Part shown: positions 1 through 28,994 of the stretch, piece by piece
How positions within the stretch are numbered: position 1 is the first letter of the stretch
Layout of the letters: every line of letters starts with the position of its first letter
Virus record (IMG/VR): IMGVR_UViG_3300005264_000072
Location: 1-28,994 of that record
From: a virus
Reading direction: 5' to 3' (one strand)
DNA: 28,994 nucleotides
The notes under the pieces: generated by a model
Database searches by the model: none
The model's input: only the letters and a program-made list of their open reading frames with translations
What the model was told of the DNA's origin: nothing
Program-made: the position numbers and the translations under genes

Positions 1-104
1 TTAGATACCTTTCATCTTGTAAACTCTGAGTATATACCCATTCCTGGAACATATCTTTTGATAATTCACCATTAAATATAAATGTTTTAGTGTTTTGTCG
101 TATT
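1..104. repeat. Terminal redundancy, left copy
   Basis: These 104 bases are identical to 28891-28994. Both copies lie inside the primase-helicase reading frame, which is intact only when the ends are joined. The simplest reading is a circular assembly overlap and not a physical direct terminal repeat. Confidence 0.9.
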
Positions 105-1174
105 GCAGACAGAATAGATTGTCCAGTAATAGTTGTCTTCCCTGCACCAGTACGTCCATATAAAATATTAAGGGACCCAAATGCCATATCATTGAGAGCA
201 TAATCTACCTTAGGTATACCAAATTCAACACCATACTGCTCTATGTTTGATGGTTCAGTATAGTCAAGTTTACTAAACTCATCTACATCTTCTATATCAT
301 ACATATTGGAAAGAGCATCTTGTATTGTCAAAAACACTTGTTCGCCACGCCCATTTAAAACCTCATTATTTATATCTGTCTCAAATTTAATGTTAGCCAT
401 GTCAACATTATTAGCATCAAAGAATTGTTTGAATTCAGCAAGAGCATTGTCTCCCGCCTTGTCATTGTCAGTAATTAATAAAACTCTTTGTAATGATTTA
501 AGAAAAGAACCTTCTCTACGTATAAGAGACGAGACATTACTTGCAGAGCAGTAATTAGTAACATTATCCAATTTAAGGGATTTTAATGTTAAATTGTCTA
601 TTTCGCCCTCAGTGATTATTACAGGTCTAGAAACATCTATCATTGACTTCATCCATAGTCCAAATTGTGAACCTTTTTCCCTCCAATATTTATTTCCCTC
701 ATTATCTAAACGTCTTAACCGTATTCCCTCAATACCATATTCCCCAAAATGTATAAATGCAAGATTGCCATCTATATTTGTTATATATTGGTTATCCATT
801 TCAATAGTGTTTAAATATATACCTCTACTTTTTAAATACGCTTCTACTACACTTATTGGTCCTATGCGCCCTTCCAAAGTGTTGACGTTGATATTACTTA
901 ACTCTTCTCCTAAAATATCCGCAACCTCTGCAACTGCTTGATCAAAAGTAAGTCCTTTATATTGTGTATAATATGAATATATATCTAATGTACCACCACA
1001 GCCAAAACATTTAAAAGTGTTACCTGCCTCAAACCAACTTAGGCTTGCAGTATCTTCCACATGCATAGGGCATACATATTTACCAGCTAGACCCTCCTCA
1101 AGGTCCAGACCAGTAATTATAATCTCTTTTGCTTTATAACCTAGTTTCTCTTTCAGTTCCATTGCTTTACCCAT
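1..1174 (-). CDS. Primase-helicase, N-terminal part (gene continues at 28994)
   Basis: This is the first two thirds of a 613-residue T7 gp4-like fusion; it crosses the ends of the window and finishes at 28223. It would make RNA primers and unwind DNA at the phage fork. The start at 1174 follows a strong GAGGAGG site. Seen directly: a CHC2-type zinc finger (C35, H38, C56, C59), a TOPRIM catalytic core (E189 in ITEGE, then D236 and D238 in ITDNDKAGD), and a RecA-type Walker A, GRTGAGKTT, at about 340-348. The finger has the C-x2-H...C-x2-C form of bacterial DnaG, whereas T7 gp4 uses four cysteines. It is cotranscribed with the small gene upstream from the promoter at 1416-1444. Confidence 0.95.
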   Translation of the reverse strand, partial: MGKAMELKEKLGYKAKEIIITGLDLEEGLAGKYVCPMHVEDTASLSWFEAGNTFKCFGCGGTLDIYSYYTQYKGLTFDQAVAEVADILGEELSNINVNTLEGRIGPISVVEAYLKSRGIYLNTIEMDNQYITNIDGNLAFIHFGEYGIEGIRLRRLDNEGNKYWREKGSQFGLWMKSMIDVSRPVIITEGEIDNLTLKSLKLDNVTNYCSASNVSSLIRREGSFLKSLQRVLLITDNDKAGDNALAEFKQFFDANNVDMANIKFETDINNEVLNGRGEQVFLTIQDALSNMYDIEDVDEFSKLDYTEPSNIEQYGVEFGIPKVDYALNDMAFGSLNILYGRTGAGKTTITGQSILSAIRQNTKTFIFNGELSKDMFQEWVYTQSLQDERYL

Positions 1175-1186
1175 TAGTTGCCTCCT

Positions 1187-1384
1187 CTATATTGCCCCCA
1201 CTGTATTACCACCATGCCTAACACCATAATCAACACCTATAATCAATGCCAGGGAGTTGTACCTTAACCACAAACCATCCAATATCTCTTTTTTTTGTTT
1301 ATACTCTTTATCATCCTTATTTATTCTCTGTAGCTCTGCTTCCCTAATACAAATATTATCGAACATGTCTTTTAAAAAATTCAT
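1187..1384 (-). CDS. Small hypothetical protein (65 aa)
   Basis: The start at 1384 has a good ribosome site (AGAGGAGG, 7 bases upstream). It is the first gene of the unit driven by the promoter at 1416-1444 and ends 12 bases before the primase-helicase start. The N-terminal 50 residues are charged and probably helical (many K, E and D). The C-terminus has a short hydrophobic stretch (LALIIGVDYG). I do not recognise a family. Its position next to the primase-helicase suggests an accessory replication role, which is inference only. Confidence 0.7.
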   Translation of the reverse strand: MNFLKDMFDNICIREAELQRINKDDKEYKQKKEILDGLWLRYNSLALIIGVDYGVRHGGNTVGAI

Positions 1385-1415
1385 TTTATTGCCTCCTCTT
1401 TACTACCTTAAACAT

Positions 1416-1444
1416 AGTATATACCTAATACATATATTTGTCAA
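1416..1444 (-). promoter_or_regulatory. Leftward promoter for primase-helicase unit
   Basis: On the minus strand, TTGACA (1444-1439), a 17-base spacer and TATACT (1421-1416). The sequence TTTAGGGG precedes the -35 box, as it also does at the polymerase promoter. The -35 region abuts the stop codon of the amidase gene, and no terminator separates the two units. Confidence 0.85.
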
Positions 1445-1447
1445 CCC

Positions 1448-2176
1448 CTAAACAGTTAAATTTTTGTTTATTTTGCTATTAACATCTTTGATTATTTCAA
1501 GTACTGCCCACATAGGTGCTGGCTGATCCAGCTTGTTTATCCAATAATCTACATCAATAAAGCCTTCCTCACCTAATTCATACAGCGTGCTCAATTTCCA
1601 TGGATCCGTATTTTCAATATTGCTCAATAACACCGTAACACTCTCGCTAAATACCTCCCAATCATGCTTAGATAAGATCACTCTCGGACAATACTTACCA
1701 CTAAAATCCTGGTGTTTTTTAAGAGACGATTTCTTGTAATAAGCAAGGAGACTTGCAGCCATTACTTTTGCTATTGCATTTGTGGTCTTATAGTCGCCAT
1801 TTTCACATAGTTCTAATGCAATATATTTACTATTACCAATACCATTAGAGCCATCACCTGCATGCCATGCTTTTTCATTTAAAGGGAGCGTTTGTACAAT
1901 CTCTTCATCATCTATAAATATATGCGCGCCAATATAAGCGGTATCTGTATCCTCTACTCTTTTAAAGTATGTAGCATGATTCAATGCTGTGGCAGTTGAA
2001 TTTGCTGTATTGTGTATACAAACTCCTTCTGGGTCCATTGGTATCATTGTACGTACATTATGTTTATTGTCTTCTTTCTTTGGTATTATTATTTTATTAA
2101 TTATACCTATCTTTTTGTCTCCTACCATTAGATACTTGTTTTTTATTACACCATTATTTATAATTAGTCTTGACAT
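1448..2176 (-). CDS. N-acetylmuramoyl-L-alanine amidase (endolysin)
   Basis: Amidase_2/PGRP-type zinc amidase of about 242 residues that would cut the bond between muramic acid and the stem peptide. Numbered from the upstream ATG at 2185, the likely zinc ligands are H58 (CIHNTAN), H158 and C166 (KHQDFSGKYCP); WHAGDG at 107-112 is also typical. I prefer the ATG at 2176 (MSRLIINNG), because the AAAGGGG ribosome site abuts the 2185 ATG but lies about 7 bases from 2176. There is no signal peptide, so release would need a holin. The C-terminal 65 residues may bind the wall. It is placed among replication genes, far from the holin candidates at 26206-26794, as the T7 lysozyme gene is. Confidence 0.88.
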   Translation of the reverse strand: MSRLIINNGVIKNKYLMVGDKKIGIINKIIIPKKEDNKHNVRTMIPMDPEGVCIHNTANSTATALNHATYFKRVEDTDTAYIGAHIFIDDEEIVQTLPLNEKAWHAGDGSNGIGNSKYIALELCENGDYKTTNAIAKVMAASLLAYYKKSSLKKHQDFSGKYCPRVILSKHDWEVFSESVTVLLSNIENTDPWKLSTLYELGEEGFIDVDYWINKLDQPAPMWAVLEIIKDVNSKINKNLTV

Positions 2177-2194
2177 AATACACATCCCCTTTAT

Positions 2195-2722
2195 TTAGTG
2201 AACAATACCACTATTAGTCTCCTTTATACACCTAAGAATTTTTCTGTTTACTTTTTGCATAGAACCATTACCATCAATAATGTAAGTATAGTCTCTATCC
2301 CAATCAATAAACCAATCATTTATGAATCTGTGAAACCCCTTAATCAAACCATCACGATGTATTAAACGATAAAGTCTTTTTATTGGGCAGACTTTTATAT
2401 ATATTGATATACTTTCAACAGCCGAAGAGACAATGTCCACCCCCTTTGGTTCCATGGCCACAATTTTATCATGATTACCAGAACATTCTTTTCTACTTAA
2501 ACCATACTCATTACCACAATAAACTGTTCTCTCTATAAAATCAGTATCTACAACATCTAGAAAACTGTCAACAAAGTAATAGTCTTCTCCTTCAACCTCA
2601 TCTACCCTTTTTTTTCGGGTAGTATGAGAAGTTGCTAAAGAAATTGTATTGTCATTTGTGCTGAGATACTTCATACTTGTTGTCTTGCCTGTACCACTCT
2701 TACCAACTAAAATAACCAACAT
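2195..2722 (-). CDS. Guanylate-kinase-like nucleotide kinase
   Basis: 175 residues. An N-terminal Walker A (GKSGTGKTT, residues 7-15) is followed by SHTTRKKRVDEVEGEDYYFV (about 32-51), which matches the guanylate kinase signature SHTTRxxRxxExxGxDYxFV. The likely reaction is phosphorylation of GMP or dGMP to the diphosphate, supplying nucleotides for phage replication. The C-terminal half diverges from cellular enzymes, which are usually about 200 residues, so the lid region may be reduced. It starts 2 bases after the SpoVG-like gene and is followed closely by the amidase, within one operon. The substrate is inferred from the family. Confidence 0.85.
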   Translation of the reverse strand: MLVILVGKSGTGKTTSMKYLSTNDNTISLATSHTTRKKRVDEVEGEDYYFVDSFLDVVDTDFIERTVYCGNEYGLSRKECSGNHDKIVAMEPKGVDIVSSAVESISIYIKVCPIKRLYRLIHRDGLIKGFHRFINDWFIDWDRDYTYIIDGNGSMQKVNRKILRCIKETNSGIVH

Positions 2723-2724
2723 AA

Positions 2725-3333
2725 TTAATTACCTCCCTGTAAAATACTATTTATCGCACTATTTTGGCTTGTAAAGTTGCCCCCTTGACCCCATGGACTC
2801 TGTTGTGTACTTGAAGGTGCATTGTTCCATGAAGGTGTTACTTGTTGAATCGGTGCTTGTTGGATTGGTGCTTGTTGGATTGGTACTTGTTGAATTGGTG
2901 CTTGTTGGATTGGTGCTTGTTGAATCGGTGCTTGTTGAATCGGTACTTGTTGGATTGGTGCTTGTTGAATCGGTACTTGTTGAATTGGTGCTTGTTGAAT
3001 CGGTACTTGTTGTGATTGTTGGCCTTGTGTTGCCATAATATAATGATCTATTATTAATTGTTGAATATATTTTCTTAAATCTCCCGATAACGGATGTGCA
3101 ATATCATAATACTCGGGAGAGCCATTTTTATCATAACTTTTCTGTGGAAATGTTGCAAATAGACCATTTCGTCCATTCACTATTTTTAGATCCTTAACTA
3201 CAAATATATCATTAATTGTTATATCGGCAAAACTAACTACTTTACTCTGTGTATTCTTTACTAATTTAATTGCTATCTGTGTTATTGCCAAACCATTATA
3301 ATTTTGACTGTTATTTACTTGATATTTTAACAT
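2725..3333 (-). CDS. SpoVG-family protein with PIQQ-repeat tail
   Basis: 202 residues. Residues about 16-98 match SpoVG, a small nucleic-acid-binding regulator of Bacillota: a [16 protein letters not shown] strand followed by [10 protein letters not shown] and a helix. The C-terminal half is a low-complexity tail of about 11 tandem [AV]PIQQ units, then a Ser/Asn/Gly-rich end. The ATG at 3333 is preferred over the GTG at 3342 because AAGGAG lies 8 bases before 3333. It sits in the replication half between unknown genes and a nucleotide kinase, and no separate SSB gene is visible. A role as an SSB-like or regulatory nucleic-acid binder is possible but is inference. Confidence 0.85.
2841..3012 (-). 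repeat. 15-bp tandem repeat coding for [AV]PIQQ
   Basis: About 11 in-frame copies of a 15-base unit. Copies differ mainly at one position (GCA against GTA, giving Ala or Val) and at a synonymous Ile codon. The mosaic of variants suggests expansion and contraction by slippage or recombination. It lies in the C-terminal half of the SpoVG-like gene. Confidence 0.95.
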
Positions 3334-3384
3334 ATTAATCACTCCTTAGTTTTTCGCCTCATGTCCTCTACAAGAGACGTATTA

Positions 3385-3747
3385 TTATCTTGGTATACTG
3401 TACTCTGCGTTTTCTGTAATTGATGTATTAATTAACTCAATAATATCAATAATATCCATATTTAGGTATACAGTGTAATCTGCAACTATCCTAACAACAT
3501 CAATACACACATCATCTAAACTACTGTATATTTCTATTTCATCATTGAATGTTCCTTTAAAATCTCTACCTTTTAAATTTAGAAGTATGTGTTTTTCATT
3601 GCCTGAGTCTGATTGTTCATCTGGACCAAATTCATATTCCCACCCAAATATACTTAACTGCTCTTCCAACATTGTCTCAATATTCTCTACTTCCTCAACA
3701 GTACATCTGCCCAGAATATATTTTTCCAGGTCTTCTTTTATGATCAT
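3385..3747 (-). CDS. Hypothetical acidic protein (120 aa)
   Basis: Starts at 3747 behind a strong AGGAGGCGA ribosome site. The protein is acidic and mixed alpha/beta, with no membrane segment or known motif. The C-terminal 50 residues are rich in Ile, Asp and Val. It is the second gene of the unit from the 4033-4061 promoter, between another unknown gene and the SpoVG-like gene. No function can be assigned. Confidence 0.75.
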   Translation of the reverse strand: MIIKEDLEKYILGRCTVEEVENIETMLEEQLSIFGWEYEFGPDEQSDSGNEKHILLNLKGRDFKGTFNDEIEIYSSLDDVCIDVVRIVADYTVYLNMDIIDIIELINTSITENAEYSIPR

Positions 3748-3759
3748 TGGTCTCGCCTC

Positions 3760-4005
3760 CTATTTTCTCTGTTTTCTAATAGACTCCTCTACTAAAAAGT
3801 CATTTACTATTGTCATTAGTGGTGGTGCATAAATATCTGTACCTATTTTTTGGATCAGGATCTCTTTAAATCTACTAAAGTTTAGATCTTTAACTTTTTG
3901 AAACATTATATTAGTTATCTCTTCATCCTTATAATTCCAGCTTGCACCATTAACGAAATTCTTACTCATCATCTCGCCTACTCTGTATAATTCTTTTTTT
4001 GTCAT
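3760..4005 (-). CDS. Hypothetical protein (81 aa)
   Basis: First gene after the promoter at 4033-4061. The correct start is the ATG at 4005 (MTKKELYRVG), which follows GGAGGAGGAGAC. An upstream in-frame ATG at 4044 lies inside the promoter and cannot be on the transcript. The protein is basic at both ends (MTKKEL, SIRKQRK) and predicted helical, which would suit a small DNA- or protein-binding factor, but no family is recognised. Expression early in infection is likely from its promoter-proximal place. Confidence 0.75.
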   Translation of the reverse strand: MTKKELYRVGEMMSKNFVNGASWNYKDEEITNIMFQKVKDLNFSRFKEILIQKIGTDIYAPPLMTIVNDFLVEESIRKQRK

Positions 4006-4032
4006 ATTGTCTCCTCCTCCATCTCTATAAAC

Positions 4033-4061
4033 AGTGTACACCATAACTTTAATATTGTCAA
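4033..4061 (-). promoter_or_regulatory. Leftward promoter for SpoVG/kinase/amidase unit
   Basis: On the minus strand, TTGACA (4061-4056), a 17-base spacer and TACACT (4038-4033). It lies immediately downstream of the polymerase stop codon and fixes the start of the next gene at 4005. Confidence 0.8.
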
Positions 4062-4079
4062 GCCTAAATGAAAACTTTT

Positions 4080-6260
4080 TTACTCGTCACTATATTCCCC
4101 ATTATTTATCGCCTCTCTAAGAGAATCTATACTATCATAATCATCTGATTTACTCCAATATTCACCTACTTCAAAACCGGCTGAGAAATGTACATTAAAA
4201 TAAGGGAAGTCTTCCATTATCTCCTTAATCTTATACATTGTCTCTAATTCGTCGGTATCAAAAATAATTTCATCATGTACCAAATTCACTACCTCGATAT
4301 TTGTATAATTATTATTGTCTAAATACTCATAAATTTCTATTATCTTTACTTTTTGCATTTCCGCACAAGAGCCTTGTATTATTGTATTAAGTGCTTTACG
4401 AGGATCCTTCCTTAAATCACGTGGATTGCCTAACCATGTATGTGCAATATTATTCTTTCTAACATATTTTTGAATTGTTTTATCATATTCTTTTATTTTA
4501 GGAAACTGTTCAAAGTACTTTTTCTTTGTCTCTGCTGCTTCTTTTAACATGTGTAAATTTTCTGATCGTAAATAGTATGCAATTGCTGATAATTTATCTT
4601 TAGGAGCCAAGGACTTGATTTCATACAGTAATTCCTCAGTTACCTCTACATATGGGGGCAATTCATAAACTTCTTTAGGCATACATTTTACCATTGCTTT
4701 TGCTCCAGTCCTAAATTTCTTGAAGTTCACTTTACTTCCTAAAGCCTCCATGAAACTTATGTTCCCTAAACCATACACTACTCCAAAGTTGTTAGTTTTA
4801 CCTTTCTTTCTTAGGGAGACAGCTTCATCAGTTTCTTGTGCCTCAATGTACTCATAGTCTTTTTCAAACATTAATGAGGCAGTTGCAGAATGAATATCTT
4901 TACCTTCCCCAATAAATTGCAATAGTTTAGGGTCCTCGCTTAACATTGCTAGGTATCTGTACTCTTGTTGATCATAATCCAACTTCACAAATTGTTTATT
5001 TGCTCTAAATAGTCCCCTTATATCACAATTATACATTGTATCATCATTTAAAGGGAGTTCTGCGTCTCCTTTAGGCATATTTTGCATATTTGGTGCAGAG
5101 GAACTGAATCTCCCAGTTGCCGTCCCCATTATATTGAAAGAGGCATGTATCTTATTGTTGTTCTGTATATACGTGTCTAAGTTTTCTATATAAGTACTAA
5201 GGTATTTGGTTGCCTTGTCATAATATTTTGCCATCTTAATGAACTCTAATAACTCAGGCTTATCTTCTTCCAGTAGGAGAGCATTTTTAACATCTTTATT
5301 GAAATTGTGTTTCCCTGTTTTAGTGGAAATCCAATCATATGCAAGATCACTATACTTTTGATCAATAAATTCCCCTATTTTTGCTCTTTGTGTAATTTTA
5401 ACGCCTTCTGGAAGAAAGTCACTTATTTTTTTGCCTACATAATTAATTACTTGGTTTAAACGTTGTCGCTCTTCTGCTATCTTATCTTTGTCTACTCTAA
5501 TACCTGTTCGCTCAATTCTCCATACATAAGGCAATACTTTTTGATTTAAATCATAACTTCTTTTTCTTGTTGACCACTCTGACCCTACGGCATTACCCCC
5601 TAACTCCCTTATTCTTTCGATGTAGACATTTTTAAGTTGTATCTGGACAATAACATCATTAATCGCATAAGACTCCATATCATTCCTGTAAGCACCATAA
5701 ACATCATAATAAGATACTTCTGAAATCTTCTTATAGCCTAACTTCTTTTTAGTCGCCTCTATAAGATCTTTCATTGTGGTCTTATGGTTGTTCACTGTTC
5801 CGCTTAGATGAGCCTTAATTTGTCCATTAAGCCCTCTATAGGTGAAGCTCTCTAAATGCTCTGGGAATACGAAATAAGCAAGAATAAATAGATCCTTAAC
5901 TTTTACTGATAACATATTGCAACCAATATTGGCCAATATATGCATATCGAATTTTGCATTAGAAATCCATATCTCTGTATTCATTTTTTTAAAAGTATCA
6001 ATTAACCAAACGATGTCGGTCCTATAATTATCATGCATGTCTTCATGGGCACTTAAAACATATATTTCATCCTCAGAGACGAATGCAGCTGTTAACATGA
6101 AGGGCACATTATTTTCTGACTTTTTAATGTATCTGGTAACTGTTCCTTCTTGTGCATGTACCTCTGGATCAAACCTTGTTTCTGTATCTAACTCTACTTG
6201 TCTGGGTTGGTGTTGTTCTACTAATTTGATGTATTCTCCTATCTCTCTAATTATTTTCAT
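4080..6260 (-). CDS. Family A DNA polymerase with 3'-5' exonuclease
   Basis: 726 residues, close to T7 gp5 in size and order. Exonuclease motifs: D25-T-E27 (Exo I), N101-AKF-D105 (Exo II) and Y198-AIN-D202 (Exo III). Polymerase motifs: TGRFSSSAPNMQNMP (382-396), motif A with D428 (KLDYDQQEYR), motif B R484...K488...F492G...Y496G and motif C HDE at 662-664. All catalytic residues are present, so it should be an active replicative enzyme with proofreading. F492 sits at the O-helix site where T7 has Tyr, which in the family favours discrimination against dideoxynucleotides. It starts at 6260 behind GAGGAGG and is expressed alone from the promoter at 6290-6318. Confidence 0.97.
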   Translation of the reverse strand: MKIIREIGEYIKLVEQHQPRQVELDTETRFDPEVHAQEGTVTRYIKKSENNVPFMLTAAFVSEDEIYVLSAHEDMHDNYRTDIVWLIDTFKKMNTEIWISNAKFDMHILANIGCNMLSVKVKDLFILAYFVFPEHLESFTYRGLNGQIKAHLSGTVNNHKTTMKDLIEATKKKLGYKKISEVSYYDVYGAYRNDMESYAINDVIVQIQLKNVYIERIRELGGNAVGSEWSTRKRSYDLNQKVLPYVWRIERTGIRVDKDKIAEERQRLNQVINYVGKKISDFLPEGVKITQRAKIGEFIDQKYSDLAYDWISTKTGKHNFNKDVKNALLLEEDKPELLEFIKMAKYYDKATKYLSTYIENLDTYIQNNNKIHASFNIMGTATGRFSSSAPNMQNMPKGDAELPLNDDTMYNCDIRGLFRANKQFVKLDYDQQEYRYLAMLSEDPKLLQFIGEGKDIHSATASLMFEKDYEYIEAQETDEAVSLRKKGKTNNFGVVYGLGNISFMEALGSKVNFKKFRTGAKAMVKCMPKEVYELPPYVEVTEELLYEIKSLAPKDKLSAIAYYLRSENLHMLKEAAETKKKYFEQFPKIKEYDKTIQKYVRKNNIAHTWLGNPRDLRKDPRKALNTIIQGSCAEMQKVKIIEIYEYLDNNNYTNIEVVNLVHDEIIFDTDELETMYKIKEIMEDFPYFNVHFSAGFEVGEYWSKSDDYDSIDSLREAINNGEYSDE

Positions 6261-6289
6261 ATTATTGCCTCCTCTTCTTCTTATATACT

Positions 6290-6318
6290 ATATTACCACA
6301 AACACTATTTACTGTCAA
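6290..6318 (-). promoter_or_regulatory. Leftward promoter for DNA polymerase
   Basis: On the minus strand, TTGACA (6318-6313), a 17-base spacer and TAATAT (6295-6290), with TGG before the -10 box (extended -10). TTTAGGGG precedes the -35 box, as at 1444. It faces away from the rightward promoter at 6364, leaving 45 bases between the two -35 boxes. Confidence 0.85.
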
Positions 6319-6363
6319 CCCCTAAAACAAAGTTTTTTCGTCTCCCTCTTTAAAACACAAAAC

Positions 6364-6392
6364 TTGACAACAATTTTACCTTATGTTATAAT
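6364..6392 (+). promoter_or_regulatory. Rightward early promoter, copy 1
   Basis: TTGACA (6364-6369), a 17-base spacer and TATAAT (6387-6392), with an extended -10 (TGTTATAAT). The consensus match is perfect. The region 6383-6414 is repeated exactly at 6707-6738. Confidence 0.9.
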
Positions 6393-6414
6393 TAGGGTAC
6401 ACAATAAGTTCTTA
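6383..6414 (+). repeat. 32-bp direct repeat over promoter start site (copy 1)
   Basis: Identical to 6707-6738, 324 bases downstream. It spans the -10 box, the likely start site and the first transcribed bases (GGGTACACAATAAG). Conservation beyond the promoter boxes suggests an operator or a conserved 5' RNA end. Confidence 0.9.
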
Positions 6415-6687
6415 ACTATAAACAAATTAGTACTAGTCTATAACCTTTTACTTTTAAAATAGATAGTCTATAATCTTATAGTTTAGTCAATAGTCTAAGT
6501 ATATAGTCTATAATATCTCTTTAAGTATACATATATGTATTACTAAGGAGATATTTTTCTGCTTTAAAAGAGAGAAAAAGCATTCTGATGTTTACAGAGG
6601 CGACTACATACTCCTCTTCCTTTTAAATACCAATTCCAGTTTCTTCTATTGTAACCACAACATCATTACCCTTTTAAAAACTTAAAT

Positions 6688-6716
6688 TTGACAAGCTTTT
6701 TTAATGATGTTATAAT
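6688..6716 (+). promoter_or_regulatory. Rightward early promoter, copy 2
   Basis: TTGACA (6688-6693), a 17-base spacer and TATAAT (6711-6716), with TGT before the -10. It shares 32 identical bases with copy 1 around the -10 and the start site, while the spacers differ. It reads into the small gene at 6888 and the methyltransferase. Confidence 0.9.
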
Positions 6717-6738
6717 TAGGGTACACAATAAGTTCTTA
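6707..6738 (+). repeat. 32-bp direct repeat over promoter start site (copy 2)
   Basis: Second copy of the repeat at 6383-6414. Confidence 0.9.
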
Positions 6739-6887
6739 TACTATTTTAAAAGTAAATAAACATTAATAATTAGTCTATAAGCTAATATAATAGACTATAG
6801 ACAATAGTAATAGACAATAGACTAATATAATAGGTAATAGTCTAAATATATACTAATAATTAATTTCTTTTCAAAGGGAGGCGACAG

Positions 6888-7052
6888 ATGGATTACTCAA
6901 ATTTAACAAGAAATCAATTGATCGGCATGTTATTTAGTGCAGACAATAAGATTGACAAATTATTGGATGAAATTGATGGACTATATTCGGAGGCACAATA
7001 TCTTAATGATTTAATTGATAGTTTGGAGGAGGATAACAATGAGCAAAAATAG
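6888..7052 (+). CDS. Small acidic helical protein (54 aa)
   Basis: Starts with ATG at 6888 behind GGGAGGCGAC and ends with TAG at 7052, overlapping the methyltransferase start by 14 bases. The sequence is acidic and looks like one long amphipathic helix (IDKLLDEIDGLY...YLNDLIDSLEED). It is the first gene after the tandem rightward promoters, so it should be made very early. No family is recognised. Such small acidic early proteins often bind host factors, but nothing here shows that directly. Confidence 0.7.
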   Translation: MDYSNLTRNQLIGMLFSADNKIDKLLDEIDGLYSEAQYLNDLIDSLEEDNNEQK

Positions 7053-7956
7053 GCATTTAGCTAAGGCAAAGGCAAAAAAGAATGATGAATTTTATACAAT
7101 GTATTCAGATATAGAAAAGGAATTAATCCATTATAAAGATCATTTTAAAGGCAAGGTGATATATTGTAATTGTGATGATCCGAAAATGAGTAACTTTTAT
7201 AAATACTTCATAGATAACTTTAATAGTTTAGGCATAAAGAAAGTCGTCTCTACTTATTATAGTTCCACTGATGCAGTCTTTAAAACAGAATATGACGGTA
7301 CAATGATGACAAGGAGTCAACTAGCCCAGAATGGTGATTTTAGAAGCCAGGAGGCGATAGACATATTAGTAAGTGCAGACATTGTCATTACTAACCCACC
7401 ATTCTCTCTCTTTAGAGAATATGTTGATCAATTAATAAAGTACAAGAAGAATTTTCTTATACTTGGCAACAATAATGCGATAACATATAAGGATGTCTTC
7501 TCTTTAATAAAGAGCAATAAGATTTGGCTTGGTTATCATGCAAATAAAACTATGGAATTTAGATTAAGTGAAAAATATTCTAAATGGGATAGAATAGATG
7601 AATATGGGTATAAATTTGGGAAAGTACCAACAATTTCATGGTTCACAAATTTAGAACACAGTAAACGAAACGAAAAAATAATATCCTATAAGGAATATTC
7701 AGAAGTAGAATTTCCGAAATATGACAATTACGATGCAATAAATATAGATAAAGTAAAAGATATACCTAAAGATTACTTTGGTATTATGGGTGTTCCAATT
7801 ACTTTTCTAACTAAACATAACCCAGAGCAATTTGAAATCTTAGGAATAGATAGATATATAGAGGATAACCCTAATTATGGCAAAAGATTTAAAATAAACA
7901 ATAAAGAAAAATATGCACGTATACTTATTCAAAGAAGAGGAGACAAATTAATTTGA
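7039..7956 (+). CDS. EcoRI-type adenine-specific DNA methyltransferase
   Basis: 305 residues. It fits the EcoRI-methylase family of N6-adenine methyltransferases: NPPF at 119-122 is the catalytic motif IV, NCDDPKMSNFYKYF (44-57) is characteristic of the family, and ILGNNN follows at about 141-146. It would transfer methyl from S-adenosylmethionine to adenine in a short DNA motif. No endonuclease gene is nearby, so it acts as an orphan enzyme, probably protecting phage DNA from a host restriction system or marking it. The ATG at 7039 is chosen because GGAGGA precedes it; a TTG at 7015 in the same frame lies upstream of that site. Its stop overlaps the -35 box of the next promoter. Confidence 0.88.
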   Translation: MSKNRHLAKAKAKKNDEFYTMYSDIEKELIHYKDHFKGKVIYCNCDDPKMSNFYKYFIDNFNSLGIKKVVSTYYSSTDAVFKTEYDGTMMTRSQLAQNGDFRSQEAIDILVSADIVITNPPFSLFREYVDQLIKYKKNFLILGNNNAITYKDVFSLIKSNKIWLGYHANKTMEFRLSEKYSKWDRIDEYGYKFGKVPTISWFTNLEHSKRNEKIISYKEYSEVEFPKYDNYDAINIDKVKDIPKDYFGIMGVPITFLTKHNPEQFEILGIDRYIEDNPNYGKRFKINNKEKYARILIQRRGDKLI

Positions 7957-7981
7957 CAAAAGAAACATACTATGTTATACT
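7953..7981 (+). promoter_or_regulatory. Rightward promoter inside methyltransferase end
   Basis: TTGACA (7953-7958), a 17-base spacer and TATACT (7976-7981), with an extended -10 (TGTTATACT). The -35 begins inside the last codons of the methyltransferase. It drives the genes at 8007, 8195 and 8427. Confidence 0.85.
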
Positions 7982-8006
7982 CTTAATAGTAGACAAGGAG
8001 GCGAAG

Positions 8007-8168
8007 ATGTTTCTAAACAATAATATATTAACATATGAGCTCTTCAAACAGTTTTATGGTGATGTGTACTTGTATGATAATGATTTTGTTGAGTTACCCG
8101 ATGATACAATACTCAACATAACATTTAAAGATATTGATAATTTTACAGTGAACGAGGTTATACTACAA
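8007..8168 (+). CDS. Small hypothetical protein (54 aa)
   Basis: The ATG at 8007 has an excellent ribosome site (AAGGAGGCGA). A longer reading from TTG at 7953 would start inside the promoter and is rejected. The coding bases run to 8168 and the stop is at 8169-8171. The protein is acidic with alternating hydrophobic residues (DVYLYDNDFVELPDD...) and probably forms a small beta-rich fold. No family recognised. Confidence 0.7.
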
Positions 8169-8194
8169 TAGTGTAGTAAAGAGGAGGAGACAAT

Positions 8195-8413
8195 ATGTTT
8201 AAGATAATTATAGCAGCGAATGTACAAGAGGAATTAAAAGAAGCAGTCAGAGGCTATATAGAGAGACAAGGAGACATAGTTATCTTTTGCTACGGCTCAG
8301 ATTTAAAAGAAATAATGAGTAAGGTGAAATATTCTTCAATATGGATATATGATGATTCAGAAATAGAAATAGACGTTGAAGATCACAAAGTACAGTACTT
8401 TTTTGAAGAGTAG
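8195..8413 (+). CDS. Small hypothetical protein (72 aa)
   Basis: Starts after GAGGAGGAGACAAT. Visible pattern: strand, helix, strand (KIIIAANVQEELKEAVRGYI, then DIVIFCYG), then an acidic C-terminus (EIEIDVEDHKVQYFFEE). The following gene begins with the same ribosome site and ATGTTTAAG start, suggesting that the translation-initiation segment was duplicated. No function can be named. Confidence 0.72.
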   Translation: MFKIIIAANVQEELKEAVRGYIERQGDIVIFCYGSDLKEIMSKVKYSSIWIYDDSEIEIDVEDHKVQYFFEE

Positions 8414-8426
8414 AGGAGGAGACAAT

Positions 8427-9653
8427 ATGTTTAAGGTAAATGGTGACAAAATAACAGTAGAGGCGATGAATGGGGACTGGGTAGTTATAACTCTGGAACA
8501 AGAGGAAAAGATCAGGGAGGCGTATGTATCGGAGAAGAAGAGCATGCGAGAAGTTGCAGGGGTTGTGGATCTTCCTTATAATGATTTCCTAACAGTGAAG
8601 AGAGGTCTGGGATTAACCAGAAAGTCGTCTCCACTATCAATTAGGCAGTTATCTGCTATGCATGAAGATGATATGACCGATGAAGAGATACTTTCCTGGA
8701 GTATCGAGCAGCACTATGAAGCATTAGAAAGAAGTTTTTATAAGAAAAAAGACAAGTTAACGGAGACAACATTAAAGAATTTAGTTCATGATAGATCATA
8801 CGAATCGGCCATAGCAGAGAAAATAGCGTCAAGAGAGAGATTTACCATCGAAGGGCTATCGTCTCTTAGAGTTGTTCCTAAGACGTCCAGAGGCACAATG
8901 GTCATACCATTGGCAGATTGGCATTATGGTATGAGCGTAGACACGGCAGTAAATATTATGAATATTGATATAATGAAGGCAAATATAAAGAGAGTAACAC
9001 AGGAGACGATTAGGTTAGTTTTAAAAGAGCAACCAGAAGAAATATACATTATGAACTTAGGTGATCTGATTCATGGAATTATCCATACAAGTACACGTTT
9101 TGACAGTGTTATAGATGTTGTTGATCAAGTAACAGATGTTGCATCAATGGTTAGTGAATTTATCAATGCGCTCGCCAATGTTTATGGGGGCAAAATCGTC
9201 TACTGTGATGTTTTTGGTAATCATGGTAGGGTTACACCAGACATCACATCTCATAGAACTGGAGAGAATTTTGAGCGCTTAGTAAGTAAATTTGTTAGAT
9301 TGATGATTGATGTAGATGTTGAGTATGATAGTTATGAGGTTACGGAGTTAATTAAGCAAACAATAACAAGCAATGGAGCGATAACGTACACTCATGCAGC
9401 AAATAGAAACATGGCAAGAGCAATCAAAGATTTGGCATTGCTTACTAATGTAAGGCCCAATCTGATACTTGCAGGGCATTATCATTCTGATACATTCAGA
9501 GCAGAGCAAAAGAACATTAAGATGATTGTTACTCCGTCTCTATGTGGTGCAGATAGCTATGCACAGAAGCTTACATTTATAGGAAAGCCACAGCAAACAT
9601 TTCTATTTTTAAAAGATGGGGAATTAGCCAGCCAACATTTTTATACATTGTAA
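8427..9653 (+). CDS. Calcineurin-like metallophosphoesterase with N-terminal HTH
   Basis: 408 residues. The metal-binding motifs appear in order: D164-W-H166 (PLADWHYG), GD at 212-213, GNH at 264-266 and GHYH at 350-353. This is the metallophosphoesterase fold seen in SbcD/Mre11-type nucleases and many phage phosphoesterases. The first 65 residues contain a probable helix-turn-helix (KSMREVAGVVDLPYND), suggesting DNA contact. The ATG at 8427 is chosen from its GAGGAGGAGAC site; an in-frame ATG at 8376 lies within the preceding gene. A DNA-processing nuclease role is likely but unproven. It is the last gene before the terminase operon. Confidence 0.85.
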   Translation: MFKVNGDKITVEAMNGDWVVITLEQEEKIREAYVSEKKSMREVAGVVDLPYNDFLTVKRGLGLTRKSSPLSIRQLSAMHEDDMTDEEILSWSIEQHYEALERSFYKKKDKLTETTLKNLVHDRSYESAIAEKIASRERFTIEGLSSLRVVPKTSRGTMVIPLADWHYGMSVDTAVNIMNIDIMKANIKRVTQETIRLVLKEQPEEIYIMNLGDLIHGIIHTSTRFDSVIDVVDQVTDVASMVSEFINALANVYGGKIVYCDVFGNHGRVTPDITSHRTGENFERLVSKFVRLMIDVDVEYDSYEVTELIKQTITSNGAITYTHAANRNMARAIKDLALLTNVRPNLILAGHYHSDTFRAEQKNIKMIVTPSLCGADSYAQKLTFIGKPQQTFLFLKDGELASQHFYTL

Positions 9654-9661
9654 CATTAAAT

Positions 9662-9690
9662 TTGACTTTTATGTATATTTATGTTATACT
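9662..9690 (+). promoter_or_regulatory. Rightward promoter for the morphogenesis operon
   Basis: TTGACT (9662-9667), a 17-base spacer and TATACT (9685-9690), with an extended -10 (TGTTATACT). It is the only strong promoter seen immediately before the terminase genes. The start site would be near 9697. Confidence 0.85.
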
Positions 9691-9696
9691 GTATGT

Positions 9697-9780
9697 AGGT
9701 GATTAAGTAATATATGATTACTTAGTTTCCATAAGAATAAAAGGTATGGGCCTCCTCCCCTTGCCTTTTATTTTCACCAC
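9697..9780 (+). ncRNA. Structured leader or small RNA with CCUCCUC loop
   Basis: Downstream of the promoter lie two hairpins. Hairpin 1 is an 8-bp perfect stem (9704-9711 with 9717-9724, loop ATATG). Hairpin 2 pairs 9736-9750 with 9758-9772 over 15 positions, with one G-U pair and one T-T mismatch. Its 7-base loop is CCTCCTC (9751-9757), complementary to the GAGGAGG ribosome sites used by many genes here, and its CCTCC part to GGAGG at 9802-9806 before the small terminase gene. A T-rich tract follows the stem, so it may also terminate transcription. It could be a regulatory leader, an attenuator or an 80-nt small RNA; the sequence alone cannot decide. Confidence 0.55.
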
Positions 9781-9812
9781 ATTTAAAAGAGGAAAATAGA
9801 AGGAGGTGACTT

Positions 9813-10265
9813 ATGTCAAAAGGGTATAATTGGGCAATAATTAAAGCAGAATATGAAACAGGAAAATACTCTATGCGTGAGTTATCAAAGAAGCATGGAT
9901 TTAATGAGAGTTATGCAAGAAGAAAGTCAAATAAAAATAATTGGGTTAAAGGAAAAACAAACAAAAAGGTAACGCAGGCAGCCGCAAAAAGAGTATTAGA
10001 TCGGATAGGTAAAAATGAGGCGGACATTAAGCAGGAGTTATATAATACATTAATAATGATAGAAAGCAAGATGAATCAAGAGTGGGGAAATATTGAACCA
10101 GATTTTGGTACATTGAAGTCAACTAAAATATCTACTGAGATACTGCAAAATATAATGGATATGAAATATGAGTTATTAGATATACAGAAGGTGGCTAAGA
10201 GGGTTGAAGAGAAATTAGATATTAACAGTGTAGATGGTGTTAATATTAAAATAGTAGATGAGTAA
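9813..10265 (+). CDS. Terminase small subunit
   Basis: 150 residues, starting at ATG 9813 behind GAAGGAGGTGAC. The N-terminal half holds a helix-turn-helix-like segment (YSMRELSKKHGFNESYARRK, about 20-39) followed by basic residues, as in small terminase subunits that recognise the packaging site. The C-terminal half is helical and acidic and would mediate oligomerisation and contact with the large subunit. It overlaps the start of the large-subunit gene by 8 bases (ATGAGTAA), a normal terminase arrangement. Family assignment rests mainly on position and general features. Confidence 0.85.
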   Translation: MSKGYNWAIIKAEYETGKYSMRELSKKHGFNESYARRKSNKNNWVKGKTNKKVTQAAAKRVLDRIGKNEADIKQELYNTLIMIESKMNQEWGNIEPDFGTLKSTKISTEILQNIMDMKYELLDIQKVAKRVEEKLDINSVDGVNIKIVDE

Positions 10266-11520
10266 TATGAAGGCAAATATAGAGGTAAGCAAAAAATTAT
10301 TTAATGAGGTATATATAAAGAGACAACTTAAAAACACCGCTTATTATCAAATATATTTTGGTGGTTCCAGCAGTGGTAAATCATACTCTCTTGGGCAACG
10401 AACAGTATTAGATGTTATGGAAGGCAGAAACTATTTAATTACACGTAAGGTCAAGGGAACAATTAGAGGGTCAGTATTCAACGAGATAAAGAAAGCAATA
10501 TTATCATTTGGGTTTACTGATTATTTTGCCATAAATAAGTCAGATTTAACTATTACTTGTACAATAAATAATAAGCAAATTTGCTTTGGTGGTTTGGATG
10601 ATGTGGAGAAGATAAAATCAATAACTCCTATTGAGGGTGTTTTTACGGATATATGGATAGAAGAAGCAACAGAAATAACACAGAATGATTTCAAGCAATT
10701 GAAGAAACGTTTAAGAGGTAGATCCGAATTTAAAAAAAGAATAACATTATCATTTAATCCTATATATCAAACACATTGGCTTTATAAGACGTTCTTCTTA
10801 GATAATTGGACAGAAAACAATGATAATTATGTGGAGACGTCTCTTGATGGTCAAAAATTAACCATCCTAAAAACAACATACAAAGACAATCAGTTTTTAG
10901 ATGATGGAGACATTAAGAATCTTGAAAATGAGAGTGATAAATATTATCATAATGTGTATACATTAGGTAATTGGGGTGTGTTAGGAAATCTTATCTTCAG
11001 TAATTGGGAAGTGAGAGATTTAGGAGACATGGTAAATACTTTTGACAATATATATTATGGTTTGGATTGGGGTTTTGACCCAGATCCGTTTGCGTTTATA
11101 AAGTTTCATATAGACAAAACAAGGAAGCGATTATACATCATTAGTGAGCTATATCTTAATGGGTTAACAAATGATGAAACAATACCTCTTGTATTAGAAC
11201 AATATGACAATGATAATCTTATTGTTGCAGATAGTGCAGAGCCGAAGAGCATTAAATACTACAAAGATAACGGACTAAAGAGGATACAAGGAGCAAAAAA
11301 AGGAAAGGGCTCAATCGTCTCTGGAATAAAGAATTTAAAAGATTATACAATTATCATTGGCTCCGATTGTAAAAATGCTAAGAATGAGTTTAGCCTTTAT
11401 AAATATAAAGAGAGTAGAGATGGACAAGTATTACCAGAACCAGTTGACAAAAATAACCATTTAATAGACGCATTAAGGTATGGTATGGAATTGGTAGGCG
11501 TAAGCAAGTGGGGTTGGTAG
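10258..11520 (+). CDS. Terminase large subunit (ATPase and nuclease)
   Basis: 420 residues, PBSX/SPP1-type. Walker A is GGSSSGKS (35-42) and Walker B with the catalytic carboxylate is DIWIEEAT (131-138). The C-terminal RNase H-like nuclease shows D270 in GLDWGFDPDP, D325 in VADSAEPKS and D404 in HLIDALRYGM, the three expected metal-binding acids. It pumps DNA into the prohead using ATP and cuts concatemers. It is followed 9 bases later by the portal gene. Confidence 0.96.
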   Translation: MSNMKANIEVSKKLFNEVYIKRQLKNTAYYQIYFGGSSSGKSYSLGQRTVLDVMEGRNYLITRKVKGTIRGSVFNEIKKAILSFGFTDYFAINKSDLTITCTINNKQICFGGLDDVEKIKSITPIEGVFTDIWIEEATEITQNDFKQLKKRLRGRSEFKKRITLSFNPIYQTHWLYKTFFLDNWTENNDNYVETSLDGQKLTILKTTYKDNQFLDDGDIKNLENESDKYYHNVYTLGNWGVLGNLIFSNWEVRDLGDMVNTFDNIYYGLDWGFDPDPFAFIKFHIDKTRKRLYIISELYLNGLTNDETIPLVLEQYDNDNLIVADSAEPKSIKYYKDNGLKRIQGAKKGKGSIVSGIKNLKDYTIIIGSDCKNAKNEFSLYKYKESRDGQVLPEPVDKNNHLIDALRYGMELVGVSKWGW

Positions 11521-11529
11521 GAGGAAAGT

Positions 11530-12870
11530 ATGATAGCAGAATTAAAACAAAAACACGATAAATTAAAAGAGATAATGATTACTGGTGAGAATTATTATAA
11601 CCAGGAGAATGATGTTATACTGGTGCGCAGAAAGTTAATGGGTATTAAGCGTAAAGATGGCTATGCACAAGTAGTTGATCCGTATGCAAGTAATGAGAAG
11701 CTACCATCTGGATTTGTTAAGACAATTGTTAAGCAGAAGGTGAATTATCTAATTAATAATAATATGACATTAACGGACCAATCTGTAGATATGGATGATT
11801 TATTTAAAAATTGGAAGACAGACTTAAAGAAATTGTCGACTAAGGTTTGTTACGATATTTATGGTGCTTGGCAGATATACCTTAAAGATGGTAAACTAAA
11901 AAAGAAATTTATTTCTGGTAAACAATTGTTACCAATATACAACGAGGACAATGAGCTTACATCAGTTGTGCGTTTCTATTCCAAAGGAAGCAAGGATAAA
12001 GCAATATTATATACCAACACAACAGAGACGCATTACATTTTAAATAAAGGAAAATGGGAGACAATAGAGACGTTACCGATATTACGATTAAAAAGTAAGA
12101 TTGGCGATGACGTTGTGTCAGAGGGATATATAGAGTTACCGTCGCCTCCATTTGCATTTTTATTTAACAATGATGAATGGCGTAATGATATTCAACCTAT
12201 TAAAAAGAATATAGATATATATGATAAGGTAGATAGTGATTTTGCAAATAACATTATAGATTTCCAGGAGATATATCATACATTAAAAAATTACCAAGGG
12301 CAAGATTTAGCAGAGTTTAACCAACAACTTAAACTATTTAAAACAGTGCCTGTTGGAGAGGATGGTGATTTCGCAACTCATATGGCAGAAGTACCTGTTG
12401 TGGCAAAACAAACGTACCTTGCCTTAAAACGTAAGGACATATTTGAGAATGCTATGGCGGTCGATTTAAAAGAAATTGCGGCAGGCAATGCAACAGTCGT
12501 TGCTATTAAGGCAATGTTCGAATCACTAAATATGAAGGCTGCAGATTTTGAGCAAGAGTTGCAAGACTTCTGGAAGCAATTCATATTATTAATTAACTTC
12601 TTTAATGCACAGCTAGGAAACGACCTTGTATTGGATAATGAAATAATATTTGATAAAGCAATGCTTATGAACGAAAAGGATTTAATAGATGGTAGAAAGG
12701 TAGAAGTAGACACATTAACTTCATTAATGGGAGTTATAGATGATAAGAGTCTATTAGAACTCGCCTCCAACCTTGATTTTATAAAGCAGAATTCAGATTT
12801 AGATTTTGAAGAGTTACTGTCTCGGTATGAAGAAAAGTTAGCAGGAATAGTAATTAAAGAAGGTGAATAG
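11530..12870 (+). CDS. Portal protein (SPP1 gp6-like)
   Basis: 446 residues, typical for the SPP1-type portal family. Characteristic segments include PFAFLFNNDEWRNDIQPIKKNID (two adjoining parts, about 209-231) and the following helix with DFANNIIDFQEIYHTLKNYQG, then an acidic C-terminus (DLDFEELLSRYEEKL). It would form the dodecameric ring at the capsid vertex through which DNA passes. The gene begins after AGGAGGAAAGT and is flanked by the large terminase and the MuF-like minor head gene, the usual SPP1-like order. Confidence 0.93.
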   Translation: MIAELKQKHDKLKEIMITGENYYNQENDVILVRRKLMGIKRKDGYAQVVDPYASNEKLPSGFVKTIVKQKVNYLINNNMTLTDQSVDMDDLFKNWKTDLKKLSTKVCYDIYGAWQIYLKDGKLKKKFISGKQLLPIYNEDNELTSVVRFYSKGSKDKAILYTNTTETHYILNKGKWETIETLPILRLKSKIGDDVVSEGYIELPSPPFAFLFNNDEWRNDIQPIKKNIDIYDKVDSDFANNIIDFQEIYHTLKNYQGQDLAEFNQQLKLFKTVPVGEDGDFATHMAEVPVVAKQTYLALKRKDIFENAMAVDLKEIAAGNATVVAIKAMFESLNMKAADFEQELQDFWKQFILLINFFNAQLGNDLVLDNEIIFDKAMLMNEKDLIDGRKVEVDTLTSLMGVIDDKSLLELASNLDFIKQNSDLDFEELLSRYEEKLAGIVIKEGE

Positions 12871-12872
12871 CC

Positions 12873-13760
12873 TTGAGTATAAAAAATAAATTGACTACGG
12901 CTACAAAATTAACTGAGAAGAAAGAGAAAGCATTTATAGAGGAGTTAAACACTGCTTATAATAATGCATATAAAAACATGAAGTTATTGTTAACTAAACA
13001 AATTGCAAAAATGGGTACGGATGTTTTTTCACAAGGTCAAATGTTACAATTCAATAGATTAGATAATTTAGTGAAAAATTTAGAGAAAGAATTAAAGGTT
13101 GTTGAGGGATTACAAAGCAATAAAATAAATACCTTCTTAAAAGATAGTTATGAATTAAATTATTACCGTATGGCGTACGCATTAGAAACGGAGACACAAG
13201 TAAAGATGGGTTTTAGTGTATTGAACAGAAAACAAGTTGCAACTGCTATAAATAACCCTTTAACTAATATTGCATTAGACGATAATAAAAAACTTGCTCG
13301 ACAAGGAATACGAAGAGCATTAACACAGTCAGTGATCAGTGGAGATGGAGTACAAAAAACGGCTAAAGGAATATCAAAGCAATTAGAGATGTCAGCGAAT
13401 AGAGCAACTAAAATTATACGTACAGAAATAACTGGTATTATGGGCAGTTCACGACAGGACGCAATGATCCATGCCTCTAAAAAGATTTCATTACAGAAAC
13501 AATGGGAGGCGACAGTTGATGATAGAACAAGAGATAGACATTCTAATATGAACGGGGAAACAGTTAATATTGATAAACCATTCAGTAACGGTCTAATGTA
13601 TCCAGGGGACCAATCAGGAGACGCATCAGAAGTTGTTAATTGTAGATGTACTATGATAACAATAATACCTGACGCAGAAATATATGACGGTCCAACAAAC
13701 AATGAGGTATCAAAAGATTTAAAGTATGATAAATGGTTAAAAGCAAGATTGAGGAAGTGA
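12873..13760 (+). CDS. Minor head protein (MuF / SPP1 gp7-like)
   Basis: 295 residues from a TTG start at 12873 (GAAGGTGA ribosome site), 2 bases after the portal stop. The C-terminal part carries the MuF-type signature: RTEITGIMGSSRQDAM, then WEATVDDRTRDRHSNMNGE, a GD element and VNCRCTM with two cysteines near residues 258-260. Proteins of this family sit inside or at the portal and influence DNA ejection and capsid assembly. The N-terminal 130 residues are helical. No toxin domain is fused at the C-terminus, unlike some MuF proteins. Confidence 0.9.
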   Translation: MSIKNKLTTATKLTEKKEKAFIEELNTAYNNAYKNMKLLLTKQIAKMGTDVFSQGQMLQFNRLDNLVKNLEKELKVVEGLQSNKINTFLKDSYELNYYRMAYALETETQVKMGFSVLNRKQVATAINNPLTNIALDDNKKLARQGIRRALTQSVISGDGVQKTAKGISKQLEMSANRATKIIRTEITGIMGSSRQDAMIHASKKISLQKQWEATVDDRTRDRHSNMNGETVNIDKPFSNGLMYPGDQSGDASEVVNCRCTMITIIPDAEIYDGPTNNEVSKDLKYDKWLKARLRK

Positions 13761-13761
13761 T

Positions 13762-13789
13762 TTGACCGAGGAAGTCAATAAACTACAAT
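13762..13789 (+). promoter_or_regulatory. Possible internal promoter before scaffold/capsid genes
   Basis: TTGACC (13762-13767), a 16-base spacer and TACAAT (13784-13789), in the 82-base gap before the scaffold gene. The match is weaker than at the other promoters. An internal promoter here would boost capsid expression. Confidence 0.35.
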
Positions 13790-13842
13790 CACGCAGACTA
13801 TTAGTGTGCAATTCACTATAAAATTAGAAATAGGAGGGCAAT

Positions 13843-14442
13843 ATGAAATATTTTACAGATTTAGAGGCAAAGTTAAAAGAGTTAGGCTTAGAAGAAAAGG
13901 TTATAGGCGAGTTAGTTGAATTTAGTAAGAAAGCAGTACCAATGGAGTTTGTTCCGAGTGATAAGCTAAAAGAGACAAAAGCTGAGCTTGAGGAAGCAAA
14001 TACAAAGCTATCAGATACAAACAAAACTATTGAGGAGCTACAAAAGTCAACAGGAGATGTTGATGAATACAAAGCAAAGTTAACAGAGCTCAATGCAGCA
14101 TATGACACTTTTAAGAATGAAACAAATTTAAGAGTCTCTAAAATGAAAAAAGTTTCAATACTTAAAGAATCGTTATTGAAGGGTGGTGCAGACAAAGACA
14201 ATGTAGATTTATTAATGAATGATTTTAACATTGATGATATGAAGTTAAATGACGCAGAGACTGATATTATAGGCAAGGAGGATTATATTAATCCTATCAA
14301 AGAGAAAAGAGCCAGATTCTTTGTGAAGGTAGAACCAGATACGGAGATACCACCAGAGGGAAACAACAGTAGCACAGACACAGCGTTTGATGCACAATTA
14401 AGACAGGCGATGGGATTGCCTGCCATAGAAAAGGAGATGTAG
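13843..14442 (+). CDS. Scaffold protein (Phage_GP20-like)
   Basis: 199 residues, starting after AGGAGGGCAAT. A central coiled-coil region (about 45-110, heptad-rich LKETKAELEEANTKLSDTNK and onward) is followed by KSLL-type helices and a basic/acidic C-terminal tail ending in LRQAMGLPAIEKEM. This profile and the position directly before the major capsid gene fit the GP20 family of scaffolds that guide prohead assembly and are then lost. Three residues before the capsid start, the ribosome site AAAGGAGATG lies within the scaffold's last codons. Confidence 0.88.
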   Translation: MKYFTDLEAKLKELGLEEKVIGELVEFSKKAVPMEFVPSDKLKETKAELEEANTKLSDTNKTIEELQKSTGDVDEYKAKLTELNAAYDTFKNETNLRVSKMKKVSILKESLLKGGADKDNVDLLMNDFNIDDMKLNDAETDIIGKEDYINPIKEKRARFFVKVEPDTEIPPEGNNSSTDTAFDAQLRQAMGLPAIEKEM

Positions 14443-14445
14443 AAT

Positions 14446-15360
14446 ATGTCAATCAACTTAATTACAAAATATGTACCATTATTAGATGAGGTTTACAAAA
14501 GAGGATTAACATCATCAGATTTAGAAGGAAATTCAGCATTAGTAAGAGAATCAATGGATGCAAACAGTGTATTAGTACCTAGAGTATCTAATCAAGGTTT
14601 AGCAGACTATGATAAGTCTACTGGTTTTGTCGCAGGATCATCATCATTAACATGGGAGACTCATACTTTTACACAAGATAGAGGTAGAAGTTTCACAATT
14701 GACAATGCAGACAATATGGAGACAGCGGGCCTTGCATTTGGTACACTTGGTGCAGATTTCGTCTCTGTGAATGTAGTTCCAGAGACAGACGCTTATAGAT
14801 ATGCTACTTTAGCAGCAAAAGCAGCTATACAGGAAGATGCAGACTTAACTTCTGCAACAGTGGATGCTGCAATAGATGCTGGATCACAGTCAATGGATGA
14901 GGCGAATGTACCAACAGAAGGTAGAATTTTATATGTATCACCAAGTGTGTATACATTAATTAAGCAGTCGGACAATTTTGACAGAAGCTTAGCACCTGGA
15001 CAATCACCAAACAGAAACTTTGGAACATATGATGATATGAAGGTTGTAAAAGTACCACAATCAAGATTTTACTCAAAAATCACATTGTATGATGGTACAA
15101 CAGGTGGACAAGAAGCCGGTGGATATGTTAAGACAGCTGTAACTGGTTTTGATTTAAACTTCTTAATCGTACATCCTTCAGCAGTAATTCCAATCACTAA
15201 AATCAACAAAACTAGAGTGTTCTCTCCAGGTGGAGAAAACGGGTTACCAGTAAATCCTGATGCAGACGCATGGAAATTCCAACAAAGAGTATACCATGAT
15301 TGTTTTGTTTTAGAAAATAAAGTAACTGGCGTCTATGCTCATACAAAAGAGCAAGGGTAA
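14446..15360 (+). CDS. Major capsid protein
   Basis: 304 residues, between the scaffold and connector genes. Its sequence pattern fits an HK97-fold capsid of the SPP1/Lactococcus-like group: an N-terminal helical arm (LDEVYKRGLTSSDLEG), TWETHTFTQDRGRSFTID as an E-loop region, a helical spine (TDAYRYATLAAKAA), PSVYTLIKQS, and a C-terminal P-domain ending in FQQRVYHDCFVLENKVTGVYAHT. An intrinsic terminator follows within 8 bases of the stop, which would raise capsid mRNA over downstream genes. The fold call is from family knowledge. Confidence 0.92.
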   Translation: MSINLITKYVPLLDEVYKRGLTSSDLEGNSALVRESMDANSVLVPRVSNQGLADYDKSTGFVAGSSSLTWETHTFTQDRGRSFTIDNADNMETAGLAFGTLGADFVSVNVVPETDAYRYATLAAKAAIQEDADLTSATVDAAIDAGSQSMDEANVPTEGRILYVSPSVYTLIKQSDNFDRSLAPGQSPNRNFGTYDDMKVVKVPQSRFYSKITLYDGTTGGQEAGGYVKTAVTGFDLNFLIVHPSAVIPITKINKTRVFSPGGENGLPVNPDADAWKFQQRVYHDCFVLENKVTGVYAHTKEQG

Positions 15361-15367
15361 TTATAAG

Positions 15368-15391
15368 GCTCGGGTAATACCGAGCTTTTTT
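15368..15391 (+). terminator. Intrinsic terminator after major capsid gene
   Basis: Stem GCTCGG (15368-15373) with CCGAGC (15380-15385), 6-base loop, then six T (15386-15391). Some readthrough is needed, because no new promoter is evident before the next gene at 15403. Confidence 0.9.
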
Positions 15392-15402
15392 AAGGAGGAC
15401 TT

Positions 15403-15687
15403 ATGGAAATTTTAAGAAATGGAATCACAAGAATATGTACTGAGATAGATTATAATAGAAAATTTAAGAGTTTGGGTTATAAGATGGTTACTGATTCAGA
15501 AGATGTTGCTGATCCAGAAGATGTTGCTGATCCAGAAGATGTTGCTGATTCAGAAGATGTTGCTGATTCACTGGATTTAAGTTTGGACAAGTTAAGCTAT
15601 AAAGAGTTACAGGCGTTAGCAAAAGAAAAGGGTATATCTAAGGTACAGATTAAGAAAGCAGAATTAATAAAGTTCTTGGAGGTGTAA
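15403..15687 (+). CDS. Head-region protein with acidic repeats and HeH/SAP-like domain
   Basis: 94 residues. After a 30-residue N-terminal part come four [SP]EDVAD hexapeptide repeats (about 31-54). The C-terminal 35 residues (LSYKELQALAKEKGISKVQIKKAELIKFLEV, in two halves) form a typical HeH/SAP-like helix-extended-loop-helix motif. Such proteins commonly sit between the capsid and connector genes in Firmicutes phages; the C-terminal motif usually binds DNA or protein. The role in the virion is unknown. The ATG follows AAGGAGGACTT. Confidence 0.82.
   Translation: MEILRNGITRICTEIDYNRKFKSLGYKMVTDSEDVADPEDVADPEDVADSEDVADSLDLSLDKLSYKELQALAKEKGISKVQIKKAELIKFLEV
15493..15564 (+). repeat. 18-bp tandem repeat, four copies
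   Basis: Four nearly identical in-frame units (GAT-C/T-CAGAAGATGTTGCT) coding for D-[SP]-EDVA, followed by a partial fifth unit. Recent slippage expansion is likely. Confidence 0.95.
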
Positions 15688-15688
15688 T

Positions 15689-16216
15689 ATGGGAGTCAAA
15701 ATATTAAACTTATTGTCAGCAGCTAAAAATGCTTTGTTAACTACTACTTATGATGGAAATTATACATTTAAAGGCCAGAAATTTATCTACAATATTGTCT
15801 TTGAGTTAGATGGTACTAAGACTTATTTATTTGATTTTTCATCAGTTGTCTCTGCTAACAAAGTGGTAGTGATGCTCCCTATAAAAATTAAAACAGAAGC
15901 ACATAATGTTCACATGATTGCGTATAAAGGTACAGATTACATAGGAGGCGACCCAGAGAAGTTAAGTAATTTAAATGAAGCTTTAGATACTGCTCCCTTG
16001 ACTGTACTAACATCTAATCCTACCGCAGCAACTACGAAGGGAACAATAACAAGAGAGCATGTTGTTTTTGCAGTATCAAGCCATTTTAGTGCAAGTAGTG
16101 GTTCTGGTGGATCAAACGACTTGGCAGTATTGGATGGAAGCAAAAAATACCTTTTTGAATTTACAAGTGAAGAGGCAACCACTGTAGAGATAGATATTAC
16201 AATGTTTGAGGCATAG
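15689..16216 (+). CDS. Putative virion structural protein (175 aa)
   Basis: Starts at 15689, one base after the previous stop, behind GGAGGTGTAAT. The sequence has many short alternating hydrophobic stretches and Thr/Ser-rich turns, suggesting a beta-rich fold. YLFDFSSVVSANKVVVM near the N-terminus and YLFEFTSEEATTVEIDITMFEA at the end look like two copies of one strand pair, so it may contain a duplicated domain. A head decoration or spike role is plausible from its position after the capsid gene, but no family is recognised. Confidence 0.72.
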   Translation: MGVKILNLLSAAKNALLTTTYDGNYTFKGQKFIYNIVFELDGTKTYLFDFSSVVSANKVVVMLPIKIKTEAHNVHMIAYKGTDYIGGDPEKLSNLNEALDTAPLTVLTSNPTAATTKGTITREHVVFAVSSHFSASSGSGGSNDLAVLDGSKKYLFEFTSEEATTVEIDITMFEA

Positions 16217-16228
16217 GGAGGTACATAT

Positions 16229-16663
16229 ATGTATTCAATAATGAAACAGATTAATAATTTCTTTGTTAGGAGTTCAGAGAATGGTAATTATGAAATCGTA
16301 GCAGACGGAATAATTGGTACCTTCTCTAATACTTATATAGCTGGGAGTTATTTAATAATTAAAAACAGTTTTTTAAACGATGATATTTACAAAATATTAT
16401 CCGTCACATCTACTAAATTGGTTCTTGATGCTATACTGGAACCAGAGAATACTAAAGAGAATATTCTATTGGTATTGTCGTCTCCACCTAAAGATTTTAT
16501 AGCATTGGCAACAGAGATAGTTGGATACAATGAAAAAGGTGTGGGTGTTAGTTCAGAGGGCCTTGACGATTATTCTGTATCTTACAATACAGATGGTAGT
16601 TGGGAGAATATTTATAAGACAAAGCTTATTCGTTATAGAAGAGTATATAGTGATTTATTATGA
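16229..16663 (+). CDS. Head-tail connector protein, candidate
   Basis: 144 residues, starting after GGGAGGTACATAT. Its place as first of four short overlapping genes between the capsid region and the major tail gene is that of an SPP1 gp15-like adaptor that docks under the portal. The segment GIIGTFSNTYIAGSYLIIKNS is beta-rich and the C-terminus ends in the basic KTKLIRYRRVYSDLL. Its stop overlaps the next start (ATGA). Assigned from gene order and size, not from a clear motif. Confidence 0.65.
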   Translation: MYSIMKQINNFFVRSSENGNYEIVADGIIGTFSNTYIAGSYLIIKNSFLNDDIYKILSVTSTKLVLDAILEPENTKENILLVLSSPPKDFIALATEIVGYNEKGVGVSSEGLDDYSVSYNTDGSWENIYKTKLIRYRRVYSDLL

Positions 16664-16980
16664 TAGAGAATTATTATAGCTTTTTAATACTCAGTAAAGC
16701 AACAACTATTATCGATGCTTATGGTATAGAGACGAGTTCTTTTATCGACTCAAATATACAGGGAATAATTAATTTAGCAGGAAGTAAGGAGATTGAACTT
16801 GCTAAGTCAAGAGGCTTGGATATTGACTATAAAGCATATGTGGAAGTAACACCTGTCTCCTTAGCAATTAAGAAGGATGATCTGATTAATGGGCTTAGAG
16901 TTGTTAGTGCACCTAAAAATACACTTCAACGAAACCATCATTTAAAGATTCTTTTAAAAGGAAGTGAGGGTAATGGTTAA
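16660..16980 (+). CDS. Head closure / neck protein, candidate
   Basis: 106 residues, second in the connector block. The sequence is beta-rich toward the end (YVEVTPVSLAIKKDDLI...LKILLKG), compatible with an SPP1 gp16-type stopper that closes the capsid and receives the tail. It begins at an ATGA overlap and ends overlapping the next gene. The call rests on synteny and size. Confidence 0.6.
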   Translation: MIENYYSFLILSKATTIIDAYGIETSSFIDSNIQGIINLAGSKEIELAKSRGLDIDYKAYVEVTPVSLAIKKDDLINGLRVVSAPKNTLQRNHHLKILLKGSEGNG

Positions 16981-17359
16981 GATATATTTAGATGAAGTAT
17001 CTTCTGCAATTGAGGAAGGAATCAAAGAAGGACTGAATTTAGTGGGGCTACAATTACAGTCGCAGGCAATAAGAAACATCACTAACCAGGGGCAGGTTGA
17101 TTCTGGTCGAATGAGAGCTAGCATAACGTATGTAACAGAGGATGTTAAGGGTGAAATTGCCTCCGACAATAAGGGTGTGACACATAATAAAGATAGAGCA
17201 AGTGGTAGTGCCCCTACCAAAAGTTTATATATTGGTAGTAATGTTGAATATGCTCCTCAGCAAGAAAAGGTAAACTCTTTTATTGAAAGGGCTGTAACCC
17301 AACAGAAAAGCAACATAGGTAAACTTATGAATGAGGCAATGGAAAGGAGTCTAAAATGA
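16973..17359 (+). CDS. HK97 gp10-like neck / tail-joining protein
   Basis: About 128 residues from the ATG at 16973 (a GTG at 16964 is an alternative). The core, GLNLVGLQLQSQAIRNIT then VDSGRMRASITY and a loop before YIGSNVEYAP, matches the gp10-like family: an amphipathic helix followed by the SGRLRxSI motif and a YxxxVEYA strand. This family joins tails to heads. The stop overlaps the next start (ATGA). Confidence 0.85.
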   Translation: MVKIYLDEVSSAIEEGIKEGLNLVGLQLQSQAIRNITNQGQVDSGRMRASITYVTEDVKGEIASDNKGVTHNKDRASGSAPTKSLYIGSNVEYAPQQEKVNSFIERAVTQQKSNIGKLMNEAMERSLK

Positions 17360-17697
17360 TAAAAGACTTCATTAAGGAGATTCAGAGTAGATTAGAAGGT
17401 ATTGGAGACGTATTTTATAAAACCACATCTAAAACGTCAGATTTCATTTCTTGGGATTTCGAGATCTACGACAAAAGTTATGGTAAGTATATAGGGCAGA
17501 TAGTTATAGATGTTAAATATGATGACATTATGGACATATTGAATACACAACAACTTATCATAAATGCCTTACAAAACTATACATATTGCTCAGAGACGAG
17601 CAGTGCAAGTGTATATGGATTAATATTAAATGATATGTCGGATATGTCCACAAAGAAGTATTATAGTGAATTACGTTTTGAATTTGATTTGTATTAG
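17356..17697 (+). CDS. Tail terminator / tail completion protein
   Basis: 113 residues. The N-terminal helix (FIKEIQSRLEGIG), the central strands (YIGQIVIDVKYD) and the DTQQLIINALQ-like helix fit the SPP1 gp17/lambda gpU-like tail terminator fold that caps the tail tube. It lies directly before the major tail gene, its normal place. The start overlaps the previous stop (ATGA). Confidence 0.75.
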   Translation: MIKDFIKEIQSRLEGIGDVFYKTTSKTSDFISWDFEIYDKSYGKYIGQIVIDVKYDDIMDILNTQQLIINALQNYTYCSETSSASVYGLILNDMSDMSTKKYYSELRFEFDLY

Positions 17698-17708
17698 GAG
17701 GTAAAAAA

Positions 17709-18248
17709 ATGACAGTTATGAAAGATTTTAATAAGATAGCTTTGGCAGAAGGGGCATTTTATATTAATAAGGGTGAGACAGGTGAACAATTAGTTGGCTA
17801 CGCAAGAGGTGGTACTTATACAGATAATTTAGTTATAAGACACATTGAGGTGGATGGAAAAAAAGGAAACATTAAAGGTGATGCCATTATTGAGGAAATC
17901 AAGCCACAATTAGATTTTACGGCAATGCAAATGGAAAGTGATGTCATTGGCAAACTATTTGCGGCTGTAACATTAGTAGATAATACAGATGGTACGTTTA
18001 AGGTTACCAGAAAATTAGAGATAGTTGATGATGATTACTTGGCTAATGTAACATGGGTAGGTAAAGCAAGAGACGGTACAGAATTATCCATTAAGTTATT
18101 AAATGCATTGGGAGAAGCACCTATGAATTTTTCTATTACAGATAAAGGTGAGATTGAAATACCATGTTCTTTTTATGGTAACTATACAGATTCAAACGAT
18201 TCAGAAGCACCAGTAGAGATACAAATTGCCAGCAGTGTTGTAGAATAG
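17709..18248 (+). CDS. Major tail tube protein
   Basis: 179 residues after AGGAGGTAAAAAA. The composition (alternating strands with a long loop, IEVDGKKGNIKGDAIIEEIKP and ITDKGEIEIPCSFYGNYTD) fits siphovirus major tail proteins that polymerise into the tube. It is followed by an intrinsic terminator, and then by the chaperone and tape-measure genes, the conserved siphovirus order. Confidence 0.88.
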   Translation: MTVMKDFNKIALAEGAFYINKGETGEQLVGYARGGTYTDNLVIRHIEVDGKKGNIKGDAIIEEIKPQLDFTAMQMESDVIGKLFAAVTLVDNTDGTFKVTRKLEIVDDDYLANVTWVGKARDGTELSIKLLNALGEAPMNFSITDKGEIEIPCSFYGNYTDSNDSEAPVEIQIASSVVE

Positions 18249-18252
18249 TATT

Positions 18253-18275
18253 AAAGGGCTTAATTGCCCTTTTTA
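18253..18275 (+). terminator. Intrinsic terminator after major tail gene
   Basis: Stem AAAGGGC (18253-18259) with GCCCTTT (18266-18272), 6-base loop and a T-run. As after the capsid gene, it probably limits expression of downstream genes relative to the abundant tail protein. Confidence 0.88.
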
Positions 18276-18287
18276 TAGGAGGATAAT

Positions 18288-18569
18288 ATGAGTATAACAA
18301 ACAAGCAAATGTTTAAGTTAATGGAGATTATAGGAATTATTGGCGTTGATGTTGAGCTGAAAGGTGGTGCAGAGCAAATGGGTACTGCACTAATTAATAC
18401 ACTATTAGCAAATGCACATAAGGCACAGACACAAATTGAAGAATTAGTTGGGGAATTATCTGGTGACTCTGTTGATACACCAATAAAACTATTAAAGGCA
18501 GTTAAAAAATTAAAAGGTAATGAAGAAGTTGTGAATTTTTTTATAGAGGCTATGGGAGCTTTGATTTAA
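18288..18569 (+). CDS. Tail assembly chaperone, short form (gpG-like)
   Basis: 93 residues, helical, between the major tail and tape-measure genes. It starts after TAGGAGGATAAT. In siphoviruses this position holds the chaperone that binds the tape measure during tail assembly. The last codons contain seven consecutive T (18536-18542) in register T-TTT-TTT, a -1 slippery site that leads into the open overlapping frame ending at 18835. Confidence 0.85.
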   Translation: MSITNKQMFKLMEIIGIIGVDVELKGGAEQMGTALINTLLANAHKAQTQIEELVGELSGDSVDTPIKLLKAVKKLKGNEEVVNFFIEAMGALI

Positions 18570-18835
18570 GAGTAATTAATTTAGTTTATCAAAAGTACTC
18601 TGATAGCTTTTTTGATTTAGATTATAGAATGGGAATAAGAATGATCAATGAGGAGACGAATAAACAAGCAGAAAATAAAATTTGGGATAAATGGTTGTCC
18701 TTCGCTCCACATATTGAACCTATTTCATTTGAGGCATATTTAGATAAACATAAACCACAGAAGAAATTAAATAAATTTGATAAGGCAAGGATAAAAGAAA
18801 GAGCCGAGAACATTCAAAGGAGGTTGAAGAATTGA
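18542..18835 (+). CDS. Frameshift extension of the tail assembly chaperone (gpGT-like)
   Basis: This frame is open from the slippery site to 18835 and lies -1 relative to the short form. Ribosomes slipping at 18536-18542 would make a 182-residue fusion: 85 residues of the short form plus 97 from here. The extension has an ATG at 18629, but no good ribosome site precedes it, and the sequence upstream of that ATG (YGSFDLRVINLVYQKYSDSF) reads as normal protein. The C-terminus is basic and helical. This matches the G/GT arrangement of lambda-like tails. Confidence 0.82.
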   Translation, partial: YRGYGSFDLRVINLVYQKYSDSFFDLDYRMGIRMINEETNKQAENKIWDKWLSFAPHIEPISFEAYLDKHKPQKKLNKFDKARIKERAENIQRRLKN

Positions 18836-20343
18836 AACTATTTGAAGTATTTGGCGAGGTAAAGATAGATGATAAAGGCGCAACAAAAAAATTAAGTGGT
18901 ATTAGTGATAAGGCAAAGAAATTAGGTTCTGGTTTCGCTGATGTCTCTAAAAAGGCCGGTAAATTTGCTTTAGGTTTTGGGGCAGCCGCGACGGCAGCTG
19001 GAGGTGCAATGTTTGCGTTCGCTGATAAAACTACCCAATCATTAGACAGAGTTGATAAATTAAGTCAACGAATGGGAATGAGTAAAAAAGAATTTCAACA
19101 ATGGGACTATGTATTAGGTCAGAATGGTGTTAGTATTGATCAAATGCAGTCTGGAATGAAAACATTATCACAACGTATGCAACAAGCAGCAGAGGGGACA
19201 GGTAAAGGAGCAGAGAATTTTGAAAAATTGGGGATAAGTGTTAGACACGCAGATGGTACTATGAAAACACAGTATGAAACTTATGAAGATACAATCAAAG
19301 CCTTACAGTCTATGGAAGATGGTACTGAGAAAGCTGCTCTAGCACAAGAAATGTTTGGTAGAACTGGGCAAGAAATTTTACCTCTTATTAATGGAACAAC
19401 TGAGGGTATGGAAAAATTAAAACAAAAAGCACTGGATACTGGCATGGTAATGTCGGATGATGCAGTTGCAGCAGGAGCAGCATTTCAAGATAATTTAGAT
19501 GATACGAAGAAAATGTTAGGGGGCGTTGCCACTAAGATAGGTGTTACCTTATTACCAATGTTTAATAATATGATGCAATGGGTGCAAGATCATATGCCTC
19601 AAATACAAGCTGTTTTTTCAGCTGTTATTGACAATGTGGCACCAAAAGTACAGCATTTTTATGTATTGTTTAAAGAGAATGTTCTTCCTATATTACAAAA
19701 TTTATTTGGATGGGTACAAGAAAATATGCCTACATTTGAGAAGATATTTAAGGTCGTTTTTGATGCTACATGGACAGTAATTAAAAGTGTATGGAAAGTA
19801 TTAGATACATTATTAATTCCAATATTAAAAGTATTATTTAATTGGGTCAGTGAAAATATGGACACAATTGGTGCAGTAGTAGGAGGCGTGTTTGAAGGAA
19901 TTGGTGCAGTAGTTGAAGCAGTTACAGACACAATTGTAGGTATTGTTGATGCATTTAAAACTGCTTATGAATGGGCCGGTAAATTTCTTAAGAAATCAGG
20001 AGAGGCATCAAAGGAAAGAGCTAAGCAAGTTGAAGGTGGTTGGACAGATATAAAGGGAATGAGGGCAAACGGTGGTCCAATTAGTGCAGGTGATGCTTAT
20101 ATAGTTGGAGAAAAAGAAGCAGAAGTATTCGTCTCTGATAGAGATGGACAAATATTTAATCAGAGTCAATTAGCAGGTATGGGTGGTGGTATTAGCATGG
20201 ACATCAACATAGGCGAAATGACTGTTAGAGAAGAATCAGACATAGAGAAAATTGCATCAATTATTTATGATAAATTACAAGCACAATTAGGTACATCACG
20301 AAATAGTGTGATGGATGACTTTAGAAGGGAGGCGAGGTTATAA
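18832..20343 (+). CDS. Tape measure protein
   Basis: 503 residues from a TTG start at 18832 behind AAAGGAGG. A helical N-terminus (KAKKLGSGFADVSKKAGKF) is followed by an Ala/Gly-rich hydrophobic stretch (about 44-66) and the TMP core (DRVDKLSQRMGMSKKEFQQW...MFGRTGQEILPLINGT). Further hydrophobic helices lie around 230-370, and PxxxGDAYIVGEKEAEVFV near 415-435 is a common tape-measure C-terminal motif. At about 0.15 nm per residue it predicts a tail near 75 nm, short for a siphovirus. No peptidase or lysozyme domain is visible. Confidence 0.95.
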   Translation: MKLFEVFGEVKIDDKGATKKLSGISDKAKKLGSGFADVSKKAGKFALGFGAAATAAGGAMFAFADKTTQSLDRVDKLSQRMGMSKKEFQQWDYVLGQNGVSIDQMQSGMKTLSQRMQQAAEGTGKGAENFEKLGISVRHADGTMKTQYETYEDTIKALQSMEDGTEKAALAQEMFGRTGQEILPLINGTTEGMEKLKQKALDTGMVMSDDAVAAGAAFQDNLDDTKKMLGGVATKIGVTLLPMFNNMMQWVQDHMPQIQAVFSAVIDNVAPKVQHFYVLFKENVLPILQNLFGWVQENMPTFEKIFKVVFDATWTVIKSVWKVLDTLLIPILKVLFNWVSENMDTIGAVVGGVFEGIGAVVEAVTDTIVGIVDAFKTAYEWAGKFLKKSGEASKERAKQVEGGWTDIKGMRANGGPISAGDAYIVGEKEAEVFVSDRDGQIFNQSQLAGMGGGISMDINIGEMTVREESDIEKIASIIYDKLQAQLGTSRNSVMDDFRREARL

Positions 20344-20705
20344 TGGATGAATTAAGAAATGCATCAGGTACAGTCTTAACTTTTAAAATCAATAACTTCT
20401 CTTCCTCTTTAAAGGGTAATAGAATAGAACGTCGTCTATTAGATGGTACTTATCATATACAAACTATTGGAGAACCAACCAGGGAAATCTCTTTTACTGC
20501 TTTTAGTCATGTAGCAGAAGTAGCTATTCTAAATTTAAGTGTATTTCAAGGGGAGGAGCTTAAACTACAGTATGAGGATACTATATATACTGGTAGTATA
20601 CGTGGTGCACTTTCATGGGGATTAGACGTTAGGGGAGACAAAAATGGGAGACTATACAAAACAAAAGTTGTGTTTGTCGTCTCTTCATCGGAGTTGGTTA
20701 TATGA
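20343..20705 (+). CDS. Distal tail-like protein (120 aa)
   Basis: Starts at 20343 behind GGGAGGCGAGG, which overlaps the tape-measure end. The sequence is beta-rich with a terminal strand-rich half (KTKVVFVVSSSELVI). The REISFTAF segment is like those in distal tail or tube-end proteins. It lies immediately after the tape measure, the usual place of a distal tail protein, though half the usual size. The stop overlaps the next ATG (ATGA). Function is from synteny. Confidence 0.6.
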   Translation: MDELRNASGTVLTFKINNFSSSLKGNRIERRLLDGTYHIQTIGEPTREISFTAFSHVAEVAILNLSVFQGEELKLQYEDTIYTGSIRGALSWGLDVRGDKNGRLYKTKVVFVVSSSELVI

Positions 20706-22111
20706 GATATATATCAGATGATTTATTAAATAAAATAAAACAAAAAGAGATGACAATATACAATAATGCAGAACCACATATAAGTGTAGACATTGCACGA
20801 GCAAAAACAGCAGTGACCGATAGTAGTTATTGGACTATTGAGGAAATAAGATCTAAACCTGGGATAGGCTCAATTGAAGTCGATGCCAGAAGGTATAATA
20901 CATACCATGGTAGACCTGATAAGTTAGTTGATATATATGATGATAATGGTACTATTAAAGTAGGTCATCGAGAATATCCAGATTTGGAAAAGATTGGTTG
21001 GGTACATGATTTTGATATTGGTGCAGGAAGTGAAGTATCTGTATGTTTTAATGGTGAATTTAAATCATTTAGGGAATCATGGAGACTGCAAACAGAAGAA
21101 AATCCATGGATCTTCTGGACAGATGCTATTGGCGACTTGTATAGACAGTACTGGGATGATGCATCTACCAAAGAGCTAATAGATTCTAATGTAACTAAGG
21201 TTGTCTCTTTAAGAGGGTGGAAGGAAATAAACAATGGTAATAATGACTTAGGTTTAATTGTTGGATATGTTAAAACAGACGGTACTGCATGGTACACAAA
21301 TTATTGCATACAGACTGATAAAACATATCTTTGGGAGACATCGAAAGAAGTTACAGGGTTTTCGGGAGACGCAGTAAACATTGATTTATTCTTATTAAAT
21401 GATTATAGAGTTGGTATTGTAATAGAAAATAATTTAGAGGACATATATTGGCTTATCACAAAACGTACATGGGTAGGTATGGCGATAGAGCAAACTAACA
21501 TTGTTGCAAGTATTACAGATCTTAAAGTGAATGTTATTCCTATAAACTATATAGATAGTATTGCAGAAGAAAACATTACTGCAGAAATTACTGATTTATG
21601 GGTAAATGTAGCTGAACCAATATATCCATCACCTGTAAGTGCAGAGAATCCTGATAAAATTGAGACAGAGATACACTTAATATTTAGCCACTTAATTGAT
21701 TTTGACTTAACTACAGTAGCTAATGCTTTTAGCATAAAGGACAGTCTAAACGCAGAGATTAACATTCTGAGTACGTCTCCTGGTATTGATAATTCTGAGA
21801 TAGTATTCACTACTAGTAACTTTGCAGGTATCACTGGCAACGTATTTATCGCCTATGATAGGAGTATTATAGAATTAAACAGTATAAATCAAGGAAGTGC
21901 TTTTGCAATAGATTCATTTAATTTAGAATTTACACCAGAATTGGAACCACCAGAAGGATATATGGATGAGCATATATCAGCAAGTATAACGGATGTAGTT
22001 CTTAACACAACTAAAGTTACGTATACAAATAGTTATGCAGATGAAAATCTTACTTCCAACATTACAGACGTTGTCGTGGTTGTAACAAAAGTAGGAGACA
22101 ACCCATTATAA
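20702..22111 (+). CDS. Tail/baseplate protein with ITD repeats
   Basis: 469 residues. The first 250 have segments of a tail-tip type (WRLQTEENPWIFWTDAIGDLYRQYW). The rest contains four copies of a short motif of the form I-x-A-x-ITD-x-x-VNV (IVASITDLKVNV, ITAEITDLWVNV, ISASITDVVLNT, LTSNITDVVVVV). They come in pairs around a segment that looks like a SwmB/Ig-type fold (FSHLIDFDLTTVANAFSI...). These may be adhesive strands at the tail tip. It follows the distal tail gene through ATGA coupling. Exact family not recognised. Confidence 0.68.
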   Translation: MRYISDDLLNKIKQKEMTIYNNAEPHISVDIARAKTAVTDSSYWTIEEIRSKPGIGSIEVDARRYNTYHGRPDKLVDIYDDNGTIKVGHREYPDLEKIGWVHDFDIGAGSEVSVCFNGEFKSFRESWRLQTEENPWIFWTDAIGDLYRQYWDDASTKELIDSNVTKVVSLRGWKEINNGNNDLGLIVGYVKTDGTAWYTNYCIQTDKTYLWETSKEVTGFSGDAVNIDLFLLNDYRVGIVIENNLEDIYWLITKRTWVGMAIEQTNIVASITDLKVNVIPINYIDSIAEENITAEITDLWVNVAEPIYPSPVSAENPDKIETEIHLIFSHLIDFDLTTVANAFSIKDSLNAEINILSTSPGIDNSEIVFTTSNFAGITGNVFIAYDRSIIELNSINQGSAFAIDSFNLEFTPELEPPEGYMDEHISASITDVVLNTTKVTYTNSYADENLTSNITDVVVVVTKVGDNPL

Positions 22112-22132
22112 AAATTTAAAAGGAGTGATACC

Positions 22133-23362
22133 ATGAAAATAGATGCAAATGTAAATATACACAATCGTTTTGATATTCATATAGATAATATTGAGACAGG
22201 AGAACATAGAGAGGTAGTGGGATATAATATTGTTTTAGACCAGATGTATGATAGATTATGCGCGTTGAGTGATTATTTTAATTATATATCTTTTGGTAGA
22301 GGTACAGGAACACCTACGCCTGATAGAACTGCACTATTTGATAGGATTGGGAGCAAAAGTGTAGAAAATATAGAGAAGATTTATTCACTCCCAGATTCTT
22401 CATGGAAACAGAAAATAGTATTAGCGCCAGAAGAATATGTTGGGGAGACGATTACAGAAGTAGGCATCTCTTACAACTCTTCTGAGGGCTATTTAGTTAC
22501 ACATGCAATATTGAAAGATTCAGAGGGGCAACCAATAGCTATAACTAAAACAGACACTGATGTCGTTACCATATATGCAACTGTATTTTTTTCATTAGGG
22601 TCCATAAACCCAGATGTAGAGTTTATTAATGTAAGTTATAATATATTTTACGATCGAAGGAATAAATTATTGAACTATCTAATGGAGGAAGGATATCAAT
22701 TAAATGGTAGTAGTTTTGATTTACAAGAAGCTAAGGCAGGTCTCGTTATGGGGGGTACTGAAACATTTGACTGGACTGCAGATGTTCAAAATAAAAAAAT
22801 AACTTCTGGTATTAGAAGATTCGGTATAGATGAGGGGAATTGTAATGCAAAATTTATAATTTACAAAGATACTTTACGAATAAATTTACCTTTATCTGGT
22901 GTATTGGAGGGGCAAGCATATCAAGATGTTCTTGTTGGTACAGGTGACGAAGCAAATACAACATTTGAATTACCTTCTCATAATATAAGAGAGTCAACCT
23001 TAGATATTAAGATTGACGGAGTTAGCGTATCTAATTACGTAAGCAAACAAAAACCTTTTTATGTGGAGCTTGAATTACCTCCTTATAGTACAGTCCCAAG
23101 AGGACGTAGTGTTGCCAGCAATTTGGATGGATCAATTGTGGCTATTGCAACAGACTCTTCGTCTCCTTATGTTTCAGTGCTTGAACTAAAAGACACATGG
23201 AAGGCGAGACCTACGCCACCCAATCTTGCAACCAAAGGATATAGTGTTGCATTAAGTTCAGATGGTACCGTATTAGCCGTAGGTTCATATACTGTTGCAC
23301 CATATGTTAAAGTGTACGATTGGAATGGTACAAATTGGCTGAGGGATATAGTGTTGCATTAA
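22133..23362 (+). CDS. Tail fibre / receptor-binding protein, N-terminal part (frame broken)
   Basis: 409 residues as read. The first about 160 (DIHIDNIETGEHREVVGYNIVLDQMYD...) resemble N-terminal attachment modules of phage tail fibres. Around residue 300 onward begins a beta-propeller-like repeat region (GYSVALSSDGTVLAVGSY...PYVKVYDWNGTNW). At 23338/23339 the frame breaks: the expected TTGGACTGA reads TTGGCTGA, one base short, so the frame ends after LRDIVLH at 23362. The rest of the protein continues one frame away (23320-23853). Intact, it would be about 573 residues. Confidence 0.75.
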   Translation: MKIDANVNIHNRFDIHIDNIETGEHREVVGYNIVLDQMYDRLCALSDYFNYISFGRGTGTPTPDRTALFDRIGSKSVENIEKIYSLPDSSWKQKIVLAPEEYVGETITEVGISYNSSEGYLVTHAILKDSEGQPIAITKTDTDVVTIYATVFFSLGSINPDVEFINVSYNIFYDRRNKLLNYLMEEGYQLNGSSFDLQEAKAGLVMGGTETFDWTADVQNKKITSGIRRFGIDEGNCNAKFIIYKDTLRINLPLSGVLEGQAYQDVLVGTGDEANTTFELPSHNIRESTLDIKIDGVSVSNYVSKQKPFYVELELPPYSTVPRGRSVASNLDGSIVAIATDSSSPYVSVLELKDTWKARPTPPNLATKGYSVALSSDGTVLAVGSYTVAPYVKVYDWNGTNWLRDIVLH

Positions 23363-23582
23363 GTTCAGATGGTACCGTATTAGCCATAGGTTTATATAAT
23401 CCTGCACCATATGTTAAAGTGTACGATTGGAATGGTACAAATTGGACTGAAAGACCTACGCCACCCAATCTTGCAACTAAAGGATATAGTGTTGCATTAA
23501 GTTCAGATGGTACCGTATTAGCCGTAGGTTCATATACTGTTGCACCATATGTTAAAGTGTACGATTGGAATGGTACAAATTG
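23237..23582 (+). repeat. Three near-identical 102-bp propeller repeats
   Basis: Copies at 23237-23338, 23344-23445 and 23482-23582 are almost identical at the DNA level; a diverged copy starts at 23617. Linkers beginning CCACCCAATCTTGCAAC separate most copies, but the first and second are joined by only five bases, where the frame is lost. This indicates recent recombination between copies. Confidence 0.93.
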
Positions 23583-23853
23583 TGAAAGAGCAACGCCACC
23601 CAATCTTGCAACCAACGGATATAGTGCTGCATTAAGTAGTAATGGAGACAAGATATTTATTGGTTCATACAATTATTCACCATTTTTTAAGGCATATAGC
23701 GCCAGCTCTCAAACAGAATATGAAATAACATTTGATTCTCCTCCTGCGGATGGTCTTCCTATAACAGCAGACTATACAGTAGATGGTATACACAAAACAG
23801 ATCAGTATGTTGTAGATGTATCATGTTCTATCCAATTTGGTGAAGGAGTTTAA
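23320..23853 (+). CDS. Tail fibre, C-terminal beta-propeller part (out of frame)
   Basis: Continues the propeller repeats of the preceding gene in another frame. The ATG at 23320 has no ribosome site, so independent translation is doubtful. It holds two near-identical repeats (KGYSVALSSDGTVLA..., PYVKVYDWNGTN) joined by a TERPTPPNLAT linker, a diverged fifth repeat (NGYSAALSSNGDKIFIGSYN), and a C-terminal beta domain ending VVDVSCSIQFGEGV. Read as the second half of one fibre split by a one-base deletion, a phase-variable switch or an assembly error. Confidence 0.7.
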   Translation: MEWYKLAEGYSVALSSDGTVLAIGLYNPAPYVKVYDWNGTNWTERPTPPNLATKGYSVALSSDGTVLAVGSYTVAPYVKVYDWNGTNCERATPPNLATNGYSAALSSNGDKIFIGSYNYSPFFKAYSASSQTEYEITFDSPPADGLPITADYTVDGIHKTDQYVVDVSCSIQFGEGV

Positions 23854-23878
23854 ATAATCTAATGAAAGGAGACAATAT

Positions 23879-25087
23879 ATGGAATTAGGTTTTGAGAATA
23901 TACAGAAGATATCGACAGGTACGAACCCAAATGTTATACAGTTTCCAGACTCTTCGGCAGAATTATTTAATCTTACTTCAGGGGATCTTTATGGAGAACC
24001 AATTAATAAACTGAATGGTGATTATTCGTCTCCCTTTTTAGAGAGTGGTAATAATGTTGCACCAGACAGTAATATTTCCTATGTATCAATAGCCACTCTT
24101 GGTGGCTTTGGTGCAATAGGCAGTTATAAAGTAGGAGATAAGCATAAATTATTAGAATATGAAGCATTGGTATCACCAGGTGCAAAAATTACATTTAATT
24201 TTAGTGCGGGCGACAGTGAACCATATAAACTAGGTACATTTTATGTTGATCGCAGTAGTTTCTCTGTATTAGATGAGACGGCATCAGCAGATGGAAGAAA
24301 CTCCATAGGGAAACTTTTAAAAGACCAAACTTTAGATGAGGGTAGTGACATTCCTTTCAGTGATCTAAGTACAGTGTTAAAGAATTTACTAGAGACAGCA
24401 AAAGTATCCAGTGATTATTACCTTGTAGAAAACACAATACTTAGCAATGGTTTTACATTTAGCCCTAAATCAACATTCTTTAGTGCAATAAAGGAAATAT
24501 TGAAAATAACTATAGATTGGAAGATGCAAGAATTAGTAGATGGTACAATTGTTATAGGCTCTCCTGAATATGCTGGATTTGATGCCAATAGTGTTTATAC
24601 TTTTACAAGAGGAACCGATGTGTTCAGTAGAAAAATTACACGTGATGATCAGTCTGCGTATAGACGTGTTTGTGTTCATGATAGTGACTGGAACATTAAA
24701 GTCTTTGAGGACGTAGTTAGTTACAGCGGTTGGAATTTACAAGCAAATAAAACACTGTATGTAGATGTCCCAAAAGGAACTTCACAAGCGGATGCAGATT
24801 TGTATGCTTTAGAGTTAGCCAATAGACTTGGTAATGTAGGCAAGATAGAAAGTTTTGTTGGGCCTTTTAGACCACATTTAACATGTGGTGATGAAGCCGT
24901 TATTGTTGATGACAATGGGAATACGTCTCTTGGTTTAATAACAGAGGTAAAGCATGATTTTGGTACAAATGGATTCTTTACACAATTTTATGTTGATAGT
25001 GGTGGAAGACTTGGGCAAGAAAGATTTTCTGATTATATTAATATGTTTAATCAGGCAGCTAGTTTGGGGGATGTTAGTTATGAATAG
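23879..25087 (+). CDS. Tail hub / baseplate-like protein (402 aa)
   Basis: Starts behind AAAGGAGACAATAT. The order of segments (a beta-rich first third with FNFSAGDSEPYKLGTFYVD, a central helical region TFFSAIKEILKITIDWKMQE, and a last third with KRITRDD-like and YVDVPKGTSQADADLYALELANRLG elements) fits the hub-fold proteins that close the tail tube (gp27/gp44-like), where domain swaps of this kind occur. The last part (CGDEAVIVDDNGN...GLITEVKHDF) also fits. No peptidoglycan-cutting motif is visible. Family assignment is tentative. Confidence 0.62.
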   Translation: MELGFENIQKISTGTNPNVIQFPDSSAELFNLTSGDLYGEPINKLNGDYSSPFLESGNNVAPDSNISYVSIATLGGFGAIGSYKVGDKHKLLEYEALVSPGAKITFNFSAGDSEPYKLGTFYVDRSSFSVLDETASADGRNSIGKLLKDQTLDEGSDIPFSDLSTVLKNLLETAKVSSDYYLVENTILSNGFTFSPKSTFFSAIKEILKITIDWKMQELVDGTIVIGSPEYAGFDANSVYTFTRGTDVFSRKITRDDQSAYRRVCVHDSDWNIKVFEDVVSYSGWNLQANKTLYVDVPKGTSQADADLYALELANRLGNVGKIESFVGPFRPHLTCGDEAVIVDDNGNTSLGLITEVKHDFGTNGFFTQFYVDSGGRLGQERFSDYINMFNQAASLGDVSYE

Positions 25088-25102
25088 TGAAGGTGAATTA
25101 AT

Positions 25103-25228
25103 ATGAATGAGGGAAGAATAGATTGTAGTTGTGGGGTAAATTTTGATTACATTACCCCCCATAACACTATAAACTGTTACAATTGCGGCAAGATACATAT
25201 AGTAGGAAAGGAGGCAAAAAATGATTAG
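25103..25228 (+). CDS. Zinc-ribbon miniprotein (41 aa)
   Basis: ATG at 25103, TAG at 25226-25228, ribosome site GAAGGTGA; the end overlaps the next gene by 8 bases. Four cysteines are spaced C-x-C (8, 10) and C-x2-C (25, 28), with a histidine at 20: IDCSCGVNFDYI...NCYNCGK, a compact zinc ribbon. Small proteins of this kind occur at the end of phage late operons; Mu Com, a zinc-finger translation activator, is one example. Similarity to Com is only by size and ligand pattern. Confidence 0.7.
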   Translation: MNEGRIDCSCGVNFDYITPHNTINCYNCGKIHIVGKEAKND

Positions 25229-26201
25229 TAAGAATATAAGTAAGCACATTGCAATATTTATATTATTTGTATTAATCACTCTTTCATTTCTTATATACTC
25301 AACAACATATGAGATTACATCAGAGGAAACGATACATCTAAATAGATTAGCAGCATTAGAATTAATAGAAGAGGACTACATCCTCTCTGTTTTAAATGAA
25401 AATTATTGTAAGGCACAGATCCAGGCAAAAGGTGTGGCAGATCGGATCAAGGCAAACAGTTATGATATTAATGGACTTAAGACCTTGGCACCAAATTCGG
25501 AGATACTTACAGACCTGAATACTTTTATAGAAGGCAAGTTTTTGAATATTGATAGTGATAGTAATGATATGTTTGTTGCAGTACACAATACAAATGCACC
25601 GACTAATGCAGAGACGAAGGTACCTTTAAAAGACAGTTTTAGTTTTGTTTTAGTAGACAAAAGTTTAGATTGCTCAGTAGCAACAGGCGCAAAAATAAGG
25701 GATTGGGAGACAGAAATTAGTGCACATGCAAATAAGGAGCTGGCACAACATACAATCGTCTCTCTTTTAAATAAACAAAATGTTCCTCTGTTCTGGCAGT
25801 TTTTACCAAGTGATATTGATACATCAAAAGTAGTGTCTGTTTCAGATATTATAGAGTTATATCATTTATATGGAATAAAAGGAATTGACGCATTTGAATT
25901 TTTGTCTCCAGTATATTTAAATGCCAGAGGGGATTTATGGGGAGAAGAATACGTGAACAACATAGGCATACGTAATGATGCATATATGCTTATAGTGGTC
26001 CAGGGATTTAAACTATCAGATGCAATCACAAGTAATTCTGTTCACAGAGAGTATCTTCAACAAATAAAACACTTTAGAGGGGATGTTATAGATAATTATA
26101 ATGTTTATCATCGTGGTAAACAATTATTATTAGTGGCACAGACAGTGATATTCTTATTGTCATTTATAGGGTTGTCAATATTACAAAAAGATTTGAGATG
26201 A
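25221..26201 (+). CDS. Membrane protein with N- and C-terminal anchors (326 aa)
   Basis: Starts behind AAGGAGGC. A first hydrophobic segment (about 9-26, IAIFILFVLITLSFLIY) follows a short basic N-terminus, and a second lies at the end (LLLVAQTVIFLLSFIGLSIL, about 302-321). The 275 residues between are soluble, with one proline/asparagine-rich loop and few cysteines. This topology places the middle domain outside the membrane. The gene lies between the hub-like gene and the holin candidates. Possible roles include host-envelope interference (superinfection exclusion) or lysis control. No family recognised. Confidence 0.7.
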   Translation: MISKNISKHIAIFILFVLITLSFLIYSTTYEITSEETIHLNRLAALELIEEDYILSVLNENYCKAQIQAKGVADRIKANSYDINGLKTLAPNSEILTDLNTFIEGKFLNIDSDSNDMFVAVHNTNAPTNAETKVPLKDSFSFVLVDKSLDCSVATGAKIRDWETEISAHANKELAQHTIVSLLNKQNVPLFWQFLPSDIDTSKVVSVSDIIELYHLYGIKGIDAFEFLSPVYLNARGDLWGEEYVNNIGIRNDAYMLIVVQGFKLSDAITSNSVHREYLQQIKHFRGDVIDNYNVYHRGKQLLLVAQTVIFLLSFIGLSILQKDLR

Positions 26202-26205
26202 TAAT

Positions 26206-26547
26206 ATGATTAATTTAATAGAGATCGCGCGAATAATTCCTTTAGTGCTACTTGGGTGCTACACAAAAGAATATTTTGATATTGTAGGAAAAAAAGAATA
26301 TTCAGAGATAGACATCAGTAAAATACTATTGAGTACTTTAGGAGTAACGGTAATAATGTATGGAATAAGCCCAATGTTAATTGATAAATATGGAGACAAT
26401 GTTTCAAGTATAATTTACTATGTTAGTGGGTTATGTAGTTATAAACTAATAAGATTTTTAATTAGTATTGATATTAAGGCAATGTTGCCTATGATAAACA
26501 ATTTAGAAGGAGAGGATGATAAAAATGACAGAGATAATAATAATTAA
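26206..26547 (+). CDS. Small membrane protein, holin candidate 1 (113 aa)
   Basis: Three likely membrane segments (IARIIPLVLLGCY, about 8-20; ILLSTLGVTVIMYGISPML, about 40-58; IIYYVSGLCSYKLIRFLI, about 69-86) and a charged C-terminus (EGEDDKNDRDNNN), the usual profile of a holin or antiholin. It overlaps the next small membrane gene. The ribosome site is weak (GAGATGATAAT), so translation may depend on coupling with the gene upstream. Confidence 0.65.
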   Translation: MINLIEIARIIPLVLLGCYTKEYFDIVGKKEYSEIDISKILLSTLGVTVIMYGISPMLIDKYGDNVSSIIYYVSGLCSYKLIRFLISIDIKAMLPMINNLEGEDDKNDRDNNN

Positions 26548-26794
26548 ATATTTAGTGATCTTACCAATTATTACTGGTTTTGGTATGGCTTTTAAAGAGT
26601 TGGATGGGGATAAATTTGACAATCAGTATATTCCATTGGTACTGCCTTTAATTGTAGGTGTACCATTAGCATTGTTACTTAGTTATATGCCTACTGTTGC
26701 AGAACCAGTAACACAGGGATTACTTATGGGATTCACAGGGGTGTTTGGACATAAAATATATAAATACATTGTAAAAAAGGATACCAATAAATAA
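26525..26794 (+). CDS. Holin candidate 2 (89 aa)
   Basis: Two to three membrane segments (YLVILPIITGFGMAF; IPLVLPLIVGVPLALLLSY; QGLLMGFTGVFGHKIYKYI) and a basic C-terminus (KKDTNK), which fits Gram-positive phage holins. ATG 26525 is preferred over 26516, because AAGGAGAGG abuts 26516 but lies 9 bases before 26525. With gene 26206 it may form a holin/antiholin pair that gives access to the wall for the endolysin encoded at 1448-2176. It ends directly before the convergent terminator. Confidence 0.75.
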   Translation: MTEIIIIKYLVILPIITGFGMAFKELDGDKFDNQYIPLVLPLIVGVPLALLLSYMPTVAEPVTQGLLMGFTGVFGHKIYKYIVKKDTNK

Positions 26795-26796
26795 AC

Positions 26797-26834
26797 AAAA
26801 AGAAGAGTTACCTATGTGTAGGGCTCTTCTTTTT
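26797..26834. terminator. Bidirectional terminator between convergent operons
   Basis: Perfect 11-bp stem AAAAAGAAGAG (26797-26807) with CTCTTCTTTTT (26824-26834). The loop itself can pair CCTA with TAGG. The A- and T-tracts give a terminator signature on both strands, stopping the rightward late operon and the leftward unit that ends at 26842. Confidence 0.93.
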
Positions 26835-26841
26835 ATTTTAC

Positions 26842-27093
26842 CTATTTACGAAATAAATATTCTGTTAGTCCACATATTGCAAATATCATTATCAATATAG
26901 TTGTCAATATACTAAACGGGGATGTGTTATTTGTGGCACTCTCTGGGAAGGTTGTAGGAAAGCCTAACCCCTCTAGTATCTTCATATTAGATGCAAATAT
27001 TCCATGTACGCTTGTCATAGTTGTCGATATTATACTTGTCAAAACAATTATAATTATTGCCGCTATCATTGTGTTTATAAATATTCTTCTCAT
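26842..27093 (-). CDS. Two-helix membrane protein (83 aa)
   Basis: Start at 27093 with AAGGAGATG 7 bases upstream. Short basic N-terminus (MRRIF), first membrane segment about 8-25 (TMIAAIIIIVLTSIIST), a polar loop with GFPTTFPESATNNTS, second membrane segment about 61-80. Last gene of the primase-helicase unit and, unlike the holin candidates, expressed from the replication side. It may be an early membrane protein, for example in exclusion of other phages, or a lysis regulator. No family recognised. Confidence 0.7.
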   Translation of the reverse strand: MRRIFINTMIAAIIIIVLTSIISTTMTSVHGIFASNMKILEGLGFPTTFPESATNNTSPFSILTTILIMIFAICGLTEYLFRK

Positions 27094-27094
27094 T

Positions 27095-27496
27095 TTACAT
27101 CTCCTTCAATAATAGTTCCCTGACTTCATCAGATATCCGTTGGTGATATATTCTATCGCATTGTTCTTCTAATATAGAACCAACTCTTTTTTTACTTGTG
27201 TCCAACCTACTTATATTCATTTCCCTACGAAAGGTATATAGTACTTCAACCAACTCTTTATTTTCCCTCCTCTTTTTCAATAGTTTTTTCAACTCATTGT
27301 ATTTGTCAACCTTAATATTTGTTGATACAGCGTCTGAAAACTCAATTTCATGGAGCATATCATTCCTTAATTTATTAAGCATCTCTGACATTTTCTTTCC
27401 TTTATCATATTCTCGTTCAACGTCAATCAAGAGAGACGACATTGTTTCAATTGACTCATTAATAAAAAATTTATTTCGTATATCAATATTCATCAT
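27095..27496 (-). CDS. Hypothetical helical protein (133 aa)
   Basis: Starts at 27496 overlapping the stop of the upstream gene (ATGA). The composition is charged and helical, with heptad-like runs in the centre (YNELKKLLKKRRENKELVEVL), so a coiled coil is likely. There is no motif for catalysis or metal binding. It ends two bases before the membrane protein gene. No function assigned. Confidence 0.72.
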   Translation of the reverse strand: MMNIDIRNKFFINESIETMSSLLIDVEREYDKGKKMSEMLNKLRNDMLHEIEFSDAVSTNIKVDKYNELKKLLKKRRENKELVEVLYTFRREMNISRLDTSKKRVGSILEEQCDRIYHQRISDEVRELLLKEM

Positions 27497-27822
27497 AATG
27501 CTGCCCCCTTAACATTGTTGATTCTTTTAAGATCATCAACTGTTAATGCCAACCCATTTAAAAATTCTGCAATGGTTGGTAGTGTTACATCCATTAAAGA
27601 ATATAATGTGTTTTCTCTTATTTCAGAAAATCCAAATACTCTCATAGATAAATCAACAAACACCCAGTCACTAATGTTTACAATTTCATAATTACCGCGG
27701 ATATTTACGCATGCCATTTTAAAAGAACTCGTAGTCATTGCTCTTAATTCATCTATTGTTGTCTCCCTAAAGTTTACATTCACCGCATCCAACACTTTTA
27801 ACCCCATTAATTTTTCAATCAT
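27493..27822 (-). CDS. Hypothetical protein (109 aa)
   Basis: Starts at 27822 within an ATGA overlap with the metallopeptidase stop, behind AGAGGAGC. Mixed alpha/beta, beginning MIEKLMGLKVLDAVNVNF, with DDLKRINNVKGAAL at the C-terminus. No known motif. The tight coupling with both neighbours suggests a shared role in the replication-side operon, but none can be named. Confidence 0.72.
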   Translation of the reverse strand: MIEKLMGLKVLDAVNVNFRETTIDELRAMTTSSFKMACVNIRGNYEIVNISDWVFVDLSMRVFGFSEIRENTLYSLMDVTLPTIAEFLNGLALTVDDLKRINNVKGAAL

Positions 27823-28223
27823 AAGATTGCTCCTCTCGTTAAAATATTCTCAAGAATATTCTCTATTTCTGTACTTGTCTCTTCAGTAGTTGCTCCTACA
27901 TCACTCATAACCTTGTACATTTTGCATATTTGTAAAGCAAGCCAATCAACAAGTACTTCATCATTTGTATAAGTTGTTAGTCCTGCTTCATGGAAAAATG
28001 CGTGTATTATTTCATGCCTAATAACCTTCTCCACAAATAAATCTGTTCTGTCAAAAGCCCCTGGATCTGCATCGTCTAATATTGATTGGTTAACAATTAA
28101 CTCTTTCGAGTATAGCTCTGCTAACCCATTTGCTTCTGCGTACTTTAATTTTGGTTTCTCATCTTCTGTTGCGTATGTTAATACATATTCCTGCCCAAGT
28201 ATATTTATTTGTTTATGTTTCAT
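27819..28223 (-). CDS. Zinc metallopeptidase-like protein (HExxH)
   Basis: 134 residues with HEIIHAFFHEAGL at about 70-82, the zinc-binding HExxH helix of ImmA/IrrE- and SprT-like peptidases; the third ligand is probably the later acidic residue in DEVLVDWLALQ. Phages often carry such small peptidases near replication genes. Possible targets are host or rival-phage repressors, which is inference. The start overlaps the stop of the primase-helicase (TAATG). Confidence 0.82.
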   Translation of the reverse strand: MKHKQINILGQEYVLTYATEDEKPKLKYAEANGLAELYSKELIVNQSILDDADPGAFDRTDLFVEKVIRHEIIHAFFHEAGLTTYTNDEVLVDWLALQICKMYKVMSDVGATTEETSTEIENILENILTRGAIL

Positions 28224-28994
28224 TATATCAACCCCTCTTCTGTTATACTCCTATAATTATCTAACTGTACTGTAGACTTGACTTCTTCCTCTGTTTCCTC
28301 TATATATTTCTCCCATCCTAATGGTCCATAAGTTACACCATCTAATTGAGTAAAACTTCTACGTTTTGTATCAAAAGATAATTGAACATAACCTAAATCT
28401 GCCGTCTCTCTTGCTTTTAAGATTCTTAGTATTCCTTCACAATTATTATATTCATCAATTGATTTAACAAATTCATCATACGCTCTTTCTATTGCTAAAA
28501 CATTGTCTGCAATATTGAATATGTCTCCTGATCCCTTAATATCTTTAAGAGTAAGTCGTTCTCCTCTATCCTTGTCTTTATTTGGATGCACAATTAATAA
28601 AACAGTTACTTTATATAGTTCTGCAAAATCTTTAAGTGTTTGTACAAAATCTTGTTGGTCTTTATATTGGCTTGCAGCGGTTGTTTTTAGTACACTCATA
28701 AGATTATCTATAACAAAATATTTAATTCCTTTCTTTATTAGTTTTACCATTGCCTCAATAACATCATTATGATGTCCACCAAGACGTTTTCTACTATACA
28801 CATATAATTTACCTTCTAACCATTCATCGATGTATTTCTGATATTTCTTTTGTGGTATTGATATATACCTTTTATTCTTTTTAACAGTCTTTAGATACCT
28901 TTCATCTTGTAAACTCTGAGTATATACCCATTCCTGGAACATATCTTTTGATAATTCACCATTAAATATAAATGTTTTAGTGTTTTGTCGTATT
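28223..28994 (-). CDS. Primase-helicase, C-terminal helicase part (continues from position 104)
   Basis: This is the helicase domain of the gene that starts at 1174. Bases 28891-28994 duplicate 1-104, so the reading frame runs through the join without interruption; the part unique to this end is about the last 222 residues. Seen: a Walker-B-like strand (YFVIDNL, near residue 449) and a conserved histidine motif (VHPNK, near residue 493), both typical of T7 gp4/DnaB-type hexameric helicases. An ATG near 28942 is only an internal methionine and not a real start. The TAA stop overlaps the ATG of the metallopeptidase gene (TAATG), which suggests translational coupling. Confidence 0.95.
   Translation of the reverse strand, partial: IRQNTKTFIFNGELSKDMFQEWVYTQSLQDERYLKTVKKNKRYISIPQKKYQKYIDEWLEGKLYVYSRKRLGGHHNDVIEAMVKLIKKGIKYFVIDNLMSVLKTTAASQYKDQQDFVQTLKDFAELYKVTVLLIVHPNKDKDRGERLTLKDIKGSGDIFNIADNVLAIERAYDEFVKSIDEYNNCEGILRILKARETADLGYVQLSFDTKRRSFTQLDGVTYGPLGWEKYIEETEEEVKSTVQLDNYRSITEEGLI
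28891..28994. repeat. Terminal redundancy, right copy
   Basis: Identical to positions 1-104; see the left copy. Removing one copy leaves a circle of 28,890 bp. Confidence 0.9.

Follow-up and report, generated by a model that had tools for sequence, protein, structure and literature searches.

A duplicated promoter and repeat-array unit in the only divergent control region of a small phage of lytic type, a candidate replication origin

The window analysed here is the whole 28,994-nucleotide IMG/VR record. Its two ends share an exact 104-bp repeat (1-104 = 28891-28994) and the primase-helicase gene, cut by one end of the record, continues with identical residues at the opposite end, so the ends close into a circle and the record is a complete circular phage genome with a unit of 28,890 bp. 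The genes form two blocks with a single point of divergence, at 6261-6887, and a point of convergence near 26.8 kb. All genes to the left of this gap are on the minus strand (polA, two small ORFs, a SpoVG-like protein, guanylate kinase, amidase, the primase-helicase and further small ORFs) and all genes to its right are on the plus strand (a 54-aa ORF, an EcoRI-type methylase, small ORFs, an exonuclease, then terminase, head, tail and lysis genes). The gap accounts for 627 of the 1468 non-coding bp of the genome, the next largest gap being 159 bp; this small phage of lytic type has no other divergent control region. The replisome genes are of the T7 type (PolA plus primase-helicase). No integrase, repressor, RNA polymerase, helicase loader or initiator was recognised among the ORFs scanned, and no phage single-subunit RNA polymerase was found among those scanned against PHROGs; the statement in the preliminary description that the known genes include no phage regulator agrees with the ORF scans, which turned up nothing repressor-like. 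The features of the region are as follows.

4080-6260, minus strand: family A DNA polymerase gene (polA), first leftward gene
6261-6887, no strand: divergent intergenic control region (gap analysis, skew)
6290-6318, minus strand: predicted extended -10 promoter, TTGACA-17-TAATAT, reading leftward into the polA (early) operon (consensus match only)
6344-6522, plus strand: unit 1, first copy of the promoter and its repeat array (alignment to unit 2)
6364-6392, plus strand: predicted promoter P1, TTGACA-17-TATAAT, 12/12 consensus, extended -10 TG (consensus match)
6383-6414, plus strand: 32-bp segment, -10 and initially transcribed region, identical to 6707-6738 (direct comparison)
6434-6523, plus strand: array 1, 20-mers starting at 6434, 6464, 6484 and 6504 (motif and period analysis)
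6447-6462, no strand: left arm of a perfect 16-bp inverted repeat (repeat search)
6512-6555, plus strand: imperfect palindrome or RNA hairpin that ends unit 1 and holds the 14-bp palindrome (repeat search, folding)
6669-6870, plus strand: unit 2, second copy of the promoter and its repeat array (alignment to unit 1)
6688-6716, plus strand: predicted promoter P2, TTGACA-17-TATAAT, 12/12 consensus, extended -10 TG (consensus match)
6707-6738, plus strand: 32-bp segment identical to 6383-6414 (direct comparison)
6741-6756, no strand: right arm of the 16-bp inverted repeat (repeat search)
6771-6850, plus strand: array 2, tandem 20-mers starting at 6771, 6791, 6811 and 6831, candidate iterons and DNA-unwinding element (period, stability)
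6888-7052, plus strand: 54-aa ORF, first rightward gene, matching no family (ORF list and family scans)

Several features elsewhere in the genome were also recorded. The EcoRI-type adenine methylase (7039-7956; PF13651, E 1.7e-111) occurs in a genome with two GAATTC sites (431, 12789) against 9.4 expected, at least two being present in 99 of 100 shuffles. The SpoVG-domain protein (2725-3333) carries a Q/P/I repeat tail encoded by a 15-bp tandem repeat (2841-3012), and a tail-fibre-like gene (22133-23853) contains internal repeats of 107/138 bp and is split into two frames that overlap (22133-23362 and 23320-23853), for which frameshift, phase variation or assembly error are options.

P1 and P2, both of host type and 324 bp apart, are the sole 12/12 promoter matches in the circular genome, whereas random genomes of equal dinucleotide content held a mean of 0.11 and at most one (n = 100). 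That two rightward promoters share 32 identical bases although their spacers differ, as described earlier, was borne out exactly, with only 10 of the 17 spacer positions in agreement. Two more rightward extended -10 promoter matches, at 7953 and 9662, end in TATGTTATACT, resembling TATGTTATAAT of P1, and one of the two precedes the terminase genes.

The likeness of the two promoter regions extends into the DNA behind them. Units 1 and 2 align with a score of 106 against a best of 42 in 1000 shuffles, and the array part alone scores 37 against a shuffle maximum of 34. Judged by this alignment, promoter and array are one unit of about 180-200 bp that was duplicated whole rather than separate features, and the resulting control cassette is, on the sequence statistics, real, non-random and duplicated. 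Unit 1 is followed by the hairpin at its end and then by about 130 bp without a gene, while behind unit 2 comes the 54-aa ORF with its ribosome-binding site. Behind unit 1, where a relic of that gene was looked for, no similarity to it was found (score 11; shuffles mean 12). The 32 identical bases beside diverged spacers, together with the survival of the array in both units, point to probable selection.

The arrays are built on the motif TAGWCTA, a 7-bp palindrome that is its own reverse complement save for the centre base. All eight copies in the genome (6434, 6464, 6491, 6504, 6771, 6791, 6818 and 6838) fall within 6434-6844, against a mean of 0.41 and a maximum of three in 2000 dinucleotide shuffles of the 627-bp gap, and the densest 420-bp cluster among 195 comparison loci (L008-L202, 2.4 Mb, obtained by protein similarity or accession) held four. 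The sites are confined to the DNA that follows P1 and P2, roughly +35 to +125 relative to each. Some ten short repeats in both orientations had been reported previously; the repeats themselves stand, as these eight copies, and the description of both orientations is ambiguous, since the motif is self-complementary apart from its centre base. When read in 20-bp units the arrays run in a single orientation, with the eight 20-mers giving the consensus TAGTCTATAnnCTAAnnnTA. In array 2 the identity at the 20-bp period is 0.615, a value reached by none of 2000 shuffles at that period; allowing for a choice of the best period between 5 and 45, the figure is 0.0025. Array 1 is composed of the same 20-bp units in a less regular arrangement (p 0.011 for the period alone; 0.158, not significant, after the search over periods). 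Ordered direct repeats of the kind expected at an iteron origin are thus present in array 2 and only in part in array 1.

The perfect 16-bp inverted repeat described as flanking some 280 bases is likewise confirmed, with arms 278 bp apart and a length that none of 60 shuffles reached (shuffle maximum 12). It does not belong to the duplicated unit, its arms being at differing places in the two copies of the alignment. The 14-bp palindrome, also described before, is present, but 283 of 2000 shuffles have one as well and it is not beyond chance. The P1 leader (6399-6687) folds better than shuffled sequences (z -2.68), while the P2 leader barely does so (z -1.29). Hairpins at 25370-25386 and 6597-6618, the latter in the P1 leader, share an AGAGG...ACTACAT...CCTCT pattern. 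The control region contains no Rfam family or tRNA, and no DnaA box (TTATNCACA, one mismatch allowed) was found in 6261-6887; the genome as a whole has 39 such boxes against 54 expected and is not enriched.

In duplex stability the arrays are the two lowest windows genome-wide at 100, 150 and 200 bp, the least stable 100-bp window of the genome beginning at 6764; lowest stability would be expected of the largest AT-rich gap between genes regardless of function. P1 and P2 both point into these arrays, so that a predicted promoter is aimed at a candidate unwinding element, as in origins of the T4 type. Estimated nearest-neighbour RNA:DNA energies fall in the 10th-19th genome percentile for 60-100 bp windows starting at 6764 or 6790 and are unfavourable for the P1 leader; hybrid energetics give an R-loop no special preference. 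The cumulative GC-skew minimum (6681) and the AT-skew minimum (6747) both lie at the sole divergent point of the gene map. GC skew had been proposed as a check of the origin, and its minimum does fall in the region; it cannot separate replication from transcription, because gene direction switches at the same place. On the + strand the leader between P1 and P2 retains the bias of the left arm (28 G against 48 C, p 0.029; the numbers are small), although it is transcribed rightward if P1 fires, which places the skew switch at P2 rather than P1. A purely transcriptional cause does not predict this bias, with the same caution as to the small numbers.

No DNA similarity to the control region was found in 50,697 phage records, and IMG/VR contained neither close relatives by PolA or exonuclease nor a match to the 25-bp promoter/start sequence. 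Among 175 + 27 loci (27 window proteins as queries) no locus shared polA, the control region and the first rightward genes. Relatives by TerL, capsid or exonuclease share scattered head-and-packaging genes, the exonuclease, and a few weak amidase and single-gene matches; PolA or primase is shared in the records that were obtained for PolA or primase. The head genes show a mosaic pattern, in which TerL is 66% identical to one group and MCP 73% to a different one, and the early region has no counterpart in the phage records and IMG/VR scans made. A search for three TAGTCTATAA with gaps of 10-40 bp matched two IMG/VR contigs, which are one phage, and a looser motif pattern matched 9 IMG/VR contigs and 51 genome contigs. 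The nine IMG/VR records, which are fragments, include four with PolA (two being the same phage) and three with a primase-helicase (phrog_239, one weakly). Given that polA is found in more than 25% of known dsDNA phages according to PMC6302109, the presence of PolA among array-bearing records is no evidence of an association.

Contigs L203 and L204 from IMG/VR, found by searching for the motif itself, also have a dense TAGWCTA-type array. Its 100 bp rank lowest in stability within the 9 kb read, and it lies immediately before the genes for a T7-type replisome, in a cluster that includes primase-helicase and PolA. They differ in an 11/33-bp period with about 23 copies, no duplicated promoter unit was seen in them, and the phage is unrelated; we give the likeness little weight because the looser search finds such arrays widely. 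In L204 (1819-2070) and L263 (4811-5050) the 11-bp AT-rich repeat, in about 23 copies, lies upstream of the primase-helicase/PolA cluster, and this phage also has a Gp2.5-like protein and a ribonucleotide reductase. A literature search on phage 'tandem promoters' and 'iterons' found no paper, and one on divergent intergenic regions with iterons found none on such a duplicated unit, judged by title and abstract start.

The primary origin of T7 has two tandem promoters and an AT-rich stretch. The present region resembles it in having two tandem promoters and AT-rich DNA ahead of a small early gene, with a PolA and primase-helicase replisome, and differs in that no phage RNA polymerase was recognised, the promoters are of host type, lie 324 bp from one another and are each followed by an array. 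T4 oriF and oriG, as outlined in PMC3016281, consist of a promoter and an AT-rich, easily unwound element of about 100 bp downstream, and the active origins of T4 are found close to where transcription diverges and the skew shifts. Shared here are predicted promoters ahead of an AT-rich, easily unwound stretch and a position of this kind in a genome that is circularly permuted. In contrast to T4, the promoters are host-type consensus promoters and not MotA middle promoters, the replisome is of the T7 and not the T4 type, the repeats are ordered 20-bp repeats in a unit that occurs twice, and an R-loop is hypothetical. Iteron origins (lambda ori, iteron plasmids and T4 oriE, whose iterons have an unclear role) likewise have short ordered repeats beside AT-rich DNA, whereas here no initiator gene was recognised, the repeats are outside any initiator gene and they are themselves the AT-rich DNA.

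Taken together, the likeliest single reading, which we hold tentatively and at slightly less than even confidence, is that the control region doubles as a replication origin primed by host transcription. Host RNA polymerase would initiate at P1 and P2 and the transcript would enter the unstable array, where RNA that is held or cut could prime the phage family A polymerase, with the phage primase-helicase loading on the displaced strand; the array may additionally bind a small phage protein, and expression of the rightward genes, from the 54-aa ORF and the EcoRI-type methylase onward, would also come from these transcripts. The T7 replisome is reported to restart in vitro from transcripts of T7 or E. 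coli RNA polymerase (PMC5997990) and ColE1 and lambda provide other forms of transcription-dependent opening (PMC5043065); by analogy, the replisome type would fit priming from a transcript. Of the origin with iterons that had been suggested before, the 20-bp direct repeats, the least stable DNA, the skew minimum, the divergence point and the T7-type replisome speak in favour. Against an origin stand the lack of a recognised initiator or helicase loader among the ORFs scanned, where small ORFs of no family remain, the unremarkable hybrid energies, DnaA boxes that are not enriched, a skew that follows gene direction as well, a low stability that any AT-rich gap would show, and the lack of any relative with conserved repeats in the collections scanned.

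The main rival, doubtful in our view and nonetheless a serious contender, is that the palindromic motifs are operators for a dimeric phage regulator, serving as repressor sites or roadblocks by which the timing of the very strong P1 and P2 is set, with no origin function. Operators explain the palindromic core equally well, and they would also suit eight sites confined to the region behind the two promoters and a 32-bp identity that spans the -10 and start, a frequent repressor location. Such operators require neither low duplex stability nor a 20-bp direct repeat, and no repressor-like protein appeared among the ORFs scanned, though small proteins without an assigned family remain; the AlphaFold2 model of the 81-aa protein at 3760 (mean pLDDT 57.9) was too poor for use. 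We consider it unlikely that the region is an ordinary doubled early promoter in which a strong promoter was duplicated and AT-rich slippage made functionless repeats, the identity of the start regions being due to gene conversion or to a 5' leader with a role in RNA stability. The short-period signals (7 and 20) are what slippage would leave, the 51 matching genome contigs indicate that such arrays also occur in bacterial contigs, and a methylase in the first gene cluster would presumably need strong early expression, but diverged spacers directly beside the 32 identical bases and an array kept in both units argue otherwise. Some plasmid partition sites consist of direct repeats of about 20 bp next to a promoter, and the region could by that likeness be a centromere-like or packaging site bound by a segregation or terminase protein; this is very improbable, as no partition ATPase or tubulin-like protein was matched among the ORFs scanned, the small terminase gene is 3 kb away and the region bears no packaging-start mark.

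Many lytic phages carry PolA and a Gp4-like helicase, as described in PMC6302109. The region studied here is a compact candidate origin with an internal control, the same cassette occurring twice in one genome. To our knowledge, the start of replication in PolA/Gp4-like phages without an RNA polymerase of their own has been little studied. In its fullest form, which is possible but rather less probable than not, the origin reading would have a replisome of the T7 type, in a phage with no RNA polymerase of its own, start at host-transcribed, duplicated promoter-iteron units whose repeats serve as both unwinding element and binding array, and the cassette would couple rightward gene expression to the initiation of replication.

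Follow-up and report, generated by a model that had tools for sequence, protein, structure and literature searches.

How does transcription enter the packaging genes of this phage, and does an RNA loop complementary to ribosome binding sites take part in it? The window (the whole stretch of 28,994 nucleotides that was analyzed) has a strong promoter and two hairpins between the exonuclease gene and terS, and the second hairpin presents the loop CCUCCUC. For this element the initial annotation suggested a translational switch of the packaging operon, an attenuator, or a short trans-acting RNA that lowers early translation late in infection. We considered these possibilities using the sequence of the junction itself, its relatives and a survey of terminase loci.

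Genome organization around the terS junction

The window carries a 104-bp exact direct repeat at both ends (1–104 and 28891–28994) and therefore probably represents the whole genome (circularly assembled, ~28.9 kb). Encoded in the left arm and in the genes as far as position 9653 are DNA polymerase A, a primase/helicase, a guanylate kinase, an EcoRI-type methyltransferase and an exonuclease, plus an endolysin. The exonuclease gene is the immediate upstream neighbor of the junction. From 9813 rightward follow terS, terL (PF04466), an SPP1-type portal, a Mu F-like protein, a scaffold and then more structural genes. According to a folding-based terminator scan, both arms of the genome converge on a bidirectional terminator at 26799–26832. 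The junction comprises the following features.

9662–9690, + strand: promoter of the sigma-A type with an extended −10, TTGACT-17-TATACT (10/12 positions agree with the consensus, and TG precedes the −10).
9701–9727, + strand: hairpin 1, either a hairpin in the RNA or a palindrome in the DNA (about +7 to +28), with an 8-bp core at 9704–9711/9717–9724 (fold −7.6 kcal/mol).
9736–9772, + strand: hairpin 2, a terminator-like stem-loop with the loop CCUCCUC at 9751–9757 (folding, terminator scan).
9766–9774, + strand: terminator T-tract TTTTATTTT, overlapping the 3′ arm of hairpin 2 (sequence, terminator scan).
9792–9803, + strand: possible alternative-pairing segment GAAAATAGAAGG, complementary at 11 of 12 positions to the 3′ arm and tail of hairpin 2 (9764–9775).
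9800–9808, + strand: terS ribosome binding site AAGGAGGTG (sequence).
9813–10265, + strand: terS, the small terminase subunit gene, which opens the packaging and structural operon (phrog_1206 match, E = 3.5e-8; adjoins terL, PF04466).

Two further loci were noted in the same genome. Inside the late operon, a strong intrinsic terminator (15368–15385, + strand; GCTCGGG..CCGAGC TTTTTT) is positioned directly ahead of the gene at 15403. In the left arm, the phage gene at 2725–3342 (− strand) codes for a SpoVG domain with a C-terminal extension; the late promoter of phage phi13 has been reported as affected by host SpoVG (PMC13123087).

The promoter and hairpin 1

The strong promoter that had been placed directly ahead of the hairpins is indeed there, and it stands well above chance: on the + strand of the window there are four sites of such quality (6364, 6688, 7953 and 9662), compared with 0.36 per shuffle. 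Transcription is predicted to start near 9697. The designation of this promoter as ‘late’ fared less well and should be taken as a label only, since the site falls into one class with the early-region promoters at 6364, 6688 and 7953. Two of the latter are perfect promoters (TTGACA-17-TATAAT with TG; 6364–6420 and 6688–6745) that share an identical downstream stretch, TATAATTAGGGTACACAATAAGTTCTTA, and between them there is a strong hairpin with a T-run (6512–6555).

Late control in Gram-positive phages has been described as promoter activation of the Ltr/RinA kind, e.g. by phi13 Ltr at P23 upstream of terS (PMC13123087). By analogy, a phage activator bound at upstream repeats could turn on the 9662 promoter late, with the hairpins being leader structure only. 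The likeness consists in the position of the promoter, which precedes a packaging operon that has terS close to its beginning. Two imperfect 16-nt direct repeats (88% alike) at 9591–9606 (CAGCAAACATTTCTAT) and 9629–9644 (CAGCCAACATTTTTAT), upstream of the promoter at the end of the exonuclease gene, speak for this explanation. However, these repeats may be due to chance in AT-rich DNA, and promoters of the Ltr/RinA kind depend on four repeats and an activator gene directly upstream, whereas here the upstream gene is the exonuclease and no activator gene of this kind was recognized near terS. Moreover, both the −35 and the −10 are near consensus, as in the early promoters, so that an activator is not obviously needed. 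We consider this explanation very unlikely.

Hairpin 1 corresponds to the second, 8-bp hairpin that had been noted ahead of the main one; its core (9704–9724) extends to 9701–9727. The genome has no second copy of it, even with up to three mismatches allowed, and on these grounds hairpin 1 was rejected as one of several operator copies. It might still serve as a single operator.

Hairpin 2 has the anatomy of an intrinsic terminator

The arms of hairpin 2 (9736–9750 and 9758–9772) form 13 Watson–Crick pairs, one U·G and one U·U. The folding energy is −17.5 kcal/mol (z = −4.9), and none of 200 shuffled sequences is equally stable. The description of a 15-position stem with one G-U pair and one mismatch, the loop CCTCCTC and a T-rich tail is accurate in every part, and the structure is well above chance. 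Hairpin 2 consists of an A-run and a GC core, then TTTTATTTTC, and is shaped like the operon-end terminator at 26799–26832. Because the T-tract overlaps the 3′ arm, hairpin 2 was missed by a simple terminator scan and detected only by the folding-based one. One hallmark of an intrinsic terminator is a GC-containing stem-loop directly followed by a T-tract, and 9736–9772 together with 9766–9774 present this arrangement. Its assignment as a terminator, as judged by anatomy, is well supported. When the window was searched with Rfam 15 families, there was no match at gathering thresholds, and relaxed thresholds produced only chance-level matches.

Terminators recur directly ahead of terS

Our survey covered 244 non-redundant terminase loci with at least 260 nt of upstream sequence, and a terminator was counted if it occurred within 140 nt before terS. 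Intrinsic terminators were found in 89 of these loci (155 are without), whereas shuffled sequences gave an expectation of 7.0. Other genes of the surveyed loci are preceded by a terminator in 50 of 411 cases (terS versus others, p = 7e-13); this and the subsequent survey p-values are optimistic, as terS starts come from an automatic assignment and only loci with identical 60-nt upstream stretches were collapsed as redundant, so that related loci remain. Since terS often begins an operon, we also compared genes matched by the size of the intergenic gap (50–400 nt). The terminator is present before terS in 73 of 136 cases and before other genes in 34 of 112 (p = 3e-4). If only hairpins ending within 50 nt of the start codon are considered, the gap-matched counts are 47 for terS and 14 for other genes (p = 6e-5). 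Among all 89 terminator-bearing loci, the hairpin ends within 50 nt ahead of terS in 59. This leaves little room for a promoter, and therefore the polymerases that transcribe terS must mostly pass the hairpin.

Phages of Streptococcus, Lactococcus and Staphylococcus likewise have a terminator placed before terS. The recurrent feature is the terminator directly before terS, not the loop. Of the proposals made for this element, that of an attenuator or terminator is supported by both the anatomy of hairpin 2 and the terminators at the same position in many relatives. The promoter–terminator–terS order of the window is found in two other loci (L250 and L082) and, in a weaker form, in a third (L315). 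Overall, consensus promoters upstream of the pre-terS terminator are only slightly enriched (5 versus 1.8 expected, score 10.5). In the open-licence literature, we found no paper with terminators directly before terS as its topic.

The same data bear on the view that hairpin 2 is a plain boundary terminator, which only ends the transcripts of the early operon (the exonuclease and preceding genes) and at which nothing is regulated. The promoter-like site at 9662 would then be weak, unused, or strong enough to leak past hairpin 2. Such a view is consistent with the many relatives in which the pre-terS terminator comes straight after a stop codon, the identity of the upstream gene varying, and with the terminators that are common before other gapped genes too (the above 34 of 112). 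On the other hand, terS-proximal terminators exceed those of gap-matched genes and often leave no promoter room after them, and the window has, ahead of its terminator, a promoter (10/12 plus TG) of the class expected 0.36 times per shuffle. A boundary terminator without regulation is in our opinion unlikely, although less so than the other alternatives discussed here.

Relatives of the junction

Terminase relatives were drawn from viral contigs, genomes and phage records. The closest one with upstream DNA (L228; TerL 74%) has a different terS, preceded by neither hairpin, terminator nor loop. Three others (L011, L013 and L014; TerL 66–67%) have a clear terminator 38–60 nt ahead of terS (TGCACC..GGGTGCA TTTTTTT); neither the promoter nor the loop is present there. 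Searches by TerS, by exonuclease and by DNA identified no homolog of the terS junction and no close relative of the terS of the window in these collections, so that neither a covariance model nor a covariation test is possible for hairpin 2. When viral contigs were scanned with a pattern of the exact loop hairpin, two matches were returned, both rejected as GC-rich chance.

Two other arrangements before terS were observed in this set. In Marinitoga phage MPV1 (L008, ~7564–7618), the pre-terS terminator overlaps a short reading frame that has a Shine–Dalgarno (SD) sequence and an ATG of its own (MQGFDGRPCFLF, then stop), which resembles an attenuator leader peptide. In three gut Clostridia (pro)phages (L047, L128 and L129), a stem that hardly varies, AAAAGCAAGG/CCTTGCTTTT, carries loops that are C-rich but variable, ~20–55 nt before terS.

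A proposed promoter–leader–terminator gate on the packaging operon

On balance, we moderately favor a reading in which a short leader runs from a strong host-type promoter to terS and contains hairpin 2 as its intrinsic terminator, with promoter, leader and terminator acting as a gate on the packaging operon. Transcripts starting at ~9697, plus any running in from the exonuclease gene, would reach hairpin 2 after ~70–80 nt. A fraction of polymerases would stop there and release an RNA of roughly 75–80 nt, and the packaging and structural operon would be transcribed only by those that read through. Read-through might be constant and partial, or it might be increased late by a phage or host factor, following the logic of lambda pR′-tR′ or of AlpA-controlled promoters. 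The promoter-like site, the terminator anatomy and the recurrence before terS are observed; that hairpin 2 terminates in vivo, how long the released RNA is, and that and when read-through is regulated are inferences. A function for the CCUCCUC loop is not needed in this gate.

In the lambda pR′-tR′ system with Q, as in that of AlpA, a promoter, a short leader, a terminator and an operon are combined with a factor that allows polymerase to pass (PMC6606751, PMC7969949, PMC9371919). The junction resembles these systems in having a strong promoter, a short leader, an intrinsic terminator and an operon that would be reached by read-through, which in the case of lambda consists of late phage genes. 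It differs from them in that its leader is ~80 nt, neither a Q- or AlpA-like gene nor a loading element was found, and regulated read-through is a supposition. Pfam and PHROGs scans of the genes examined recognized no antiterminator gene; several small early proteins are without a match. We therefore do not claim membership in the lambda kind, and the likeness is at most one of logic.

If the gate is right, the terminator ahead of terS is a general result: it recurs in the terminase loci of viral contigs and of clostridial and bacillar (pro)phages, often with scarcely any space left for a promoter. Controlled read-through into the packaging operon then becomes a testable idea in phages for which promoter activation is the usual description of late control.

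The CCUCCUC loop and GAGGAGG ribosome binding sites

The loop is an exact 7-nt complement of GAGGAGG, which serves as the SD sequence at seven gene starts:

7039, + strand: methyltransferase.
8195, + strand: gene start with GAGGAGG.
8427, + strand: exonuclease.
6260, − strand: DNA polymerase.
4005, − strand: gene start with GAGGAGG.
1384, − strand: gene start with GAGGAGG.
1174, − strand: primase.

All seven are early/replication genes, and none of the 24 late genes has this site (p = 0.001). GAGGAGG had been regarded as the ribosome binding site of many genes of this phage; it is a real site of multiple genes, but confined to the early/replication part of the genome, with terS among the late genes that are without it.

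Could the loop act in cis? The GGAGG of the terS SD starts at 9802 and, as had been pointed out, is 45 nt past the loop of hairpin 2, but the two pair in none of the computed folds. The more general idea that terminator loops match the SD of their own terS was rejected: over 96 terS-proximal terminators, loops match it no better than swapped SDs (p = 0.34). The cis translational switch through the loop, as initially proposed, thus finds no support. Another form of cis switch is conceivable, in which 9764–9775 of the read-through RNA pairs with GAAAAUAGAAGG (9792–9803), hiding part of the terS SD, and the state of hairpin 2 sets terS translation. With 11 of 12 positions complementary and the two forms differing by 0 to 1.8 kcal/mol, such a switch is energetically possible. 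However, hairpin 2 is transcribed first and should form first, the CCUUUU arm and the A-rich SD leader are complementary by composition, there is no conserved support, and the loops of the panel do not match their own SD. Alternative pairing is the explanation to which we give the least credence, regarding it as very improbable.

The loop might instead act in trans. In this scenario, the terminated ~80-nt leader would be stable, and its loop would pair with the GAGGAGG sites and lower translation of the DNA polymerase, primase/helicase, methyltransferase, exonuclease and three small genes, terminator and loop being one hairpin. In the computed folds the loop is unpaired once hairpin 2 is formed, as required of an exposed anti-SD loop. 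The exact complementarity to seven early SDs and no late ones speaks for this possibility, as do the duplex energies, which are −12.1 to −12.8 kcal/mol for the five GAGGAGG genes that were computed and −10.4 kcal/mol or weaker for all others. Nevertheless, SD matches of this kind are expected of any anti-SD loop, chance ones included, if early genes simply have a longer SD. In addition, the promoter belongs to the early-gene class, and a late drop of early translation does not follow.

Comparison with other loci gives a similarly divided picture. CCTCC is found inside the loop of three of the 96 terS-proximal terminators (the window, L018 and L021); of the 438 other intergenic terminators, none has it there. 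Fisher p-values for this enrichment are 0.006 by locus and 0.03 by lineage, but significance is lost (p = 0.18) once the window, which had prompted the test, is left out. L018 and L021, with TerLs 92% identical, have different stems and share the loop (C/T)ATCCTCC, which hints at selection acting on the loop within this lineage, as far as one comparison goes. This pair was also considered as a case of covariation with a conserved loop and rejected, being a single comparison in which the automatic alignment puts the loops out of register. L018 has no GGAGGA partner in its 13.2 kb. As for conservation of CCTCCTC, the loop is absent from the nearest relative, L228, and from 93 of the 96 terS-proximal terminators, although none of these is a true homolog of the junction. 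Taken together, the anti-SD loop is a real and rare sequence of unproven function, and a trans-acting RNA appears to us rather improbable.

Nearly the same holds for the combined version, in which the gate operates and the terminator hairpin doubles as a small RNA, the anti-SD loop of the ~80-nt leader tuning or shutting the GAGGAGG early genes while the terminator holds; we would put its chance a shade lower still. If true, one element would couple early translation with the switch of the late operon. The anti-SD loop would matter only given a demonstrated RNA and effect.

Two described RNAs provide a frame for such a role. IsrK of the Gifsy-1 prophage is a short transcript that ends at a terminator and has an mRNA as its read-through product; it acts in trans by activating its own long form (PMC4825925). 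Similarly, the leader of a phage promoter could here serve as both a small RNA and the start of an mRNA. The difference is that trans action has been demonstrated for IsrK, whereas the present RNA is a candidate predicted from sequence with early ribosome binding sites as its supposed targets. The staphylococcal RNAIII and other RNAs with C-rich loops (PMC2837412) resemble hairpin 2 in having a hairpin able to pair with SD sequences. RNAIII, however, is ~500 nt long and has a proven regulatory role and mapped targets, while hairpin 2 offers complementarity only.

Irrespective of the loop, the GAGGAGG common to these early genes could be where a translational repressor protein binds. This ribosome binding site often takes the form GAGGAGGAGACAATATG or GAGGAGGCAATAA.
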